Shown one piece after another: positions 1-64,000 of a DNA stretch of 64,000 nucleotides. The stretch covers positions 44,618,407 through 44,682,406 of the forward strand of contig NC_084463.1 in the NCBI RefSeq assembly GCF_027409185.1. The letters are read 5' to 3'. The DNA is from Cynocephalus volans. Lineage: Eukaryota; Chordata; Mammalia; Dermoptera; Cynocephalidae. Position numbers and translations under genes: made by a program. The notes under the pieces are model-generated. The model saw only the letters and a list, made by a program, of their open reading frames with translations, was not told where the DNA came from and did not search any database. Position 1 is the stretch's first letter; each line of letters starts with the position of its first letter.

Positions 1-1100
1 ATCCACATGCCCACCTGGCATATTTGGGGTGGCGTATTCTTTCCTCTGATGCCCAGCCCTCTTTTCCTTCCATGGTTTATTTTCAGAGTTTCCGCTGCAT
101 TCTGCTTGTAAACGCTCCACTCTGAGGCTGTCTCTGTAGCATTCAGGGGCTCACAGAATTCAGTAAAAGGGGAACAAATGTCTACACTTCAGCTTACTAT
201 TCCCACATGAGTAGGACCGGCAGGACAGCAACAAAGGCCCCAGTCCTAATTGTAATAGTTCCATAGTTTTATAAAAATGATTCAAATTTTCCAGGTGGGA
301 CTAAATTGGTTCTCATGACAAACACTTGAAAGCAATTAACTTAAAAATATTCAAGCAATTGTTTCCTACCACAGAGGGCAGCATTACTTGTTCTGTATTT
401 AGAAGCTATTTCCTGAGCGACCCCAGTTATATCACAAGGGGGAGAACCTGAGCCTCTCCTGTCTCAGTGCTCTCTCCTCTTCCAGCTTTTCTCAAGTCAT
501 CTTCTCTCTGCACCACCAAGTTGGTGGCATGGTATCTGGAGAGTGAGATGGCATCCCCATGGGGCCCAGTTGGTACATCCCTGTCCTTGGCCACCCTGCC
601 CAGTTCTCAGCACGTCTCTCCAGCTTTGGGTCCACATGGTTTTGAGTCAAGGATTCACATGGGACCTGACATGCATGTTGCCTGCAAACCCCTGGACGCA
701 AAACCCTTGCTGGGCTTTATCAGTCCTGCTGCGCTTCCTGGACAGGTCCATGTCTTTCTGCTCAGAATTAACACTGCCTAGTGCAGAGCTGTGCCCCTTC
801 CGCACAGACAGTCCTGGGATGTAACACAAATGTGTGTGTTGGAAAGGCTTCCTTGAGTACTATATTATTAGTCTGCTTCTGTTTATAACAGTCTCTGCGT
901 ACTGTTTTCTGGACAGTCCTTCAAGGATTTGTCATCAGCTAACTTACGTACATTCTAAAAGTGGAGATTTTCAATTGTGTGCGTACTCATTTAGTTGCTA
1001 TAGCGTTTGAATTGAGTCAGCAGGATACAAGCCGGGCTCAGAGGCTTCCAAATCCCACTATTGCATTCTGAGAGCCTCTTACTCACACCCCTTGCTATTC
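1..1100. other. No gene recognised
   Basis: Single-copy-looking sequence of mixed composition. The short overlapping ORFs around 467-830 lie on both strands and resemble no family I know, so I treat them as chance. Confidence 0.5.
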
Positions 1101-1124
1101 ATAAGAGCACTTTTTACTATCATT

Positions 1125-1285
1125 GCTTCTACATGCAATACAAGCCTCCTTCACTCAACTGTAAGCCCCTGGAAAACCGAGTGGCCAGTGACAGTAGGGA
1201 ATGGATTTTACTCTGTGTTCTCAGCACCAGACAGTGCCTGGCTTCCAGTAATTTAATAAAGCCTTTAGTGAATAATTGTAATTTG
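1125..1285 (+). mobile_element. MIR-type SINE fragment
   Basis: The stretch has the order typical of the MIR core and 3' end: an ACTGTAAGCCCC block, then CAGTGCCTGGC, then AATAAAGCC and a TTTAGTGAAT end. It is diverged, as expected for an ancient mammalian SINE. Boundaries are approximate. Confidence 0.5.
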
Positions 1286-1578
1286 TACCAAAGAAAGAAA
1301 ATTCTTACATCCGTATCCTTACAGCCATTCTCAAGTTATCCCGACCTAAACTCCACTATTGGGTTCCGGGTTAACCACCCTGGTGACAGGATTTCTCCTC
1401 AAATTGATTCCTCGCCCCTCGTCCCCAGATTATCAGTCTACTTTGCAGGTCTGGGAAGCCTGTTTCAACGTGCCGGCATGTGGGCCATCCATGCCAGACA
1501 CTGCTCAGGAAGTTAACTACCGGGGTAGAGCACCTCCTTCCAATTAGGCTGTTAACATGTGCCTCTAGACTTCTGGCC

Positions 1579-1840
1579 TAACTGGAGACGGGCTGAGAAC
1601 ACACACGCCTCTAGCCAGCCCAACAGCAGATGGGCCAAGTTAACAATGCACCCACTCACTGGGCTTCCAACCTAATTGGCACTAAGCCGAGTTAGCGCGC
1701 GCCTATCTAAGCTGCCTTCTGAACAGATGCTCCAGTTCGTGCAGACAACTAGCGGGGCTCGTAACCTAACTGGCATGTGGCTGAGTTACCGCAAACACCT
1801 CATTAGGTTTATTACCTACCTAACTGGTAAGCGAACAGAG
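1579..1840 (+). repeat. Degenerate ~95-bp repeat downstream of the H3 gene
   Basis: A phrase of the form CCTAAYTGG followed by a variable GGCTGAGTTA-like block and a CGCCTC/CACCTC block recurs near 1577, 1670 and 1765, with a partial copy near 1816. The first intervals are about 93 and 95 bp. Units differ strongly, so this is an old tandem duplication or chance similarity. Confidence 0.4.
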
Positions 1841-1928
1841 GGGACAGAACCGGCACCGACCGCCGGAAGAAGCCCCCTGGATGCCCGGAAACCCGCCATG
1901 TTACAGCCACTTTCTGTACCAAACGAGT

Positions 1929-1944
1929 GGCTCTGAAAAGAGCC
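1929..1944 (-). terminator. Histone 3' stem-loop (SLBP site)
   Basis: Read on the minus strand this is GGCTCTTTTCAGAGCC, the canonical six-base-pair stem with a four-base loop that ends replication-dependent histone mRNAs. CCAAA precedes it and ACTCG follows. It lies 39 nt past the H3 stop codon, the usual distance. A purine-rich CAGAAAG about 10 nt further on could be the U7 snRNP target. It indicates cleaved, non-polyadenylated, S-phase mRNA. Confidence 0.9.
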
Positions 1945-1983
1945 TTTGGAGTGACAGGACCTCAGGGCGATCGCCCCTGGAGC

Positions 1984-2394
1984 CTAGACCCACGTCCCGC
2001 GGAGACGGAGCGCGAGCTGCATGTCTCTGAGCATGATGGTGACACGCTTGGCGTGGATGGCGCACAGGTTGGTGTCCTCAAACAGCCCCACCAAATAGGA
2101 CTCGCAGGCCTCCTGGAGCGCCATCATAGCCGACATCTGAAAGCGCAGGTCCGTCTTGAAATCCTGCGCGACCTCTCGCACCAGCCGCTGGAACGGCAGT
2201 TTGCGGACCAGCAGGGCGCTGGATTTCTGGTAGCGGCGGATCTCGCGCAGCGCCACCGAGCCGGGCCGAAAGCGGTACGGCTTCATCACGCCGCCGGTGG
2301 CCGGGGCGCTCTTGCGGGCTACCTTCGCGGCCAGCTGCTTCCGCGGCGCCTTGCCGCCGGTCGACTTCCGCGCCCTCTGCTTGGTGCGAGCCAT
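1984..2394 (-). CDS. Histone H3, divergent H3.4(H3t)-like variant with Met36
   Basis: Nucleosome core histone of canonical length (136 codons plus stop). The start chosen is the ATG at 2394, giving MARTKQ and the full tail. K4, K9, K14, K18, K23, K27 and K37 are kept. Val24 and Ser98 are differences shared with the testis H3.4 type. Unusual changes are T6R, T22A, K36M (ATG for AAG), H39Y, Y41F and T45S. The end is [15 protein letters not shown] instead of the usual PKDIQLARRIRGERA. The alpha-N region and histone-fold core, including [10 protein letters not shown] and [18 protein letters not shown], are clear. The gene is intronless and flanked by a histone promoter and stem-loop, so it looks expressible. 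The number of changes at normally invariant sites could also mean relaxed constraint or early pseudogenisation. Histone H3 identity is certain; functional status is not. Confidence 0.85.
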
Positions 2395-2456
2395 GACCAC
2401 GAAGAGGCTCCCGCTGTCTCTGCTCCCGACTGGCACTGAGGGGCTCAGTGCTCTCG

Positions 2457-2528
2457 CTTTTATAGACACCGCAGCGCTCCCATTGGTTGGCCGACGGGTG
2501 GCGCGATGGCAGGCTATGCTCTGATTGG
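2457..2528 (-). promoter_or_regulatory. Histone H3 promoter: TATA and two CCAAT boxes
   Basis: On the minus strand TATAAAAG (2457-2464) lies about 65 bp upstream of the H3 start codon. CCAAT motifs follow at 2482-2486 and 2524-2528. This compact order is normal for replication-dependent histone genes. The upstream boundary is sharp: from 2547 outward the sequence becomes a VNTR-unit fragment and then AT-rich repeat DNA. Confidence 0.8.
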
Positions 2529-2546
2529 CTCTTAAGGCGCTCATGC

Positions 2547-2595
2547 ACTGGGTCCCTGGGCAGGCCCCGAGGTGCTGGCATGGTGTGCCTGGTTT
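2547..2595 (-). repeat. Lone fragment of the 80-bp VNTR unit
   Basis: On the minus strand this reads AACCAGGCACACCATGCCAG, then CACCTCGGGGCCTGCCCAGG and GACCCAGTGCATG. That is more than half of one unit of the tandem repeat at 8590-9790, almost base for base. It sits just upstream of the H3 CCAAT boxes with no other part of the composite retrotransposon visible around it. Confidence 0.75.
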
Positions 2596-2738
2596 AACCA
2601 AAAGAACTTCAATAAGCTTTTATGGCACTGCAATTAGAGGAACATTAACCCATAACATGCAACAAAAATGATTTTGCTTTTTGGAACTATTTAACAAATA
2701 AATTTGACATTACAATTAACAGCAACATACTGTTGTAT

Positions 2739-2907
2739 TTTTTTTTAAAGATGACTGGTAAGGGGATCTTAACCCTTGACTTGCTGTTTGTCCTCAGCAC
2801 CACGCTCTCCCAAGTGAGCTAACCGGCCATCCCTATATAGGGATCCGAAGCTGTGGCCTTGGTGTTATCAGCACCACACTCTCCCAAGTGAGCTACGGGC
2901 TGGCCCC
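2739..2907 (-). mobile_element. CYN-type dimeric tRNA-Ile SINE
   Basis: Two tandem tRNA-Ile-like monomers on the minus strand. Each has the GTGCTGA-AACACC core, and GGATCC and GATCCCCTTACC lie at the monomer ends. The T-run at the left is the A-tail. CYN-SINEs of this design are known from colugos. Confidence 0.8.
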
Positions 2908-3739
2908 AAATTTCTTAAATATTTTATAACCAAGTTTATGTCATTTGCAATCAATGACAGTCCTACTTCTTTTTCAATTTTCAGAATTTTGCTTATAATT
3001 CTTATGTAAGTTTTGCTGGCAAAATTTTTAATTCAATGTTAAATAGAATGGTAATAGTGGACATTCATCTTTTGTTCTCCAAGTTTGAGATAAATTAGAG
3101 CACAAGGGTTTCACCATTAAGTACAGCATTAGCTGTAAATTTTTTCTAGGTCCACTTTAGCAGGTATAGAAAGATCCCTTCTATTCCTAGTTTGCCAGCA
3201 GTTTTATAATAAATGGGTGTTGGATTTGGAAAATGTTTTTCTGTGTCTGTTGAGAGAATCTTTGCAATTTTTGTTTAACCTGTTAATATTCTGTATTGAA
3301 TTAATTGATTTGGATGTTAAGTTGAAATTGCATCTGTAAAATAATCCCATTTGGTAATGGTGTATAATCATTTTTCCATGTTGATGAACTCAGTTTGCTA
3401 GTATTGATTGCAGATTTCTATATCTGCATTTATCAGAAATTTCCATTTATAGGGCTGGCCCTGTGGCTGACTTGGGAGAGTGCGGTGCTAGTAGCACGAA
3501 GGCCATGGATTCGGATCCTACATAGGGATGTCCAGTGCGCTCACTGGCTGAGCGTGGTGCAGACCACACGGTGCCAAGGGTTGCGATCCCCTTACCGATA
3601 AAAAAAATTTTTTTCATTTATATTATATTTTCATGTGATTTTTTGTCTACTTCTGATATCAAGTTAATTCTACTCTCATAAAATGAATCAAGAAATGTTA
3701 TCTAATCTTTTCGTGTGTGTTTGTGACTAAAAAGGGTTC
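2908..3739 (-). mobile_element. Old L1 fragment, antisense
   Basis: The AT-rich text reads as reversed L1 ORF2, with the usual antisense phrases about loss of control over a 'TGTTGAGAGAATC' block and a 'TTGAATTAATTGATTT' block. It is heavily diverged and interrupted by the SINE at 3451-3607. Ends are approximate; the right part (about 3610-3739) is less certain. Confidence 0.5.
3451..3607 (+). mobile_element. CYN-type dimeric tRNA-Ile SINE
   Basis: Starts with GGGCTGGCCCTGTGGCTGAC, carries a GGATTCGGATCC B-box-like element, then a second monomer ending in GATCCCCTTACC and an A-run. A probable target-site duplication is TTYCATTTATA on both sides, within the antisense L1. Confidence 0.8.
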
Positions 3740-4383
3740 GTGGACAAAAGGCTTGAGTCAGTACCTCTGTGTTTAGGCATGCTTAGGCAGGTAAAACCCC
3801 CAGGTAGCCCTCCAGCCTGCCTTTACAGAAAGCAGGAGCTAACACCACCATGACCCAGGAGGCCCCACAACACTTCTGTGGAAGTCATCAACAACAGCCA
3901 GCACCACACTTTCTACCACAGCAAGAATGCTTGCCACCACAGTAACAGCCACTACCTCTGTGCAGGTGGCCTGCAGCATATTCAGCTGCACTGAGACAAG
4001 TAGAGTCACTAGAGGAGCCTGGAAAAGGAGAAGGAAGAATTCCTCCTCAAAGTCCACTCCAGAGTGATACAAAAAGAAACTGATCTACCAGATGACCAGA
4101 AATCAATGTAAAGATACTAAATATATGGGAAAAAAGTAAATGTGACACTAGCAAAGAAACAAAGTAATTCTCAAGTACTAAACCCTATAGAACAGGAAAC
4201 CCTTGAAATGACTAAAATGGAATTTGTAGTAACTATCTTAAGGAAACTGAAAGAGATAAGACTCAGTTAGACAACGCAATGAAATGAGAAAAAGTATCCA
4301 GAATATGAAGGAGGAAATTTAAAAATAAATTAATACTTTAAAAAACAATGCAGCAGAGCTCCTGCAAGTGAAAGACATATTCA

Positions 4384-4384
4384 A

Positions 4385-4424
<40 letters not shown>

Positions 4425-4425
4425 A
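4384..4425 (+). repeat. (AAAT)n microsatellite
   Basis: About ten uninterrupted AAAT/AAAC units inside the decayed L1. Confidence 0.9.
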
Positions 4426-6423
4426 CAAACCCACAAGCAATAGCTTAAGCAGCAGATTAGAGCAAGCAGAAGAAAGAACTTTTGATCCCCAAAATGATCT
4501 TTATTAAATAACCCAGGAAGACAAAAAAAATTGGGACGGAGGGAGAAAGGAATTTTTTAAAAATGAAGGAGGTCTAAGAGAGCTAGCAGACAGCAGTAAG
4601 TGCACAAACATCTGAATCATGGGTGCTCCAAAAAGGGAGGAGAAAAGTAAAGACATTGATAATCTATTCAATGAAATAATAGGGGGAACTTTCCAGGTAT
4701 ACCGAGAGACCATTGCCTTCAGATTCAGGAAGCTCAAAGATGCCCAAACAGATTCAGTCCAAAAATATCCTCTACAAGACACATTATAGTCAAACTGGCA
4801 AAACTGAAAGACAGAGAGAATCCTAAAAGCAGCAAGAGAAAAATATCAAGTTACTTATAAGGGAAGCCCCATCAGAATAACAGCAGACTTCACAACTGAA
4901 ACTCTACAGATGAGAAGAAAATGGGATGACACATTCAAAATACAAAAACAAAAAAACCTGCCAGCCAAGAAAACTATAACCAGCAAGGCTATCCTTCAGA
5001 AATGACAGATAAATAGTGGTTTTTCCAGACAAAAACAAAACAAAACAAAACAAAAACTGCAAGAGTTTATCACCACATGACTAGCCCTGCAAGAAATTCT
5101 CAATGGAGTCCTGCATCTGGAATCTGAAAAATAATGATCCCTATTATGAATACACAAGAATGAACAAAACCCACTGGCAAAACACAAATGCAAATGAGAA
5201 AGAAAAAGGAAACTAAGTCTTTCCACCTCAGAAAACCAACAAACATTGATGACTAACAATAAAAGGGGATGAAGGAAACAACATATATTTAAAACATCTA
5301 AATGAAATGTGATCAAATGCTGGGAGTAAGACAATACCTCTCAATAATAACCCTAAGTGTAAATGAGTTAGTTAAACTCTCCAGTCAACAGACACAGACT
5401 GATGGATTGGATAAAAACTAGATCCAACTATATGCTGTCTTCAAGATACTCACCTCTCCTGTAAAGATGCACACAGACTATTAGTGAAAGGATGAAAAGA
5501 GATATAGCATGCAAATGGAAACAAAAAAATGAGCAGGAGTAGCTATTCTCATATCACATGAAATAGGTTTTAAACAAAAACCATAAAAAGAGACAAAGAA
5601 TGCCACTATATAATGATAAAGGGATCTATTCAGTAAGAAGACATGACAATCACAAATATATATGCACCCAACACTGGAGAACCCAGATATATAAAGCAAA
5701 CACTATCAGACCTAAAGAAAGAGATAGACCCAAGCATAATAATAGTGGGGCACCAAACAACACTTGCTCAGCATTGGACAGACCATCCAGGCAACAGATC
5801 AACAGATAAGAATAGGATTTAAATTATGCTTTAGAACAATTGGACTTGGCAGAGATCTAAAGACCATATCATCCAACAACCACAGAACACACATTCTTAT
5901 CAGCACATGCAACATTCTCCAGGATACACCATGTATTAGGTCACACATCAAGTCTCAACAACTTTAAAAACTCAAAATCACCTCAACTATCTTTTCAGAC
6001 CACAATGGATTAAAACTAGAAATTAATAACAAAAGAACCTCATAACACATACAGATACATTGAAATTAAATAACAGGCTTCTGAATGACCTATGAGCCCA
6101 AGAAGAAATTAAACAGGAAATCAAAAATTTCTAGAAAATAAGGAAAATAAAGAAAATCATATCAACATCTGTAGGTTTCTGCAAGAACAGTACTAAGAGG
6201 CAAGTTCATCACAATAAATATTTACATTGATAAAATAGGAAGATTTCAAATAAACAATTTAATGCTACTCCTCAAAGAACTAGAAAAACAAGAATCATCC
6301 AATTCCAAAGTTAACAGATGGGAAGAAATAATTAAGATCAGAGCAGAAGTAAATGATATACAGACCCCCAAAATTATGCAACAGATTAATGAAACAAAAT
6401 AGAAAAAGTATTAGATAGGTTAA

Positions 6424-6424
6424 T

Positions 6425-6504
<80 letters not shown>

Positions 6505-6540
6505 AGGAAAGAAGGAAAGAAGGAAAGAAGGAAAGAAAGA
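6424..6540 (+). repeat. (GAAA)n microsatellite
   Basis: About 28 GAAA-type units, with some AAGG variants near the right end, inside L1 ORF2. Ser/Phe/Leu-rich ORFs on the minus strand here are only translations of the repeat. Confidence 0.95.
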
Positions 6541-7770
6541 AGAGAGAAGACCCAAATAACAAAAACAGAAATTAAAAAGGAGATATTACAACTGGTACCA
6601 CAGAAATGCAAATAATCATTAGACACTATTACATACAACTATACACCAACAAATATGACAGCCTAAAAGAAATGGATAAATTTCTGGACACAGACAATCT
6701 GCCAAGACAGAACCAAGAAGAAATAGAAAACCTGAACAAACTAGTAACAAGCAACAAGATTGAAGCAGTAATCAGCAGTTTCCCAACAAAGAAAAGCCCA
6801 GATCTGGATGGCTTTACTGCTGAATTCTTCCAAACATTTAAAGATGAATTAATACCAATTGTCTTTAAACTATTCCAAAAAATTGAAACAGAGGCCACGC
6901 AACCAAACACACACTATGAGGCCAGCATCACCTTATACCAAACCAAACAAAGGTACAATAAAAAAAAGAAAACTAAACATCAATATCTCTGATGAACATA
7001 GAGGCACAAATCCTAAATAAATTACTAGCCATCAGAATACAGCAACACATCAAATAAATTATACACTGTGATCAAGAGGAATTCATCCCAGGGAGTCAAG
7101 GATGGTTCAACATATGCAAGTTAATAAATATGATACACCACATCAACTACTTCAAGGACAAAAAAAAAAAAAAACTGATTATCTCAATACTTAACAGATA
7201 CAGAAAAAACATTCAACAAAATTCAACATCCCTTAATGACAAAGGCTCTCAGCAAATCAGGCATAAAGGAAAGTACCTCAACACAGTAAAAGCCATAGAT
7301 GACAAACTCACTGCCATATCATCCTGATAAAAGCTTTCAGCTTTTTTTGAAACAGGAACAAGATAAGGATGCCCACTATCACCACTCCTACTTAAGACAG
7401 TATTGGAAGTACTAGTCAGAAAAATCAGGCAAAAGAAAGAAATGAAGGGCATCCAGATTAGAAAGGACAAATTCAAACTGCTCCTGTTTGCAGATGACAT
7501 GATCCTATATAGAGAAAAGTCTAAAGACCCTAACCAAAAAGTCTTAGAGCAGATTAACAATTTTGGTAATGTTGCAGGATACAAAATCAATGCCCACAAA
7601 TCAGTAGCATTTGTATTCTCCAATAATGAATTAGCAAAAAATAGATATCTAGAAAGGAATCCCATTTATAATAGTCACCAGAAAAAATAAAATACCTAGG
7701 AATCAATTTAAACAAGGAGGTGAAAGATCTCTCCAACAAGAACTACAAATCGAATACCAGGGTTTCTAGT

Positions 7771-7779
7771 CAAGATGGC
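7771..7779 (+). promoter_or_regulatory. YY1-like site at the start of the composite element
   Basis: CAAGATGGC lies about 20 bp from the element's 5' end. In human L1 a YY1 site in the same place fixes the transcription start. The second copy has CAAGATGGT at the same place, one base different. Confidence 0.5.
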
Positions 7780-8589
7780 AGAATAAACGGTTCCCAGCGT
7801 CACTCTCTCCCACAAATCAACCAATTTACAACTGTAAAAATGTAACATCAGCCAAGCTGGGGCTGCTGGAGCACAGGGAAAGAGGAGGAGAGAGACCTAT
7901 GGAGTTCATGAAGGAGGGAGAAACTACAATGAGAGAAAGAAAAAGCTGCTCTGAGCGTTTCTGGCTGCAGCTGCTTTAAGGCTGGAGCTGCTGAGCACAC
8001 AGAGCAGAAGCCTGCAGAAGCCACAGCTGTGCCCTTCAGATGGCGTTACTTGGAGGCGGCAGGAGAGAAGAGGGCCTCGGCAACCCCCAGGAAAACAAGA
8101 CCACTAATAGATTTCCCATGGACCCACGCAGGAGCGAGGAACCAGAACAACCAGAAAAAGGGAGCCCCTCAGAGGCTGGTGAGTCATTGCAAGGGACAGC
8201 ACCAGGCCGGTCCCGTGGGAAGTGTTTGTAGCACAGTCGTTGGGGGAGACATGCCCACCGGGAGAACACTGAGACACAGCAAGGACAGCCGATCTGCCCC
8301 CCAATCAGCACAGGACCACTCAGAGGAGACTGGTCAGGAATGCAGAATTGCATGAGATGCAGTTTGATGAAAAACTCAGGCCCAAATCATAGATTCTACA
8401 GAACACAGATCCACTGGGTCTCTGGAGAGCTGGAAGTACCTATAAGGTCAACCATTAAACCCTGAGCTGCACAAAAAGCCTTCCCTAGGGAAACAGCAGC
8501 AAAGCAGCAATTTAAACAACCACACACTCAAATACTGGTTCCCACAGGAAGTTCCCCCGTGTTAGAAGCAAAGGACAAAAAATTAGTTC

Positions 8590-9790
8590 TGGCCTGGGCA
8601 CACCACCAGCACCTTGGGGCCTGCCTGGGAACCAGAGGCTTGGATCTGCCGACTGGACCCCACTCCCACTTCCAGGCAAACTGTGTCAGTGCCTCGGGGC
8701 CAGCATGGGGACCCAAGCCATGGAGAAGGGGACTGGACCCTCCTCCCACAACCAAGCACACCATACCAGCACCTCCGAGCCCACCAGGGGACCCAAGGTA
8801 TGGAGAAGGGGACTGGACCTCTCTCCCATAACCAGGCACACCTAGCCAGCACCTTGGGTACTTCCCAGTGATGCAAGGTATGGAGCCAGGGACCAGACCC
8901 TCCTCCCACAACCAGGCCCAACATGCCAGCACCTTGGGGCCTGCCGAGGGACCCAGTGCTTGGAGAAGGGGACTGGACCTCTGTCCCACAACCATGCACA
9001 CCAAGCCAGTGTCTCGAGGCCTGCCAGGGGCCTGGGGCATGGAGAAGGGGACCGGAACACCCTCCTACAACCAGGCACACCGTGCCAGCACCTTGGAGCC
9101 CACCTAGGGACCCAGGGAATGGAGAAGGGGACCGGACTTCTCTCACACAACCAGGCACACCAAGCCAGTGTCTCGAGGCCTACCCAGGGTTCTGAAGCAT
9201 GGAGAAGGGGACCGGACCTCTCTCCCACAGCCAGGCACACCATGCCAGTGCCTCAGGGCCCACCCAGAGACCCAAGGCATGGAGAAGGGGACCGGACCTC
9301 TTTCCCACAACCAGGCACACTGTGCCAGCACCTTGGGGCCCGCCCAGGGTCCTGAGGCATGGAGAAGGGGACCAGACCACTCTCCCACAACCAGGCACAC
9401 CAGTATAGTGCCTCAGGGCCTGCCCAGTGACCTGAGGCAAGGAGAAGGGGACTAGACCTCTCCCCCACAACCAGGCACACTGTGCCAGCACCCAGGGGCC
9501 CACCCAGAGTCCTGAAGCATGGAGAAGGGGACTGGATCTCTCTCCCACAACCAGGCACACTGTGCCAGCACCTTGGGGCTTTCCCAGGGACCCAAGGCAT
9601 GGAGAAGGGGACCGGACCTCTCTCCCACAACCGGACACACCATGCCAGCACCTCAGGGCCTGCCCAGGGACCCAAGGCATGGAGAAGGGGACTGGACACA
9701 CCTCCCACAACCTGGCACAAGGCACCAGTGACTTGGGGCCTGTCCACAGACCAGAGACATGGAGAAGGGAACCAGACACACTCCACAACC
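8590..9790 (+). repeat. 80-bp VNTR, about 15 units
   Basis: The marker GGAGAAGGGG recurs every 80 bp (for example 8960, 9040, 9120, 9199, 9279, 9359, 9439, 9519, 9599, 9679). Each unit has ACAACCAGGCACACC, TGCCAGCACCTTGGGGCC, and CAGGGACCCAAGGCATGGAG blocks. Units at the left edge are the most diverged. Because 80 is not a multiple of three, each frame cycles through three unit frames. This explains the many long shadow ORFs on both strands. Confidence 0.95.
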
Positions 9791-10325
9791 AGTCATACCG
9801 CCAGTGCCAACAAGCATACCAGAAACGGCATCTCCCTGTAGGTGGCCCACTGCAGCCTCCACAATAACCATGGCTGCTGCAAAAGTGACTAGACATCACA
9901 AGCACCACACAAATGGTCCACCAACCACTGGAGTGCATTCGCACAAGGAGATTCACCAGCAGAGTCAAAGAAAAGAAGAGGATGTCTCTCTCCACAAAGC
10001 CCATTTCAGAGTGACAGAAGCAGCATCTGCTCTATGATAATATTGGGGGACCCAATCACATCTCTCAGCATTGGACATATCATCTAGGCAACAAATTAAC
10101 AGAATAACCATGATTCTTTCAGAAGGAGAGAAGAAATCTAGGGTAATTAGAGGGGGGAGGGGGAGGGAATGGGGGATGGGGAGAGATTGGACAAGGGGCA
10201 TAAAGATTAATTAGGATTTGTAACAATACGTATGCTAGTAATATTGATTTGATCAACATATCTCAATGTTCAACCCCCAAAATATAATCGATTTTGATTC
10301 AATAAATAAAATAAATTTTTAAAAA

Positions 10326-12062
10326 AAGAACTACAAATCACTCCTGAATGAAATTAAAGAAGACACAGAAAGGTGGAAAGACATTCCATGCTCTTGAATT
10401 GGAAGAACCAACATTGCGAAAATGTCCATGCTCCCCCAAATAATTTACAGATTGAATATAATCACCATCAGAATACCAAAGGCATTCTTCACAGAAATAG
10501 AAGAGGCAATCTTAACACTTATATGGAACAATAAACACTCTGAATAGCCAAAGCAATCCTGAGCAAAACATAAACAAATAAATAAATATAGCTGGAGGCA
10601 TAACATTACTTGACTTCAAATTATACTACAAAGCTACAGTAACCAAAACAGCATGGTACTGGCACAAAAATAAGAACTCTGACCAATGAAACAGAATAGA
10701 GACTCCAGAAATCAACCAACCTACTTACAGCCATGTGATCTCTGGCAGAAGTAACAAGAACATACATTGGGGGAAAAACTGCATCTCCAGTAAATGGTGC
10801 TGGAAAAATTGGACATTCATATGCAGAAGAATGAAACTAGACTTTCACCTCTCACCACCTACCAAAATCAACTCAAAATGGATTAAAGACATAAGACCTG
10901 AAACTATAAACCTCTTAGAAAAAAACACAGGGGAAACACTTCAGAAAGTAAGACTAAGCAAAGACTTTATGAAGAAGACCTCCAAAGCACAAGCAACAAA
11001 AGAAAAAAATAAATAAGTGGGATTATATCAAACTAAAAAGCTTCTGTACAGAAAGGAAACAATCAACAGAGTGAAAAGACAACCTACAGAATGGGAGAAA
11101 ATATTTTCAAACTATATATCCAAAAAGGGATTAACATCCAGAATATACAAGAAGCTCAAACAACTACATAGTAATATATATATACATTCCAATTAAAAAA
11201 TGGGCAAAAAAGATGAATACTCATTTTTCAAAGGAAGACATACAAATGGTCAACGGGTACTTGAAAAAATGCACAACATTATTAATCATCGGGGAAATGG
11301 AAGTCAAAAGCACTTTGAGGTATCATCTCATGCCAGTTGGAATGACTATAATGAAAAAGACTGAGTGACAAATGCTGGCTAGGATGCAGATAAAGGGGAA
11401 CTCTTCTACACTGTTGGTGGGATTGTATATTAGTGTAGCCACTATGGAAAACAATATGGAGGTTTCTCAAACAACTGGACATAGATCTACCACACATTCC
11501 AGCAATCCCACTTCTGGAAAGTAATGGAAATCATCATGTTGAAGGGATACCCGCACTCACATGTTCATCACAGCTCTATGTACAATAGCCAAGATATGTA
11601 ATGAACATCCATTGGTGGATGACTGGGTAAGGAAAATATGGTATATGTATACAATGGAATACTACTCAGCCATAAAAAGAATGAAATTCTTCCATTCACA
11701 GCAACATGTAGGAGCTTGGAGAAAATTATGTTAATGGAAACAAGCCAAGCACAGAGAGAAAAATACCACGTCTTCACTCATAAGTGGGAGCTAAGATAGA
11801 AAGAAGGATGGGAATAAGACCACAGTGGTGTGTCGGACTTGTACAGGTAGACAACAGATCTAGCATTGCTAGGGTTGCGGGGAAGGGAGAAGGTGTTGAT
11901 CAGAGTTTGGCTGGGTGACACGGGGAATAATTGCAATTGGAAGAGGTGAGCATGCTGATGGCATTAATCTGATCACCACACCTTGCACAGGTGCTGACGG
12001 TCAGCTGTGTGCCCCATGATATGTACAATCTATAAACATTCAAAACATAATAATAAAGAAGC
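10326..12062 (+). mobile_element. Old L1, right part: ORF2 3' end and 3'UTR
   Basis: Resumes directly after the composite insertion with ORF2 text corresponding to ENYKSLL, then the thumb and C-terminal region (NSKWIKDIRPETINLLEKN at about 10870-10920). It continues to the cysteine-rich end and a 3'UTR finishing in AATAATAAAG near 12055. Stops and frameshifts are frequent. Confidence 0.85.
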
Positions 12063-13645
12063 CTACGTTGACCTTCCAGGGAATACTCTATGAAACACAG
12101 TGTAAAAGAAAATAGTGAAATTCAGTTTATGCCTTTTTTTGTTTCTTGTCAGCTTGACCTCCAAATAAAATGTTCCAAAACTAAGGGGATAAAGTGGTTT
12201 GTGAAGAATTGGCATTCCTTACTACATGTGGTACAATCTACCAGTTAAGATATTTAGTTTAACCTTTTCTCTGTGGAAAGATTTAAATTTCTTTATTTTT
12301 TACACTTTTTAAAAAACAAATTGCCTCGGTGAGTTGATTTGAGCTTACCGTGTACATCTAAACTTATTGGAATCAGCTACAGATTTATACTAACTTAATT
12401 CCAGTAATATATTGCAGCATTATTCCTACGTAGCTCTTCATCTTTCTACAGATAGCTTTATATCCCTACATAGCTCAATACCCTTCTCTATATACCTTTT
12501 AGGTATTATTCTTATACATGTTAAGTCCATAAACATACAAATACAACAATAATTATAATAATTATCGAAACCAGGCAGGTACTCTCTCCTCAATAAAGCC
12601 TTTCAAAAATTTGTATAAAGTTGTGCTGTGACTTTTGTCCCCCAAATTAAAATGATTAAAATCTTGGAACTGGAGTTTCTGAATAAGGAGTTAAAATTCA
12701 CAACTAGAATTGAAGAAAGAAGTACAAAGAAGGCAGCTGGGCAGGACGGAATGTTACCTATGATACAGGAAGGACCCTAAAACAGTCAGTAATTTCCTGG
12801 GTTAAAACACATCATCTTGACAAATATCATTAAAATGTCTTTAAGGAACAGAACCTAGAATTTTTGCAGCCCTAGGAATGCACTAGTTGGAGATGGACTG
12901 TCAAGAACCCAGATTGGTAGGAGCGGGGTGAGTGACAAGCATAGACCAAAGTTTGCTTCTTTATTCTTGGAGATTTTGTTTCATTGCCCTCAAAGACTCA
13001 GCAAATCAGAAATGTTCACTGGCTACCTGCACAGCCCCCATCTTAACACCCAATATTTTCCTTTGAAATTCTTTGCTTGCAAGACATTGGGGAGATCAGA
13101 ATTTTTTTCACCATTAGCTGTCTGACTTTTATTACTTGGCCTTGTAATTAAAGCCTAATTTCTGTCACTGAAACCAAGTGTTGGTGTCTTGATTTAGCTG
13201 CACTTGGGTGAGTAATCCCAGGTTTGGTTTGGTAACATTTTTATATTATACAATTTTATTTCTTTTGAAGAAGCTGGGAGAAGAAAAGATAAGTATATAT
13301 GTCATAATTTTGTTTTATTAACTTTTCAATTTATAATTTATGATTTTTGACTTATAGATTTGAATTATCACCTGGAGTCATTTTGGCAACCCAATACTGC
13401 TTTGCTCCCATTGGCCTCCTTTGTACTCTTATTGGCAAATATATTGCATTCCTATATATTGCAGGAAGAACAATACATTGTATTTATACAATTTTATACA
13501 ATTGACTTCTTAATCAGTTAAGAAAAGAAAGTAGAAAAATGTGCATTTATACTGCTTTTTATATTTTCATATTTACCTTTATTGGTGTCCTGTGCTTTTT
13601 GTGTGTGAATTTGAATAGTATCTAGGGTCACTTGCTTCCAAGCTA
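12063..13645. other. No gene recognised
   Basis: AT-rich sequence with many AATAAA-like words and no convincing ORF, splice-linked exon or repeat that I can name. The 65-codon ORF at 12928-13125 has no recognisable features. Confidence 0.4.
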
Positions 13646-16086
13646 AAAAACATTTTTTAAAATTAATTTATTTTTTAATTTTGATTTATCATTATACAAT
13701 GTAGTTGATTTTTGTGTCCCTTTACCAATTCCTCTTTTGCCCCTCCATCTTTCCATTCCCACCCATCAACATCATATCTGTTTACTTGTATAAATTAAAG
13801 GAATTTTTGTGATTGTTGTGTCTTCTTCCCTGTCCCCCTGTTCGTTTGTATATTTATTTATTTATTTATTTTTAGCTTCCACAAATAAGTGAGAGCATGT
13901 GGTATTTCTCTTCCTGTACCTAACTTATTTCACTTAATATAATTTTTTCTAAGTCCATCCATGTTGCTGTGAATGGTAGTACTTCATTCTTTTTTATAGC
14001 AGAATGGTATTCCATTGTGTAGATATACCACAGTTTCCTTATCCACTTATGTGATGATGGATATTTCGGCTGGTTCCAACTCTTGGCTATTGTAAATAGC
14101 ACTGCAATAAACATGAGAGTACTGGTATACCTTTGACATGATGATTTCCATAACTCTGGGTATATTCCCAGCAGTGGAATAGCTGGGTCATATGGTAGAT
14201 CTATCTGTAATTGTTTGAGGAACCTCCAAACCACTTTCCATAAAGGCTGCACCATTTTGCAGTCCCATCAACAGTGTATGAGGGTTCCTTTTTCTCTTCC
14301 ACCTTGACAGCATTTACCATTCTCAGTCTTTTCGGTATTAACCACCGTAAATGGAGAGAGATGGTGTCTCAGTGTGGTTTTGATTTGCATTTCCCAAATG
14401 TTGAGTAATATTGAGCATTTTTTCATATGTCTGTTGGCCATTCATATATCTTCCTTTGAGAAATGCCTATTCAGCTCCTTTGCCCATTTTATAATTGGGT
14501 TACTTGTTTTTCTGCTATAAAGCTGTTTAACTTCCTTGTATATTCTGGATATTAATCCATTGTCAGATATAACTTTGCAGATATATACTCCACTCTGTTG
14601 GTTGTCTTTTCACTCTCTTGTTTCTTTTACTGTGCAGAAGCTTTTTAGCTTGATATAATCCCATTTGTTTATTTTTCCTTTGGTTGCCCATGCTTTGGGG
14701 GTCATATTCACAAAGTCTGTACCCAATCCTACTTCCTGAGATGTTTCCCCTATGTTTTCTTAAAGGACTTTTATTGTTTCTGGGTGTATATTTAATTTTT
14801 TAATCCATTTTGAGTTGATTTTGGTATATGGTGAGAAGTACAGGTCTAGTTTCATTCTCCTGCATATGGATATCCAGTTATCCCAGCACCGTTTGCTGAA
14901 GAGGCAGTCTCTTCGCCAGTGTGTAGAATTGGTGCCTTGTCAAAGATCAGATGGCTGAAGGTGTATGGGTTGATTTCTGGATTATTTATTCTATTCCATT
15001 GATACCTGTGTCTGCTTTTGGGCTTTTTTGGTTCTTATAGCTTTTTAGTATAGTTTAAAGTCAGTTAGTGATATGCCTCCAGCTTTAGTTTTTTCACTCA
15101 GAATTGCTTAGGCTATTCATGGTCTTTTGTTATTCCATGTAAATTTAGGAGAGTTTTTTTACATTTCAGAGAAAAATATGTCATTGGAATCTTGATGGGT
15201 ATTGTATTGAATCTGTAGATCACTTTGGGAAGTATGGACATTTTCACAATGTTAATTCTTCCAGTCCAAGTGTATGGGATATCTTTCCATCTTCTTGTGT
15301 CCTCTTTAATTTTTCTCACCAATGATTTGTAGTTCTCCTCACAGAGATTTTTCACATCCTTGGTTAACTTAATTCCTAAATATTTTATTTTTTTGGTGGC
15401 TATTATAAATGGGCAATCTTTCTCGATTTCTTTTTCTGTATGTTCACTGTTGGAGTATAGAAATGCTACTGATTTTTGTGTGTTGACTTTGTGTGCTGCA
15501 ACTTTGTTGAAATCATTTATCAATACTAAGAGGATTTTTGTAGAAACTTTATGCTGTTGGACATATAGGATCATATCATCCACAAACAGGGACAGTTTGA
15601 CTTCATCTTTTTCAATTGGATGCTATTTACTTCCTTTTCTTCTCTGATTGCTCTGGCTAGTACTTCCAACAGTATGTTGAATAGGAGTGGTGAGAGTGAG
15701 CATCCTTGTCTAGTTCCTGTTGATCTTGGCAGTGGTCTTATTATACATGGCTTTAATTATGTTGAGATTCTTTCTGTCTATACCTAACTTGTCGAGAGTC
15801 TTTATCATGAACAAATGTTGAATTTTCTCAAATGCTTTTTCAGCATCTATAGAGATGATCATATGGTCTTTGTCTTTGATTTTATTGATGTGGTGTATCA
15901 CATTTATTGAATTACGTATGTTAAACCAACCTTGCAACCCTGGGATGAATCCCACTTGAACATGGTGTATAATTTTGTGTATGTGTTGCTGTTTTCTGTT
16001 AGCTAATACTTTATGGGGGATTTTTGCATCTATATTCTTCAAAAATATGGGCCTGTAGTTTTCTTTTTTTGTTGTATCTTTGTATA
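13646..16086 (-). mobile_element. Old L1, antisense, 3' part of ORF2 and 3'UTR
   Basis: Minus-strand L1. The tail lies at the left (T-rich near 13650-13680). The C-terminal ORF2 segment at 13920-14255 contains [20 protein letters not shown]. The RT catalytic region is near 15550-15590 (DDMILY), and finger/palm sequence extends to 16086. It is broken by frameshifts. It meets a plus-strand L1 head to head at about 16087. Confidence 0.85.
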
Positions 16087-16212
16087 TGTTGCAGCCTCTA
16101 TGGATAATGGTATGGAGGTTCCTCAAACAATTACAGGTAGAGCTACCATACAACCTAATGTTGAAGGGATACCTGTACTTACATGTTTATTGCAGCAGTA
16201 TTTACAATAGTC
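16087..16212 (+). mobile_element. Old L1 3' piece, left of nested L1
   Basis: Plus-strand ORF2 C-terminal sequence ([13 protein letters not shown]...) that stops at the AAGAGTTGGAA target site and resumes at 19748. It is the host of the younger L1. Confidence 0.75.
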
Positions 16213-19200
16213 AAGAGTTGGAACCACCACCCAACAACCTCAGAATATTCATTCTTCTCATCAGCACATGGATCATTCTCCAGGATAGATCACATATTAG
16301 GTCACAAATCAAGTCTCAATAAATTCAAAAAAATTGGAATTATCCCATGTATCTTCTCAGACCACAATGGATTAAAACTAGAAATTAATAACAAACAAAA
16401 CTCTGGAAACTATACGAACACATGGAAATTAAACAGCATTCTACTTAATGACATATGGGTCCAAGAAGAAATCAAGCAGGAAATCAAAAAGTTTATGGAA
16501 ACTAATGAAAACAATGATACATCATACCAAAACCTATGGGATACTGCAAAAGCAGTATTGAGGGGAAAATTTATTGCATTAAATGCTCACTTCAGAAGAA
16601 TAGAAAGATGGCAAGTGAACAACCTAACACTTCACCTTAAAGAACTAGAAAAACAAGAACAATCCAAACCTAAAGTTAGCAGATGGAAAGAAATCATTAA
16701 GATCAGAGCAGAACTGAATGAAATTGAAAACCAAAAAACAATTCAAAAGATCAACGAATCAAAAAGTTGGTTTTTTGAAAAGATAAATAAAATTGACAAA
16801 CCATTAGCATGGCTAACAAAAAAAAGAAGAGAGAAGACTCAAATAACCAAAATTAGAAATGAAAAAGGCGATATTACAACTGATTCATCTGAAATACAAG
16901 GAATCATTCGAGACTACTATAAACAACTATACGCCAACAAATTTGAAAATCTGGAGGAAATGGATAAATTTCTGGACACACACAAGCTCCCAAACCTGAA
17001 CCGTGAAGACGTAGAAAATTTGAACAGACCAATAACAATAAAGGAGATTGAAGCTGTTATCAGAAGGCTCCCAACAAAGAAAAGCCCAGGTCCAGATGGA
17101 TTCACAGCAGAATTTTACCAAACATTCAAAGAGGAATTGACACTGATTCTTTACAAACTATTCCAAAAGATTGAAACGGACGCAAATCTCCCAAACTCAT
17201 TCTATGAAGCAAACATCATCCTGATACCAAAACCAGGTAAAGATATAACCAAAAAAGAAAACTACAGGCCAATATCCTTGATGAATATAGATGCAAAAAT
17301 CCTCACTAAAATACTAGCAAACAGAATACAGCAACACATACGAAAAATTATTCATCACGATCAAGTGGGATTCATCCCAGGGATGCAAGGTTGGTTCAAC
17401 ATATGCAAATCGATAAATGTGATACACCATATTAATAAACTCAAACACAAGGACCATATGATCATCTCTATAGATGCTGAAAGAGCATTTAATAAAGTTC
17501 AGCACTCATTCATGACAAAGACCCTCTATAAGTTAGGTATAGAGGGAAAGTATCTCAACATAATTAAAGCCATATATGCCAAACCCACTGCCAATATCAT
17601 CCTGAATGGGGAAAAGCTGAAAGCTTTTCCTTTAAGAACAGGAACTAGACAAGGATGCCCACTCTCACCACTTCTATTCAACATAGTGTTGGAAGTACTA
17701 GCCAGAGCAATCAGAGAAGAGAAGGAAATAAAGGGCATCCAGATTGGAAAAGATGAAGTCAAACTGTCCCTGTTTGCAGATGACATGATCCTATATATCA
17801 AACAGCCTAAAACCTCTACAAAAAAACTGTTGGAATTGATAAATGATTTCAGCACAGTAGCAGGATACAAAATCAACACACAAAAATCAGTAGCATTTCT
17901 TTTCTCCAATAGTGAACATGCAGAAGGAGAAATCAAGAAAGCCTGCCCATTTACAATAGCCACCAAAAAAATAAAATACTTAGGAATTGAGTTAACCAAG
18001 GAGGTGAAAAATCTCTATAATGAGAACTACAAACCACTGCTGAGAGAAATTAGAGAGGATACAAGAAGATGGAAAGATATTCCATGCTCTTGGATTGGAA
18101 GAATCAACATAGTGAAAATGTCCATACTACCCAAAGTGATATACAAATTCAACGCAATCCCCATCAAAATTCCAAAGACATTTTTCTCAGAAATGGAAAA
18201 AACTATTCAGACATTTATATGGAACAATAAAAGACCACGAATAGCCAAAGCAATGCTCAGCAAAAAAAATAAAGCTGGAGGCATAACACTACCTGACTTT
18301 AAGCTATACTACAAAGCTATAATAACCAAAACAGTATGGTACTGGCATAAAAACAGACACACTGACCAATGGAATAGAATAGAGAATCCAGAAATCAACC
18401 CACACACTTACTGCCATCTGATCTTTGACAAAGGCACCAAGCCTATTCACTGGGGAAGGGACTGCCTCTTCAGCAAGTGGTGCTGGGATAACTGGATATC
18501 GATATGCAGGAGAATGAAACTAGATCCATACCTCTCACCGTATACTAAAATCAACTCAAAATGGATTGAGGATTTAAATATACACCCTGAGACAATAAAA
18601 CTTCTTAAAGAAAACATAGGAGAAACACTTCAGGAAATAGGACTGGGCACAGACTTCATGAATACGACCCCAAAAGCACGGACAACCAAAGGAAAAATAA
18701 ACAAATGGGATTATATCAAACTAAAAAGCTTCTGCACAGCAAAAGAAACAATTAAAAGAGTTAAAAGACAACCAACAGAGTGGGAGAAAATATTTGCAAA
18801 ATATACATCTGACAAAGGATTAATATCCAGAATACATAAGGAACTCAAACAACTTTACAAGAAGAAAACAAGCAACCTAATTAAAAAATGGGCAAAAGAG
18901 CTAAGTAGGCATTTCTCTAAGGAAGATATACAAATGGACAACAGACATATGAAAAAATGCTCAACATCACTCAGCATCCGGGAAATGCAAATCAAAACCA
19001 CATTGAGATACCATCTAACCCCAGTTAGGATGGCTAAAATCCAAAAGACTATGAACGATAAATGCTGGCGAGGCTGCGGAAAAAAAGGAACTCTCATACA
19101 TTGTTGGTGGGACTGCAAAATGGTGCAGCCTCTATGGAAAATGGTATGGAGGTTCCTTAAACAATTGCAAATAGATCTACCATACGACCCAGGCATCCCA

Positions 19201-19517
19201 CTGTTGGGAATATACCCAGAGGAATGGAAATCATCAAGTCGAAGGTATACCTGTTCCCCAATGTTCATCGCAGCACTCTTTACAATAGCCAAGAGTTGGA
19301 ACCAGCCCAAATGCCCATCATCAGATGAGTGGATACGGAAAATGTGGTACATCTACACAATGGAATACTACTCAGCTATAAAAACGAATGAAATACTGCC
19401 ATTTGCAACAACATGGATGGACCTTGAGAGAATTATATTAAGTGAAACAAGTCAGGCAGAGAAAGAGAAATACCACATGTTCTCACTTATTGGAGGGAGC
19501 TAAAAATTAATATATAA

Positions 19518-19563
<46 letters not shown>

Positions 19564-19747
19564 CGGGGGGGGGGGGAAGAAGATATAACAACCACAATTA
19601 TTTGAAGTTGATACAACAAGCAAACAGAAAGGACATTGTTGGGGGGAGGGGGGGAGGGAGAAGGGAGGGAGGTTTTGGTGATGGGGAGCAATAATCAGCT
19701 ACAATGTATATCGACAAAATAAAATTAAAAAAAAAAAAGAGTTGGAA
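16213..19747 (+). mobile_element. Young 5'-truncated L1 with long open ORF2
   Basis: Flanked by the 11-bp duplication AAGAGTTGGAA (16213-16223 and 19737-19747) and ending in an A-run, so this is a complete L1 insertion truncated in the endonuclease domain. ORF2 is open from the left edge to the stop at 19501-19503, about 1,090 codons. Visible parts: endonuclease end ([19 protein letters not shown]); RT motifs ([23 protein letters not shown] at about 17770-17800); and the C-terminal Cys/His region ([18 protein letters not shown]). The 3'UTR holds a (CA)n run (19521-19560), G-runs and a polypurine tract. It lacks the 5'UTR, ORF1 and the start of ORF2, so it cannot move on its own. Confidence 0.9.
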
Positions 19748-20155
19748 GCAGCCTAAATGCCCATCTTCAGATGAGTGGATAAGGAAACTGTGGTATATCT
19801 ATGCAATGGAATACTGCTCTGCTGTAAAATAAATGAATAACTACCATTCACAGTAACATGGATGGACTTAGAGAAAGTTATATTGAGTGAAATAAACCAT
19901 GCACAGAAAGATAAATACTGCACATTCTCACTTATTTGTGGGAGCTAAAAATAAAATGATTAATAAATACACAAACAAATAAACGAGGGGGAATAAGACA
20001 CAACAATCACAACAATTCTTTGAACTTGTTAAGACAAGTGAACAGATATGTTGATGGGGAGGGGAGAGAAGGAGGGGAGAAAGTAGGAATTGGTAAAGGG
20101 ACAAAAAAATCACCTACATTTTCTACTGATAAATTAAAATAAAAGAAAAAATTTG
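19748..20155 (+). mobile_element. Old L1 3' piece, right of nested L1
   Basis: Continues the host L1: the MEYCSAV-like ORF2 end, a 3'UTR with G-rich GATGGGGAGGGGAGAG, and an A-rich end near 20150. Confidence 0.75.
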
Positions 20156-21170
20156 AAACCTGAACACATGTCTGTATGCAGCTCCTAAATTAAAAACCAA
20201 AATATCGTCATCCACCTGGATGTGCACTTGTGCGCCTTCACAGTCACTACTCTTAAGAGTAACAAATATTTTGAAATCTAACCATATAGTTTAATTTTAC
20301 CTCTTTTATACTTAATATAAATAAAATCACATAGTACTAGGTCTTCAGTATTTAGGCTTTTGTATTTCATATAGTGTTTTAAATTCACTGTATTTTTGCT
20401 TGTAGTTGAGAATCACTCATTAGCACTGAATTCTATCATGTGTATATCAGACAATTACCTTAATATTTCCACTGTTGATGCATATGTGGGTGTTTTTCAG
20501 TTGAGGCTATTAGGAATGTTGCTGGTTTGCAAATTTTGGAAAGTGTTTTGCTGACATAGAAACAAATTTCTGTCAGTATATTTGTAGTAGTGAAATTTTG
20601 TGCAGTATCCTTATATGTCTTCAACTTTAGGAGATATTTCCATAGAGTTTGGAATTCCACACTGACCACTTCTGAGCGGAATGTGCCTTTGTTTCTCCTA
20701 AGAGTAGCCCCAGGCCAGCCTGCTTCATATGCCTTTTGAGAGATCACCCAGCCATCTCTATGGAATCAGGCTTAATCTGGGTACTTTGTTTCTATTTTTC
20801 CTGAATCTTTTGGATGAAATGTCTAAGAGAAAGTAGAGAAAGACAAGAATAAAGGTTAAGTTACAGGTATGTGAATGGGAGACACTGATTTTGTAGATGC
20901 ATAGGAAGTATAACAACCCCAAACCGGAGGAGGAAACAACATAGACCCCAGGAGCAGTGGGGAATGCAGGGCCATTATTAACCTTTTGTGTCTATGGTTA
21001 ACTGTGGGGCCTTCTTTCGGGGGGAAAAAAAACAAGCAAAAAGCCTTGGCACAAGAAGTGTGAACTGTTAAAACTGTCTTCAATTTAACTGACCGCTTGA
21101 TCTGCTATCCATTGCTACACAGCCATGACCACGATTTGATTGCCATTCCTATTAACCTTAGAGAGAAGTT
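20156..21170. other. No gene; possible L1 3' relic
   Basis: The part around 20460-20600 has the sense of an antisense L1 3' region (TGTTGATGCATATGTGGGTG). The rest is unassigned, including a G-run and A-run at 21015-21035. Confidence 0.35.
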
Positions 21171-21171
21171 T

Positions 21172-21525
21172 CTATGATCTGAATATTTGTGTCCACCCCA
21201 AATTTATACGTTGGAACCAAACCCCTACAGTGATGGTATAAAAAGGTGGGTCCTTTGGGAAGTGCTTATGATATGAGGGCTCAGCCCTTCTGAACGAGAT
21301 TAATGCCCTTATAAAAGAAACCCAGGACATCTCCTTCCCCCCTTCTGCCTTGTGAGTACACAGCTGTAAGGTTCCATTTATGAGGAACGAGCCCTCACCA
21401 AACACCTAATCTGCTGGCACCTTGAATGTAGGCTTTTCAGCCTCCAGAACTGTGAGTGATAAATTTCAGTTGTTTATAAATTACCCACTTATGATACTTT
21501 GTTGTAGCAGCAAGAATAAGAAAAA
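21172..21525 (+). mobile_element. MaLR (MLT1/MST-like) solo LTR
   Basis: Classic order: TGAATATTTGTGTCCACCCC start, TGGTATAAAAAGGTGGGTCC, GCCCTTATAAAAGAAACCC (TATA-like), CTGCTGGCACCTTGA, and CCTCCAGAACTGTGAG, then a TTTGTTGTAGCAGC end. Non-coding and diverged. It is one of several old retroviral LTRs in the window. Confidence 0.75.
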
Positions 21526-21814
21526 GATGAAAGTCTCAAAACAGCAGAGAATGGCTCCAGTTCTTGCACCTCACATGTGAGTCACCACCAGAAGTTCTTT
21601 TCTTCGCCATCTCAGTCATTCCTTTGTGGTGGGTAAATGCCACCTGACCCTTTGCATGGACAGTCAGCACAGACTGGGCTAGGTATCCTCATAGATTTCC
21701 TCCAAAAACAAGGACTACACTCAATTATTGGAGCAGGATAAATGACTGTCAGGCTTTGTAACCCACCAAGGCAGCACATTTGAGTCACTGTCAGCCTGTA
21801 CACTATGATTCATG

Positions 21815-21910
21815 TAAGAGGATTGTTCAAAAGTGGTATAAAAATAGAATGAAAAGATAATGTGAATCTTTTCATGAAATTTTTGAAGACCCCTTGTACA
21901 TCCTTCTTGG
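21815..21910. mobile_element. Mariner-type MITE remnant
   Basis: The right end TTTTTGAAGACCCCTTGTACA and the left GTTCAAAAGT form decayed inverted ends like those of the MITE at 29589-29785. The body TAATGTGAATCTTTTCATG is shared in type. Confidence 0.55.
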
Positions 21911-22279
21911 GAGCCCCAACAATTGTAAAGAACACTTTTTTCTTCATGCACCATATACTCCATTGAGATTGTGGAAAACATTCATTGACATCCCTTCCTC
22001 CTGAAAATAAGGTCACTTGCACCTCATAGGACTGGTCATTAAACATTTGCCAGTTGAAAAGGAAAAACTCAACCCTGTAAGGTATTTATTCAGGTTAGCC
22101 TCAAGTCACTAGTCATGGCTGTTGTGCCTGAAAGAATAGTCCTAGACTTCCTCCTCCCAGCCAAGGTAATATGCACAATCACTAACACACCCCACCTTGT
22201 GTGTTGATGACACAGACTACGTGAAAGCTTGTATTCATCATGCTTTATTTTCTGCATTTTATGATGCTTTGACATCTTG

Positions 22280-22745
22280 GGGGCTTTATTAATCCCCAGG
22301 AGACTTACCCTTTCAGGGCTAGTTAATTTGCAGAGATAGAAAATGACTACCCATACACGTGCCTTTTATACGCAAACCAACCAATTCAGAGCCCATTCCT
22401 CTAAGCACTTCCTTTATCTAACTCTCACACACCAAGCAAATAGTTCCTCTGCCTTAAATCACCCTCAGGACTGGGTGCTGAACAACTAGAGAGCACTCCT
22501 ATAGACCAGAGGGTGAAATTATTCAAAATAAGTGGCCCTAATTGTTAAACTGCCCCCACTCCTTCTAGGGAAGTACACGAAACAGGCTCTCAACCATTGT
22601 GCTTTCTCCTTGCTTTTTCTGCCTCCTTCCCGACCTTGGAGCTTTCCCATATGGTTCCACATGGTATGGCTAGACCCTTAGTTTAGGAACTGTAAATAAT
22701 AAACACTTGTTTAAAGGCATTTCTCGCAGTGCCTGTTACTTTACC
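22280..22745 (+). mobile_element. Probable endogenous retrovirus LTR
   Basis: C-rich upstream part, then GTAAATAATAAACACTTG (a polyadenylation signal) and a short U5-like end. No internal genes are visible. The family is not identified and the boundaries are estimated. Confidence 0.4.
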
Positions 22746-24950
22746 ATACAAGATTAAAACAAATCCATATACAAATTTAATACGAATCTCAATACAAAAA
22801 CCTAAGTTAAAAACTACCTGACTTTGTACCCACATCCTGACGCCTTATGAGATTTGTTCAGTCGGTTGGATCTGGGAGCCTTAGGTGCATTACTGAGCTC
22901 AGGACTGCAGATGGCCTGATTCTGATTCACGGAGTCCTGTTTGTAAAAATCTTAACCACATGATGAATGAAACATACCAAATGAATTTGGTCTCAGCCTC
23001 TGTTTTCTGTGATTAGTCAGTTTTTAACGGAGATGAATACTCATAATATTTTGCCAAATTCACAACACTATAATTATGAGGAATTTATATCCATGGGGTA
23101 TTTAATTTTAGTCAAGTTATGTGGGCAAGGTCAGTGACAGATTTTGTAACTGTCTTCCAACAGATGTCAGTACAGAAAGAAAAAAATAAGCCCTAAAAAT
23201 AGGGATAGTGTTTTCTTTTTGGGCAGAGAACAGATTTGTTGGCTGTCCAGGAATGTGGAGATAATGTCTTCAGGCAAAAGGTGCAAATGTTTGAGGCTTG
23301 GAGTTTAATTGAAAAGTGGGGAAAGGCTTATCATTATTTAATTTTCATTCACTTCAGTACATTTAAATATACTTTCTCGCTCTTCAAGTTGTCAACAGAA
23401 AATAATGTACATGTCATGCTCATGCTACCTGCTGTGCCTTGAATTATTTAGTGCTTTTTCCCCCACCATTTTCTTCTATCTTTATCGTATAAATTTACCT
23501 AACTGATTAGTTTGTATCCAGGATATCTGATTAGCTTGCAATTCATGTACAATCTCAGACTGTTCACTGTTTCTGAAAAGTAACCATATCTGTCAACACA
23601 CACACACACACACACACAAACATATACACTTTTCTTTGTTAAGGTATTAAATTATGCTATGAGGAGGAGAATCCACTCTCTAAATCGGGATGGGTTTAGG
23701 TGTGCAGGTGGAGCATAGGTGTGGGAGAGGCAAACTGATCTGTATAAAATGGGAACGAATGGCAGAGCGTGATCAGCAGGTGGGACACTGCACGGGTTTA
23801 AGGGGAAGAACTGAGCGTCCTCATCAGCAGAGAAGCCCAGAAATGACTTTAGAAGGAAAACAGTTACTATGAGAGTTTTAAAAATGGTTTGCTGTGAAAT
23901 GTGCTGCATCTTTTTTCTATATCCCCCCTTATACTGTCTTTGATAAAGGTCATATGACTTACTGAGGGTTTTGTATAACTAGATTATTCATCATATAATT
24001 AAACAGAAAAGTGAATTCTGCATCTGGGTTAACATATTTTGCAACAAAGGCTAAACTGAGAACAATAAAGTTCCTGAGTTTAGACTGATGGCAGCTAACA
24101 AAAATTCCTGGGAAAATTTCAGACTATTACGGCCATGGATTGAGAGGGGTCAGACCTGAGATTCTAATGTGTGAAGTTATACACAGGTGATGTTTGGGTT
24201 ACATGTGGAATGACATATGTGGAAGAGCTAGAGAGTTAGTCCCAAGTGCAGTTATGATTAGAGGATGGGGATGGAAAGCAGAGAGGCCCAGAGAAGAGCT
24301 GGGATCATGCTGAGCCAGGACACCGAGTCAGATGGTAGGGCAGGGGCTGTGGGCTCACGTTCTCCTTTTGGTGCCCCACCTCACACTGAACGACCTTTTG
24401 TGATAGTTTCATTGCTCTGTGATTAGGCTTGGAATTCTGGTGGGGAGGTGCCCTCTCAGAGCCCCGCTGTCTGAGGCCACAGTTGCTTCCAGATGATGGA
24501 GAACTATTGCTGTGTTCTGAGCAGACTTAGTACCATGGCTGAGCTTAAGCTAGACTGTAAAAGGCATCTGTTCCATTTTCTTCTTCTTTGTGCTGGGGCT
24601 TATTCTTCTGTTTTTCTACCCTCTAGTGATGAATCTATATTTGTCAATGTTTATGTAAATCAGAGTCATGAATCAGGTAAGCGAACCCTAGAGCCAGTGC
24701 CCAGCAGAGCCTGATTTTTCCCTATTCTTCTTCCCACTTTCCTTTTCACACATAGAGATACTCTGGGATGGGGCCTCTCAGGACAGATTAGAACATCATA
24801 CTTCTGGAGAAGCTTGTTAGACAGTGCAGGGGTCCCAGTGAGGAACAAAGTTTTTGTTTAAACCTCCAGTCTAACTGTGAGATGGGCAAATTCAGGAAAG
24901 AACCTAAATCCCTGAAAGGGATTATGAAGAGAGATCAGGATCCCTGCAGG
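22746..24950. other. No gene recognised
   Basis: Contains a (CA)n run at 23597-23619. The short ORFs at 23236-23442, 23652-23909 and 24493-24714 show no family features or splice context that I can support. Confidence 0.4.
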
Positions 24951-24954
24951 AGTG

Positions 24955-25545
24955 CCACAACACAGGTTCTTCAGTCACCTTCTTGAAAGAAAGTGAGTCG
25001 GGATGCTGGGTACTGTTCAAGCTTTATTAAAGAAAGAAATCTGCCGGGCTGTATTCAAAATGGAGGACTGCCCAGGGCTGCCCTGAAAATGGGGACAGCA
25101 CCAGGTGTGGGGGTGGTAGAGCTTATACAGTGCACCAAGAGCTGGGTGATGTAATTCCGGGGTGGGGATTGAGTTAGGTCATGGGGATGGAGAGTTCTGC
25201 ACGTGTGGAAATGCCAAACGTTTCATTTTCTCTGAAACCAAGAGGCTTCTTGTAAAAGAGAATGGCAGAGCGGAGGGGAGGAGGTGGACGGTGCCATTTT
25301 GTACTTGAGCTTGTCTAAAATGGTGCTGGTTATGTTGCAGATCTATTACTTCTGAGGTCGGATTATCAGGGCTAAGCCTCTGTGGCAGGGCTGTTCTGCA
25401 GCACAGTGCAGACCTGGGAAAGCCTCTGATGACCTGTAAAGGACAAAGCTCTGGCCTCAGGGGGAAGTCTCCTATCTGATGGAACCTCATGCCTCTGTGG
25501 GTGTGAGAATCTACGCCCTTCCTCAGCAGAGCACCACCGACAAAA
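24955..25545 (-). mobile_element. Endogenous retrovirus solo LTR (antisense)
   Basis: On the minus strand a long U3-like region leads to TTTAATAAAGCTTGAACAG (a polyadenylation signal) and then CCCGACTCACTTTCTTTC, typical of R-U5. No viral genes adjoin it. Confidence 0.65.
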
Positions 25546-25589
25546 TAATTATTTGAGGATCATGTGTAGCTAAGCCTTAGTAATTTTTA

Positions 25590-26460
25590 ATTTCTCAAAG
25601 AAAGAAACATAGAAAATATTTTATCCACTTTAAAATTGAGTAATGGGGAGCAACACCAACTCTTGAGCGTTGTCTCTCCATCCCCATAAATTTCAAAAAA
25701 CCCAGTATATCCTGTTAGAATTAACCTTATCAAAATTTGCATATTTAGTATTTCCTTCTTAGCCATGCAAATTTATCTTTGATTGCACCTTCGTCTTCCT
25801 ATAGGTTGTAAAGAATAGATCAATTTTTCTACCTTTCTGATAGGAACATCAAATTCCCAAACACCCGGTGCTAATGATGCCATCCCCACTGTAGCTTTTA
25901 TTGTTTATATAAAATTTCCACACACTTGGGTCTATTTCTGAATTTTTAGCTCCAATGATCTACCAGTCTATTCACCAGTCACCATAGCTCATAAGGGAAA
26001 CCACCTTTACTTTTTTCTTTTTCAGAATTTCTTTGGCTATTTTTATTTGTTTTTATCTTTAAGATTTTTACAATAACATGCCTAGTTTCAATACCTAACT
26101 GATGACAGCTCTATTGAGATCAAATTAAATTCATAAAATAGCTTAATGAAAAGTGATGTGTTTATAATATTGAGTTTTTCTACCCAAGAACACAATATGA
26201 TCTTTTGTTTATGTCTACTTTCATACTGTCAGGAGTTTTCTATGCTTTTTCTCAAACACACTTCACAGTTCTGTTACATTTATTCCTAGGTACTTTTTTA
26301 CTTTATTTATATTATTTATTTTGTATTTTTGTAATTATATCCCACACACAACTGTAACTTGTAAAATATTATTTTGTACATATGTACGTGTATGTTGTGT
26401 ATAATTTGAAGGTATGTGTTGGGTTCAAATTGATTTGTAATATTTTATTATTCAGTTGAC
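25590..26460 (-). mobile_element. Old L1-like fragments, antisense
   Basis: Phrases such as AATTTCTTTGGCTATTTTTA and TTCTGTTACATTTATTCCTAGGTA are typical of antisense L1 ORF2. The sequence is very diverged. The region to 26460 is AT-rich and only partly assignable. Confidence 0.45.
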
Positions 26461-27590
26461 CCATGTACTTCAATGACAAACTGCTGTCCCCCAACTACAG
26501 CAATAGCTGTTGGGTCTAGAGTAATCAGGGTGAATATAACTCAGAAGTAAATAGAAAATGGTGCTCTAACCCACACAGTCAGTAACAACAACCTCCACAT
26601 GAATGAACTAGGTAATTATCTAAAATATTAAATACTCAAAAAACATTGATATTATTCTCATCTCTAAGTTAAATGGAAATTATAAGGCAAATGACAAAAC
26701 AATACTCAACTGATTTTATTTTTCTGTTAAAAATGTATATACATTTATGATGAAAGGGTGCATAAACTCAGTGTAAAATGTAAATAGAACAATATATAAA
26801 ATAAAACATAAAAATATGTGTATGTAAGTCAAATGACCATATCTATATTAGATTTCATATTCTACAGTAAAATATGCCAAACTGAAACCTATAAAATGGG
26901 GTAATGTTTAAAGTTAGTCATATAATATAAGCCAGCTGAATAATACACATCAATTAGCATTTACCTACTTTAGCTTAGATGGGACATAAAGGAAACAGAA
27001 AGTAAACGATCATGGTGTGGTGACTGCACCACGAGTTCCTCACACTGAGAACTGTGCACAGTACACTGGAGGACGCTGTCAGTGGTGGGGACGTCAATCC
27101 GTCACGGACTGAGGCGGGACAGTGAAGAGCTACAGCCTTTTCTCAATTCACAGAGGATATAGATATATACTCATTTTGCTACACTTTAAAATATTCAAAC
27201 ACACGAATTATTATGCTAATATTTGTTCTGATTATTAAAAAATGATGATTGTTATAAGATATTTTAAAGATGTCAATGTTTAACATAAAATTTGACATTC
27301 GTCTGTAATCTTTGTCCTCGATGAAACCCTGAGTGCAGCATTCTGAGTGTATTGTGCAACTTCCTTTCCTACGACCGCCCAGGTTCTGTCAATTATTAAC
27401 ACACTGGGTCTAACATCTTCACTGCTCATCACCTGGAGGAAGCCGACGAGGTCTTCATTAGCAGGTCTTTGTTCTCACTCCCAGAGCTGAGTCCTCTGCT
27501 GATCAGGGTCAGGGTGCTCAGCTCAAGCCTAATCGGATAAACTGACAGACTCCACTATCTCCTGTGCAGAGAAGGGGTGGGATCTTCTCC
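26461..27590. other. No gene recognised (downstream of FRG2)
   Basis: AT-rich to about 27000, then moderate GC near 27000-27110. I found no ORF or repeat I can name. The 3'UTR of the minus-strand FRG2 gene must lie in the right part. Confidence 0.4.
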
Positions 27591-27593
27591 TTC

Positions 27594-29194
27594 CTAGGAG
27601 AAACTCTGAGCTTTTCCATCCGGGGATGGATCTCCAGGACCATGCTCTGGGGCTGGGATGAGCCAGCCCTCAGCAGGGAAGACATAGGCCGCCTGGGTGG
27701 CCATGGCATATAAGGTCTGCACTGCAGTGCACAGAGACCCCCAGAGCTGGGCAAGATCAGAGAACTGCTCCCTGGTCAACGGAGAATGGATTTGCTGGGC
27801 CTGTACCTGAGCTATGTCTTGATAAATGACCTCACACATAGCACGCAGGAAGGTCACCAGGCTTTTCCGAAGTGGTGGTGGGTGGTGTCTTAGGGACCCA
27901 AATCTTGGCTTCTTGCTGTGCCCAGTGTGGGCCCCCTGCAATTCCCAACCGTGGACGTCATAGGTCTCCTCAATTTTCCTGAAGTTCACGGGGTCAGAGG
28001 CCTTTGGTTTCTTTTCTGAAGTCAAGCTGTGCTCATCTCCTAGACAGTTCCCTGGGGAGGAAGCAAGAGAGTGAGAGACTTGCCAGAAAAGTCTCCACAG
28101 ACCTCATTCCCAGGATCTCACCGTGCACCCTCAGGTGAACTCCACTTGTCTCTCCTCCTCCTTCCTGACCCCCTGAGTCTCCATAATGAAATAAGGCTGA
28201 GCTCCTCATAGGTACCAAAACACTCTCTGAGTCCCAGGATCTCTAAGACCCTCTCCGACACTGAGAAACATCCTTTCTGCCCAAGCCCTGTATAAGTTTC
28301 CTGCTGGTCTGCTCTCAGGACAAAAAAGGACCTACCTGTTCCATCTTGGCAACTGTCCTTGGAACTGATTTTCCTCTTCCTGGACTTCCTCCCATCTGAG
28401 CTGGACTCGGATTCTGTGGATAATTGAGAGTTTGAGGGAGTGCCTACAGCTGAACACCTTAGCAACCCTGGTCCATCCTGGACACACAAGCAGCTGAGGC
28501 TGCACCCAAAACTCAGTGCTCTTTCATTCTCGAGTCCAGGATCTGTAAGGCCCGGCCTGCCAAGAGCTCCCAATTCCATGCCCAGGGGAAACTGTGTTAA
28601 CCCATCCCCATCCCTTTCCCTCCCTGAGAGAATCAATCTTACCTGATCTGTCAATGCTGTTTCCAGCGTTAAGCTCAGTTTCCTTGGAATTCTCCTCCTC
28701 ATTCAGATTAAGTTCTGGTCCTAGAGGAAAAGGGAGCTTAGGTGACTGGCCTCCTCTTAGGTCCTCAGAGCCCCCTAGTCTGTTCCCGATCTGTATTTGT
28801 GGGTCATTCTCTCAACCAAGGCTGTTCAGTCAGTGTCAAGTGTAAATGGGAAGAATACGCTTCCAAGGGATAATTGCCACATTTCTCAAGGCCCCTGGAG
28901 AGTGATGACTCCTTTCCCAAGCCCGGTCTCAAAGTTAAACTCTACCAAAGAAACATCCTCACTGTCCCTGAGTCTACCTTCCTTCCAGCCTCCACATGAA
29001 CAGCTCGAGTCCGTACCTCGCCTCTGAGTGCAGTTCTCACTGGAATGTAAAGACAGAGTCTTGTGTTTCTCTTCAGATGGTTTCTCCTCCTCCTCTGAGC
29101 CACTTTCTTTAAAGGAGAGTTGTTGGAAAGAAGGCTGGTCAGTGCAGTGCTGGAGGGAGCAGTGAGGTTCTGCTTCTTCCGTTCCCAACTCCAT
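27594..29194 (-). CDS. FRG2: FRG2 (FSHD region gene 2) family protein, four exons
   Basis: Nuclear protein family known from human 4q35 and 10q26 next to D4Z4; molecular role unclear. Minus-strand exons: 29017-29194, 28643-28720, 28336-28413, 27594-28051. Introns begin with GT and end with AG, and all junctions are in phase 1. The frame stays open to give 263 residues (human about 278). Exon 1 has HCSLQHCTDQPSFQQLSF. Exon 3 has ESSSDGRKSRKRKISSKDSC, a basic, nuclear-signal-like stretch. Exon 4 has RKSLVTFLRAMCEVIYQDIA, QQIHSPLTREQ and YAMATQAAYVFPAEGWLIPA. I chose the ATG at 29194 because it aligns with the family start; an in-frame ATG lies 18 nt upstream. A DUX pseudogene follows on the same strand 15 kb away, recalling the human FRG2-DUX4 order. 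No inactivating change is visible. Confidence 0.88.
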
Positions 29195-29588
29195 GCTGAA
29201 GTTCAAGTGCAAGGTCCTCTCTCCTGCACGTACAGATGCGCAGTGGGGGTCGGCCTCCTGGGCCTGCCTTTGATAAGCCCCTCAGCTGGGCGTGGCTCAC
29301 TCCTCCTGGCTGAAGACACTCCTTCCTCCTGCCACGCATCGGCACCTCAATAAGGAATGTTGGGGATTGTGATCGTACTGGGGACCTAGACATGGGTAAA
29401 AGGACACTTTTGAAGGGTTCTGTCATAGAGTCCAAAAGCAGGATAAGTAGCCAGGGGACACAGATACAGGAAGTCAGGAGACAATTTCCATCTGATTTCT
29501 GACTCGATTCTCACCCAGAAGTATTTAAGACCCTGCACAGATTTCAACATGCAGAGTGACACAAACAGTATATTGACATGTATATATA

Positions 29589-29785
29589 TATACGAGGGGT
29601 CTTCAAAAAGTTCATTGACAGAGCTTGTAAAACCAAGGTGACGTGTTCGGATCCCCATACCATCCAACTGCCAAAACCAAACAAAACCAAAACAAAACAA
29701 AATGAAAGAAAACAAAAACTCATGGAAAGATTTGTATTATCTTTTATTTCTACTTTTTCATAAATTTTTTGAAGTACGCTTGCAT
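29589..29785. mobile_element. Mariner-type MITE with a nested SINE
   Basis: The left end TACGAGGGGTCTTCAAAAAG and the right end CTTTTTCATAAATTTTTTGAAGTACG form inverted termini beside a TA-rich site. The body (GGAAAGATTTGTATTATCTTT) belongs to a short non-autonomous Tc1/mariner-like element. A partial CYN-like SINE sits inside it. Confidence 0.6.
29614..29713 (+). mobile_element. CYN-like SINE monomer fragment inside the MITE
   Basis: AACCAAGGTGACGTGTTCGGATCCC is the B-box half of a tRNA-Ile-like monomer, followed by an A/C-rich tail (AACCAAACAAAACC). The MITE sequence resumes at CATGGAAAG. Confidence 0.6.
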
Positions 29786-30923
29786 ATTTTGTACATAAAG
29801 AAAATAATGTACAGTTTTAAAATTGTATACATGTTCAATTTTCTCTAATGTTTGGAAATGAAAAATACCAAATTATAGGGGTTTTTTTTGTATTAGATAC
29901 ACACATGTGTAATAAAATAAAAATACAGGAAAAAATACATACCAAATAAAATACTCCTTTCTGTCCTAAAAGTGGTGGAGATAATTAGATCAAGTGTGAT
30001 TTCATTGATGTCACTACGGTAGTACCGATGCTAACCTAATCAACCTCTGATCTCAGAGGCAACAAAAAGCCCAGCTGGAGAGGAAAACTTTCCCTCTGTC
30101 ACAGCATTTTCTGGTCATGCTGGGAGCGCTGCTGTGTTCTGTTGAATCAGCATTCAAAATCTGAGATAGTAAGACAGGTGGATCATGATTGCCATTCTTG
30201 TACCTTTGGTGATTTTCTCTTGTTTTCCTGATTAAAGTCCATTGTGGATATGACTATTGCATCATCAAATTTCAGACAAGTCATGGACCACTTGTCTGTG
30301 TCTTGTCCTAAAAAACCAGTAGCTACATACAGAAGACCCTTAACCTTTTCAAGCTGCCTGTGATTGATGCTGACTCACTGACCTCCCTCCTCCTCAACCC
30401 AAAGAGAATTTGAAAAACCGTCAGGCCTTAGAACACTTAGCAAGGACCAGTAGGTGCCCGTGAACTGCTGGGGTTGGGCCCTTCTCCACAACCCTTGGGC
30501 TCTAATAAAGAGAAGAGAAACTTGAAACCAAGGAAGCTTCAGCAACTCTAGACCTCAGGGTTTTTAACAAGATTAACAGAAGTGAAGCTCACAGACCTTC
30601 AGTGCTTCCTTCATTCCAAAACACAAGCAAAGACTGTGTCCTTGCTTCCCATGACCCACGTGGGGACAAGAGGTGAGACACATTTAGACACATAACATGG
30701 TTGGTTCTGCAGGAAAGAAACACTGCAGAGGAAGATTCCATTGTAGAAGTTTCCCAGGAAACTTCAGCTAAAGCATCAGCAAAACCGAGGGGTAATGAGG
30801 GAATCTTACGACTCTCTGATGGTGTTTCCTCCCTGGTTTTCTGCTAATTGCTCTTTACAAGTCTCCTGATTTGCTTCATGTCTATGCCTGTTTTACTCTG
30901 TTCTCTGCTTCCTATAAGAGAAC
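29786..30923. other. No gene recognised
   Basis: AT-rich to 29960, then mixed. No supported ORF, exon or nameable repeat. Confidence 0.4.
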
Positions 30924-31340
30924 ACCTGGAACTAGATAATTTATAAAGAAATGAAATGTATTTCTTACAGTTTTGGAAGCTGGGAAGTCCATTTTCCAGG
31001 AGGTGCATGTGACAGGACCTTCTTCTCAGCGGGGACTCTCTACAGTTCCTGTGGTGATACAGGGGAGCACATGAAAATGAAGATGAACATGGCATGAGCA
31101 AGAAAGCTAACCTACCCTCTCGCTCTCCTTATAAAGCTATTACAGCCACGCCCATGATAACTCATTACTTCATGAGTCGATCAACCCACTAGTGTGGGCA
31201 CAGTCCTCATGATCCAATCACTGCACAAAGGCCCCACCTTTAAATACTATGATTGGATTTCTCACTCTTTTAACACTGTTACAATGGAGATGAAGTTCCC
31301 AATATACAAACTTTTGGGGCACACGTTTGCCCTATAGCAA
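30924..31340 (-). mobile_element. MaLR-type solo LTR (antisense)
   Basis: Begins with CCTGGAACTAGATAATTTATAAAG, the reversed end of MST/MLT1-type LTRs, and contains TCATGATCCAATCACTGCAC and a GGCCCCACCTTTAAATAC block. It is similar in design to the LTR at 49572-49974. Confidence 0.65.
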
Positions 31341-33815
31341 TGCCCTTCATATGTAGGTATTAAAAGTCTGGATGACCACAAAGATTTTTCTCATATGTGT
31401 ACTTTTCTTTGTTTGTTTGTTTGCTATTATTTACATGTGTACCAACACCATGGTGCACGTGTTCAGGTGTTATTATCAGATGCCTTCCAGTGTGACAGGG
31501 CACAGTCCAGCTGCCTGGCCCCTTTCAACAGCAAACCACTCAAAAGTCAACTGTTGTTGGAGTTGGAAGTCAGCTGTTGTCCAGGAATCCCAGTGATCTG
31601 AGGAGAGATGTTGGGCTAAACTATCTCTCCAGTAACCTGAAGGAGAATGACCAGACTGAAGCCATCTCCCTGGTAAACCTGAAGAACAGCCAGACTGAAA
31701 CCATCTGAAAGACTCTCATTTACTGAGTTTTTTTATGAGGGGGCTGAGGGAATAGAATTTGGAAAATGAAAAGCAGAAGGGAGGGGAATGTGCAAGGGGC
31801 CAAGTGCAAAGTCTCTCCAAGACTCCATCTGGCTTCTGCTCCCATCTTTGCTGTTATTTCAGAGTCTGGATAGTTTGTGCCTTCTGGCAAGTCTGCCGCT
31901 TCAGGCTGGCTGGAAAACAAACTTTACATTAATGTGAATAATATCATCTTGTCCCATAACCAAGTTTCAAAATGTTAAATAACCACAGGATAAGAGGGAA
32001 CTCAGAGAAATGCATTCTAAGAAAAACACTGTGTCCTTTTAAAATCTTTTAAAGCCCATGATGTTTTAGGTCCCAACATGACTTCAGTCCTGCTCACACC
32101 AAAACCAGAAAGTAGAATCCTATATGCAAGAGCTTTCCTTTTTCAACTCTCGATGTCTTTTTTAGTTGTCGTTCCATAGATCACTGGCTGTTTATACTCC
32201 CTACAAGCATGTACAAGATGGTGTGTTTTTACTGATTGTAACAAACCAACAAACAAAAACAGCATTAGGAAATGTTTTCTTTTTCAAACTGATGTTCACA
32301 CAAAACACATATATTTTGTAATTTACTTTTTTCAATCATAAAGTTGAATTGCTTCTTTAAGTAAAAAATGATCATTTGTTTCTACACTGAGTTTGTTTTT
32401 ATTCTTCTTTGAGAGGAGTTTCCAACATGTTTTATTTTATATCATCTCTCCCACATCACCTTAGCAGGCTGATGCCAGTTTATACATCCAAGAATACACC
32501 TGTTTTGGATCTGATCTCACAGGCCAGCCACCTGTCAAGAAACCTGAGATGAGATCCATTTACCTGGCAAAGCCTCAACCATGTCGTGTACTGGGTTCTC
32601 AGCTCAGGGAGAGCTGAAGGATGGGGGGTGGATTTGTTGATTGGCCCCATGCTGTACCCAAGCACTTTAATCAGAACCCAACCCTCATTGCCAGGCTGAC
32701 AGCCAACAAAACTCACGTTTATTCTCATGATGTTCACCAGCCTGCCACCGAGACACCTGTCCGGAGCCACCTGTTCTTCAGTCTCTGGCACAAGGCTATG
32801 CTGATGTGGATGCAAACCCAGCTCTCTGCCTGCCAAGCATAAATGTGGCCGACTCCACACTGAGCATTCAGGTACCAAGCAACGGGTCTTCCCAGGTTCC
32901 CAATCAGACTTTCTAGAATTTCCCAAAGATACTAAGGCTCAGCCCTTTCAAGATCCCCCCACCCCCCACCCCAAATTAGAAACAGGACCTGGGAGCCATC
33001 CAGACTTTCCTGTCTCCTCCCTAGTAAAAATAGACTTCAACCCAACCAGACACCCTAATTGGCCACAGAACACCAGCCCAGATGCTGAGCATTAACCTCC
33101 TGTCTCCCCACAGAAGACCTCACCTGAGTCTCATCAAAGCCTACACTGTTCCCCAAACTTCACTGTCCAGACATGTTCCAGAACAATCCCTCGGAACTGT
33201 CTTTATGAGATGGGACAAGGCATGGTGGGGCTCCAGGTTCAGAACAGCTGCCTCATCCTCCCTCCTTAGAAGTCTCTACCTACTGGTCAGAATCCTCACA
33301 TCTTACAGGGCTAAGCCCATGTCCCAGTAAGTGTCCCCTAAAAGAGACTTCTGGTGTCCTCCTACTCTGAGGAGAGTGCCCAGGAATAAGAGCCTCTACT
33401 GTAGGGAACACTCAGCTTTCACTCTCTCATGACTTGGCTGCTGCCTGAGGAGGGAAAAGCTATGCAGGGAACAGCCTGTGTCTGACACATCAGAGTTTCC
33501 CCAGATGTGGTGACTGTGCAGACTGTGAAACCCCACATAATGCCTGCGAGGGGTAGACACGCAGACATTTCCTAACTAAAGTACATAAATTTAAGTTGAA
33601 TTTAAATAAAACATTATAATGCCATATAAAATTATTTTTATATTAGTTGATTATAAGACAACTGAGTTAAAATTTGTAACAGCATTAAAATATAATGTTT
33701 ATAAGAAGCTATGAAAAACATCTATAATTAGTGTGTAAATGACTAAATTTTGGGTAACTGTAAAATTCACCTATGGGTGTAAAAGACATCTGTTACTTAC
33801 TTTACAAGACATCTA
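31341..33815. other. No gene recognised
   Basis: Short local duplications occur at 31615-31710 (CAGACTGAARCCATCT twice). ORFs on both strands around 32480-32926 look coding-like in composition, but I recognise no family, so they are not called. There is a C-run at 32956-32972. Confidence 0.4.
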
Positions 33816-33819
33816 CAAT

Positions 33820-34142
33820 TGGTCGTCCACATCACTGGGCACCAGATTTGAGAATTCAACCAACTGCAGATCAAAAATACCCCCAAATCAGTAAAAATTA
33901 TAATCCACCAATAAAAATGGTAGAAATTAAAAAAATATATGTACAGCAACTATTTTCGTAGAATTTACATTCTGCTTGGTGTTATATGTAACCTAGAGAT
34001 GATTTAAAGTATAAGGGAGGATGTGTTTAGGTTATATGCAAACACTACCCATTTAATGTACGGTACTTGAGTATCCCTGGATTTTAGTCGCTACAAGGGT
34101 CCTGAAACCAATTTCCTGCAGACGCCAAGGAATGACTGTACT
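33820..34142. mobile_element. Tigger-like (TcMar) DNA transposon, short non-autonomous form
   Basis: The ends are inverted relatives: GTCGTCCACATCACTGGGC with AATTCAACCAACTGCAGATC at the left; and GTACTTGAGTATCCCTGGAT with CCTGAAACCAATTTCCTGCA and GGAATGACTGTAC at the right. This is the standard layout of internally deleted Tigger elements. No transposase is present. Confidence 0.7.
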
Positions 34143-34194
34143 GGATATTGTAAGTGCCTTTTCTTCCATGGAGTGCCAGAGTGGTGATAACGTG

Positions 34195-35056
34195 TTAGAA
34201 ACTCCTGTGTTTTCCAGCATAAGTCCCCATCCTCTGAGAGTCCTGAGAAAGACAGCAGATTGGTCCTGGAGTCCTCATGAAAGGAGGGGGTGGTTTCATT
34301 GGGTGTAGTATGTGCGACTCAAAACCTGGGCGTGGAGGCAGAGCAATACCAGGTGGGGTGTGGGGGGTGTGGGCGATGTCCACCAGAGCTGGAGGATCAT
34401 GTGGGGTATGTTGGAGTTGGAAGAGACTTCTGCTGCTGCAGGTGGAAAAAATGGCTCCTGGCAGTCATAGAACAGGTTCTAGCTTCATCCAAGAGGCTAC
34501 AGTTTCATTCTTTCCTTTTTCTTTTCCTCTGGCTGCTTGAAATATTTCTCATTTCATATTGAGTCTGTGGTCATTAATAATCAACTCATTAATTAATCAG
34601 CAGCCACTTGTGCAGCCTGCCTTGTTGCAAACTGGGTGAGAACACACTGCTGTCTCTGTACAACAGTGATGATCGAATTCTCTCTGAACTCAGTAATTGT
34701 AATGCCCGGGTTACCAACATCTACTGTGGTGATAATCTTGACCTCTCGTGGGTCCAGACAAGGCATGGTCAAAGCTCACTTTAAAAGATTCTCTGCGAAA
34801 TGGTCATCGATTCCAGAATATTGGCCTTTAGTATTCTGATCACCAAGGGTATCACCTGCATCTGTAGGCTTCTCGTGTCTGCAAGGACACTTCTCTTCTC
34901 TCTTGCACTTTCCTCTCACCCAGAGGGAGCAAATGTGGGGCCAATTCTTTTTTACAGTAGAATGCGGTCCGGGACAGCCTGAGCAGCCTGTCACAGGTGG
35001 ATGTGGCTTTCCCCAGCACATCAATTGGCTGTGTTCCATCAATAAGAAATCTCTTC
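34195..35056 (-). pseudogene. RBM22: RBM22 processed pseudogene, 5'-truncated
   Basis: RBM22 is a spliceosome protein with a CCCH zinc finger and an RRM. Here the minus strand keeps [20 protein letters not shown] (CCCH finger, about 34930), [14 protein letters not shown], a broken RRM (34600-34790), and the Pro-rich C-terminus with [16 protein letters not shown] and [10 protein letters not shown]. The coding order is continuous without introns, so it is a retrocopy. The N-terminal part (roughly the first third of the protein) is missing. Frameshifts and stops in the RRM show it is dead. Confidence 0.85.
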
Positions 35057-35082
35057 CTTCATATTCTGTGTGTGTTTCTTTT

Positions 35083-35084
35083 TT

Positions 35085-35117
<33 letters not shown>

Positions 35118-35140
35118 TTTATTTATTTACTTACTTACTT
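35083..35140 (+). repeat. (ATTT)n microsatellite
   Basis: About thirteen TTTA/TTAC-type units. The run lies just upstream of the retropseudogene's truncated 5' end. Confidence 0.85.
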
Positions 35141-36456
35141 AGAATATTCATGAGATACAAACCTAATTGTCACCCCTCCTGCTCATGATGTGAGGGCCAG
35201 ATTCATACCCGTTATGTGCGTGGTTCTTTTTGTTGACATCTGACTGTGGTATGTCATCTTAAGACAGTTACATCATGAACCTGAGTGAGCAGACCATACT
35301 CTAGGCCTAAGAGGCAGATAGGACAGACATTCTTTAATTTACTGCAGGTTTGACACACTTCAGTCTTCTAGAAATGCTTGTGGACCCCAGGGCACCAGTG
35401 AGACACTGTAAATAGCCTGGGGCTGGTTTTGCTTTCTTTTTTGTCCTTTTATTTGACTATTAAGATATATGGGTTTTTTCCAAGGCATATCTGTCACAGA
35501 ATGAGGAAGCTCACATCCTATGAGTTCTGTCTGTTGTGGGTGTTGGATCCCAGAGATGTCACCACCTTGAGAGTATCCAGAGGCAGTGATAGCTTCTGAG
35601 GTGGGAGGTAGGACCACCACAGTCTCGTCAGGCCCAGCCTTTTCAAAGGAGAAAAATTTATAGTTTACTCTTTTATGGAATCAGGCCCACCCAGAAAGCC
35701 CCTGCTTTGACTAATTTAAAATTTTATCTTTGATTACATCAGCCAAATCCCTTCGAGGCTACACTTAAACTAGCCTTTGAGTGACTGGAACAGGGTGTGC
35801 CTGACTTCCACTAGGGTAGAGATTCTAAAGAATCTGAACCCCACATCCCCAACTGTAAAGTAAGCCTGTCAAGTCTACAAATGCACACCCACGATTCCTG
35901 AATGTATTTTCTACTTCACTGACAGTTTCTAATCAAACAGGAAGCATCAAAACCCCAGCCTCTAGCAGATTTTTTAAATTCTGAAATTAAAATAGTTCAG
36001 GCATTAAAAGTGTTCCCCATGGACATAGCAATAGTGTTGTCACAGGCCACCCAGCTTTACTATCCTTGGATCCAGACCAAGTGTCCTTACAGAAGTTCAC
36101 TGGTTGGAGGGGATTGTCTGGGCTGTCCAGGCTTCTGGGCCTGTGGTCGTGGTGCTAACCTGCCAGCCACATGTGCCTGAACCCACTCCTGCAGGTGACT
36201 GACTTGTCAGTGGAGTTCCCATGCCAGTGGGTCCTAGCTGTGTCCCTCTGCCTGTGATTCAACACACAAGTCAGAGATTCTGAGTTGACCCCCCTCCCAG
36301 GTGAGAAGGTTCACTTCTGTCCCAGAGGTGAGATAATGGGGACTCTCCAGTGACCAGCATCTGGTTCTCACAGTGTTCGTATTCTTTGTGAGAAAGCAAT
36401 ATGGTACAATAGGCTAAAGTTCTAGTTATTTTTCCTCTTTTTAGTCATTGTAAAAT
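35141..36456. other. No gene recognised
   Basis: Moderate GC, no supported ORF. The minus ORF at 35360-35620 lacks recognisable features. Confidence 0.4.
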
Positions 36457-39400
36457 ACATATATTTGCTTCTCTTCTCTGATTGCTCTGGCTAGTACTTC
36501 CAACACTATGTTGAATAGGAGTGGTGAGAGTGGGCATCCTTGTCTAGTGCCTGTTCTTAAAGGAAAAGCTTTCAGCTTTTCCCCATTCAGGATGATATTG
36601 GCAGTGGGTTTGTCATATATGGCTTTAATTATGTTGAGATACTTTCCCTCTATACCTAACTTATAGAGGGTCTTTGTCATGAATGAGTGCTGAACTTTAT
36701 CAAATGCTTTTTCAGCATCTATAGAGATGATCATATGGTCCTTGTGTTTGAGTTTATTAATATGGTGTATCACATTTATTGATTTGCGTATGTTGAACCA
36801 ACCTTGCATCCCTGGGATGAATCCCACTTGATCGTGATGAATAATTTTTCGTATGTGTTGCTGTATTCTGTTTGCTAGTATTTTAGTGAGGATTTTTGCA
36901 TCTATATTCATCAAGGATATCGGCCTGTAGTTTTCTTTTTTGGTTATATCTTTACCTGGTTTTGGTATCAGGATGATGTTTACTTCATAGAATGAGTTTG
37001 GGAGATTTGCGTCCGTTTCAATCTTTTGGAATAGTTTGTAAAGAATCGGTGTCAATTCCTCTTTGAATGTTTGGTAAAATTCTGCTGTGAATCCATCTGG
37101 TCCTGGGCTTTTCTTTGTTGGGAGCCTTCTGATCACAGCTTCAATCTCCTTTATTGTTATTGGTCTGTTCAAATTTTCTACGTCTTCACGGTTCAGTTTT
37201 GGGAGCTTGTGTGTGTCCAGAAATTTATCCATTTCCTCCAGATTTTCAAATTTGTTGGCGTATAGTTGTTTATAGTAGTCTCGAATGATTCCTTGTATTT
37301 CAGATGAATCAGTTGTAATATCGCCTTTTTCATTTCTAATTTTGGTTATTTGAGTCTTCTCTCTTCTTTTTTTTGTTAGCCATGCTAATGGTTTGTCAAT
37401 TTTATTTATCTTTTCAAAAAACCAACTTTTTGATTCGTTGATCTTTTGAATTGTTTTTTGGTTTTCAATTTCATTCAGTTCTGCTCTGATCTTAATGATT
37501 TCTTTCCGTCTGCTAACTTTAGGATTGGATTGTTCTTGTTTTTCTAGTTCTTTAAGGTGAAGTGTTACATCCAGATTGGAAAAGATGAAGTCAAACTGTC
37601 CCTGTTTGCAGATGACATGATCCTATATATCAAACAGCCTAAAACCTCTACAAAAAAACTGTTGGAATTGATAAATGATTTCAGCACAGTAGCAGGATAC
37701 AAAATCAACACACAAAAATCAGTAGCATTTCTTTTCTCCAATAGTGAACATGCAGAAGGAGAAATCAAGAAAGCCTGCCCATTTACAATAGCCACCAAAA
37801 AAATAAAATACTTAGGAATTGAGTTAACCAAGGAGGTGAAAAATCTCTATAATGAGAACTACAAACCACTGCTGAGAGAAATTAGAGAGGATACAAGAAG
37901 ATGGAAAGATATTCCATGCTCTTGGATTGGAAGAATCAACATAGTGAAAATGTCCATACTACCCAAAGTGATATACAAATTCAATGCAATCCCCATCAAA
38001 ATTCCAAAGACATTTTTCTCAGAAATGGAAAAAACTATTCAGACATTTATATGGAACAATAAAAGACCACGAATAGCCAAAGCAATGCTCAGCAAAATAA
38101 ATAAAGCTGGAGGCATAACACTACCTGACTTTAAGCTATACTACAAAGCTATAATAACCAAAACAGTATGGTACTGGCATAAAAACAGACACACTGACCA
38201 ATGGAATAGAATAGAGAATCCAGAAATCAACCCACACACTTACTGCCATCTGATCTTTGACAAAGGCACCAAGCCTATTCACTGGGGAAGGGACTGCCTC
38301 TTCAGCAAGTGGTGCTGGGATAACTGGATATCGATATGCAGGAGAATGAAACTAGATCCATACCTCTCACCGTGTACTAAGATCAACTCAAAATGGATTA
38401 AGGATTTAAATATACACCCTGAGACAATAAAACTTCTTAAAGAAAACATAGGGGAAACACTTCAGGAAATAGGACTGGGCACAGACTTCATGAATACGAC
38501 CCCAAAAGCACGGACAACCAAAGGAAAAATAAACAAATGGGATTATATCAAACTAAAAAGCTTCTGCACAGCAAAAGAAACAATTAAAAGAGTTAAAAGA
38601 CAACCAACAGAGTGGGAGAAAATATTTGCAAAATATACATCTGACAAAGGATTAATATCCAGAATATATAAGGAACTCAAACAACTTTACAAGAAGAAAA
38701 CAAGCAACCCAATTAAAAAATGGGCAAAAGAGCTAAGTAGGCATTTCTCTAAGGAAGATATCCAAATGGCCAACAGACATATGAAAAAATGCTCAACATC
38801 ACTCAGCATCCGGGAAATGCAAATCAAAACCACATTGAGATACCATCTAACCCCAGTTAGGATGGCTAAAATCCAAAAGACTATGAACGATAAATGCTGG
38901 CGAGGCTGCGGAGAAAAAGGAACTCTCATACATTGTTGGTGGGACTGCAAAATGGTGCAGCCTCTATGGAAAATGGTATGGAGGTTCCTTAAACAATTGC
39001 AAATAGATCTACCATACGACCCAGCCATCCCACTGTTGGGAATATACCCAGAGGAATGGAAGTCATCAAGTCGAAGGTATACCTGTTCCCCAATGTTCAT
39101 CGCAGCACTCTTTACAATAGACAAGAGTTGGAACCAGCCCAAATGCCCATCATCAGATGAGTGGATACGGAAAATGTGGTACATCTACACAATGGAATAC
39201 TACTCAGCTATAAAAACGAATGAAATACTGCCATTTGCAACAACATGGATGGACCTCGAGAGAATTATATTAAGTGAAACAAGTCAGGCAGAGAAAGAGA
39301 AATACCACATGTTCTCACTTATTGGTGGGAGCTAAAAATTAATATATAAATTCACACACACACATACACACATACACACACAAACCGGGGGGGGGGGAAG

Positions 39401-39621
39401 AAGATATAACAACCACAATTATTTGAAGTTGATACAACAAACAAACAGAAAGGACATGGTTGGGGGGGAGGGGGGGAGGGAGAAGGGAGGGAGGTTTTGG
39501 TGATGGGGAGCATTAATCAGCTACAATGTATATCGACAAAATAAAATTTAAAAAAAAAAATAAATAAAAAAAAATAAAATAAAATAAAAAAATAAATAAA
39601 AATAAAAAAAACATATATTTG
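36457..39621 (+). mobile_element. Young L1 with 5' inversion (twin priming)
   Basis: Flanked by ACATATATTTG at 36457-36467 and 39611-39621. From 36468 to about 37567 the L1 sequence is reversed; from 37568 to 39610 it is in normal orientation with ORF2 end, 3'UTR and A-rich tail. Compared with the L1 at 16213-19747, the inverted part corresponds to about 16630-17724 and the direct part starts at 17736, so only about 11 bp are missing at the joint. The direct part keeps an open ORF2 of about 590 codons with LFADDMILY and the C-terminal Cys/His region. Very few differences from the other copy are visible, so both are recent and from one subfamily. Confidence 0.92.
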
Positions 39622-40420
39622 TTCTTCCCTGTTTCCTGGCACACAGCTCCTAAAATCCTAGAAATTGGGGGATCTATAAGGTGTCATTTGTATGCTAATG
39701 AGAAGACCTGTGGTTGGGGAACCCTAGATTGCTTCAGAATGGGGACCAGAAAGACCAAGGCATGACTAGAGGGTTGGAATGTTCATCCCAACCTCCTGGA
39801 AGGGGAGAGGCTGAAGGTTAAGTTGATCACCAATGGCCTATGATTTAATCAATGATGAATATGCAATGAAGCTCTCATATTAAAAAAACAAAATGAAACT
39901 GGGCTTTGCTAGCTTAGGCATGGCTGGATACGTGGATATTCCTGCAGGGGGTGCACCCGCACCTGCAGAGGGCGTGGAAGTGCTAAGCTCCTTCCCTTAT
40001 CCCTCGCTCAATTCATGTTTTTCATCTGGCTCTTTATCTTTAACTTTGTAATATTCTTTGTGGTAAAAGTTTCAACATATTGAAGTGTTTCCCTGAGTCC
40101 CATGAGCAGCTCTGGCCAATTATTCAATCCTGAGGAGGGGTTGGTTGGACCCCCAGGTTTGTATCCAGTCAGTTGGAAAAACACATAACAACTTACTCCT
40201 TGAAACTGGTGTCTGAAGTGGGGGCAGTCTTGTGAGACTGAGCCTTCAATCTGTGGGTCTGAGGCTCTGGCAGGTGGACAGTATCAGAATCAAATTCTTA
40301 AATTCAATTACAGGTTGCCTAGCAGGTGCCCATCACAGAACTGGTTGTTGGTGGGTAGAAGTTCCCACACATATATGAATGTGTGTGCCCTCCCCTTTGT
40401 GTTAGAAATGAGAGAACTGT
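39622..40420. other. No gene recognised
   Basis: Single-copy-looking sequence between the L1 and the decayed repeat block. No supported ORF. Confidence 0.4.
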
Positions 40421-40429
40421 TTGTGATGG

Positions 40430-43400
40430 AGAGGTTCAGGGGAAGAGGACACCTGCCCCACCACAGGGTGACAACACTTGGGCAGGGGCTGAAAAAGAGG
40501 GGATGCCCTGAGGACGGTCCTCAGCCTAGGACCTCCTGGAAGTGGGACACACATATACACCCGCACTCAGGGATTTTCATAACTGTATCAAGTGGGCACA
40601 TGCAGATTTCACACTACAGTCTAGGTGTAAAGTCCATTTGTTCCCTTGGTCAGCTCCTGCTTGTGTGCCTGGAGACAGGAGGTCTACACTGCTATAGGGG
40701 GAGTGGCCACTTGTGGCTTGGATTATTGGGTTGCACTTGTGCCTGTTGGGTCCCTGCAGTGGATGCTGTAGCCTGAGTGCATAGGGATCCTGTTCCTTCA
40801 GGTTAGGGGAGTTAGGGGTTGAGGTTTCTGCCACCATGGTCATTCCAGGGTACATTCATGGGCCGCCAATGCTGTGTTGGGGAGCCAGAGGGGTAGGAGG
40901 TGTTTAACAGGAGCTCTGCTTTTGTTCTTGGCCTCAGGACAGAAGTGGCTGGCTGGTTCTGGGTGGTGGGGGCTGCAAAGCCCCTCAAGACCCTCTATTT
41001 TCAGGGGGTCTTTTCGAGTCCTATCCAGTCTTGACTCACCTGAGCTTATGAGAACAGAGGAGATGGGGCTCCTTCAGATTGTCATGGCCATAGAGGTTGG
41101 GATGCTGGCATCAAAAGCCACCGAGCCTGCTCACTCAGGTGTGTGCAGTAGCTGTCCCTCTGCTGGGACTCTGCCGGCCCCACCCCCAGTGTCTGCAATT
41201 CAGGGCACCTTGAGCTCATTCCCCATGCCCGAGATGGGATGCTGAGATCCAGAGAGATCTGTCCAGATCCGTCTTGCACAGGAGTTTTTAGCCTTCAGCA
41301 TCCTGGGCCCTCAGAAGCTCCCTGTGATTCTCAGATTTGCCCGGCCTGGGCTCTGGCTGCTTCTCCATTCTGGGCCCATCTTGACCATGTTCCTACCACC
41401 ACCATTGCATCCCAGAGTGCCCACATGGTCCTTCTTCCTTCTGCAGAAAGTTCTCCTCCACACACCCAGGATGGAACCAGACCGTGTGTGCCCCCTTAGG
41501 TGCTAGAAAGAAAAGAACTCTGTCTGAGGAGGAGGCTTGGGTGAAGAGGGCAGCGTTCCTGCCACCCAGTGATGATACTTAAGCTGGTCCTGCACAGGAG
41601 GGCACTGCCTTCATCTGGAATTTGACCCAGAGGCTCCTGAAATGCCAATGAATGTCTCCATGTGGCATTTCCTTGCCTTCTTGGCAGCCAGCTGTGGGGT
41701 ACAGCTCCACAGATTTCACAGTGTAGTCTGGGTGTAAGGGCTGTTTGTCCCTTGGTCAGTCCCTCTCATGTAAATCTGGGGAAAAGGAGGTCTACACTGC
41801 CACGAGTGAGGTGGCAGCCAGTGGTACGGAGCTTTGGGGTGCACTTGTGAATATTGGGGCCACAGAGTGGCTGGTAGAGGCCAAGGATATAGGGAGACTT
41901 TTCTTCATGGTGCCAGGTGTCCTGGCATTCTGGTCATTCCAGGGTGTGCGGACCTCTAGTGCTCAGGGCTGATATATTGCTGCCTACCTGTGAGATACAG
42001 GGGGAGCTTTGGGTGAAGAAGAAAGTTTTCCTACCACCTGATGATTACCCTTGGGCTGGGCCTGGACAAAAGCACACAGCCCTGGTCTGACATTCAGCTG
42101 AGGGGCTCCTGGACGTGGTAGGGATGATCTCCTGACATCCATTCCCTGGTCCATTCCCTGACAGTCACTGGCAGAAGGGCTGGTTGGTTCCTGCAATGGA
42201 TGTGTGTGTATATGTGTGTGGGGGGGGGGAATATAAATATAAATATATACACACAGAGGACTTTCCCTAAATACATACACATGCATATATTTATAGATAA
42301 AGAAAGTCATTGCTGCACCTGTCTCTGAGTGAAGTACCCAGGACTGGTCGACAGGACCGTGCTGTGTTTGGAGCAGTGGCGATGAACAGGCACCAAGGCC
42401 TGAGACCTTGAGGGGCCTTGGTCTCTGCAGTCTAGTGCACAGTGGACTCCTTTTTTCTCTTGGTCAGTTTCTGTAAAGCAAGTGTAAGGAAAGAAGGTCT
42501 ACTGTGCCACAGGGGAAGTGACACTCAGTGGTTTGGACTTCTGGGGCACACGTCTACATTTTGGGGACCTGGGGTAGCTGGTAGAGGCCAAGAAAGCAGG
42601 GGGACTTTTCCTCCTGGTTCAGGGTGTCAGAGTGTAGGGTCCTGGGGCTCTGGTCACTCCAGGGTATGGGGGCCTCAGTGCTCAGGGTGAGGATTCTGCT
42701 GCTGCTGCATGGTACCAGCTGCCAAGCAGGTGCTGGTACACAGGCTGCACTGTGCAGTGGTGGGGAAGCAGAAAGTAGACAGGGCTTGCAAGGAGCCACA
42801 CTACTGCTCATGGCAGTAGGAAAGAGAAGGGGCTGGCTGGTTCTGGGTGGAGGGGGTGCCCAAAGCCACAAGGCCCTGGTATTATCAGATGGTCTAGATT
42901 CAAGTCTTCACCTATCTTGATCCACTGGAGCTTTAAGGAAGAGAATAAATGGGGCTCTTTTTGGCTGACCAGCCCTAGAGGCCCACAACCTCGCAGGGAA
43001 GAACCAAACTGGCCCTGAATCTCTGAGCTGCTGCAGGCTCAGGGCTGGAAACCTGGCCTATGGCCTTGAGCTCTCAGCAGCCTCCTGGCAAACACATGTG
43101 CAGTTTGCATCCCCAGCTCCAGACTTTGCAGTCCCAGCCCCACTCCACCTGCTGGTCTCAGGGGCAGTCCTGTTCACGGGGCCATCCAGTTGGGGAAGCC
43201 AAACCTCAGGATTCTGCTTCTTGCCTAGTTCCCTTCCTCTGTCAAATGTATCAATGGCCAAATGTGTTTGTCAAGGTTGGCCCCCTTCCGAGGTGCAGCT
43301 CAATTAGAAAAAAGAGGCTTCTTTTACCTGGCACCCCAGGTATCTCCAATTCAGTCACTCATCTGACCCTCCCACCAGGGCTTCAGAGATCCACCTAGAT

Positions 43401-43620
43401 CTGGCCAAATCTGCTTGGTCAGGGGTGCGTAGCCATCAGTGTCCTTGGCGTTTCCCCACTACTCCAGAATCCTCAGGCCCTGGCTGCTCCTCTATCTGGA
43501 TCTCACCTTGTCCCTCCCACACTCTCACTGCCACCAGTGCACCCAGCGCGCTTTGACCTAGCCCTTCCCCCTTTCCTAGGACAGTCCCTGCTCAACTCAT
43601 CCAGGACCAGGAATTGATCT
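40430..43620 (+). repeat. Degenerate low-copy tandem repeat block between FRG2 and DUX
   Basis: A core with a GTCTAGTGCA/GTCTAGGTGTAAAG start, a CCCTTGGTCAG block, GGAGGTCTACACTGC, a GGGTGCACTTGTG block and GGTCATTCCAGGGT recurs at about 40600-40870, 41690-41950 and 42425-42680. A spacer with TTGGGTGAAGA...CCACC(C/T)-GTGATGAT precedes copies 2 and 3 (41525-41650, 41990-42120). A longer tail (GGCTGGCTGGTTCTGGGTGG onward) occurs after copies 1 and 3 (40945-41500, 42825-43600). No unit encodes a conserved ORF. The first unit's 153-codon ORF is not kept in the others. Confidence 0.7.
42205..42255 (+). repeat. GT/G-run/AT simple repeat
   Basis: TGTGTGTATATGTGTGTG, then a G-run and ATATAAATATAAATATATAC, inside the third repeat unit. 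Confidence 0.8.
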
Positions 43621-44215
43621 TGTGGGACCTTTTTCAGTGCTCAAAAGGACAGAACTATTTCTTTTTTTTAAAAAAACTTGACATATAATTTATTTTTTAT
43701 AAAATTGGCAGCTTTATGGGTAGATAGGTATGTACATATATGTAAAAATGCTATCATTGTGGGAGGATTAGCTTTCATAGGCTTATGTTCAATGATTTCA
43801 TCAAGTTGCTATTTTAACTTTTTCAGTCTTTTTTCATTACTTATTTACTACACATCCACCTGCCTTCAAATTTGCCAGAAAGGACAGGAGTGTAGACGTG
43901 ATCCCCTTAGACCTACTCTTGATTCAGTGGGTTCCAGCTTGTGCACTGTCCGGATTGCCCAGGGGGTGATGCTCACAGGGAGGAGGTCATGCTTGTGATG
44001 ATAATGCTTTAGGTCACCAGAATTCACCAAAGGCATCCACTGCCTGGTGCCCGGTGCCCCCAGAGGCTGTATGGAGCTTGGAAACAATCATTTAAGCCAT
44101 TAAGTGAGAACAGAAGTTAAGTGATGCCCACAGGACAGAGAAAAAAGTTCCTTTTTGGTTTCCACATGGTTGGTACTTCCTCTTGTGTTAGTCTGGCTCC
44201 CAAACAGGATGTGTT
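43621..44215. other. No gene recognised
   Basis: AT-rich 43660-43860, then GC-moderate sequence that could be the decayed 3' flank of the DUX pseudogene. Confidence 0.4.
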
Positions 44216-44219
44216 CCTT

Positions 44220-45560
44220 CTACATTGTCCTCTTTTGCATCACACTGATTCTGCCCCCATGGGAAGGAGGCCTGGATTGCAGTGGTGAGGAGGACCCCAT
44301 CCTTTCCTCCAGCTGCTGCCCTGGTGAGCTCTGCAGCGTGTCGAGCAGAGCCCGAAATTCTTCCTCACTGAGCGGTGGTTCGGGTGGTAGAGGGGCTTCC
44401 TGCTGTGGATCCAGATTCACCACAGGACACTGTGTGGGTGCAAGGGGCCAGCTCAAAGCTTGAGGTTTGTGCATGATGCTGGTCTGCCTGCTCACGAGAT
44501 GAGATGGCTTCTTAGCTGGTACTGGCTGCTGCCACCACAGGGGTGACTGGGTGTGTGCGGGCTGCTGAGGTGCCTTTTCTCCAGATTCCTGCTGGACCAT
44601 CATGTCCTGGGCTCCTCACTGCACCACTGCATGAGGTGGGATGTGCTGAGCCAGGCCCTGCGAGTGTTCCTCAGTGTTATCTGTTTGAGGCTGCCCCTTT
44701 ATGGGCAGAACTGCCAGGCCAGTGTGCCCATTGTCCTTGTCATCCCGGCACTTTCCTTGGTATGCACACCAGAAAGGAGTCTGAGTATGTGACAGCCCCC
44801 TCCTAGAGCTGGTGCCAATGACGTGTGACTCATAAGTGTCAGAACAGGTTGAGAGAGTTCTCCTGGCATAGCCTGGGTGAGCTGGAGCATCATGAGCCTC
44901 GGTGCCTGCTCATTCAGCCCCCAGAGGGATCCCAAAGACCAAAGGACATGTGGGGTGGAGGAAGACCTGGCACAAATGACTTCTTGCTGCTGAAAGAAGT
45001 GGAAGGAAGAAGATGATGGTCGCTGCTTGGGGCAGTGCACAAGCCGCTTTGCTGCAGCTGAAAAGTCAGGCGAGGTCTCTGCTGTGGACCTTCTGCCAGG
45101 GAATTCATGGGTCCACTTCTGCTCTGGCCTGGGTGCCAAACTCCTTGGTTCTAAAACTAGACATGAATTCTTGATTCTGGAAAGCCTGTTTCTTTAGCCA
45201 GTTCCTCCTTAGTGGCAATTCCAGGGAACTTGGTTTTTTTTCTTTCCAAAAGCTCGAAGCAGAATACTGTTTTGTGCTCTTGTAATGGATGTCCACTGTC
45301 ATCTGCCTTCTCTGGGTAAGGTTTCCTGAGTCCGAGGCCGAGGTGGCTCCTGCTGAGGAAGTTGCTCTCCTCTCGAGGAGCCTGCAGACCCCGACTGGCT
45401 CTGCCTGAGGCGTCGTCCTCTCTGGTTTTGAAACAAATCTCTTTTCTGACTCAGGAACACCAATTTCTTTGGCCACTTTTTGTCTGGTGGTTATACCAGG
45501 GTAGGGGCTCTGTTCAAGCAATGCCTGCAGGGCATCCGTTTGACTTGGGGTCAGAGCCAT
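44220..45560 (-). pseudogene. DUX4/DUXC-like double homeobox pseudogene, intronless
   Basis: DUX4-family proteins are transcription factors of early embryos with two homeodomains and a C-terminal activation motif. All three parts can be traced on the minus strand. Homeodomain 1 is at 45560-45385 (LTPSQTDALQALLEQSPYPG, then AKEIGVPES). Homeodomain 2 is at about 45275-45130 (FPGIATKEELAKETGFPESR). The C-terminus is at 44290-44400 (PPLSEEEFRALLDTLQSSPG). A frameshift falls just before the WFQN of homeodomain 1. In homeodomain 2 the W and Q of WFQN have become TAG stops. More breaks follow. No introns separate the homeodomains, so it resembles the retrogene type (DUX4) more than intron-bearing DUXC. 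The 5' end is cut by a composite retrotransposon at 45573. Confidence 0.85.
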
Positions 45561-45572
45561 CGTCTTTCTTTC

Positions 45573-47180
45573 TTTTTTAAAAAAATTAATTTTTATTGAG
45601 TCAAAATTGATTATTCTTTTTTGGGGGTTCAACATTGATATATGTTGATCAAATCAATATTACTAGCATATATATTGTTACAAATCATAATTATTCTTTT
45701 TGCCCCTTGTCCAATCTCTCCCCATCCCTCTCTCCTTCCTCCCTCCCCCTCTAACTACCCTAGATTTCTTCTCTCCTTCTGAAAGAATAATGGTTACTCT
45801 GTTGATTTGTTGCCTAGATGATCCGTCCAATGCTGAGAGGTGTGATCAGGTCCCCCAATGTTATCATAGAGCAGATGCTTCTTCTGTCACTTTGAAATGG
45901 GCTTTTTGGAGAGAGACATCCTCCTTCTTTCTTCATCTCTGCTGGTGACTCTCCTTGTGTCAATACACTCCAGTGGCTGGTGGACCACCTGCATGGTGGT
46001 TGTGGTGTTAGCTGCTTTTGTGGCAGCCATGGTTATTGTGGTGGCTGTGGTGGGCCATCCACATGGAGGTGATGTTTTTGGCATGCTCCTTGGTGCTGGT
46101 GGTGTGCCTGGCTGTGGGGAGTGTCTGGTCCCTGGCTCCATACCTTGGGTCCCCGGGTGGGCCCCGAGGTGCAGCGTGGTGTGCCTGGTTGTGGGAGAGG
46201 GGTCCAGTCCCCTTCTGCATGACTTGGGTCCCCAGGCAGGCCCTGAGGCACTGGCATGGTGTGCCTGGTTGTGGAAGGGAGGGTCCAGTCCCTGGTCCAT
46301 GCCTCATGTCCCCTGGTAGGTCCCAAGACACTGGTGGTGTGCCTGGGCTGGAACTAATTTTTTGTCTTTTGCTTACTTCTAAAATGGGGGAATTCCTGTG
46401 GGAACCAGTACTTGAGCTCTGTGGTTGAGCTAAATTGCTGCTTTGCAGCTGTTTCCCTAGGAAAGGCTTTTTGTGCAGCTCAGGGTTTAACGGTTGACCT
46501 TAAAGGTGCTTCCATCTCTCCAGAGACCCAGTGCACCAGGATTGTATAGAAACTCTGGTCTGGGCCTGAGATTTTCATCAAACTGCACCCCATGCAATTC
46601 TATATTCCTGACCAGTCTCCTCTGGCTGGTCCTGTGCTGATTGGGGGGCAGATCAGCTGTCCTTGCTGTGTCCCAGTGTCCTCCTGGTGGGCACGTCTCC
46701 TCCAACATCCGTGCTGCAAATGCTTCCCATGGGATGGGCCCTACACTGGTCCCTTGCGATGACTCACCAGCCTCTGAGTGGCTTCTTTTTTTTCAGCTTT
46801 TCTGGCTCCTCACTCCTGCGTGGGTCCATGGGAACCCTGTTAGTGTTCTTGCTGTCCTGGGGCCACAAGGCCCTCTTCTCTCCTGCTGCTTCCAAGCATC
46901 TCCATCTGAAGGGCACAGCTGCGGCGTCTGCTGGTTCCTGCTCCATGCGCTCAGCAGTTCCAGCCTTAATGCGGCAGCAGCCCAAACACTCAGAGCTGTT
47001 TTTTCTTTCTCTCATCGTGGTTTCTCCCACCTTCATGTACTCTGTAGGTCTCTCCTCCTCTTCCCCTGAGCTCGAGCAGCCCCAGCTTGGCTGATGTTAC
47101 ATTTTTATGGTTGTAAATTGGTTGATTTGTGGAAGAGTGACGTTGGGGACCATCTATTCCACCATCTTGACCAGAACTCT
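45573..47180 (-). mobile_element. VNTR-bearing composite (SVA-like, L1-derived) retrotransposon, copy 2
   Basis: Same modules as the element at 7752-10325, on the minus strand. Leader with CAAGATGGTGG: 47180-46350. VNTR of about three 80-bp units: 46345-46090. L1 5'UTR end: about 46040-45880. ORF2 endonuclease fragment (CAGCATTGGACGGATCATCT): about 45865-45800. G-rich 3'UTR and A-tail: 45800-45573. The junctions between modules are the same as in copy 1, so both come from one source element. Flanks GATGGCTCTGA and CATGGCTTTGA suggest a decayed target-site duplication at the start of the DUX pseudogene. Divergence and flank decay suggest it is older than copy 1. Confidence 0.85.
46090..46345 (-). 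repeat. 80-bp VNTR, about three units
   Basis: Same unit as at 8590-9790 but far fewer copies. On the plus strand the unit reads GGTGTGCCTGGTTGTGG, then GGTCCAGTCCC and TTGGGTCCCC(A/G)GG. Confidence 0.85.
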
Positions 47181-47844
47181 CAAAGCCATGCTCCTCCTCC
47201 AGGATTCCCTAGGGAGAGAGGTGCTTGAAGTGCTCACCAAGTCCATAGCAGAATGACTCATATTATCCATTGGTAAATAATGATTACAAGCTCCATTTGT
47301 TTGCACCAGACAGACCTATGATCACTTATCACACATTCACCTGTAAGTCATGAGGCATGAGTGACTGCCGCCGTTCTCATCCAAACACCATGAAGTGTTA
47401 TAGGAGCCAGAGCCTTAATAATTGCTTGAGGCCTCACATCATAAACACTGCTCTGTCTCAAAAACCCAACTATGAATCAATCCATACCCCAACTATACTA
47501 TTATCTCTCAGACTAGACATTACTTCCCCTAATAGTAACATGAGGAACACTGGCTAGCTTAACCAACCTAACTTTACCACCAACTAGTAACCTAATTGGA
47601 GAAATATTTGAGGTTCTAGCATTAGTTTTATGATCGAATTTTACAATTACCCTAATAGGACTTAATATAGTAAGAAGAGCTCTGTATTCCTTCTACATAT
47701 TTTTCACAACACAATGAGGCAACTTACATATCACATTAACAACATTAAACAATCACTCACACACAAAGAAACTCTTATATTTATATATCTTCTACCTCTA
47801 TTACTCCTCATTTAATCGCAACATTATTGTAAAAGCCATATACT

Positions 47845-48037
47845 GTAAATATAGTTTAAATATTAGTTTGTAAATCTACTAATAGAAGCTTAAAATGTTT
47901 TATTTACTGAGAAAATATGCAAGAACTGCTAAATCATGCCTCCATGAATGACAACATGGCTTGTTCAACTTTCAAAGGGTACAAGTAACCCATTGATCTT
48001 TGGAGCCAAAAAATTGGAGCAACTCCAAATAAAAGTA
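47845..48037 (+). pseudogene. Mitochondrial tRNA-His, tRNA-Ser(AGY), tRNA-Leu(CUN) relics
   Basis: Consecutive in normal mitochondrial order: 47845-47908 (His, GTAAATATAGTTTAA start), 47909-47967 (Ser, GAGAAAATATGCAAGAACTG) and 47968-48037 (Leu, ACTTTCAAAGGGTACAAG). They are nuclear copies, not functional tRNA genes. Confidence 0.85.
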
Positions 48038-49571
48038 ATAAATATCTTCTCTTTTTAATTATAATTTTACTCACAATACTAATTTTACTAATTACCATAA
48101 CCATTACTAACATTTATAAAAATATCTTCTACACTTCTATGTAGAAACATCAATTTCATATGCTTTTATAATCTGCCTAAATTTAACCCTGATATTTATT
48201 TATTCATACCAAGAAATAATCACCTCAAACTGATATCGAATGACTATTTAATTCTTAAATCTTACACTTGGCTTCAAGTTAGATTATTCCTCAATAATAT
48301 TTGTGCTCATAGCACTTTCTTGTCATAATGATTGATCATATAATTTTTAATAAAATATATACATTCAGATCCAAACATCAAACCATCCAAATGAGTTCTT
48401 TAAATATTTACTTATGTTTTTCATCCCCGTACTAATTTTATCTACTGCTAACAGCTTCTTCCGACTCTTCACTAGGTGAAAAGTAGTAGAAATTATATTA
48501 TTTTTACTTATCAAAGAATAATATGGCCAATTAGATACAAATATAACAGCAACTTTATATAATCCTATTGGAGATATTGGACTTGTTCTATCAATGCCAT
48601 GATTTGTATTACACTCAAACACTTGAGAATTTTAACAGATTTTCGTGCTCAACCCTACCCTGATATTCTCCAATTAATCAGCCTTTTTCTGGCAGCAATG
48701 AGTGAATCTACCCAACCTGGCCTTCACCCGTGTCTACATTCAACAGAAGGAGGCCCCGCATCAGCCTCAGCCCCACTCCACTACAGCACAGAAGTTGTAG
48801 CAGGAATTTTCTTATTCATTTGCTGTTACTCATCAACAGAAACAACAAAACAAACACTAATGGTATGCCTAGCTGCTATTGCCACTTTATTCAAAGAAAC
48901 CTGTGTCCTAACACAAATGACATCATAAAATTATTTTGCATTTTTTGTCAAGTCAAGCAGGTCTCATGATAATTGCTATCATCATCAATCCACTACATCT
49001 AGACACTCCTTACATTGCACATGCATTCTTTCAAGCTCTGCTGCTCATACGCTTTGGATCAATTATTTATAACCTTAATCACAAACAAGCTATTTGAAAA
49101 ACAGGAGGCCAGTTCAAAGCTGTACCTGTCACCACTTCAGTCAGTGTCTGAAGCCTGGCACTTGCGGCTGTGCCCCTTCTTACACGCTTCTGCTCCAAAG
49201 ACTCAAATACTGAAACCACAAACATGTCCTATACTAATGCCCAAGTCCTGGTAATCAGACTTAATGCCACCTCCCTAACAACTGTCTGTGGTACTCTAGT
49301 TATTTTCTTTGCACTTCTAGAACAACCTCACTTTTCAACTCTAATTCATGTCAATGAAAACAGCCCCCTTTTAATTAATTCAATTGAGTATCTAATGATT
49401 GGTAGTATTTTTGCTAGATTTGCTATCTCTAACAACATTACTCCTATAAATATTTCACAAATGGCTATGCCACCCTACCTAAAGCTCTCAGCTCTTGCCA
49501 TAAGTATCTTAGGCCTTAATATAGCATAAGAATTTAGCCTAATAACATATTGGATTAGTCCATTTAGATGC

Positions 49572-49974
49572 ATATAAAAAAATACCTGGAACTGGGTGAT
49601 TTATAAAGAAAAATGACAGTTATTGTTTACAGTTTCTGAGGCTGGGAAGTCCAAAGTCCATCTGGTGATGACGACACTGACCCAGGGGTCTCACACTGCA
49701 AGATGGTGGAAGCAGAGAGAGCAAATGAGAGACAGACAGATTCTTCTCTTAAAGCCCTCAGAACCACTCCCTTGACCACAATATTTAATCAATTCACTAC
49801 TGCATGGCCCTATAATCCAATCACCGCTTCAAGGCTCCACCTTTCAATTACCATAATAGGATTTCCCACCCTCTTAACAGTCACAGTGGGGGCTAAGTTT
49901 CTAAAGCATAATGCTTGGGGGAAATAATTCAAGCTTCAATGAATTTTGGGGGGACATAATTCAATCTACTACAC
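49572..49974 (-). mobile_element. MaLR-type solo LTR inserted in the NUMT
   Basis: AATACCTGGAACTGGGTGAT start and GGGGGACATAATTCAATCTAC end are the reversed ends of an MST/MLT1-type LTR. ND5 sequence lies on both sides, so it arrived after the mitochondrial DNA. Confidence 0.7.
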
Positions 49975-50030
49975 ACTTAATCTCAGATTTGAATCCTACT
50001 CATACAAACATACATTTTTCAACCTCCTAG

Positions 50031-50563
50031 TGTTGTGAGGAACCTTCCCACAAGAAGTGCACTTACACGCCACTTGTGCAGAATAGGGCAGTTTATTCAC
50101 TCCAGCTGGCCAGTGTCCATCTTCCAAGGAGCAACCAAGGAAGAGCAGCCTTGGGCCTTGGTCTTGTGGGATTTTTAAAGGCAAAAACTACATCCTGTTG
50201 GCACACGGGTTTGTCCAGGTGCACAAAGCAAGCCAGGGAGCTAGGTCACAGAAGCCAAGAATGAGCCGTTAGAGCAATCAAGCGTACAACTTTTCATTGT
50301 GTATGTTCCTATGCAATAGTTCACTGTGTATGGTTCCTGTTACCATGTAATACTTTACTGTGTATGGCTCCTGTTTCTATGCAACGGCTTTTGTTTCTAT
50401 GAGAAGGTCAACAGTATGTCATGCAGAAGGGGGTGGGGGGTAGTCTGCAGGTCAGACAGGGGGTAAAATGGAGTTACTTAGGTTAAGCAAGCAACTCTAC
50501 AGAAGCAGAGAGCGTACATTATGAGGGTGTAGGAAGCTCTATTTCACTAGGTTTCTTCCAACA
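50031..50563 (-). mobile_element. Endogenous retrovirus solo LTR inserted in the NUMT
   Basis: Termini TGTTGTGAGG and TTCCAACA have the TG...CA form. On the minus strand GGAGTGAATAAACTGCCC gives a polyadenylation signal near the 3' end. ND5 text resumes right after 50563. Flanks do not show a clear target duplication. Confidence 0.65.
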
Positions 50564-51477
50564 TTTGTCACCATGTATAAACCTATCAAAAAGCCAAAAC
50601 AGAACATCATTTTTATTAGACTTAACCTGACTAGAAAAAGTAACTCCAAAAAATATCTCTCATTTCCAAAAGATAACTTCAACATTCATTTCCAACCAAA
50701 ATAGCCTAATTTAGTTATATTTTATCTCCTTTCTTTTTTCACTTTTACTAGCCATGCTTCTAACCACCTAACGTTTTTGGGTAATTTCAATAACAATGAA
50801 AATACTAACAAAGATTGACCAGACACAGCTATTAATCGGCTTTCGTAAGAATAGAACATGGTTACATTCATAGAATCTTCACTAAGATGCCCAATCTCTT
50901 CATCTTCAGAAATTAACCAGTTCTCTAGGTTTTTAAAATCACTAAAAATCTCCACTCATCATAGCCTATCATTTGTATAATCATAAATAACTCTATTAAT
51001 AAACCTAGTAGTAAAACTCCCCAGATGACAATACTAAAGCCTCAAGTCTCAGGTTAATCTTAAGTAGCCATTTCTGTAGTACACCCAAACACGACCACCA
51101 TCTCTCTAAATATGTCAAAAATATTATTAATTCTGAATAGACCCCTTAAATTTATTACAATTTGATAACTAAAACCACCACTGATAATTAATTCTAAACT
51201 ACTATAATTAGGCAAAGGTTTTAAAGAAAACCCTATAAAACCTACAAAAAAATAGTACTTATTGAAAATACAGAATACGTCATAATTCTCACACAGAATC
51301 TAAACACAACTAATGAAATGAGAAATTATTGTATTTCAGCTATAAGTACTTAAATGACCAACATTTGAAAATCTTACGCTGTAATCAAAATTATTAGCAC
51401 CAAACCAACAAAATAATTATACTTATTTTAGACCCAAACATCTGAACACCAAGAAGTATAAAAGATAATTTTTTTTT

Positions 51478-51655
51478 TGCACAGTAGAAGAATTACCGTA
51501 AGAGATAGATAAAAGAACAATTTAAAGTACAAGAAAGTAAAGCAAACCTCTTACACCTTTTGCATAATAAGTTAACTTAGAACAATGTCACAAAACGAAG
51601 TTTAACTAAAAACCCCCAAATCAGATGAGTTACTCTCGGACAAATGCAAGAACAG
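51478..51655 (+). pseudogene. Mitochondrial 16S rRNA fragment (NUMT)
   Basis: AATTACCGTAAGAGATAGAT, then CCTCTTACACCTTTTGCATA and AACCCCCAAATCAGATGAGT match a middle segment of mammalian 16S rRNA. In the mitochondrial genome this lies thousands of bases from CYTB, so it was joined before or during insertion. Confidence 0.75.
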
Positions 51656-51865
51656 TCTTCTCCGCGAAATAACCGTAACATAGATTAGGGAGATGGGGTT
51701 AGGGATTAGGGCTGTCTAGACACATCACAACTCACCAGTTCTTACGTTCCTTCTGAGTACGTAGATTAAATACTTAGAACCTCAAAGCAATCAGATGAAG
51801 CCAGCAGAAGTCACATTTGACAAGCGAGCCAGAAAAAAAAAGAGAGAGAAAGAAAAGAGTGGGGC

Positions 51866-52049
51866 AGGGCCGGCCCGTGGCTCACTCGGGAGAGTGCGGT
51901 GCTGACAACACCACGGCCCCGCGTTCGGATCCCATATAGGGATGACCTGTTAGCTCACTGGCTGAGCATGGTGCTGACAAGACCAAGTCGAGGGTTAAGA
52001 TCCCCTTAAGGGTCATCTTAAAAAAAAAAGAAAAGAAAAGAAAAGAAAA
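51866..52049 (+). mobile_element. CYN-type dimeric tRNA-Ile SINE
   Basis: GGGCCGGCCCGTGGCTCACT, GAGAGTGCGGTGCTGACAAC and GCGTTCGGATCCC make monomer 1. Monomer 2 ends GGGTTAAGATCCCCTTAAGG, followed by an (AAAAG)n tail. The duplication GAAAAGAGTGSGGCA at 51852-51866 and 52050-52064 marks the insertion. It is the best-preserved copy here and supports the colugo assignment. Confidence 0.88.
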
Positions 52050-52747
52050 GAAAAGAGTGCGGCACTTGAGGGGGATGCATCAAAGGCCACTTATTAAGAT
52101 AAATATAAATAGAAATAATTCCATATTTTAAAAAATCAGAAGCAATTCAAAAAAGTTACAAAGAAAAATGATCAAAATTTCAAATAAAGGTAGGACCTGT
52201 AAAAAAAGGAAAGGTGTGTGTGGGAGAGGTGGATACCAGTTTTGTGAGGCTTGAAACATAAAAAAGGGAGGGTGCTTCTTTAACAAAAAAATACAAAATT
52301 ATAAGTAAATTAGGCGATAAAAGAAATATTTCCTTAGAAAGAGAAAATAAATAATGAGTACACACTTTAACACCTGACATTCACCACAAACATTGCAAAA
52401 TCCAGAAAACGTATTGTTTTGGTTAATTCCCTGAAATGCTTCTATAATACATTTTTTCCTCACGAATTTAGAGAAAAAATTGGGAAACTGAAATCAAGTT
52501 TTCTTCAGCTATCAGCTATAAAAGACGTGCGTGCTGCTTGTAGATTTGCATAGATTTGCAGCAACTGGCAATGTGCTAAAAGTTATTATTAGGGAGGCCG
52601 TTAGGCAGAGTCCTTTCGTGCCTGGCTTATTTCATTTAATGTGACATCTGCGAGGTTTACCCTGTTGCAGCATGTGTCAGAATGTCCCCCCCCCCTTTTA
52701 AGGCTGATATTTTACCACAATTTTGAATTTAAAATAAAAAGACTTTT

Positions 52748-53165
52748 GATAGAGTTTGGATGTTTTGTCCCCCAAAACTCATGTCAAAATCGATCACAAA
52801 TTTGGGATCGTTTGGGAGGTGTTTGGGTCATGGGGCAGATTCCAATGCTTGGCTGTGGTTATTGTCTTTGAGGGTGTTTTTTCCCCAAGGGAATCCCACC
52901 AACCACAGATTCCATGGTGCAGCGACCCTGTCCATCACGCAGTCATTACGGCTGACACAACCCACCTACTAATCCCGTGACAATCCCTGTCACTACCTCA
53001 TTGCACTCACCTGCATTCCTTCCCTCCCTTTAAAAACTCTAAACTTTAGTAAGTCCAGGAGGTGGGCTGACACTTTTCTCTTGTTTTCTCAGCCATAATA
53101 ACATTCTTCTCCCCAACACTACTTTTGTCTCACTTATTGGCTCTCAGTGCGACAAGTAACCGAAC
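52748..53165 (+). mobile_element. LTR-like element (MaLR or other ERV)
   Basis: Starts GAGTTTGGATGTTTTGTCCCCC with GGGAGGTGTTTGGGTCATGG, as in MST-like LTRs. The right half, ending TTGGCTCTCAGTGCGACA, looks like a retroviral U5. Possibly one diverged LTR or two joined pieces. Confidence 0.5.
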
Positions 53166-54070
53166 TTAATTAGATCTTTACTGCTCAGTTTACAGTAACA
53201 AAGATGTATATAGTGACAACAGGAAGTCAGAAAAAAGTCCCACAGACTTGTGCCCTATAAGAAGTTTTCTGGTGCAGACTTTAGGCCAAGAGGTCGAGAA
53301 GAACCAGTTCAGTTTGAGGAAGGTCCTTTTGGTTAGGGCGACTCTAAAAGACCCTCATATAGTTGCTGTAACAGGGAACATGGGTGCGAAGGCAAGAAGT
53401 GGAGGAAGGAGAAGATACACTTCGATTCAAAGGGAGCGGACTATCACCCACAACCCTAATGACGCAGGTCAGATGGGAGAACGCTGTAAACGGTCCGAAT
53501 AAAATCCAAATCTGGGTGCCAGATCCCAGAACTACCTTTCATTGCAGGACAAAGAAAGAATAGAAGACTCTACTTTGAGCTATTTGGTTGTTTTTAAAGA
53601 GTGGGTTGCGGTAGTACTTCTTTCACCTTTCAGCGTAGAACATACTTCCTCACACATGAAATGAAGACCACTTACTTTTGAGTGACACTAGTAGCTTGCG
53701 GTTAATATTTTATGTAAGAAAGACTATGGGAAAAACAAACAAACAAACAAAACAATGAAAAAACACTGCTTGTAAACAAAGTTACCCCAACTACGACAAG
53801 TAGAAGGATGTGGGATGTTCACATATTTCCACTGTAATGCCAAATGAAGTCTGCCCCTACTGTTCTTCGTTTTAATTGAGAGTGGAGAAAGGAAATGCTT
53901 GTTTAGTTCAACTATTTGTTTCAAATAAAGGCATTTAGACACACACAAAAAAAGTGCTATTGCTATTGCCATGGGAAAGACCCTTAATGCTCAAACAATT
54001 TTAATGCAGAAAGTAAAGAATCTGCTGATAGCCCTTGTAATTTTGGGGGATATGAGGTCCAATGCAGAGC
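53166..54070. other. No gene recognised
   Basis: No supported ORF. The 84-codon ORF at 53248-53502 has no family features. A-rich microsatellite-like runs lie at 53731-53752. Confidence 0.4.
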
Positions 54071-54079
54071 GTGTTCCAG

Positions 54080-54123
54080 GGAATTCTGGGAGTTGTAGTT
54101 TCCTCTTACTTTGCGCATGCGCA
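54080..54123. promoter_or_regulatory. ZNF143-type site and NRF1 palindrome (candidate promoter)
   Basis: 54080-54099 reversed reads ACTACAACTCCCAGAATTCC, a close match to the ZNF143/STAF site. 54112-54123 is TGCGCATGCGCA, a perfect NRF1 palindrome. The pair is typical of housekeeping-type TATA-less promoters. The first downstream plus-strand ATG is at 54173. Confidence 0.7.
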
Positions 54124-54172
54124 CTTCCCATCTAGGCATGGCCGGAGGCTGATGTAGAATCTGAGGAGGGAC

Positions 54173-54373
54173 ATGAGTTTGGAGCGTGGGGCTGCAGAAG
54201 CTGGGGCCTCACAGCTGCTGCTTCTCCCTGCTGAAATCCTGGCCGAAATATTGGTCAGAGATCTGCACTCACAAAACCAGAGGCCGGGAAGGTTACGAAA
54301 TCGGAAATTTAAAAATATCATTATAACGTTTCCATTTTTAAATAACATATATGTAAGTATATATTATTTGTAA
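54173..54373 (+). CDS. Short ORF after the NRF1/ZNF143 promoter (possible first exon)
   Basis: Begins 50 bp after the NRF1 site. Residues 14-28 (QLLLLPAEILAEILV) look a little like the start of an F-box, but the region soon turns into AT-rich sequence with no matching domain. If it is a gene, only about the first 35 codons are likely coding, before a donor I could not fix. It may instead be a relic of a duplicated promoter. Product not identified. Confidence 0.25.
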   Translation: MSLERGAAEAGASQLLLLPAEILAEILVRDLHSQNQRPGRLRNRKFKNIIITFPFLNNIYVSIYYL

Positions 54374-54529
54374 GTGGATATAACCTTCTATACAAGGTTA
54401 AATAGAAATATGCCCTCTGGCAGGGTAAGGTCCTAGAGCAGGGAGGAAGCCTTGCCTGAAAAGGGTTGCAGCCAAAAGTCTGTGATTCTGGCCTCATCCA
54501 GCAGCGTGTCACACTCCCATCTCCTATCA

Positions 54530-55110
54530 CTCGGGGCCTGAGGGAGGCGGGGCCTGGAGCTCTGTCCAATCAGGTGCGCAGCCGGGGAGGAGGGGGCGGC
54601 CTTCCACAATCTCGCGGGATCTTTGTGTCTGGCGCCCACTGAGTTTAGTCCAGTCCCCACAGCTGTGTCTTCTTCTCTGAGTGGCCCAGGTGGCTCCTTC
54701 CTGGCCTCTGTCGCCTGTGACTTGCAGGTCCTGGGAGCTCCTTAGGGAGGACGGGGGACCCGCCGGAAGCCAGGAAATGGTGAGTGTGCGGGGCAAGGCG
54801 TCCTAAGATGCGGAGGGGGCGCGGATGGAAACCCCGGGCCGGGCGGGGAGACCCGGGCCTCCCCGCGGTCAGCTCTGGGGTCTGTCTGCGGCCGAGTCTT
54901 CCGCTGGCGCCGCTCGGCCCTCGGTCCCCTGAGGCCGTTGGGTGGGCACTGGGCGGCAGCCGAGGCCCCGGGCGTCCTGTCCCGACCCTGAACGGTGACT
55001 TCGGCGGCTCGGATCCCGCTCTGGGCAGCTCCGTGCCCGCAGCCCCGCGTCTCCCCAGATCGTGCTGTGACGGCGGGAGGGTCGTCGGGAGAATCCCCAC
55101 CCGGTGTGTG
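54530..55110. promoter_or_regulatory. CpG island of a probable KRAB zinc-finger gene
   Basis: CpG-rich, in contrast to the AT-rich neighbourhood. It includes a CCAAT box (54566-54570), GC boxes (GGGGCGG near 54592-54599; GGGCGG type) and TCTCGCGGGA near 54609-54618. It spans the exon at 54620-54779 and the start of its intron. Confidence 0.7.
54620..54779 (+). other. Probable 5'UTR exon 1 of a KRAB zinc-finger gene
   Basis: KRAB-ZNF genes begin with a short non-coding exon that ends with the ATG directly at the splice donor. Here CCGGAAGCCAGGAAATG ends at 54779 and GTGAGT follows at 54780-54785. The upstream text (GTGACTTGCAGGTCCTGGGA, then GGACGGGGGACC) matches the usual first-exon pattern. 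No KRAB or zinc-finger exon was found up to 64000. The rest must lie further right, or the gene is broken. Confidence 0.65.
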
Positions 55111-55179
55111 GGGCTCAGGCATGGGAGGAACTGCGGTGCGTGGGGTCCCCAGTCCCTCCTTTCTCCTGTTAAAAATGGA

Positions 55180-55545
55180 ACTGAGGCGCCGGTTAAGATA
55201 TTAGAGAGTTTATTTGAGCAAACAACCACTCGTGAATGAAAAGCACCGGCCGTGGTGTGTGGTTTGGGGTCCACCAGAGGGGCTTGAAAGAAAGGCCTTT
55301 ATAAGGTTCTGGTGAAGCAAACCAAAGTAAATCTTACGAGTCACTGATTGCAGTTATCCGTCGCCTGTTTGGACTATCTGGGGGGACATTTCCTGGTTGT
55401 GTAATCACAGCTTAGTTGGAGGATTCTGGTTGCTTAAGCCTAAATTTCTTTCGTTTTTCTCTAAGTAATTTACGAGAAATGCATTTGAGTTAGATTTCCT
55501 TTTCCTTAGGGAGGAACCCAGGGCAGGACAGCCACTTCATTCTAA
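55180..55545 (-). mobile_element. Probable endogenous retrovirus LTR (antisense)
   Basis: On the minus strand TTTGCTCAAATAAACTCTC gives a polyadenylation signal followed by a short end. The upstream part is LTR-like in composition. Family unknown. Confidence 0.45.
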
Positions 55546-57535
55546 CTGCCTACTATTTAACACTCCAAAGGGGGGCTGGTCTCCCTCTGCCTTTTCCAAA
55601 TATATGGGAGGCAGGGTCTCCAATCCACCACCCTGTGCCTCATTCTACACTTTTCTAGGGCTTGCAGTAATATCCTAAATTTCCATTTCCTTCTCCGCAT
55701 TCCCAGTTCTCCAACTTCCCCTCTCCAATTCAGAACATTGTCAACTATTTGTTCTTTATCGTACATTTCAAACAGACACAGTATTTTAATTGTTCATCAT
55801 ATTTTCACACAGCAATTGATGGCTCATTTTAAAATATTTGTTTTTGCTTTTTTAATATTTCACATGACAGGAAAGCATAGAATAATTACCTCACACTCTG
55901 CTATATATAAAAAAAATCTTTGCTCCTCCTCTCCTCTTATCTTCCTTAGGCACAGACGCCTTATCAGAATGCCTTTGGGTTGAGGTTCCCCTTTGGAAAC
56001 TTGACAGGATGATGTGTCCTCAGCCACCCTCCTATCCTCGGTGTCAAAGCTGTGTGGGGTTGAGACAAGATGCCCACAGCAGCCATATCTCTTGGAGTGT
56101 GTGGTGAACATCAGCCCCTGGTTCATCTCCCAGAGGACAGCCTGAGGTATGGGCCTGGATGGAGCTTCTCAGGGAGCAACTGGATGTGTTGGGTCTGGTG
56201 GGAAATCTGGTCTGCCCTTCACCTAAAAAGCTAACCCCTTGGACATTGAGATTTTCTTTCCCTATCCCCACTTTTTATTCCTTCATGATCAGCCAATCAG
56301 ATGCTGGTACTGAGAGGAAAAGACAAATTATTTCTGCCTTCTGGAGATTCTCAGGTTTGTGAAGGAAGAAAAACTATTCCAAAGGATAAGGGAAACCCAC
56401 CCCAGCAAGGTGGTACAGGAACTTTGGGCACAGGGTGAGGATTGGTGGACAGAGCACAGTGTCTCCTGGGAGGGTGGTTATTAGGCACTTTAATGAGCCA
56501 GATGCGGGGGAGAGGATGCTCCAAGTGATAGGATGGCCAGTCTTGACACTTGTGTTTGCTGTTCTTGTTTGTTGAGGGCTGTAGCTGTCCATTTTCTTAG
56601 TGGCTTTTCCAGGGTATTTCTGCAGAGACCGTATTACTTGGTGTGTGCAGTCACTGCAGTCTTTGTTTTCTTGGCATGTGTTCAGCCAATGTTTTTCACA
56701 GAGATTTTCTTGAATACCAGGTGTTAAAAAAAGAAAAAGAAAAAAGAAAGGAGAAGAAACAAAAAGCCTCACCTCTTTTATTGTGGATGTCTCTGAGCTG
56801 GGGCATTTCTTTTAGACAGGCTGCTTAAAACTCAGCTTCATTCAGCCTTTACTTCCTGCTTAACTGAATCTAGAGATTAGCCAGTGCTTAAAATGAGGGT
56901 CTTTTCTGAAAATGTGTTTTTTCCTGGGCATGCAACAGGGCTTTCTCAGTATCCCAGTGTATCTGGATTGCTATGAATATTCTAATTTTTGAAAGAAACT
57001 TTCACTGCAGCTTTAGGCGGTCTAGTGTATGTGTCAACTGTAATTTATTGTTCCAGACTGCTGCAGGCTTTTTGTTTACTTAGCAGCATTTTCAAGCCAT
57101 TCCTGCTAATTTTTTACACCGATTGCCTTCTGACTTAGACAAAACAGAAAATTGAAGCTTTTTTCAGATCTTTGGGTTGCCCCCAGACAGACTGTAATAC
57201 ATAAACACAATGATTTGCAAATAAGATCTGCACTGCTCTTTCTGGAATCAGTGACCAGAGGGACTAGGAACTAGGAATGTTGTTTTGAAGACTGGCGCCA
57301 AATCAGGGAGGGATTGGGGCAAGGACAAGTGAAAACTCCAGAAGGCTTTCCTACCATTTCTCACATTTAAAAAAAAAATTTTGCATCCACATCTTTGCTA
57401 TAGACCTTCAGTCTTTTTCAAGAGTTTAGAAAATCTTGTTTCTGGTAGTTCTTGTTTTTCCATGTTTCTGTCAGGGAACAGGTGTTTGGAGCAGCTCACT
57501 CTGCCATTCTGCTGACCTCACTGTCCCTGGACTTT
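55546..57535. other. No exon recognised
   Basis: If the KRAB-ZNF gene is real this is its first intron. ORFs at 55860-56126, 56159-56362 and 56374-56772 lack family features. No KRAB-box motif (V-F-DVA-F-EEW pattern) is visible. Confidence 0.4.
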
Positions 57536-57539
57536 GTGG

Positions 57540-58160
57540 TATTTGATTATCTAAATGAGTTTTCTTGTGCCATTACTATACTATCTTGATTACTGTTGGT
57601 TTGAAGCAGGTTTTAAAATTATGAATTGTGAGACCTAGTTTGCTCTTTTTCATGTTGTATTCTGAGTCCCTTGTGATTTCATATGAATTTCAGCATCAAC
57701 TTTTCAGTTTCTATAGAATAGTCACTGGGATTCTGATAAAGATTGCATTGAATCTGTACATTGTTGTGGGGAGTATTGCCATCTTAATAATATTTAGCCT
57801 ACTGATCCATGAACATGAGATGGTTTTCCATGTATTTAGATCTTTAGCTTTTTCCAACAAGGTTTGTAGTGTTCAGAGTATGAATTTTGTACTTTTGTTA
57901 AAATTTTTCCTATGTATTTTTTGGGTGCTATCACAAATTGTTTTTTTCCCTTAATTTCATTTTCAGATATTTTATTGCAAATGTGTAGAAGTACAGTTGT
58001 TTTTGTATATTAACTTTGCACCTCTGACCTTGGTGAACACACCTTCATCTTGGTTGCTTCCAAGTTATGAAAATTATGAACAATGCTGCTATCAACATCC
58101 TTGTGCAGGTTTTTGTGTGGACCTCCATTTTCAACTCATTTGTATAAACCCACCTTTGGG
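57540..58160 (-). mobile_element. Old L1 fragment, antisense
   Basis: AATCTGTACATTGTTGTGGG, GATGGTTTTCCATGTATTTA and AACAATGCTGCTATCAACAT are typical antisense L1 ORF2/3' phrases. Highly diverged. Confidence 0.6.
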
Positions 58161-58273
58161 GATTGGTTTGGGGTCCAGGAGACACCTCATCCCCATGGGA
58201 TGGGGATGAAAACAATTCACTCCATGAAAATTAAATTGATATGGGTTTATGATGAGGTTTGTGTAAAACCTCT

Positions 58274-58310
58274 GTGTGTGTGTGTGTGTGTATTTGTGTG
58301 TGTGTGTTGG
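58274..58310 (+). repeat. (TG)n microsatellite
   Basis: Interrupted TGTG run of about 35 bp. Confidence 0.85.
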
Positions 58311-58689
58311 AACCCAGTGATTTATCACAAGTGTTACTCTTCTGTGTGACAGGCCTTCTACTAGGTGCTGTAGTGAATAAAACTGAACAAATATCCCTGT
58401 TCACTTGAAGCTGGCATAGGAAACAAGAGAGAGGGGTAGAAGTAAAATACACAGTGTATCAGATGGTGATTACTGCTAAAGAGGGAGGGAAAGTTGCAGA
58501 AGAGTTCAGAGGCCGGAGCTGTGTGTGTGTCTATCAGAGCATTTCTTGAGGTCCTTAGGTTGTTATCTCTGAGGGTTAGTGAACTTTTGTGTTTGTGTGG
58601 GTGCACCCACCTGTATGTGCAGAGACATAGTCTGTGAGATTTTGTATGTCTTTCTGGGTGGCTGTGTGTGTATGCTCTTTAAAATCTGG

Positions 58690-60900
58690 ATTACTTTTCT
58701 TTGTTCCTATTTTCCCTGGTAGCTTTCCATGTTAAGTAGAAGTGGTGAGAGCAGACATTGTTGTCTTGTTTCTAGTATTAGGGAGACAGCATTCAGTCTC
58801 TCAGCATCTAGTGAGATGTCGGTTGTGGAGGTTTTCATAGATGCCTTGTCGTATCTTGAGGAAGTTACCTTCTGTTTCTAGTTTATTTTTTTCATTGTGA
58901 AAGGGTGTTGAACTTTGTCAAATGCTTTTTTTCTTTGTGCATTCTAGATATTAACATCTTGCCAAATATGTGATTTAAAATATCCTCTACAATTCCATGG
59001 GTTATCTTTTCACTCTATTGATAGTGTCCCCTGAGGAACAAAAGTTTTTAACAAAATCAAATTTGTCTGGTTTTTTTTTTTTTTTTTTTTTTTTTTTTGA
59101 TGTTGCTGACAGAACTTGTGGTGTCCTGTCTGAGAAATAATTACCATGTCCAACGTGGGGAAATTTTTGCCCTATATTTTCTTCTAAGTGTTTAGTTTTA
59201 GCTCTTACTTTTAGGTCTTTGATTCATTTTTATTTTATTTTTGTATGTGGTAGAAGGTAAGGGTACAAATGTGTATTTCTACATGTGAATATTAGGTTTT
59301 TCCAGCACCATTTTTTCCATAGACTTCTTTTCCCACTGAATGATCCTGGAATTTGAAAATCATTTTATTGTCTACATGAGGGTATGTTTCTGGGCTCCCT
59401 ATTCTGTTCCATTGGTGAATATGTATGTCTTTATGCCAGCACCACAGGGTTTTGATTGCTGTACCTTTGAATAAGTTTTGAAATGAGGAAGAGTGATACT
59501 TTCAACTTTGATTTTCTTTTTCTGTTGTTTTGGTTATTTAGGGTTCTTTGAGATTTCACATTTATTTTAGGATGTTGCTTTCTGTTTCTCTTTTTTTAAA
59601 AAAATGTTATTTGTATTGTGATAGGGATTACATCAAATTTGTTGGTCACTTTGGATAGGATAGTATTGACATCATAATAGTCAGTCTTCTATACCATGAA
59701 CAGGAGATGTCTTTCTATTTATTTGTATTTTCTTTAATTTTTTTCAGCAACATTTTGTAGTTTTCAATGTATATGTCTTTTGTTTTCTTGGTTAAGTTAA
59801 TTCCTAAGTATTTTATATTTTTCAATGCTATTGTTCCTGGTATTGTTTTCTTAATTTTCTTTTTATATTGTTCATAGTTAGCATATATAAATACAACTAA
59901 TGTTTGCACATTGATTTGGTAACCTACAAGTTTGCTGATTTCATTCATTCCAATTGTTTGGGGGTGTTTTTTATTGTTTATTTGTTTTGTTTTTCTTTTT
60001 AATTTCTGTGTGTGCTTTCTTTAGGATTTTCTACAAATAAGTTGATTTCATCTGTAAACAGATATAACTTTACTTTGTTATTTCAAATTTGGGTGCATTT
60101 CTCTTTTCCTAATTGCTCTGGCTGGGATTTTTAAAACAGTATCAAGTGGAAGTGGTGAAAGCAGGTGTCCTGTCTTTTCCCTGATCTTAGAGGAAAGGCT
60201 TTTTGAATTTCACTATTGATTATGATGTTTCTGTGTGTTTTATATATGGTCTTTATTATACTGAGGCAGTTTTTTCCTAGTCCTAGTTTCTTGTGTGTTC
60301 TTATCATAAGTGGTTTTTGCATTTGTCAAATGCTCTTCTGCATCAACAGAGACACTTGCAGTGTTCCATTCATTTTGCTAACGTGGTGTATTACATTGAT
60401 TGATTTTCATGTGTTGAGTCATCCTTGTGTTTCAGGGATAAATGTCACTTGGTCATGGTATATAATACTCTTAATATCTGACAAATGTTGTTTGCTAGTA
60501 TATATTTGAAAATTATTGCATTTATATTCATAAAGGACATTTGTCTGCAGTTTTCTTTTTTCTAGTGTCTTTTGCTTTTGGTGTCAGCATAATTTTCGCT
60601 TCACAGAATGGGTCCTTTTTAGCTTTTTGGAAGAGTTTGAGGAGGATTGGTATTAATTTTGTTTTTTAATGTTTAGTAGATATCAGGAGTGAAAGTATTT
60701 CATCCTTGGTTTTTATTTGTTGGGGGTTTTTAATTTCTACATTAATCTACAACTGTAGGTCTGTTCAGATTTTCTATTTCTTCATGACTCAGTCTAAGTA
60801 CATTGTGTGTTTCTTGACATTGTCCACTCCACCAGTGTTATCCATTTGCTGGCATACCATGAGAGACTTCTTCCATCAGGTCTGAGGCGTACAGATTTTG
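58690..60900 (-). mobile_element. Old L1, antisense, ORF2
   Basis: Minus-strand ORF2 relics include NYEQYKKKIKKTIPGTIALK with IKYLGINLT (59750-59870) and AFPLRSGKRQDTCF (60150-60210). Antisense phrases for RT and thumb regions appear throughout. It is heavily frameshifted and interrupted by a T-run at 59072-59098. Confidence 0.75.
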
Positions 60901-61816
60901 TAGTTGTGCTCTGCTGTTATTATGCTTGAGTTCTGCTGCTATTGATGTGTTGGTAAGGAGAAACATCGTATAGACCTACGATTAAGCTTCATTTTTAGGA
61001 AGCCCGCATCTCCCTGGGGTATGACATGCCTAAGTACTTGTCGGTCCTTGCCTTTGTTTTTATTGAGGCAAGAAGTTTAGAGGGGGATGGAAGTGGGCAT
61101 TTCCCTTACCCCAGAAAGTTTGGCCCTGGTAAAATCTGTTTGTTAGTCATTTGAGAAATAGTTTTTTTTGAAGGCAGAACTTGTTAAGAAGAACGGGATT
61201 CTCTGAGCATTTTGGGAAATAGCTACTTTTCTTCTCTCTGTGCTGAAGGCAGGAACACCTCTTTCTAAGATCTTCACTGTAAGAGCCTGGCAATATTTCT
61301 GGAGGTAAAACTTATCAACTTGTGAGAACTCCTGGTTGGGAACCCTGAAGACATTGACTCTCAAACTTAAACAATTCACCAGTTACACTTAAGGTTTTCC
61401 TACACCTGTACTCTTCCCCAAGAGGTTTCTTACGGTTTGTGATCACGTAAGTTATGATTCTCTGGATGTGCATTTGTGTCTCCAATTTGGGGCAGTGATT
61501 TGACCTGAGAACTCAATTCTAGTGGATCTAAGAAGAGTTTGAGAAAGATAGGCAAGGTTCTAGAAAATGTTACTTGTTTGGAGGGGGTTTGTCCAAGAAT
61601 ACAATTACAATAAATTTAGATATAGATCTCAATTGAATTTATTGTGATTCTAGAATTGGGCAACAAGTCCATAAAGTAGAATTAAGTGTTCTGATGAGCT
61701 GAGCCACAAAGGATATTGATTTTATAGACAGAAAAAGTCTGAAGAAAGTGAACACAACAAAAAAAAAGTGGATTGGTTATTTCACATTTACTTTCCTTAT
61801 AAGGTGATGTGAGGCT
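60901..61816. other. No gene recognised
   Basis: Single-copy-looking AT-rich DNA. The 78-codon minus ORF at 61143-61379 has no recognisable features. Confidence 0.4.
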
Positions 61817-62580
61817 GTTGAATGGAAAAGGAACCAGAACACCCAATCGAGAGTTTAAAAAAGGGGATCTTTATTAGCCAGCCGGCAACTGTCTCTCCAG
61901 ATATTCTGGTAAGAGAGCAGCCCCAACTCTATGTTTAAGGGGCCTTTTGAAGGCAAAAAGTTACATGGTCACACACTTAAAGTTATCATATAGTCACTAC
62001 ACATTTCCTCCTGGCATGAGAGGGAGGGGGTTTGGTGAGGCCTAGTGCAAGCTGGTTACAGAAGCCAAGATAAGCTAGTTAATCACTCAGGAACAGCAGG
62101 AAGTTCCCCAGGGCAGTTTCCTCACTAAGTTATCTGGATACATCCGGATACAGATCTTGGTTTTATCAGCCAGAAATAGCATAGGCGGGAAACAGCAAAG
62201 GCAGGCAGAATTTAAAATTTTTCTAAGTACAGGATAATTTTTAACTTCTAATTTCTACTAGGGGTGCTGGCGGGGGGTGGTTCAAACAAAAAACTCTTTT
62301 CAAACAGTAAAAATGGCATAAGCTAAATCAATCTGCCTTGTCACAGTGAGAATAGGAAGACAGAATACTAGAAATAGAGCTATTCCTTTTGTGGGAGAAT
62401 TAAAAGAGAGGGAACTTCATCATCATTTCTATTGAAGATTTAAACTAGCCTGTTTGGGAAATTGGCTGTTATCTCTTTCTCATGATTTCAACCTAAGTGA
62501 CCTGGAACTTAGCAGGGCTGACTCCATTTTGAGTTCTAGTCTGTTTTTGTTGGGCCTAGTACAGAAACAGCCCAAAACAA
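61817..62580 (-). mobile_element. Endogenous retrovirus solo LTR (antisense)
   Basis: Termini TGTTGAATGG and GCCCAAAACA are of TG...CA type. On the minus strand GGCTAATAAAGATCCCC supplies the polyadenylation signal near the 3' end. No internal viral genes. Confidence 0.65.
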
Positions 62581-63375
62581 TGGCCTCCTAAATGTTTTAT
62601 TTAATATAGTTGAGAGGGTGGTCTGGGATGGAGAAATAACCTGTCATACCTGAGAAGATCTGTCTGCAGTGCTCTTTAAACACACTCTTATTCCTTTAGT
62701 CTTCCCTTATTTTTTCCAGTGTCTAAGGTCTCTCAAACCTAGTCTATCATGAAATTTGGCATCTAGGAATGTGCTGATGCTCCCACTAGACTGATAGTTC
62801 TTTCTGGTCGTTCAGAAAGGGTTTGTCAAGGTATATCTATATTAAAAGAAAGATGTAAAAAATTGGATTTGAGGAAACATGACTTGCCCAGGGTGTTGTG
62901 AGTTGTTGGTGTCTGACATCCTGTCTTTTGGCTAGTGTTATTCATCTTGCCACACTTAAGTCAAAGCAAGTGTTATGTTTGAGATTATTTTTTTGACACT
63001 AAAGTCAACTTGGATCAAACATCGCTTTAATATAGCTTGCCTTAAACATCACTTTTTTTTTTATCCCCAACAATCTCTGTAGATCATGTGACCTCAAAGG
63101 GTCAAATAAACAAGTTTTTTCCGTTTAATGTCAGTACTCTGTTCTTAAAAATCATGAATTCTGCAGGAATATAATGCAAGTCTATTTAACAGTATTTAAA
63201 ATGGGAAAATTAGGCTACATCACACTTCTACTCCAAACTGATGTCTTAAAATGCAATAATCATACAGTGCAATATTCACTTATAAGTAACAAGCCCTTTT
63301 TATGTTTCACATTTTTTAAAGTAAACAGATTTTTTAAGATGTTAAGAAAAATAAGAATGTGTATTTGGCAGCAAC
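62581..63375. other. No gene recognised
   Basis: AT-rich, with a T-run at 63051-63062. No supported feature. Confidence 0.4.
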
Positions 63376-63472
63376 TCAGCAGTTAGTGCAAGATATCATA
63401 ACACCTAGGACAAGGGTTTGGATCGCTGTACCAGACAGCTGCTTAAAAAAACAAACCAAAAAACTTACAATG
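63376..63472 (+). mobile_element. CYN-like SINE monomer fragment
   Basis: ATAACACCTAGGACAAGGG, TTTGGATCGCTGTACC and an A/C-rich tail match the 3' half of one tRNA-Ile-like monomer. Confidence 0.55.
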
Positions 63473-64000
63473 TAGTTTACTAGTGTGCAAACAGTTGTTT
63501 TTTATGATTCACATGACTTCCGTCAGTGCCAGCAACCTCATTAAAGTCCATCCAGTTGTCATTCATTGTGATTTTCAAAACTTGTATGTGTGGTTGTGAA
63601 GTTCTGTTGATTGTATTTGACACTTAGTTTGACAGTCTCTCTCATATATTTCTGTTAATATTGAGTTCTGGGGGCTTGTATGCATTAGCTAGCATTTGCT
63701 AGGTAAGAAACTAACCAAAATTCAATAGCTTAAAAAAAATTTGTACAAGTTCTGTGGATACACATTTTGATGTGCATCCAGCTGGGCTTTTTCTATGCTA
63801 GAGTTGCCTGGATTACAAAAGAGACTTTAGTCACCTGGTGTCTTTACTGAGACTGGTTCGTTCAAGATGGCTTCATTCACATGTCCTATGGTTTGTGCTG
63901 ACTCTTGGCTAGACCCTGTGTCTCCAACAGGATAGCTCCTGGTGGCTTCCTTATGATATGACTCTGTTTAAGAAGGCAAGCACCAGTAGCAAGTACCTTT

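Follow-up and report, generated by a model that had tools for sequence, protein, structure and literature searches.

A protein-less, VNTR-bearing retrotransposon family, likely derived from L1, in a colugo genome

The stretch of DNA analyzed here (64,000 nucleotides from Cynocephalus volans, termed the window) contains two copies of an element that can be assigned with high confidence to a many-copy, protein-less family of one layout. The family is likely an L1 shortened by two internal deletions, and L1 proteins acting in trans are its likely means of copying. The parent L1 is a putative one, since no full-length L1 carrying the leader or the repeat array of the family was found.

Two colinear copies in the window

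The first copy (copy 1) occupies positions 7752–10325 of the plus strand, including ~ 8 bases at its 5′ end that are extra to the family end. It lies within an old and apparently 5′-truncated L1, termed the host L1 (3738–12060, plus strand, ends approximate and copy 1 included), which was used as the source of the ORF1, ORF2, and UTR comparisons. Copy 1 is flanked on the plus strand by a 14-bp target-site duplication, AAGAACTACAAATC, of which the 5′ repeat (7738–7751) is identical at 14/14 positions to the 3′ repeat (10326–10339). The window has three further L1 stretches, paralogous to this one, that are uninterrupted at the insertion point and have this sequence once. The duplication and the A-tail established copy 1 as an L1-type insertion, as had been proposed in the original prediction.

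Copy 1 opens with a leader of ~ 840 bp (7752–8596), a putative L1 5′UTR start with GTCAAGATGG that is 84.5% identical to copy 2 over 7764–8600 and is found at 29 separate genome sites. The VNTR (8597–9799) thus begins ~ 840 bp from the 5′ end and comprises 15 full 80-bp units, in register, plus the start of a partial unit, in agreement with the predicted number of about fifteen 80-bp repeats. It is followed by an L1-type 5′UTR end (9800–10036), which matches the host L1 at ~ 3838–4087 and is cut just 5′ of a junction termed joint 1. The sequence between joint 1 and joint 2 (10037–10104) is a fragment of the ORF2 endonuclease with 80% identity over 71 bp to host L1 positions 5736–5806, the position of joint 2 being uncertain by ~ 20 bp. 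The remainder (10105–10325) is an L1-like 3′UTR with a G-rich purine tract, an AATAAA motif, and an A-tail. All of these parts are on the plus strand.

The second copy (copy 2) lies on the minus strand at 45573–47180 and is colinear with copy 1. It is composed of a leader (46344–47180; 84.5% identical to that of copy 1), a VNTR in which three full units are followed by the beginning of a partial one (46100–46343), an L1-type 5′UTR end (45867–46099; 68% identical to host L1 positions 3902–4087 and better than 300/300 shuffles), an ORF2 endonuclease fragment (45798–45866; 80% identical across 71 bp with positions 5736–5806 of the host L1), and a 3′UTR with an A-rich tail (45573–45797), all on the minus strand. 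The tails of the two copies are 85.3% identical and both joints are common to the two, so that the shared joints and the mere three repeats predicted for copy 2 were both seen. Copy 2 is flanked by an imperfect repeat, ATGGCTYTGA, and this target duplication is not significant when taken alone (P = 0.27).

Inspection by eye of the open reading frame lists of copies 1 and 2 revealed no recognizable ORF1 or ORF2. An Rfam scan of 7740–10340, taken up to an E-value of 0.5, returned only a subthreshold hit to TUC338 (17.5 bits versus 120), and the presence of a known RNA family inside the element was rejected for that reason. Comparison of 2 kb on either side of copies 1 and 2 gave no shared match at E ≤ 0.1. 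A segmental duplication as the source of the two window copies was rejected, since their flanks are unrelated.

L1 ancestry of the parts and origin of the repeat array

The relationship between the element and L1 was studied using the host L1 and dinucleotide shuffles. The 5′UTR end of both copies aligned with the host L1 5′UTR end better than 300/300 shuffles, and in copies 1 and 2 the alignment halts at one and the same host L1 base. The ORF2 block (10034–10103) aligned with host L1 positions 5736–5806 at 80% identity over 71 bp (E = 5e-12), and the host L1 codons just upstream of this block match residues 107–148 of solved L1 endonucleases. These matches substantiated the predicted L1 5′UTR end and short ORF2 endonuclease fragment, the latter ~ 68 bp long. 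The 3′UTR of both copies was likewise closer to the host L1 than 300/300 shuffles, as anticipated for an L1-type 3′UTR. The match of the 3′UTR to L1s is nonetheless modest and weaker than that of the 5′UTR end: against four other window L1 3′UTRs, 0 to 14 of 300 shuffles were equal to it.

The leader and the VNTR behaved differently from these parts. No match to the host L1 5′ region was found for the leader (32/300 shuffles as good) or for the VNTR (86/300 as good), the host L1 having the one L1 5′UTR end identified in the window. A VNTR within the host L1 5′UTR was looked for and rejected by the same shuffle comparison. Within the window, matches to the leader were confined to copies 1 and 2.

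The repeat array was characterized with an unrestricted TRF run on copy 1, which reported a period of 80 with 14.1 copies at 8597–9719. The GC content of the VNTR is 0.628 versus 0.415 for the window. The units of copy 1 show a mean pairwise identity of 74.8%, gaps counted, and the copies themselves are ~ 85% alike, from which it appears that the array predates the split of the copies. When the units of copy 2 are set against those of copy 1, the only points of agreement are the trailing partial unit and the 2-bp deletions, which the first and the last unit have; the identity ranks disagree.

One interpretation of the leader and VNTR data is that the element is a composite, assembled in the style of SVA and LAVA, in which an 80-bp minisatellite from elsewhere was fused to L1 ends during or after the deletion. 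The two parts are without an L1 counterpart in the window, and a lone 53-bp piece of a single VNTR unit (2542–2594, minus strand; 90.6% identical to two copy 1 units) lies outside any element, with no other element part adjoining it. However, the array stands directly upstream of sequence homologous to an L1 5′UTR end and is older than the copies, as judged from the unit and copy identities above. In addition, the leader opens with GTCAAGATGG, which L1 5′UTR starts resemble; human L1s begin with a comparable sequence, CAAGATGGC, which is a YY1 site. A composite assembly was considered unlikely.

A family with two conserved joints

The leader was used as a query against the window's own 2.81-Gb genome. 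All 40 of the scored candidates matched, these being the best 40 of 7721 first-look candidates, beyond which none was scored. As these 40 were picked for their likeness to the leader, the counts hold for the sample and cannot be extrapolated to the genome; the true copy number, truncated copies, and L1s sharing only the 3′UTR lie outside it.

It could be that the element was carried within larger duplicated blocks, and a group of 11 scored hits out of 40, which includes window copy 1, does fall in a 10.5-Mb span of a single contig (C4:39.9–50.4 Mb) with matching 5′ flanks. These flanks are 93–100% alike to that of copy 1, so that the 11 hits are taken as segmental duplicates of one insertion; for six of them (L005–L009 and L011) the retrieved stretch ends before the tail. 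The other 29 hits, however, are separate sites on many contigs and are 87–90% alike to the query, sites of the family have target duplications of their own (23/31, see below), and the flanks of the two window copies are unmatched. Segmental duplication, true for the C4 cluster only, was thus refuted for the family, for which its probability is negligible. The expectation that the two window copies are not segmental duplicates was borne out in the same way, duplication covering the 11/40 scored hits at the site of copy 1.

The 29 separate hits (11 with shorter and 18 with longer flanks) were combined with the two window copies to give a set of 31 sites. Both joints are kept at 30/31 of these, the remaining site (L023) having a private deletion that fuses the VNTR to the 3′UTR and removes the joints. 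Two chance insertions as an account of the window copies were rejected, since the joints recur in this manner. Minor variation was seen: joint 1 is short of 3–6 bp at 4/30 sites (L024, L033, L041, and L044), a few sites are without 2–9 bp near joint 2, and a nested insertion is present at L027/L048. The 5′UTR end, endonuclease block, and 3′UTR abut in 30/31 sites, so that neither ORF1 nor the remainder of ORF2 can fit between them, and all 29 fall short of a full-length L1. When the host ORF1 and ORF2 were compared with the sites by BLAST, with the best match per query listed, those matches that touched an element were A-rich ones at the tail and one of 21 bp, which lies in the insertion nested in L048. 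Note that L043 and L046 were misoriented in this comparison and that the joints of both were established separately.

The 5′ end of the family was found to be GGG(G)TTCYGGTCAAGATGG. Copy 1 carries ~ 8 bases (7752–7759) ahead of it, so the predicted leader was upheld but the exact 5′ end assigned to it was not. An exact GTCAAGATGG is present somewhere in 25/31 loci. The arrays vary in length: period-80 arrays, looked for at periods of 76–84, are present in 30/31 sites with 3.1–22.8 copies (median 9.8), and the remaining site, L018, has about half a unit.

Integration hallmarks

Target duplications were scored by comparing a 5′ window of 26 bp before the element with a 3′ window of 80 bp after it, and 930 mismatched pairs served as the null, for which the 95% point was 8 and the maximum 10. 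Significant duplications (P ≤ 0.05) were detected at 23/31 sites, 18 of which scored above all 930 null pairs, and the mean score was 11.1 versus 5.8 for the null. The 8/31 sites without a significant duplication were L019, L025, L032, L035, L040, L042, L043, and copy 2. At L035, a wider search showed 14 identical bases further out. Other scorings of the target duplications gave 10/13 sites at P ≤ 0.05 and, with wide windows, 14/30 at P ≤ 0.01, including the misoriented L046. The A-tails of the sites were read by eye. Spread as a mobile family had been proposed in the original prediction, with a check set beforehand, and it was supported by the joints at 30/31 sites, the significant target duplications at 23/31, and the A-tails.

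Replication of the deleted form and age of the family

The question of whether the copies descend from one another was approached through the bases adjoining the joints, which were taken from alignment columns. The base at joint 1 is C or A and that at joint 2 is G or T, and the combinations C–G, C–T, A–T, and A–G were observed 16, 2, 11, and 0 times, respectively, with one undetermined (n = 30). The two bases are linked (16 : 2 versus 0 : 11; Fisher P = 2e-6, sites treated as independent), which suggests that there may be subfamilies founded by copies already deleted. In a tree of the leaders, the joint-1 base needs 6 changes rather than 1, compared with a shuffled mean of 9.2 and with 10/500 shuffles as low, and the subfamilies were not resolved as clades. 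The tree is star-like, with 0/28 inner branches well supported and a median terminal branch of 0.082 changes per site, a shape as would be seen for a burst from few sources. At a neutral rate of 2.2e-9 per site per year, the median terminal branch would make the burst an old one of ~ 35–40 million years.

An alternative to replication of the deleted form is recurrent processing, in which full-length L1s with the same 5′UTR would repeatedly have given one twice-spliced or twice-deleted RNA and the copies would be dead ends of the SpIRE kind. Splicing can regenerate identical joints, as described for SpIREs in PMC5860796, and in the host L1 an AG is seen by eye immediately 5′ of the ORF2 block. 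The linkage of the joint bases would also be expected from two parent L1 subfamilies processed alike. However, inspection by eye of the host L1, itself not the parent, showed no GT donor at the homologous positions in its 5′UTR or ORF2, and the deleted form accounts for 29/29 of the separate leader hits, among which a parent this active should show. No full-length L1 with the leader or the array was present among these 29. Recurrent processing was judged very unlikely, and the stronger argument that the deleted form replicated itself lies in the 29/29 hits, not in the linkage.

Proposed mechanism

The ancestor of the family would have been an L1 whose 5′UTR already carried the 80-bp array. A first deletion would have removed the sequence from ORF1 to mid-endonuclease and a second that from mid-endonuclease to the 3′UTR, after which copies already deleted in this way could have been the templates for further copies. 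The leader may act as an internal promoter, transcription proceeding from the retained L1-type 5′ region, and polyadenylation at AATAAA would then give an A-tailed RNA. Target-primed reverse transcription of this RNA at nicked DNA could be carried out by ORF2p of intact L1s, and the array length may have changed via slippage or unequal exchange.

The VNTR is an obvious candidate, by analogy, for the part that wins L1 proteins in trans, because the VNTR decides LAVA mobility in the cell assays reported in PMC4432496. The same source reports that SVA mobility falls on VNTR deletion and describes VNTR composites moved by L1 as hominoid-specific. The window family could represent a route outside the apes that differs from the fusion of Alu, minisatellite, and retrovirus parts, and in which both ORFs were cut from an L1 with a 5′UTR minisatellite, the cut-down form then became a lineage of its own, and the VNTR is convergent and aids use in trans; we would give this fuller account roughly even chances. 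A second, unrelated many-copy VNTR family would be a natural replicate, with success comparable across 0.5 to ~ 23 units, and it would also provide a case in which an L1 with internal deletions spread against the cis preference of L1 proteins.

Comparison with known elements

The family resembles SVA, LAVA, PVA, and FVA, as these are described in PMC4432496, in being non-autonomous, in its target duplications, and in its GC-rich, central, variable VNTR. Mobilization in trans by L1 is given there as a feature of the SVA group and would apply to the window family by analogy. The same paper reports that the end units of LAVA are conserved. The SVA group has CT hexamers and an Alu-like 5′ part, whereas neither was found in the window family: TRF shows no 6-bp array in the element, and the Rfam scan of 7740–10340, by which Alu likeness was judged, gave no 7SL-type match. 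The units also differ in size, those of SVA being 30–50 bp according to PMC4432496 and those of the window family 80 bp. Given the missing CT-hexamer and Alu-like parts and the 80-bp units, the family appears to work like SVA but is not a member of that group. In addition, those parts of the window family whose source was identified are L1-type, and the SVA group is hominoid, which the host of the window family is not.

HAL1, described in PMC5753468 as a non-autonomous L1 derivative that has arisen several times in mammals and encodes ORF1p, is similar in being a non-autonomous derivative of L1; here the 5′UTR end and 3′UTR match the host L1 and the leader is unmatched. HAL1 keeps ORF1p, whereas the window family is without either ORF and has a VNTR. 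SpIREs of human L1 are similar in that they are L1 insertions with internal deletions whose joints recur. Those described arise by splicing inside the 5′UTR or from the 5′UTR into ORF1 and are termed dead ends in PMC5860796, whereas the window family is without both ORFs and each of its 29 separate leader hits is of the deleted form. Tandem monomers of variable number are found in the L1 5′UTR of mouse L1Md promoters, as reported in PMC6454616. According to that report, the mouse monomers are ~ 200 bp and near the 5′ end, whereas here the 80-bp array lies ~ 840 bp inside, past the leader, and the element is non-coding. An autonomous L1 has ORF1 and ORF2, and the window family has neither.

Searches of IMG/VR with three exact patterns and of prokaryote contigs with one gave no copies, records near the window's genome possibly being excluded from these collections. 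In the literature, no description of the element was found, including under colugo retrotransposons with a VNTR. A family so abundant may well stand in Dfam or Repbase, perhaps as an unnamed L1 piece.

Other repeats in the window

Two L1s of the window form a pair that is 98% alike, from which it appears that L1 was recently active here. A dimeric tRNA-type SINE, similar in type to that of colugos, was observed at 51866–52034, 2733–2906, and 3451–3594.

Local amplification and truncated copies

The insertion site of copy 1, the VNTR-bearing L1-derived element with 15 full units (window 7752-10325, + strand), was recovered by the leader search as eleven near-identical copies (loci L001-L011; 39.9-50.4 Mb on contig C4 of G000, the window's own assembly), all within 10.5 Mb; the window is part of a locally amplified segment. 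For six of these loci (L005-L009 and L011), 1.5 kb was not enough to reach the tail; they may therefore contain longer or rearranged arrays. Two further loci matched by the leader carry older fragments of it (L034:5292-6099 and L043:1307-1558), which end before the VNTR and are followed by unrelated DNA. These fragments are truncated on their 3' side, which is unusual for L1-type insertions.

L1 has been recently active in this genome. Two L1 copies in the window (16625-19738 and 36462-39560) are 98.3-98.6% alike, and the 5' part of the latter is inverted, as in twin priming.

Additional features of the window

A pattern search located a G-quadruplex motif with four runs in the copy 1 3'UTR (10152-10181), and the same pattern found no four-run motif in copy 2 (45573-47180, - strand). 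A short reading frame (45105-45560, - strand) adjoins copy 2. Its match to the homeodomain family PF00046 is weak (E 4e-4) and falls below the cut-off of that family; by eye, the frame is DUX-like.

Dimeric tRNA-derived SINEs are present at 51866-52034 (Rfam tRNA, 36.6 bits) and, as copies, at 2733-2906 and 3451-3594; we presume that they resemble colugo tRNA-Ile SINEs.

An isolated 53-bp fragment of a single VNTR unit, 90.6% like two copy 1 units, lies at 2542-2594, with no A-tail and no other part of the element next to it. It is immediately upstream of a putative histone H3 gene on the - strand, judged by eye, at the 3' end of which a histone stem-loop was identified (Rfam Histone3, 1903-1949).
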